Shown here one piece after another: positions 1 to 13,555 of a stretch of DNA of 13,555 bases. The first letter of the stretch is position 1. Each line of letters opens with the position of its first letter. The notes under the pieces were generated by a model. The model worked only from the letters and a program-made list of their open reading frames with translations, did not search any database and was not told the origin of the DNA. The position numbers and the translations under genes were made by a program. This DNA comes from Betaproteobacteria bacterium (GTDB lineage: Bacteria > Pseudomonadota > Gammaproteobacteria > Burkholderiales > Gallionellaceae), in assembly GCA_028871775.1 (NCBI GenBank), contig JAGWMH010000024.1, positions 1-13,555 on the forward strand, given 5' to 3'.

Positions 1-98
1 GAGGAGAATAATCGATATTTTGTGCGGAAAGCACAAGAGAGTGCAGTTAATGGCACCCAGCTACCTTGAAGGGGGAGAAGTGCTCAGAGGTTATGTCG
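1..98 (-). other. Region downstream of topA with two small hairpins
   Basis: No gene is visible in these 98 bp. Reading away from topA on the minus strand there are two small inverted repeats: GTGC/GCAC (41-44 with 53-56) and TTGTGC/GCACAA (20-25 with 31-36, 5-nt loop). The second has a 6-bp stem but no U-run on the minus strand, so it is at best a weak or Rho-assisted terminator for the topA transcript. The gene to the left lies outside the window. Confidence 0.3.
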
Positions 99-2627
99 TT
101 ACTTGCTGGATTTCTTGACTGTCTTCTTGGCTGCGGGTTTTTTGGCAGGCGGTTTCTTCGCGGAGATTTTTTTGGGGGGCTTCTTGGTTGCCGGGCCTTT
201 TGCCACACGCGCAGCCAACAGCGCCAAGCCCTCCTCCAGCGTGACTTCATCCGGTGAAACATCCTTGGGCAAGGTGGCATTGATCTTGCCATGGCGCACA
301 TACGGCCCATAGCGCCCGTTACAGACTTCCACCGGCTTTTGGTCTTCGGGGTGCGCTCCCAGTTCGCGCAGTACGGTGTTTCCGGTTTTGGCTTGCGCCA
401 GCAATTCCACCGCGCGCTCCAGCCCGATATCAAAAATGCTGTCGCTACGCGGGATGGACTTGAATTTGCCGTCATGCCCGATGTAGGGGCCGAAGCGGCC
501 GATATTGACGATGACTTTCTTGCCGGTTTCGGGGTGTGCTCCGAGTTCGCGCGGCAGCGAGAGCAGCTTCAGCGCATCTCCCAGGCTGGCCTGTTCGAGT
601 GGCAATTCTTTCGGCCACGAGATGCGCTTGGGCTTGGTTTTTTCGCCTTTTACCGCTTCGCCAAGTTGCACATAGTGGCCGTATGGGCCGCGCAGCAGCA
701 GCACGGGTTGTTTAGCCTCGGGATGCTCGCCCAGTTCTACTCTGGCAGAGGCATCATCTTGCGCCTCGCCGCTCAGGCTGCGTTTATATTTGCACGCCGG
801 ATAGTCGCTACAACTGATAAAGCTGCCGTATTTGCTGAGTTTTTTGGCGAGCGGTTTGCCGCATTCCGGGCAGGCTTCGTCAAGCAATTCTACCGGGCGC
901 TCGATGTTGGTCTTCTCTTTGATGAGGCTGGAAAAACCTTTCCAGAATTCGGCCATGACACCGACCCAATCACGTTTGCCTTCCGAGACTTCGTCCAGTT
1001 CGTCTTCGAGATGCGCGGTGAAATCGTAGTCCACATAGCGCGTAAAATGCTCGGTGAGAAACCTGTTGACCACACGGCCGACATCGGTTGGCATGAAGCG
1101 TTTCTTGTCTAGAATCGCGTATTCACGGGCTTGCAGCGTGGAAATGATGGTGGCGTAAGTGGATGGGCGGCCGATGCCGTATTCTTCCAGCGATTTCACC
1201 AGGCTGGCTTCGGAAAAGCGCGGTGGCGGTTGGGTAAAGTGTTGTTCGCCGTAGAGTTTGTCCACAGGCAGCACGTCGCCTTCGGCCAGTGGCGGCAGCT
1301 TGGCGCTTTCCTCTTCCTCGGCATCATCCACGTCTTCCATGTACACGCCGATGAAGCCGGGAAATACCAGGGTCTGGCCGGAGGCACGGAACAAGGTGTC
1401 GTCGCTGCTCAAACGGATGTCCACGCTGACTGTATCGAAGCGCGCAGGTGACATCTGGCACGCCAGTGTACGCTTCCAGATCATCTCGTAGAGGCGGGCC
1501 TGATCTATGGTGAGGTATTCGCGCACGCTCTCAGGAGTACGCGCGATGGAAGTGGGGCGGATCGCTTCGTGCGACTCCTGTGCATTCTTGGTCTTGCTCT
1601 TGTAGACCGGCTGCTTGCTGGGCAGATAATCGGCAGCGAAGTTGTCGCGGATGTAGCCGCGTATCTCTTCCACTGCCTCTTTCGCCAGCGACACCGAGTC
1701 GGTACGCATGTAGGAAATCAAACCGACCGTCTGCCCGCCGATGCTCACACCTTCATACAGCGATTGCGCGGTGCGCATGGTGCGATCGGAGGTCATGCCG
1801 AGTTTGCGCACCGCCTCCTGTTGCAGCGTGGAAGTGGTGAAAGGTGCGGCGGCATAGCGCTGCTTGGCCTTTTTCTCGACGCGCACCACCTTGGGCGGCA
1901 GCTTGGCATCGTTGAGCCTGGTGAAAATCTCGTCGTATGCAGCTTGGCTGCCGATGCTGAGTTGCTCCAGTTTTTTTCCCTGATACTGGAACAGCTTGGC
2001 GGTGAAGGGGATGCTGTTTTTTTGGCTGTCAAGATGCACGGTCCAGTATTCCTGGCTCTTGAATTTCTCGATTTCCAGTTCGCGCTCGACGATCAGGCGC
2101 AGCGCCGGGCTTTGTACGCGGCCGGCGGAAAGGCCGGGGCGGATCTTGCGCCACAGCAGCGGCGAAAGGTTGAATCCCACCAGATAGTCCAGCGCACGCC
2201 GCGCCTGTTGCGCGTTGACCAGGGGAATGGAAATCCCGCGCGGATGCGCCACCGCCTCGCGCACCGCGGACTGGGTGATCTCATAAAACACCACACGCTG
2301 CATTTTCTTGTTCTTCAGGCCGCGCTTGTTCTTGAGCAACTCGGCGATATGCCAGGCAATGGCTTCCCCTTCGCGATCCGGGTCGGGCGCCAGATAGATG
2401 TGGTCTGCCTGGGCGGCGGCCTTGGCGATGGCGTCTACATGTTTGCTGTTGCGTGCGATGGTTTCATACTGCATGGCAAAACCGTTTTCCGTATCAACCG
2501 CGCCCGATTTGGGTACCAGGTCGCGCACGTGGCCGTAGGACGCCAGCACCTCGAAATCCTTGCCCAGATATTTTTTGAGTGTCTTGGCCTTGGCCGGAGA
2601 TTCAACGATCAATAGATTGCTTGCCAT
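99..2627 (-). CDS. topA: DNA topoisomerase I (type IA)
   Basis: This cytoplasmic type IA topoisomerase relaxes negative supercoils by transient single-strand cleavage through a 5'-phosphotyrosine. The 842-aa protein opens with a TOPRIM domain (LIVESPAKAKT, with the metal-binding/catalytic Glu at residue 9, and PDPDREGE at 81-88). The catalytic Tyr is residue 306 in GLISYMRTDS, preceded by the usual LSAGRVQSPALR segment near 166-177. The C-terminal part has one four-cysteine zinc finger (CPECG...CSDYPAC), then three repeats of the topoisomerase C-terminal type (LGxHPE followed by G-R/P-YG-x-Y), and finishes in a Lys/Ala/Pro-rich tail of about 30 residues, likely for nonspecific DNA or RNA-polymerase contact. 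The length fits betaproteobacterial enzymes, which carry fewer zinc fingers than E. coli TopA. The ATG lies 20 bp after smg; no strong Shine-Dalgarno is visible, so translation may be coupled to the upstream genes. Confidence 0.97.
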   Translation of the reverse strand: MASNLLIVESPAKAKTLKKYLGKDFEVLASYGHVRDLVPKSGAVDTENGFAMQYETIARNSKHVDAIAKAAAQADHIYLAPDPDREGEAIAWHIAELLKNKRGLKNKKMQRVVFYEITQSAVREAVAHPRGISIPLVNAQQARRALDYLVGFNLSPLLWRKIRPGLSAGRVQSPALRLIVERELEIEKFKSQEYWTVHLDSQKNSIPFTAKLFQYQGKKLEQLSIGSQAAYDEIFTRLNDAKLPPKVVRVEKKAKQRYAAAPFTTSTLQQEAVRKLGMTSDRTMRTAQSLYEGVSIGGQTVGLISYMRTDSVSLAKEAVEEIRGYIRDNFAADYLPSKQPVYKSKTKNAQESHEAIRPTSIARTPESVREYLTIDQARLYEMIWKRTLACQMSPARFDTVSVDIRLSSDDTLFRASGQTLVFPGFIGVYMEDVDDAEEEESAKLPPLAEGDVLPVDKLYGEQHFTQPPPRFSEASLVKSLEEYGIGRPSTYATIISTLQAREYAILDKKRFMPTDVGRVVNRFLTEHFTRYVDYDFTAHLEDELDEVSEGKRDWVGVMAEFWKGFSSLIKEKTNIERPVELLDEACPECGKPLAKKLSKYGSFISCSDYPACKYKRSLSGEAQDDASARVELGEHPEAKQPVLLLRGPYGHYVQLGEAVKGEKTKPKRISWPKELPLEQASLGDALKLLSLPRELGAHPETGKKVIVNIGRFGPYIGHDGKFKSIPRSDSIFDIGLERAVELLAQAKTGNTVLRELGAHPEDQKPVEVCNGRYGPYVRHGKINATLPKDVSPDEVTLEEGLALLAARVAKGPATKKPPKKISAKKPPAKKPAAKKTVKKSSK

Positions 2628-2647
2628 GGATAAGGTTGTCGCCGGGG

Positions 2648-3103
2648 TTAATGTAAGCGGCCGGAATCAGCCGGGGTAAGCAGGTCTTCGACTATCATGG
2701 GGTCCAGCTCCTCATGCTGGTTCCACAACACCATCAGCGCGATCAGCTTGACCTTGTCCAGCGGCAAATTTTCGCGGCCGAGCGCAACGGCGCGATCCAG
2801 AATCATTTCCCGCTCCACCGGAGTAATCATTTTGTGGTGTTCCCAGAATGTCAGGAAACGGAGGGCTTCCGGGCTGATGCGCTTGATTTCCAGATCGGCG
2901 TAGCAACGCTCTCCGCTGTTGTTGATGGCGGCCGGATAGTCTGCCTGGGACAGCTGCTTCAAGCCGGACAACCAAGTCAGCGCCTGGAGAATATCCTCAT
3001 CCTCAAACCCGGCGGCGCTTAGCTTGAGGGATAGTTTATCGGAATCGGGGTAACTGCCAGCATAAAAATAGCTTTCAAATAAAAACATCAAAATATCAAA
3101 CAT
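2648..3103 (-). CDS. smg: Smg family protein (DUF494)
   Basis: This 151-aa acidic, mostly helical cytoplasmic protein matches the Smg/DUF494 family: it begins MFDILMFLFESY and has the typical YADLEIKRISPEALRFL segment and the C-terminal DKVKLIALMVLWNQ helix. The family's biochemical function is unknown. It is defined largely by its conserved place between dprA and topA (or a topoisomerase-like zinc-finger gene), which is the place it has here. The ATG has a G-rich ribosome site (CGGGGC) a few bases upstream. The gaps to dprA (23 bp) and topA (20 bp) suggest one transcript. Family assignment is firm; role cannot be inferred from the sequence. Confidence 0.9.
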   Translation of the reverse strand: MFDILMFLFESYFYAGSYPDSDKLSLKLSAAGFEDEDILQALTWLSGLKQLSQADYPAAINNSGERCYADLEIKRISPEALRFLTFWEHHKMITPVEREMILDRAVALGRENLPLDKVKLIALMVLWNQHEELDPMIVEDLLTPADSGRLH

Positions 3104-3126
3104 GGTGCCCCGATAAGTAACGAATT

Positions 3127-4200
3127 TTAAACTATGCGTTGGTAAAGCCCGCCCGGCAAGGTGGCGACGACGCCTTCCAGTTCCATCTGCAACAGGATGG
3201 CGGATAGCGCCTCAATCGTCAAGCCGCTACGCTGGACCAGGCTGTCAATGTCAACCGGATCGAAACCCAGGTGTGCGAATAATGAATGGCCTTCCGGCGT
3301 GGCGACTTGCAGCGCCGGGCTGGTGGCGAAGTACCCCAGTTCCTCGAGGATGTCCTGTGCGCGCTCCACCAGTTTGGCGCCCTGCTTGATCAGATGGTGG
3401 CACCCTTTGGACTGGGGGGCGTGAATGGAACCGGGAATGGCGAACACTTCACGCCCCTGTTCCAGCGCCATGCGTGCGGTGATCAGCGAGCCGCTTTGCA
3501 GCGAGGCTTCGACCACCAGACAGCCCAAGCTCAGGCCGCTGATGATCCGGTTGCGGCGCGGAAAGTTTGCCGCGAGTGGCGGGGTGCCCAAGGAAAATTC
3601 GGAGATCAATGCGCCTTCCAGTGCGAGTTGATGCGCCAGTTCACGGTTGGCGGCGGGGTATATTTTGTCCAGCCCGGTGCCGACCACGCCGATGCTGGAA
3701 CCTTGCCCGCGCAGCCCGCCGCGATGTGCGGCAGCATCGATGCCATGCGCCATGCCGCTGACGATGCACAGCCCGGCAGCGCTTGCTGCCTGCGCAAAAG
3801 CTTCTGCGTTGCTCAGCCCTTGTGTGGTGGCGTTGCGGCTGCCGACGATGGCAAGTGCCGGCCGGTTGAGCAGCTCGCGCCGGCCTTTAACATACAACAG
3901 CAACGGCGGGTCGGGGATATTGAGCAGAGCTTGCGGATAGTCAGGGTCGGCCAGGGTGACTATGCTGTTTTGCGGGTCGTCCAGCCAGCTGGCAACGGGT
4001 ACCAGCGCGGTCTCGTCCCAGCCCTGAGCGATGGCTTCCGCTACCGCAGGCTGGACTACTTGTTTCAGGGTGCGTGCCGGTGTGGCGAAGACATGTGCGG
4101 GGTCACCGAAGGTCTGCAGCAAACGGCGCAAGCCTTCATTGCCCAACCCCGGTATATGGTTCAGGGCAATCCATGACGCAAGCTCTGCGTCCATAGGCAT
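3127..4200 (-). CDS. dprA: DNA-processing protein DprA (Smf)
   Basis: DprA binds incoming single-stranded DNA in natural transformation and loads RecA onto it; many non-competent bacteria also carry it. The 357-aa protein has a helix-hairpin-helix/SAM-like N-terminus (LNHIPGLGNEGLRRLL, about 13-28), a central Rossmann-like domain with the family signatures IVGSRNAT, GLCIVSGMAHGIDAAAH, GTGLDKIYP, FPRRNRIISGLS and SGSLITARMALEQGREVFAIPG, and a C-terminal winged helix (about 310-355) of the DML1-like type that contacts partners or DNA. All core motifs are present and the length is normal. Two starts are close together (4200 and 4194); the upstream ATG gives MPMDAELASW. It begins 5 bp after the LysM gene, so it is probably translated with it. 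Confidence 0.96.
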   Translation of the reverse strand: MPMDAELASWIALNHIPGLGNEGLRRLLQTFGDPAHVFATPARTLKQVVQPAVAEAIAQGWDETALVPVASWLDDPQNSIVTLADPDYPQALLNIPDPPLLLYVKGRRELLNRPALAIVGSRNATTQGLSNAEAFAQAASAAGLCIVSGMAHGIDAAAHRGGLRGQGSSIGVVGTGLDKIYPAANRELAHQLALEGALISEFSLGTPPLAANFPRRNRIISGLSLGCLVVEASLQSGSLITARMALEQGREVFAIPGSIHAPQSKGCHHLIKQGAKLVERAQDILEELGYFATSPALQVATPEGHSLFAHLGFDPVDIDSLVQRSGLTIEALSAILLQMELEGVVATLPGGLYQRIV

Positions 4201-4205
4201 GGAAA

Positions 4206-5231
4206 TCAGGGGGTCTGCGCGCTATCCAGCAGCTCAACTGGCAAGCGGGTTTGCATGACAAGCGCGTAGGCCACCTTTTCAAAAGTGCGGAACACGAACA
4301 GCAAACCATAACGCACCACCGGCAGGGCAAGGGCTTCGCCCTTTTCCTTCACCACTTCACCCTTGCGGTACAGTGCCAGCACATGGCCGTTTTCCATGCC
4401 ATCGCGGCGCCCCTTGTTGAGGGTGACGATGGCGTTCTGGCCCGCCTGTGAAACGCCGCCATAAATCGAGATCACGCGCGCGGTAATCAGGCTTTCCGGA
4501 GCATGCGGCACATAGTTGCTGGCGAGTTCGCCGGTAGCCTGGACGAGGCGGTCACCCTTGTTGATTTCCTGAATCGACTTGGTGACCCTGACGGTGCTGA
4601 GATCACCAAATCTTTCGACGTTTACATCACCAAGGTAGATGGCCTCATAGCCCAGCACTTCCATGCTGTCCGGATCAAGAAACGTCTTGCCCGGACGATA
4701 GACTTGCCACAGCGATCCCTTGCCCTCGGACAGTCCTTTCACATAGGCAATATCGTCGTTGCCCAGAAGGACGCGCTGCTCATAGGTGCCCACCAGAGTC
4801 GGTGCGCCGGACAGTTCATTTTCTTCGATGATCAGCGGTCGGCTGAGGAAGGGGCCGATGGCATCGGCCGGAATGCTGGGGATTGCGTCATGCCCGCTGT
4901 CCTGCGCGCGCACCCTGGGAGACAATTTAACGACGTTGTCGGATGAGCCCGCTTTGATCTCCCCTCCGATACGCAGTGTGCCGGTTGCGCGATCCAATAT
5001 AATGACATCGCCAGGGTAAATCCAATGCGGATCCTTGATGGTGTCTTTATTCATGCCCCAGATTTGCGGCCATTTCCATGGGTCTTTGAAAAACGTGGCG
5101 GAGATATCCCACAGCGTATCGCCTTTCACCACAATGTGGCGATCCGGGGCGTTGTCGCGAATCTCAGGCGCAGCGGCAAGGGCAAAGGCAGGCAACAAAC
5201 AGCAAATCAACGATATAATTAACTTTTGCAT
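4206..5231 (-). CDS. Secreted LysM-domain protein upstream of dprA
   Basis: This is a predicted periplasmic peptidoglycan-binding protein of 341 aa. The chosen ATG at 5231 starts a clear Sec signal peptide (MQKLIISLICCLLPAFALA, cleavage near residue 19-21) and has an AGGGG ribosome site 6 nt upstream. The same frame stays open to an ATG at 5336, but that extension lacks a signal sequence and would cover the divergent promoter region. One LysM domain follows at about 31-79 (HIVVKGDTLWDIS...WPQIWGMNKDTI, ending HWIYPGDVIIL). The remaining 260 residues look like beta-rich extracytoplasmic sequence of no recognised catalytic type. LysM proteins beside dprA are common in betaproteobacteria; the contribution of this cell-wall protein is unknown. 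It is the first gene of the LysM-dprA-smg-topA run. Confidence 0.88.
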   Translation of the reverse strand: MQKLIISLICCLLPAFALAAAPEIRDNAPDRHIVVKGDTLWDISATFFKDPWKWPQIWGMNKDTIKDPHWIYPGDVIILDRATGTLRIGGEIKAGSSDNVVKLSPRVRAQDSGHDAIPSIPADAIGPFLSRPLIIEENELSGAPTLVGTYEQRVLLGNDDIAYVKGLSEGKGSLWQVYRPGKTFLDPDSMEVLGYEAIYLGDVNVERFGDLSTVRVTKSIQEINKGDRLVQATGELASNYVPHAPESLITARVISIYGGVSQAGQNAIVTLNKGRRDGMENGHVLALYRKGEVVKEKGEALALPVVRYGLLFVFRTFEKVAYALVMQTRLPVELLDSAQTP

Positions 5232-5303
5232 GGCAACCCCTGCGGAATAAATGGAGAACACGGCGCGAACAAGTTTTACGGTCATGGGCGCGCAGTGGTT
5301 TAA

Positions 5304-5332
5304 ATTCTGCATGTAGTCTCTTAAATTAGCAA
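5304..5332 (-). promoter_or_regulatory. Candidate sigma-70 promoter for the LysM-dprA-smg-topA run
   Basis: The 107-bp gap between the divergent LysM gene and def must hold promoters for both directions. On the minus strand TTGCTA (5332-5327) and CAGAAT (5309-5304) lie 17 bp apart, each matching four of six consensus bases, which would give a leader of about 65 nt. For def, the AT-rich stretches TTTAAA (near 5300) and TTAAAT (near 5321) are possible -10 elements, but no convincing -35 pairs with them. Confidence 0.3.
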
Positions 5333-5338
5333 GCATTT

Positions 5339-5842
5339 ATGGCAATCCTCAAAATATTGCAGTATCCGGACGAGCGGCTGCATACCATCGCGAAACCCGT
5401 GCCTGCGGTAACTGCTGCCACCCGCAAACTCGTCAACAATATGGCGGAAACCATGTATGCCGCACCCGGAGTGGGTTTGGCTGCAACCCAAGTGGATGTG
5501 CATGAGCAGCTTATCGTAATAGACATCTCCGAAACCCGCGACCAACTGATGGTGTTCATCAACCCGGAAATCATCGCCAGCAGCGGCGAAATCGAACGCG
5601 AGGAGGGTTGTTTGTCGGTTCCCGGTGTGTATGAAAAGGTTTGTCGCGCCGAACGTGTTACCGTGAATGCGCTGGACGCACACGGCAAACCGTTTACGCT
5701 GAAAGCGGAAGGCTTGCTGGCTACCTGTGTGCAACACGAGATGGATCACCTCAAGGGCAAGGTGTTCGTCGAATATCTTTCGCTGCTCAAACAATCGCGG
5801 ATTCGCGCCAAGATCAGGAAACATCGCCGCGAAACACTGTAA
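5339..5842 (+). CDS. def: Peptide deformylase
   Basis: This is a cytoplasmic metalloenzyme that removes the N-formyl group from nascent proteins. All three family motifs are intact in the 167-aa protein: GVGLAATQ (44-51), EGCLSVP (89-95, metal ligand Cys91) and QHEMDHLKG (132-140, metal ligands His133 and His137, catalytic Glu134). Length and motifs are those of the type I bacterial enzyme. The ATG gives the usual N-terminus [11 protein letters not shown]; the ribosome site is weak. fmt begins 8 nt after the stop codon, pairing the deformylase with the formylase that makes its substrate. Confidence 0.98.
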
Positions 5843-5849
5843 CGGACAT

Positions 5850-6785
5850 ATGAGAATCATTTTTGCCGGCACCCCGCATTTTGCCGCTGCCGCACTGGAA
5901 GCATTGCTGGCGCAGCATTTTGCCGTGATCGCAGTGCTAACCCAGCCCGATCGCCCCGCCGGGCGCGGAATGCAGCTCACCCCCAGTCCGGTCAAACAAT
6001 TGGCTTTGCAACACGGCCTGTCCGTGTTGCAACCGCACTCACTGAAAGACGCCAACGTCCAGCGCCAACTCGCCGAGTATGCGGCGGATGTGATGATAGT
6101 CGCGGCATACGGGCTGATCCTGCCGCCCGCGGTGCTGCAACTGCCGCGCCACGGCTGCCTGAACATCCACGCTTCGCTGCTGCCGCGCTGGCGCGGCGCG
6201 GCGCCCATCCAGCGTGCCATTCTGGCGGGTGACGACGAAACCGGCATCACCATCATGCAGATGGACGCCGGCTTGGATACCGGCGACATGCTGCTGAAAA
6301 AAACCTGCCCGATCGGCGCGCGTGATACTGCGCAAACGTTACACGACAAACTGGCGGCGCTGGGCGCCGAAGCTATCGTCGAGACGCTGCGTTTACTGGA
6401 GCAGGGGCAGCTGACGCGTGTGCCGCAAGATGACGCGCAGGCAACCTATGCCGCCAAGCTGACCAAGGCCGAAGCGCAAATCGATTGGACGGATGATGCC
6501 ACCCACAGCGCACGCGCGGTGCGCGCCTACAACCCTTTTCCCGTGGCCTGCACCACCCTCAATGCAACGCCGATCAAGATCTGGCAGGCCAGCGTGCGCG
6601 ACGATCTGAGCGGCGTTGCGGGAACGGTGTTGTCCGTGGGAAAAGACGGCATCGTCGTGGCATGCGGCCGGGGTGCTTTATGCCTGGAGGTGTTGCAGCG
6701 CCCCAATGCCAAGGCGTTGCCCGCGGCGCAGTTCGTGCAGGGATTCGCGGTGCGCCCCGGCGACCGCTGCACTTCTCTCGCCTGA
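5850..6785 (+). CDS. fmt: Methionyl-tRNA formyltransferase
   Basis: This enzyme transfers a formyl group from 10-formyltetrahydrofolate to initiator Met-tRNA. The 311-aa protein starts [13 protein letters not shown] and carries the formyltransferase fold with the [13 protein letters not shown] signature (109-121). The expected catalytic residues are Asn105, His107 and Asp143 (equivalent to Asn106, His108 and Asp144 of E. coli). The C-terminal part (from about 205, [11 protein letters not shown]) is the tRNA-binding beta-barrel domain. The same frame is open upstream into def, but the ATG at 5850 is the homology-supported start. It is followed after one base by rsmB, so def-fmt-rsmB is very likely one operon. 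Confidence 0.98.
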
Positions 6786-6786
6786 T

Positions 6787-8058
6787 ATGGACGCGGTACA
6801 ACAAGGTGCCAGTCAAGTGGTCTGCCAAACCCTGGACGGGCGCAATCTGAACCTGGCATTGAGCGCATTTCTGCAGGCTACACCGGGGCTGATGCCGCAA
6901 CAGCGCGCGGCATTGCAGGATTTGAGCTATGGCACGTTGCGTTTCTACGGCCAGTTGACGCGTGTGCTGGAACAACTGCTGCACAAGCCGGTGCAGGACT
7001 TGCAATTGCGCTGCCTGCTGCTGGTTGCGTTGTATCAACTGCAATACAGCAAAGCCGCGCCCCATGCGGTGGTGGATCATGCCGTGCGCGCTGCGCGCAA
7101 GCGCAATGCGGCGGCAAGCGGGCTGGTGAATGCGGTGCTGCGCAATTTCCTGCGCAACCGGGATGCACTGCTCGCCGTTGCCGCCGGCAGCGAAGAAGGC
7201 CGCTATTCCTATCCGCGATGGTGGATAGGCGCAGTCAGGGCACAATATGGCGAGCGGGCGGAAGCTATCCTGTTGGCCGGCAACCAGCATCCGCCGATGA
7301 CGCTGCGCGTGAATCGCCGCCGCACAACGCCTGCCGATTATCTGGCGCTGCTTGCGCAGCACGACATCCGGGCCAGCGTGATCGGGCCGGATGCCGTGTT
7401 ATTGCAGCATCCCATGGCGGTGGACAAGCTGCCGGGCTTCTTCGATGGTCTGGTTTCGGTGCAGGATGCCGGAGCGCAATATGCAGCGCACCTGCTGGAT
7501 GTGCATGACGGCATGCGTGTGCTGGACGCCTGCGCGGCGCCCGGCGGCAAGAGCGCACACCTGCTGGAACTGGCGCAACTCGACTTGCTGGCGCTGGACA
7601 AGGATGCGCAACGTCTGGAACAGCTGCGCGAGAACATGCAGCGCCTGCAGTTGCACGCGCGGTTACAGGTTGGCGATGCGGCGCAGCCCGCTGACTGGTG
7701 GGACGGCCAGCCGTTTCAGCGCATTCTCGCCGATGTGCCCTGCTCCGCCTCAGGCGTGGTGCGCCGCCATCCCGACATTAAATGGCTGCGCCGCCCCGAA
7801 GACATGGATGGGTTCGCGCAACAGCAGGCGCAAATTCTTGCCGCATTGTGGCGGCTGCTGGCAAGTGATGGTAAATTGCTTTATGCAACCTGTTCCATTT
7901 TTGCGCGGGAGAACCGACAAGTCATCAGTGAATTCCTGCAACAGCATGATGACGCCCGGTCTGTGCCGCTGCCCGCGCCTAACCTGAATGAAGGCCAATT
8001 TTTGCCCGATGACCAGCACGACGGCTTCTTTTATGCGCTGCTGCACAAACATGCGTAA
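6787..8058 (+). CDS. rsmB: 16S rRNA (cytosine-967-C5)-methyltransferase RsmB
   Basis: RsmB (Sun/Fmu) methylates C967 of 16S rRNA using S-adenosylmethionine. The 423-aa protein has an N-terminal NusB-like RNA-binding domain (about 5-135) and a Rossmann methyltransferase domain. That domain contains the SAM loop DACAAPGGK (247-255), motif IV DVPCSASG with Cys319, and motif VI YATCSIF with the catalytic Cys369. Both cysteines of the RNA m5C mechanism are present. I chose the ATG at 6787, one base after the fmt stop, because the frame's upstream extension lies inside fmt. No Shine-Dalgarno is obvious, which suits coupled translation. It ends FFYALLHKHA at 8058; a structured non-coding element follows. 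Confidence 0.96.
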   Translation: MDAVQQGASQVVCQTLDGRNLNLALSAFLQATPGLMPQQRAALQDLSYGTLRFYGQLTRVLEQLLHKPVQDLQLRCLLLVALYQLQYSKAAPHAVVDHAVRAARKRNAAASGLVNAVLRNFLRNRDALLAVAAGSEEGRYSYPRWWIGAVRAQYGERAEAILLAGNQHPPMTLRVNRRRTTPADYLALLAQHDIRASVIGPDAVLLQHPMAVDKLPGFFDGLVSVQDAGAQYAAHLLDVHDGMRVLDACAAPGGKSAHLLELAQLDLLALDKDAQRLEQLRENMQRLQLHARLQVGDAAQPADWWDGQPFQRILADVPCSASGVVRRHPDIKWLRRPEDMDGFAQQQAQILAALWRLLASDGKLLYATCSIFARENRQVISEFLQQHDDARSVPLPAPNLNEGQFLPDDQHDGFFYALLHKHA

Positions 8059-8144
8059 CTGGCTGCGGAAGGGTCGCTGCCTGCGCCAAGACCGCCCGAA
8101 GGGCGAGCGTCTGATGAAACTACTAGCCAATCGACTAGGCTGGC

Positions 8145-8176
8145 AAAAAACGCCAACCAAGTCGCTGGTTATGGCG
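8145..8176 (-). terminator. Intrinsic-terminator-like hairpin, minus strand
   Basis: Read on the minus strand, the 9-bp hairpin CGCC..AACCA/TGGTT..GGCG (8176-8151, 2-nt bulge, 6-nt loop) is followed directly by six T residues (8150-8145). That is the classical Rho-independent layout. It faces against rsmB, so it would end either an antisense RNA from the element or stray transcription from the right. No minus-strand promoter is evident. Confidence 0.45.
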
Positions 8177-8244
8177 GCGGTGCAAATTCCGTCCAGTCTT
8201 CGGCTGGGAACGGATTTGCCTGCCTTGTGCGCCCCTTTACGGGG
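8176..8244. repeat. Structured module A
   Basis: This first copy of the repeated module begins GGCGGTGCAAATTCCG. Its main stem pairs GCAAAT (8182-8187) with ATTTGC (8214-8219), CCGT with ACGG and CCAG with CTGG, and closes on a TTCG tetraloop at 8199-8202 flanked by C and G, a very stable RNA cap. GATTTGCCT and CTTGT follow, then a CCCC/GGGG hairpin (8232-8235 with 8241-8244). Confidence 0.6.
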
Positions 8245-8265
8245 GGTGGCAGCGGGGCGCCCACT

Positions 8266-8336
8266 GGCGGTGTCAATTCTGCATCGAGCTTGCTCGATAG
8301 CAGATTGCCTAACTTTGTTGTACCTCTTGCGGGTAC
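8266..8336. repeat. Structured module B
   Basis: This second copy begins GGCGGTGTCAATTCTG, identical to module A at 13 of 16 positions over this opening. Its stem pairs CAA, TCTGC and ATCGAGC with GCTCGAT, GCAGA and TTG (8274-8307, loop TT). GATTGCCT and CTTTGT follow, then a GTACC/GGTAC hairpin (8320-8324 with 8332-8336). The order of parts matches module A although the stem bases mostly differ. Confidence 0.6.
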
Positions 8337-8344
8337 TGCGCCCC

Positions 8345-8887
8345 ATGGCCGTATTGGCGGTAATGTGGATGGGCATCTCTGTGGCATGCGCCGAAGGTAT
8401 TGCAATGCGCAAGGCGGAGGCGCATTTTTCCGACGGCAGTTATCAGCTTTCCGCCGACTTTGATATCAGTTTCAATTTCGTGGTCGAGCAGGCGCTGACG
8501 CAAGGGGTACCGCTGTATTTCATCAACGAGTTCACCCTGACCCGCCCCCGCTGGTACTGGATGGATGAGGTGGTTGCGAAAAGTGAACAGACCATCAAGC
8601 TGTCTTACAACAGCTTGACGCGCCAATACCGTATTACGCGTGGCTCCCTGTTCCAGAATTTTGCCAGCATCGATGAAGCCTTGAATTCCATTAAACACCA
8701 GTCTGCGTCCATTCAGGAAGATCAGCTCAAGAAGAAGGATGTCAACCATATTGCATCGGTCCGCATGCATCTGGACGTGACGCAATTGCCCAAACCGTTG
8801 CAGGTCAGCGCCCTGACCAATAACGATTGGAACCTGGATTCCGACTGGTATCGCTGGATCGTGCGCCCCGATGCGGCAGCGCACTAA
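8345..8887 (+). CDS. Secreted DUF4390 domain protein
   Basis: This is a predicted exported protein of unknown function. The mature part (AEGIAMRKAEAHF..., with the family segment GVPLYFINEFTLTRPRWYW and a DWYRW stretch near the C-terminus) fits DUF4390, a family usually located next to NtrY-type kinase genes in betaproteobacteria, as it is here. From the ATG at 8345 the product is 180 aa with a short signal sequence ending VACA. Start choice is uncertain. There is no Shine-Dalgarno, and the frame is open back through the hairpin element and into rsmB. A TTG at 8327 would add MRVLRP and give a better Arg-containing signal n-region; an ATG at 8114 would make 257 aa but translate the repeat element. 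The stop is 13 bp before the kinase GTG start, so it is probably cotranscribed with the two-component genes. A role as periplasmic partner of the kinase is only an inference. Confidence 0.8.
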   Translation: MAVLAVMWMGISVACAEGIAMRKAEAHFSDGSYQLSADFDISFNFVVEQALTQGVPLYFINEFTLTRPRWYWMDEVVAKSEQTIKLSYNSLTRQYRITRGSLFQNFASIDEALNSIKHQSASIQEDQLKKKDVNHIASVRMHLDVTQLPKPLQVSALTNNDWNLDSDWYRWIVRPDAAAH

Positions 8888-8900
8888 GGATGAACAGGCC

Positions 8901-11024
8901 GTGAAGTATTTGATATTCATCAGCATCCTGATCGGCAGCCTGCTGCTTTACCTGTTGTCGAGCGCCAGCGCCAACACCGACCTGTTCTCGCGCAATTACT
9001 ACGGGCTGCTGGCGCTTGCCGGACTGCTGGCACTGTGCCTTGCCGTACTGGTGGGCTATCAGCTTTGGCAACTGCGCGGCAAAATCAAGGCGCAGGTGTT
9101 TGGCGCGAAACTCACTCTGCGCCTGGCACTGGTGTTTACCCTGATTGCAATCCTGCCGGGCCTGCTGGTGTATGGTGTGTCGGTGCAGTTTCTTGGCAAG
9201 AGCATCGAGTCATGGTTCGATGTCAGGGTGGAGAAGGCGCTGGAGGGCGGCTTGAATCTGGGCCGCAGCTCACTGGAAAACGGACTCAACGAGCTGGGCA
9301 AGAAGGGGCAGTTCATCGCGCTGCTGCTGGCGGAGCAGGCGCCGGAGCGGCACGCCGCAACGCTGGCCCGCCTGGTGGCCGAGGGCACGGCGCAGGAAGT
9401 GGCGTTGTTCAGCAACAACGGCAAACTGCTGACGTTTGCCAGCGCCAGCCACAAGCTGTCGCCCGACATGCCGGACGCCATGATGCTGCGCGAGGCGCGC
9501 AAACAGGGCTTATACAGCATCCTTGACACCTTGCCCGACAACAGTCTGGCGTTGCGCGTGCTGGTGCCGGTCAATCCGGCGCGCCCGGCGCAGGAAATGC
9601 GCATCCTGCAATTTGTGCAGCCGGTGCCGAAACAACTTTCCGGCGATGCGGAAATGGTGCAGTCGGTTTACCGCGATTACCAGCAACTGTCGTTATCCCG
9701 CCTCGGGTTGAAGCGGTTATACGGCATCACGCTCACTCTGTCGCTGCTGATAGTGCTGCTGAGCGCGGTGTCGGCCGCCTTTTTCATCAGCGAACGGCTG
9801 AGCGCACCGCTCGCCGCGCTGGCCGAAGGCACGCGTGCAGTGGCGCAGGGCGACTTCTCGCTGCAGCACCCGGTCAAGAGCAGCGACGAGCTGGGCGCAT
9901 TGACCGGGCTGTTCAACCAGATGACACTGCAACTGGCCGATGCGAAAACCATGAGCGAGCAGCAGCAGCTTCAGGTGGAGAATGCCAAGGCTTATCTGGA
10001 AAGTGTGCTGGCACATCTGTCCTCGGGCGTGCTGGTGGTGGACGAGCAATTCAGGCTGCGTTCCGTCAACAGCAGCGCAACGCAGATTCTTGGGGCGTCA
10101 CTGCTGGATATGCAGGGCACGCCGTTGCCGGAAATCGGCATGCAGTATCCCTTGTTGCGGCCTTTCACCGCCGCGGTAATGCAGGCATTCAACGAGGCTT
10201 CCGGCAGTGAATGGCAGCGCCAGATCGAACGGCTCAGCAAGAATGGCAACCAGATTTTGCTGATGCGCGGCACGCGGCTGGCGACGGCAACAGAAAACGG
10301 TTATGTGGTGGTGTTCGACGACATTAGCTATTTGCTGCAAGCGGAACGCCAGGCCGCATGGGGCGAGGTGGCGCGCCGCCTGGCGCATGAAATCAAGAAC
10401 CCGCTTACGCCCATCCAGCTTTCTGCGGAGCGCCTGCAGCACAAGTTGAGCGTAAAGCTGGACGAGGGTGATGCGCTGCTGTTGCAGCGCGCCACGCAGA
10501 CCATCGTGAGCCAGGTGGCGGCGATGAAAAACATGGTGATGGAATTTTCTGATTATGCGCGCGCGCCGGCACCCAAGCTGACGGTGCTGGACATGCATCA
10601 GCTGTTGCGCGAAGTGCTCGGCTTGTACGAGGCAAACAACATCCCGATTACCTTGCGCCTTGATGCGACAAAGCAATGTGTGCGAGGAGATGCGACGCGC
10701 TTGCGTCAGGTGATCCACAACCTGTTGCAGAACGCGCAGGATGAGTTGCAAGGCGCGCCCAGGCCGGAAATTATTCTGAGTACGGCAGATGAGGGCGCCA
10801 CATTGAAGCTATGTGTGCAAGATAATGGCAGCGGCTTCCCCGAACACCTGCTGGCGCGCGCTTTTGAGCCGTACATGACGACCAAGTCCAAAGGCACCGG
10901 GCTGGGTCTGGCTATCGTGAAAAAAATTGTGGAAGAACACGGTGGCAACATCACCATCGAAAACATGGCAGCGGGCGGCACACGAGTGAATGTCGCCCTG
11001 CCCTTACTGAATGAGGCCGCATGA
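8901..11024 (+). CDS. ntrY: NtrY-type membrane sensor histidine kinase
   Basis: This inner-membrane kinase has about 707 aa. Three N-terminal transmembrane helices (about 3-20, 33-55, 71-95) are followed by an extracytoplasmic segment with the NtrY-like IESWFDVRVEKALEGGLNLG motif, then a fourth helix (about 274-297), a HAMP domain (ERLSAPLAALAEGTRAV...), a PAS domain (about 370-480), and the HisKA box RLAHEIKNPLTPIQ with phospho-acceptor His496. The ATPase domain has the N box HNLLQNAQDE, G1 DNGSGFP and G2 GTGLGLAIVKKIVEEHGG. I prefer the GTG at 8901 (AAGGA 10 nt upstream, product MKYLIFISILIG); an ATG at 8871 overlaps the previous gene and has no ribosome site. NtrY proteins have been linked to nitrogen, redox or envelope control in different groups; the signal here is unknown. 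The stop codon overlaps the regulator start. Confidence 0.92.
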   Translation: MKYLIFISILIGSLLLYLLSSASANTDLFSRNYYGLLALAGLLALCLAVLVGYQLWQLRGKIKAQVFGAKLTLRLALVFTLIAILPGLLVYGVSVQFLGKSIESWFDVRVEKALEGGLNLGRSSLENGLNELGKKGQFIALLLAEQAPERHAATLARLVAEGTAQEVALFSNNGKLLTFASASHKLSPDMPDAMMLREARKQGLYSILDTLPDNSLALRVLVPVNPARPAQEMRILQFVQPVPKQLSGDAEMVQSVYRDYQQLSLSRLGLKRLYGITLTLSLLIVLLSAVSAAFFISERLSAPLAALAEGTRAVAQGDFSLQHPVKSSDELGALTGLFNQMTLQLADAKTMSEQQQLQVENAKAYLESVLAHLSSGVLVVDEQFRLRSVNSSATQILGASLLDMQGTPLPEIGMQYPLLRPFTAAVMQAFNEASGSEWQRQIERLSKNGNQILLMRGTRLATATENGYVVVFDDISYLLQAERQAAWGEVARRLAHEIKNPLTPIQLSAERLQHKLSVKLDEGDALLLQRATQTIVSQVAAMKNMVMEFSDYARAPAPKLTVLDMHQLLREVLGLYEANNIPITLRLDATKQCVRGDATRLRQVIHNLLQNAQDELQGAPRPEIILSTADEGATLKLCVQDNGSGFPEHLLARAFEPYMTTKSKGTGLGLAIVKKIVEEHGGNITIENMAAGGTRVNVALPLLNEAA

Positions 11025-11662
11025 TGACAGCAAAAGAAATTCTGGTGGTGGACGACGAGATCGGGATACGTGAGTTGCTCTCGGAGATCCTGTTTGACGA
11101 AGGCTATCACGTGCACTTGGCAGAAAATGCCGCGCAGGCGCGCGATTTCCGCAATCAGCAAGCTCCGGATCTGGTGCTGCTGGACATCTGGATGCCGGAT
11201 ACCGATGGGGTCACCCTGCTCAAGGAATGGGTGACGCACGGCTTATTGACCATGCCGGTAATCATGATGTCCGGTCACGGCACCATAGAAACCGCCGTTG
11301 AGGCGACACGCATCGGTGCGGTGGATTTTCTGGAAAAACCCGTTGCGTTGCAGAAGTTGTTCGATGCAGTCGCCAAGGCGATCCGGCAGGGCGCGCCTAG
11401 CCCCATGCGGCAGACAGATGTCGCGGACGGCAATACCGCTGCGGAAGCCGTGCCGCATTTCCCGTTGCCGTTCGACCTGCCCTTGCGCGAGGCGCACGAC
11501 TATTTTGACAGTCTTTACTTCAACTACCATATACGCAAGGAAAACGGCAACATGGCTCGTGTGGCGCAAAAAGCCGGCCTGGAGCGCACCCACGTGTACC
11601 GCAAGCTGAAACAGCTCGGCATCAAATTCGCCAGGAAAGAGCCGGATGACAATCAGCAATAG
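11021..11662 (+). CDS. NtrX-like response regulator without AAA+ domain
   Basis: This is the cytoplasmic partner of the kinase, 213 aa. The receiver domain (about 5-120) has the acidic pair Asp11/Asp12, phospho-acceptor Asp55 in LLDIWMPDTDG, Ser84 in MMSGHG and Lys106 in LEKP, so it should be phosphorylatable. A linker of about 40 residues leads to a C-terminal Fis-type helix-turn-helix (about 160-205; NMARVAQKAGLERTHVYRKLKQLGI). Canonical NtrX has a sigma-54-interacting AAA+ domain between these parts; GAFTGA and the Walker motifs are absent and there is no sign of a frameshift. It is therefore a compact DNA-binding regulator that cannot activate sigma-54 in the usual way. The start ATG overlaps the kinase stop (ATGA), implying translational coupling. 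Confidence 0.93.
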   Translation: MMTAKEILVVDDEIGIRELLSEILFDEGYHVHLAENAAQARDFRNQQAPDLVLLDIWMPDTDGVTLLKEWVTHGLLTMPVIMMSGHGTIETAVEATRIGAVDFLEKPVALQKLFDAVAKAIRQGAPSPMRQTDVADGNTAAEAVPHFPLPFDLPLREAHDYFDSLYFNYHIRKENGNMARVAQKAGLERTHVYRKLKQLGIKFARKEPDDNQQ

Positions 11663-11688
11663 CAGGGGATTGTGGCGGGGAATAGTTT

Positions 11689-11717
11689 TGCGCATGCCGG
11701 CAAGCGTTTGATGCGCA
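11689..11717. terminator. Hairpin between convergent genes
   Basis: A perfect 7-bp inverted repeat TGCGCAT/ATGCGCA (11689-11695 with 11711-11717, 15-nt loop containing GCCGGC) sits in the 57 bp between the regulator and pldA stop codons. The position suits a bidirectional terminator, but neither strand has a U-run after the stem, so this is tentative. Confidence 0.35.
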
Positions 11718-11719
11718 CC

Positions 11720-12829
11720 TCAGTCCCTGAAGGAAAGCCCGATTCCAATTGCTTTCTGGTGATGGTTATAGTCAATTAAAGTCTCGCCGTAACCCAATAG
11801 TCCTTGAAAATGCAGATAGTAGGCAGAGCTCTCCCTTAAGGGATAAGCATAGTCAAGTTGCACGAACCCGCGATTCTGATTGAGGCTCAAATTATTGCGT
11901 AGCAGTACAGTGGTTATATTTTTGACGCTGCCTTCTAGACGGACAACAACATCTCCATACCCCAGGTAGCTCTTGATATCCGGGTTGTCATCTTTCAGTA
12001 TGCTTTCAGGTATGCGCCACCATCCGCGCGCGAGAACTGATACTGTTCGACGATTCTCCCACTCCCATCCCCCCTGCACGTACAGACGATTCCAGCTCCG
12101 CGATTCAGGCCCGGCCTGTCCATTCGACTGGTGCACAAGGCCAAAATTAACCAGCTTTAATGGACTGCCCTGCTCCGTTTCGTGTGTTGCTATCAACTCG
12201 GGTTCGTAATTACTTGCCCGGAACGGCGAGGAATTTCGGCTGTTCAGCATTTGCCAGTTGGATTGCTGGGTATAGGCACCCCATAGCCGAAAGAACCGGG
12301 AAAACGGATTAACATTTTCCGGGACTTCTGCCTTAAAGCTGAGTTGGAACTTGGCTTCCAGGGGATCAATGTCATAAGAGTAGGATGTTTGGCCATTGGT
12401 CGGGGAAAATGGATTTTTGTTGGTTCTGGAAGCGTCGCGGAAAATGAAGTAGCTTTGCCGGTGAGGAATAAGGGTATGGAAAGATGGCGATTGCACATCA
12501 CCACAACCACCCAAATGCCACGTTCTGGCTAAATATGCGCGGCCGGAATCGCTGCATACAGCTTTACTCTGATCAGGCGTAATCTTGCTTACATATTCCT
12601 GCGAGTCATTTTCCTGGGTGGGGCTCTGCCTGGAAGGCGCAGATTCACTGCCGCTCGATGTGGTGGCTCCAATGGCATCGAAGCACTCCCAGCGCTTTTC
12701 TTTATTAGCCTCGCCGGGATTTTCATTCTCGCATTTTGAATAATCCCGTGCGCTCCTGCTGAAAGCCGATGGAGTAAATACAGCACACAGGCCAGCGAAC
12801 AAAAGAGCAGCAGCATTACCTGGCTTCAT
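11720..12829 (-). CDS. pldA: Outer-membrane phospholipase A
   Basis: PldA hydrolyses phospholipids that reach the outer leaflet of the outer membrane. The 369-aa protein has a signal peptide (MKPGNAAALLFAGLCAVFTP, cleavage about 24), then a non-barrel N-terminal part with a Cys pair (YSKCENE...RWECFDAIG, 33 and 49) and a Ser/Gln-rich linker (55-80). The beta-barrel follows. The active site is clear: His233 and Ser235 in LVHQSNGQ and Asn247 in SRSWNRLY, matching the His-Ser-Asn triad of E. coli OMPLA. The ATG at 12829 has GAGGA 7 nt upstream; a longer frame to 12919 lacks the signal peptide at its start. The last residues are GIGLSFRD, so the chain does not end in the aromatic residue usual for barrel proteins. 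The gene looks less GC-rich than its neighbours and stands alone between the two-component operon and tkt. Confidence 0.9.
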   Translation of the reverse strand: MKPGNAAALLFAGLCAVFTPSAFSRSARDYSKCENENPGEANKEKRWECFDAIGATTSSGSESAPSRQSPTQENDSQEYVSKITPDQSKAVCSDSGRAYLARTWHLGGCGDVQSPSFHTLIPHRQSYFIFRDASRTNKNPFSPTNGQTSYSYDIDPLEAKFQLSFKAEVPENVNPFSRFFRLWGAYTQQSNWQMLNSRNSSPFRASNYEPELIATHETEQGSPLKLVNFGLVHQSNGQAGPESRSWNRLYVQGGWEWENRRTVSVLARGWWRIPESILKDDNPDIKSYLGYGDVVVRLEGSVKNITTVLLRNNLSLNQNRGFVQLDYAYPLRESSAYYLHFQGLLGYGETLIDYNHHQKAIGIGLSFRD

Positions 12830-13120
12830 AGCACAATCCTCTTTTTTCCATGGCTCATCCGGCCTCGCAACTTTGGAATGAGTCTTGGGCCTTGTGGGCA
12901 ACTCATGCCCACGTTGCAAGTGTGGTAATAACGATGGCGGGCGGTTGTATCCTGCCCACCCTCTGTGGTATCGAGACGCAATGCCGCTCCCCGCTGAGTG
13001 ATGTGGAGCGAACCGTAACTGGCTGGTTGAAATTCGTCAATACGCCAGAATATACAGCTCCGGGTGGCACAGGATTTGTTGGCCGCGCCGATGATCTCCC
13101 CGGCTTGCTGCTTGCCGTTG

Positions 13121-13149
13121 TTGCCCTAAAGGGAGCCGTGCGGCATAAT
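13121..13149 (+). promoter_or_regulatory. tkt: Candidate sigma-70 promoter of tkt
   Basis: TTGCCC (13121-13126, four of six to the -35 consensus) and CATAAT (13144-13149, five of six to the -10) are separated by the ideal 17 bp. Transcription would start near 13156, giving a leader of about 60 nt. It is the best promoter-like sequence in the window, judged by eye only. Confidence 0.45.
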
Positions 13150-13177
13150 TACCCCCTTTTTTGAAGCTGCGACAATT

Positions 13178-13203
13178 CAACCCGACCGGGGTTGTTCAGG
13201 AGG
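13178..13203 (+). promoter_or_regulatory. tkt: Leader hairpin and strong ribosome site of tkt
   Basis: CAACCC/GGGTTG (13178-13183 with 13189-13194, 5-nt loop) is followed at once by AGGAGG (13198-13203), a perfect Shine-Dalgarno 11 nt before the tkt ATG. The Shine-Dalgarno decides the start at 13215. The hairpin sits against it without covering it. Confidence 0.5.
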
Positions 13204-13214
13204 CTTAGTGAGAG

Positions 13215-13555
13215 ATGGCTGCAACGCGTAATGTAACCCCCCCCAAGTTTAATGACATTACCGGCGCGATCCGCATGCTGGCAGTGGATGCCGTACAAAA
13301 AGCGAACTCCGGCCATCCCGGCGCGCCGATGGGCATGGCGGAAATCGCCGAAGTGGTGTGGAATCACCACCTGCGCCACAATCCGGTCAACCCGAAGTGG
13401 GCTGATCGCGACCGTTTTGTGTTGTCCAATGGCCACGGCTCCATGCTGGTTTATGCGCTGCTGCACCTGTCCGGTTACGATTTGCCGATGGAAGAATTAA
13501 AACGCTTCCGCCAGATGCACTCCAAGACCCCCGGCCATCCCGAATATGGCTACAC
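13215..13555 (+). CDS. tkt: Transketolase, N-terminal part (runs off the window)
   Basis: Transketolase is a thiamine-diphosphate enzyme that moves two-carbon units in the non-oxidative pentose phosphate and Calvin cycles. Only the first 113 codons are in the window, in one open frame with no stop. It starts [20 protein letters not shown] and has the transketolase N-terminal signatures: [25 protein letters not shown] with the substrate-binding His in [26 protein letters not shown], and the [18 protein letters not shown] region near the window end. The start is fixed by AGGAGG 11 nt upstream. The family is certain. Whether it is a Calvin-cycle or housekeeping copy cannot be told from this fragment. 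Confidence 0.96.

Follow-up and report, generated by a model that had tools for sequence, protein, structure and literature searches.

Two studies describe Rickettsia palindromic elements (RPEs) as dispersed palindromic repeats, many of which lie in frame in unrelated genes and add a peptide to the encoded protein; they are about 150 bp long, or shorter in the case of the CGTC-tagged RPE-4 and RPE-6 of R. conorii (PMC10969869, PMC3733652). One of these sources adds that in-frame mobile palindromes are known from Rickettsia and intragenic REPs from several other bacteria, and that the search for a dedicated transposase of the CGTC-tagged ones found none (PMC3733652). REP/BIME elements are cut at CT by TnpA_REP, and in several species a number of them lie within genes (PMC8266576, PMC3733652); MITEs are described in a review as small non-autonomous mobile elements (PMC10969869).

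We analysed a 13,555-nucleotide stretch of DNA from a member of the Gallionellaceae (the whole of which we call the window), in which a cluster of hairpins follows rsmB at the start of a gene for a DUF4390 protein. Gallionellaceae are free-living oxidisers of iron and nitrite. Our preferred reading, which we hold to be highly probable, is that the cluster consists of nested mobile palindromes at the DUF4390 start and that the key element, which we call A, is a protein-coding mobile palindrome working like an RPE. Direct observations on A cover its dispersal and nesting, its exact ends and empty sites, the covariation of its stem, its in-frame copies within conserved genes and its presence or absence among homologs. 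Among the open-licence papers searched, we recognised no description of A.

Judged by its behaviour, A is closest to RPEs and to the intragenic REPs of other bacteria. Like RPEs, it is a dispersed palindrome that occurs in frame inside unrelated conserved genes (17 of 40 ORFs; 19 of 22 frames kept), and it is set apart from their published description by its length of 60 nt, the lack of a CGTC tag, a CT target rule, its occurrence in Gallionellaceae, the copies of A that lie inside A and its entry into other palindromes. With REP/BIME elements and RAYT (the GTAG and CGTC super-families), A shares short imperfect hairpins, a high copy number, the CT site and the occurrence of copies within genes, whereas neither a GTAG nor a CGTC tag is conserved in it, 1 of 91 Y1/RAYT loci has a copy of A nearby and its copy number is unrelated to PF01797. 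Unlike MITEs, A is a single hairpin without terminal inverted repeats (its ends are GATG.../...TTAT) and without target duplication. A can also be likened to the IS110 family with bridge RNA (IS621), which has a CT core and REP-like targets; the ends of A, however, do not both bear that core (CT on the left, AT on the right), and PF01548 was missing in 9 of 15 A-bearing genomes.

The hairpin cluster is a nested stack of palindromic elements

The stretch at 8059–8344 is situated between the rsmB stop codon (8056–8058) and the DUF4390 domain. The original prediction counted at least six inverted repeats in 250 bp here; all six stretches do fold as short hairpins, but perfect short inverted repeats (arms of at least 6, loop of 3–14) are not in excess, with 1 found against a shuffle mean of 0.75 and 553 out of 1,000 shuffles at or above the observed count. 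A separate repeat search of the window listed no perfect inverted repeats in the hairpin region, and the structure of 8059–8344 is made up of imperfect hairpins. The unusual degree of structure that had been predicted was borne out against shuffles of the same composition: the 286-nt region folded better than all 200 dinucleotide shuffles on both strands, with z scores of −3.60 on the plus strand and −4.82 on the minus strand. One of the proposed hairpins, at 8151–8176, proved to be a local alternative; covariation backs a hairpin at 8124–8171 within 8113–8172.

Short palindromic mobile elements, nested in one another, make up the cluster; a single structured RNA and an ordinary spacer are both wrong descriptions of it. 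Its parts are a mosaic host repeat, H, that holds two hairpin inserts of 50–51 nt (C and D) and the 60-nt element A, all described here on the plus strand. The first part of H (8059–8112) bears a CGCCC-GAA-GGGCG hairpin and terminates with the CT that A targets; it is orthologous in L041 and L046, and its copies in L138, L135, L447, L444 and L261 continue without A (GTCT/GGCGGCG, the slash marking the joint). Element A follows at 8113–8172, with an 11-nt leader, GATGAAACTAC, and the covarying hairpin at 8124–8171. The second part of H (GGCGGCG, 8173–8179) is joined directly to 8059–8112 in A-free copies. Insert C (8180–8229, end ambiguous by 1 nt), a 50–51 nt hairpin of a D-like type, has a 93% copy in L137, and H lacks C at the equivalent point in L135 and L138, the two loci that also show the third part of H (GCAGCGGGGCGCCC...GGCG, 8230–8269). 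Insert D, a 51-nt hairpin at 8269–8319 with an end likewise ambiguous by 1 nt, has a precise empty site in L041 and copies at 94–98% identity in L136 (= L036) and at 87–89% in L372 and L043. The last part of H (GTACCTCTTGCGGGTACTGCG, 8320–8340) is the 3' arm of the palindrome split by D. Thus A interrupts H after ...GCGTCT, and C and D each do so after GGCG.

Firm evidence on how the locus differs among relatives comes from DNA alignment with three of them. In L041, whose RsmB is 90% identical, H, A and C are present and exactly 51 nt are missing at D. In L046, A, C and D are all absent. In L043, a D-type insert is present, and A and C are missing along with the bulk of the first part of H.

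One contig outside the window also carried D-type inserts. In L136 (positions 1100–1880; G032 contig 80), a RAYT gene lies between pairs of GTAG-type repeats, and inserts of the window's D type lie inside these pairs. We considered D as a substrate of this RAYT and withdrew the idea because the D copies sit inside the GTAG-type pairs next to the gene.

An open frame runs through the array into DUF4390

The ORF list gives the DUF4390 gene as 8051–8887 on the plus strand (278 aa), with a Pfam DUF4390 match at E 2.4e-47. Its ATG at 8051, which reads ATGCGT, overlaps the rsmB stop codon at 8056–8058, and the frame from this ATG stays open across the entire repeat array into DUF4390. The repeats occupy the part of the gene that precedes the hydrophobic core of the signal peptide (MAVLAVMWMGISVACA). 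This core begins at residue 99, and the protein read from 8051 would have 98 residues ahead of MAVLAV. In L049 and L052, a start at or near the place equivalent to 8051 leads to a short signal-peptide-like start; L041, L043 and L046 have in-frame starts at the equivalent place and open, longer versions, as in the window. ATG 8051 is probably the original DUF4390 start, with an internal start at TTG 8327 or ATG 8345 equally possible, and the array may be coding sequence of the DUF4390 start. Openness of this frame is weak evidence when taken alone, because the minus strand is likewise open through the array (ORF 7750–8412).

The cluster had originally been described as an intergenic interruption of a packed operon. 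The gap is indeed longer than usual, with a landmark distance between rsmB and DUF4390 of 333 nt in the window against 42–60 nt in 34 of 59 related loci and larger values in 20 of 59, figures that serve as a guide only, the DUF4390 query having been out of frame and five gaps having come out impossibly negative; but with the frame open from 8051 it is not clearly intergenic. The original prediction did not include the in-frame position of the repeats in what is probably coding DNA, nor the nesting of several kinds of element. In-frame mobile palindromes are a warning that gene starts and annotation can be confused.

Four further junctions (L042, L045, L063 and L087) contained heptad-type repeats, (CTGTCYT)n, where the signal peptide of DUF4390 should have its hydrophobic core, and some of them had a complementary heptad repeat immediately upstream. 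The DUF4390 signal peptide at these loci may be made of slippage-prone or mobile repeats.

Element A is dispersed through the family and inserts precisely

A search of the source genome and its relatives found 8110–8173 dispersed in the former and H, C and D recurring in the latter. The 2.04-Mb source genome yielded 38 matches to A with an E value no higher than 1, although two of these are probably halves of a single copy. Within the Gallionellaceae, A occurred in 140 of 158 genomes, the source genome included, with many of the per-genome counts being lower bounds because scoring stopped near 34 in each genome; the dispersed palindromic repeat that had been proposed therefore holds for A, both on these counts and on the empty sites found here and elsewhere. 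The three one-contig genomes contained 29, 24 and 35 matches (88 in 9.35 Mb, or 9.4 copies per Mb); one of them, G332, is 99% complete and has 29 copies. Outside the family set, A was found in 19 out of 300 genomes of an order sample by a DNA search that scored three candidates per genome and in 5 out of 369 genomes of a class sample, the source genome being counted in both. There were no matches among 72,556 plasmid records or 50,697 phage records. The genus g9 accounted for 11 of the 18 A-free family genomes and also has four A-rich members (G403, G406, G407 and G414), which could reflect a recent gain.

We aligned 45 ungapped copies from several genera over exactly 60 columns. The consensus comprises the leader GATGAAACWAC and a hairpin, TAGCCA-UU-CGACU-A-[7 bp]-loop-[7 bp]-A-AGUCG-C-UGGUUA, followed by U. 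Standard pairs filled 94.8% of the 810 pair cells of the stem, and two-sided changes occurred in 12 of 18 pairs and in 74 cells, where shuffles averaged 17.2. None of 500 shuffles equalled the alignment in paired cells, in two-sided changes (counted as pairs or as cells) or in covariation score, whereas 32 of 500 equalled it in the number of extra pair types; the number of A sequences in these counts is not the number of independent events.

The dinucleotide immediately 5' of A was CT in 107 and TT in 7 of 120 distinct flanked copies, and the length of A was 60 nt in 108, 54 nt in 6, 59 nt in 5 and 57 nt in 1. When the flanks were joined and the resulting 18-mers sought in the fetched DNA, the joins along the exact-removal diagonal were seen for 0, 0, 31, 23, 18, 6 and 3 of the 120 copies, whereas the 42 non-diagonal joins gave 2 matches in total. 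Because empty-site 18-mers are nearly confined to exact-removal joins, insertion of A is precise and leaves no target duplication: exactly the element is added, and no bases are duplicated or lost. Host repeats free of A include ATTCCGGCCT/GCGCCGGAAT, CCCTGAGCCT/GTCGAAGGGT and GGCGAGGACT/GTCTGAGCGC, as well as H itself, which reads GTCT/GGCGGCG in L138, L135, L444 and L447. With its sharp ends, simple target rule, dozens of copies per genome and natural presence/absence pairs, A makes the question of mobility testable.

A strong stem spanning the insertion point was present at 30 of 104 CT insertion sites against 203 of 2,400 control CT sites, with equal medians (p = 0.50), and a hairpin with the joint in its loop and a score of at least 14 was present at 21 of 104 target sites against 74 of 2,400 controls. 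We rejected the idea that A always enters hairpin loops, which only this tail of sites fits.

Two sets of A copies stood out. Those at L420–L427 possibly form a second subfamily, in which the leader GCTTTGCA replaces GATGAAACWAC and the targets differ. At L286, L287 and L424, a large palindromic repeat (...GGCGAGGACTGTCTGAGCGCG...) surrounds A copies; it occurs in several genomes of the family, twice within a few kilobases in G390 and G332. No larger, autonomous copy of A was noticed among the copies seen.

Search for the enzyme that moves A

In the account that we propose, short palindromic mobile elements would have piled up where the DUF4390 gene begins and encodes its signal peptide. A enters 3' of CT, sometimes of TT, often in or beside other hairpins and repeats, and would travel as a single strand folded on itself (or as a hairpin), with cutting and joining after CT. 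In genes, its 60 nt (54 in some copies) would add about 20 residues in tolerant loops. A may be largely selfish, presumably with no function at DUF4390. As to the mover, we give a little less than an even chance to an enzyme that cuts and joins A after CT as a folded single strand, RAYT being one candidate for it. Somewhat more doubtful is a bolder reading, in which A would stand as a self-contained kind of mobile, coding hairpin that has machinery of its own (not Y1/RAYT, IS110 or reverse transcriptase), targeting palindromes and repeats 3' of CT and repeatedly adding about 20 residues to essential enzymes family-wide.

We searched genomes for domains of three candidate movers. The A-rich, one-contig genome G332 had no Y1/RAYT, IS110 or reverse-transcriptase domains. 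IS110 was rejected with PF01548 missing in 9 of 15 A-bearing genomes (G002, G332, G414, G028, G023, G030, G007, G403 and G406), and reverse transcriptase because 15 of the 20 genomes searched lacked it, among them 12 of the 15 A-bearing ones, including G332 and the source genome. A domain missing from a draft genome may reflect an assembly gap; G332 is a single contig at 99% completeness.

We consider it unlikely that A is a REP-type element moved by RAYT (TnpA_REP), an HUH enzyme that would cut single-stranded DNA at CT on both sides of the hairpin and rejoin it elsewhere. TnpA_REP cuts single-stranded REP DNA at CT 5' or 3' of the hairpin, according to one report, and the CT insertion rule of A, here a preference for the insertion point alone, agrees with that cut site (PMC8266576). 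An imperfect, bulged hairpin, the lack of target duplication and the presence of PF01797 in 43 of 60 relatives also fit. The ends of A do not: GTAG is not conserved at the 5' foot of its hairpin, which is mostly CTAC or CAAC, and its right end is TTAT rather than CT. Nor does its distribution, since A lay near just one of the 91 Y1/RAYT loci (L352, about 1.5 kb away; 0 of 51 for L189–L238 plus L136, and 1 of 40 for L335–L359 plus L438–L452), where about 2–3 would be expected by chance in their 286 kb at the density of the three one-contig genomes. PF01797 was missing from 8 of 47 A-rich genomes, including G332 (three of the eight are under 90% complete and five at least 92%), and present in 13 of 14 A-free genomes tested, and its rank correlation with A copy number was −0.03 across 73 genomes. 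In the source genome, the sole PF01797 match (L219; G000 contig 221, 1678–2031) has a stop codon inside the matched stretch and is possibly a broken Y1/RAYT gene.

Orientation relative to replication bears on the same question. Across the three one-contig genomes, 23 copies were co-oriented with replication against 15 that were not (p = 0.26), with GC skew taken at 20 places per genome, matches of at least 65 bits, one G448 copy near the terminus omitted and a noisy G448 profile; G332 alone gave 11 to 2. We accordingly dropped lagging-strand insertion of A. The absence of an overall strand preference counts against single-strand transposition, which predicts one, and hence also against movement by RAYT.

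It is quite improbable that A does not move by itself but entered a few host palindromes once and was then carried as those repeats spread or converted. Three identical copies of A at one point of one host repeat in G446, after ...ACCGGCCT, are what such carriage would produce. Against it, at least eight repeat types, distinguished by eye, carry A after a CT, and A also occurs within A itself, nested at CT/AG in L020, L116 and L181; one hairpin variant occurs in two different host repeats of the source genome (L006 and L008); and exact 20-nt empty sites were located for 21 of 120 copies.

Copies of A lie in frame inside conserved genes

Returning to A as a mobile palindrome that can be coding, we scanned with Pfam 40 ORFs holding A, which come from 52 copies inside ORFs among 102. 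In 17 of them, A lay within or between the domains of one protein; of the other 23, 10 had a family with A before or after the domain and 13 had no family. These ORFs were chosen for having A in an open frame, and interrupted genes may therefore be under-counted; the frame test described below, on 106 copies, involved no such choice. The genes with an internal A were purL (L277), mfd (L279), tilS (L183), kdsB (L184, named after its cytidylyltransferase domain), prmC (two cases, L159 and L273), cysS (two cases, L141 and L162), alr (L165), ftsQ (L301), pdxA (L253), hsdM (L256) and those for an AcrB-type pump (L250), a sugar transporter (L262), an aminotransferase (L148), a diaminopimelate/ornithine-type decarboxylase (L259) and a fructosamine kinase (L305). 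Five of the 17 come from the source genome (L277, L279, L273, L184 and L183). A greedy ORF classification placed 52 of 102 copies inside ORFs, 37 between them and 13 partially inside, against 835, 93 and 92 of 1,020 controls; because GC-rich DNA has long spurious ORFs this classification is crude, and we relied on the Pfam subset instead.

Comparison with solved structures located the A-bearing inserts of enzymes at short connections of the homologs. Counting the host palindrome as well as A, the inserts amounted to 62 residues in CysRS (330–391) against 8 in the homolog, 32 in PrmC (120–151) against 3, 49 in Alr (179–227) against 10 and 37 in PurL (492–528) against 3.

Two sense frames and one antisense frame of the A consensus contain no stop codon. 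The first sense frame reads D-E-T-T-S-H-S-T-R-L..K-N-A-S-Q-V-A-G-Y; the second, which is in phase with DUF4390 in the window, reads M-K-L-L-A-I-R-L-G-W-Q-K-T-P-A-K-S-L-V; and the antisense frame reads I-T-S-D-L-A...Q-P-S-R-M-A-S-S-F-I. With a length that is a multiple of three and these stop-free frames, A is able to sit in genes and be translated. In the frame test, we joined the flanks of the 106 copies and read all six frames, requiring a host frame that runs without a stop for 120 codons or more to either side of the joint. This requirement left 22 copies, of which 19 keep the host frame open when A is present and none shifts it, although 3 were closed by a stop in A, which speaks against an in-frame coding role. 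Keeping 19 of 22 frames open has a binomial p of 4e-4 against one half, a rough chance value, and 18 of the 19 open copies use one of the three stop-free frames.

These frames support translation through A, because a skipped or removed A would not need to keep the frame or avoid stops. From the reading frames we infer, with support that falls short of proof, that A is translated through as about 20 extra residues and not removed. The contrary idea, that A in genes is skipped or removed like an intron or like the mitochondrial byp elements, would fit the occurrence of mobile hairpins in essential genes, but the retention of frames with no shift, nearly always in a stop-free frame of A, makes it very improbable.

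A conserved cis-acting structured RNA (a leader or regulator) of the rsmB–DUF4390 transcript, the reading for which the original prediction had extended the transcript to ntrYX and pointed to Rfam and covariation, fits the low folding energy on both strands and the strong stem covariation, but it is scarcely credible: the window had no Rfam match over the gathering cut-off, the array is absent or different at this locus in relatives (a short stretch in 34 of 59 related loci, as a guide only, and unrelated sequence in most relatives inspected), the covariation belongs to the dispersed A and not to the rsmB–DUF4390 locus, A sits at dozens of unrelated loci, in genes and in both orientations, and the empty sites in L041, L043 and L046 largely refute it.

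The product of prmC offers a natural experiment. Among the best 120 of 7,999 scored PrmC homologs, 25, including that of the source genome, carried the A peptide pattern at one interdomain linker and 95 did not. The linker measured 11 residues in 20 of 115 measurable homologs and up to 71 in others, and the long linkers contained the A peptide plus other, partly palindrome-derived, peptides. AlphaFold2 modelled PrmC (55 rows) with a mean pLDDT of 87; the linker (about 121–160) was predicted as coil at pLDDT 41–59 between domains mostly above 90. Low-pLDDT coil between confident domains locates the insert in a flexible linker, so that the A peptide of PrmC, according to the model, sits in a flexible, disordered linker. 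Interdomain linkers (in PrmC, CysS and Alr), and perhaps signal peptides, may thus lengthen through stacked mobile palindromes.

The PurL of the source genome (L277) contained two separate insertions, the A peptide and, elsewhere, the residues VRPEPVEG...HPSTSSGRT, which by inference correspond to a TGAGCCTGTCGAAGG-type repeat.
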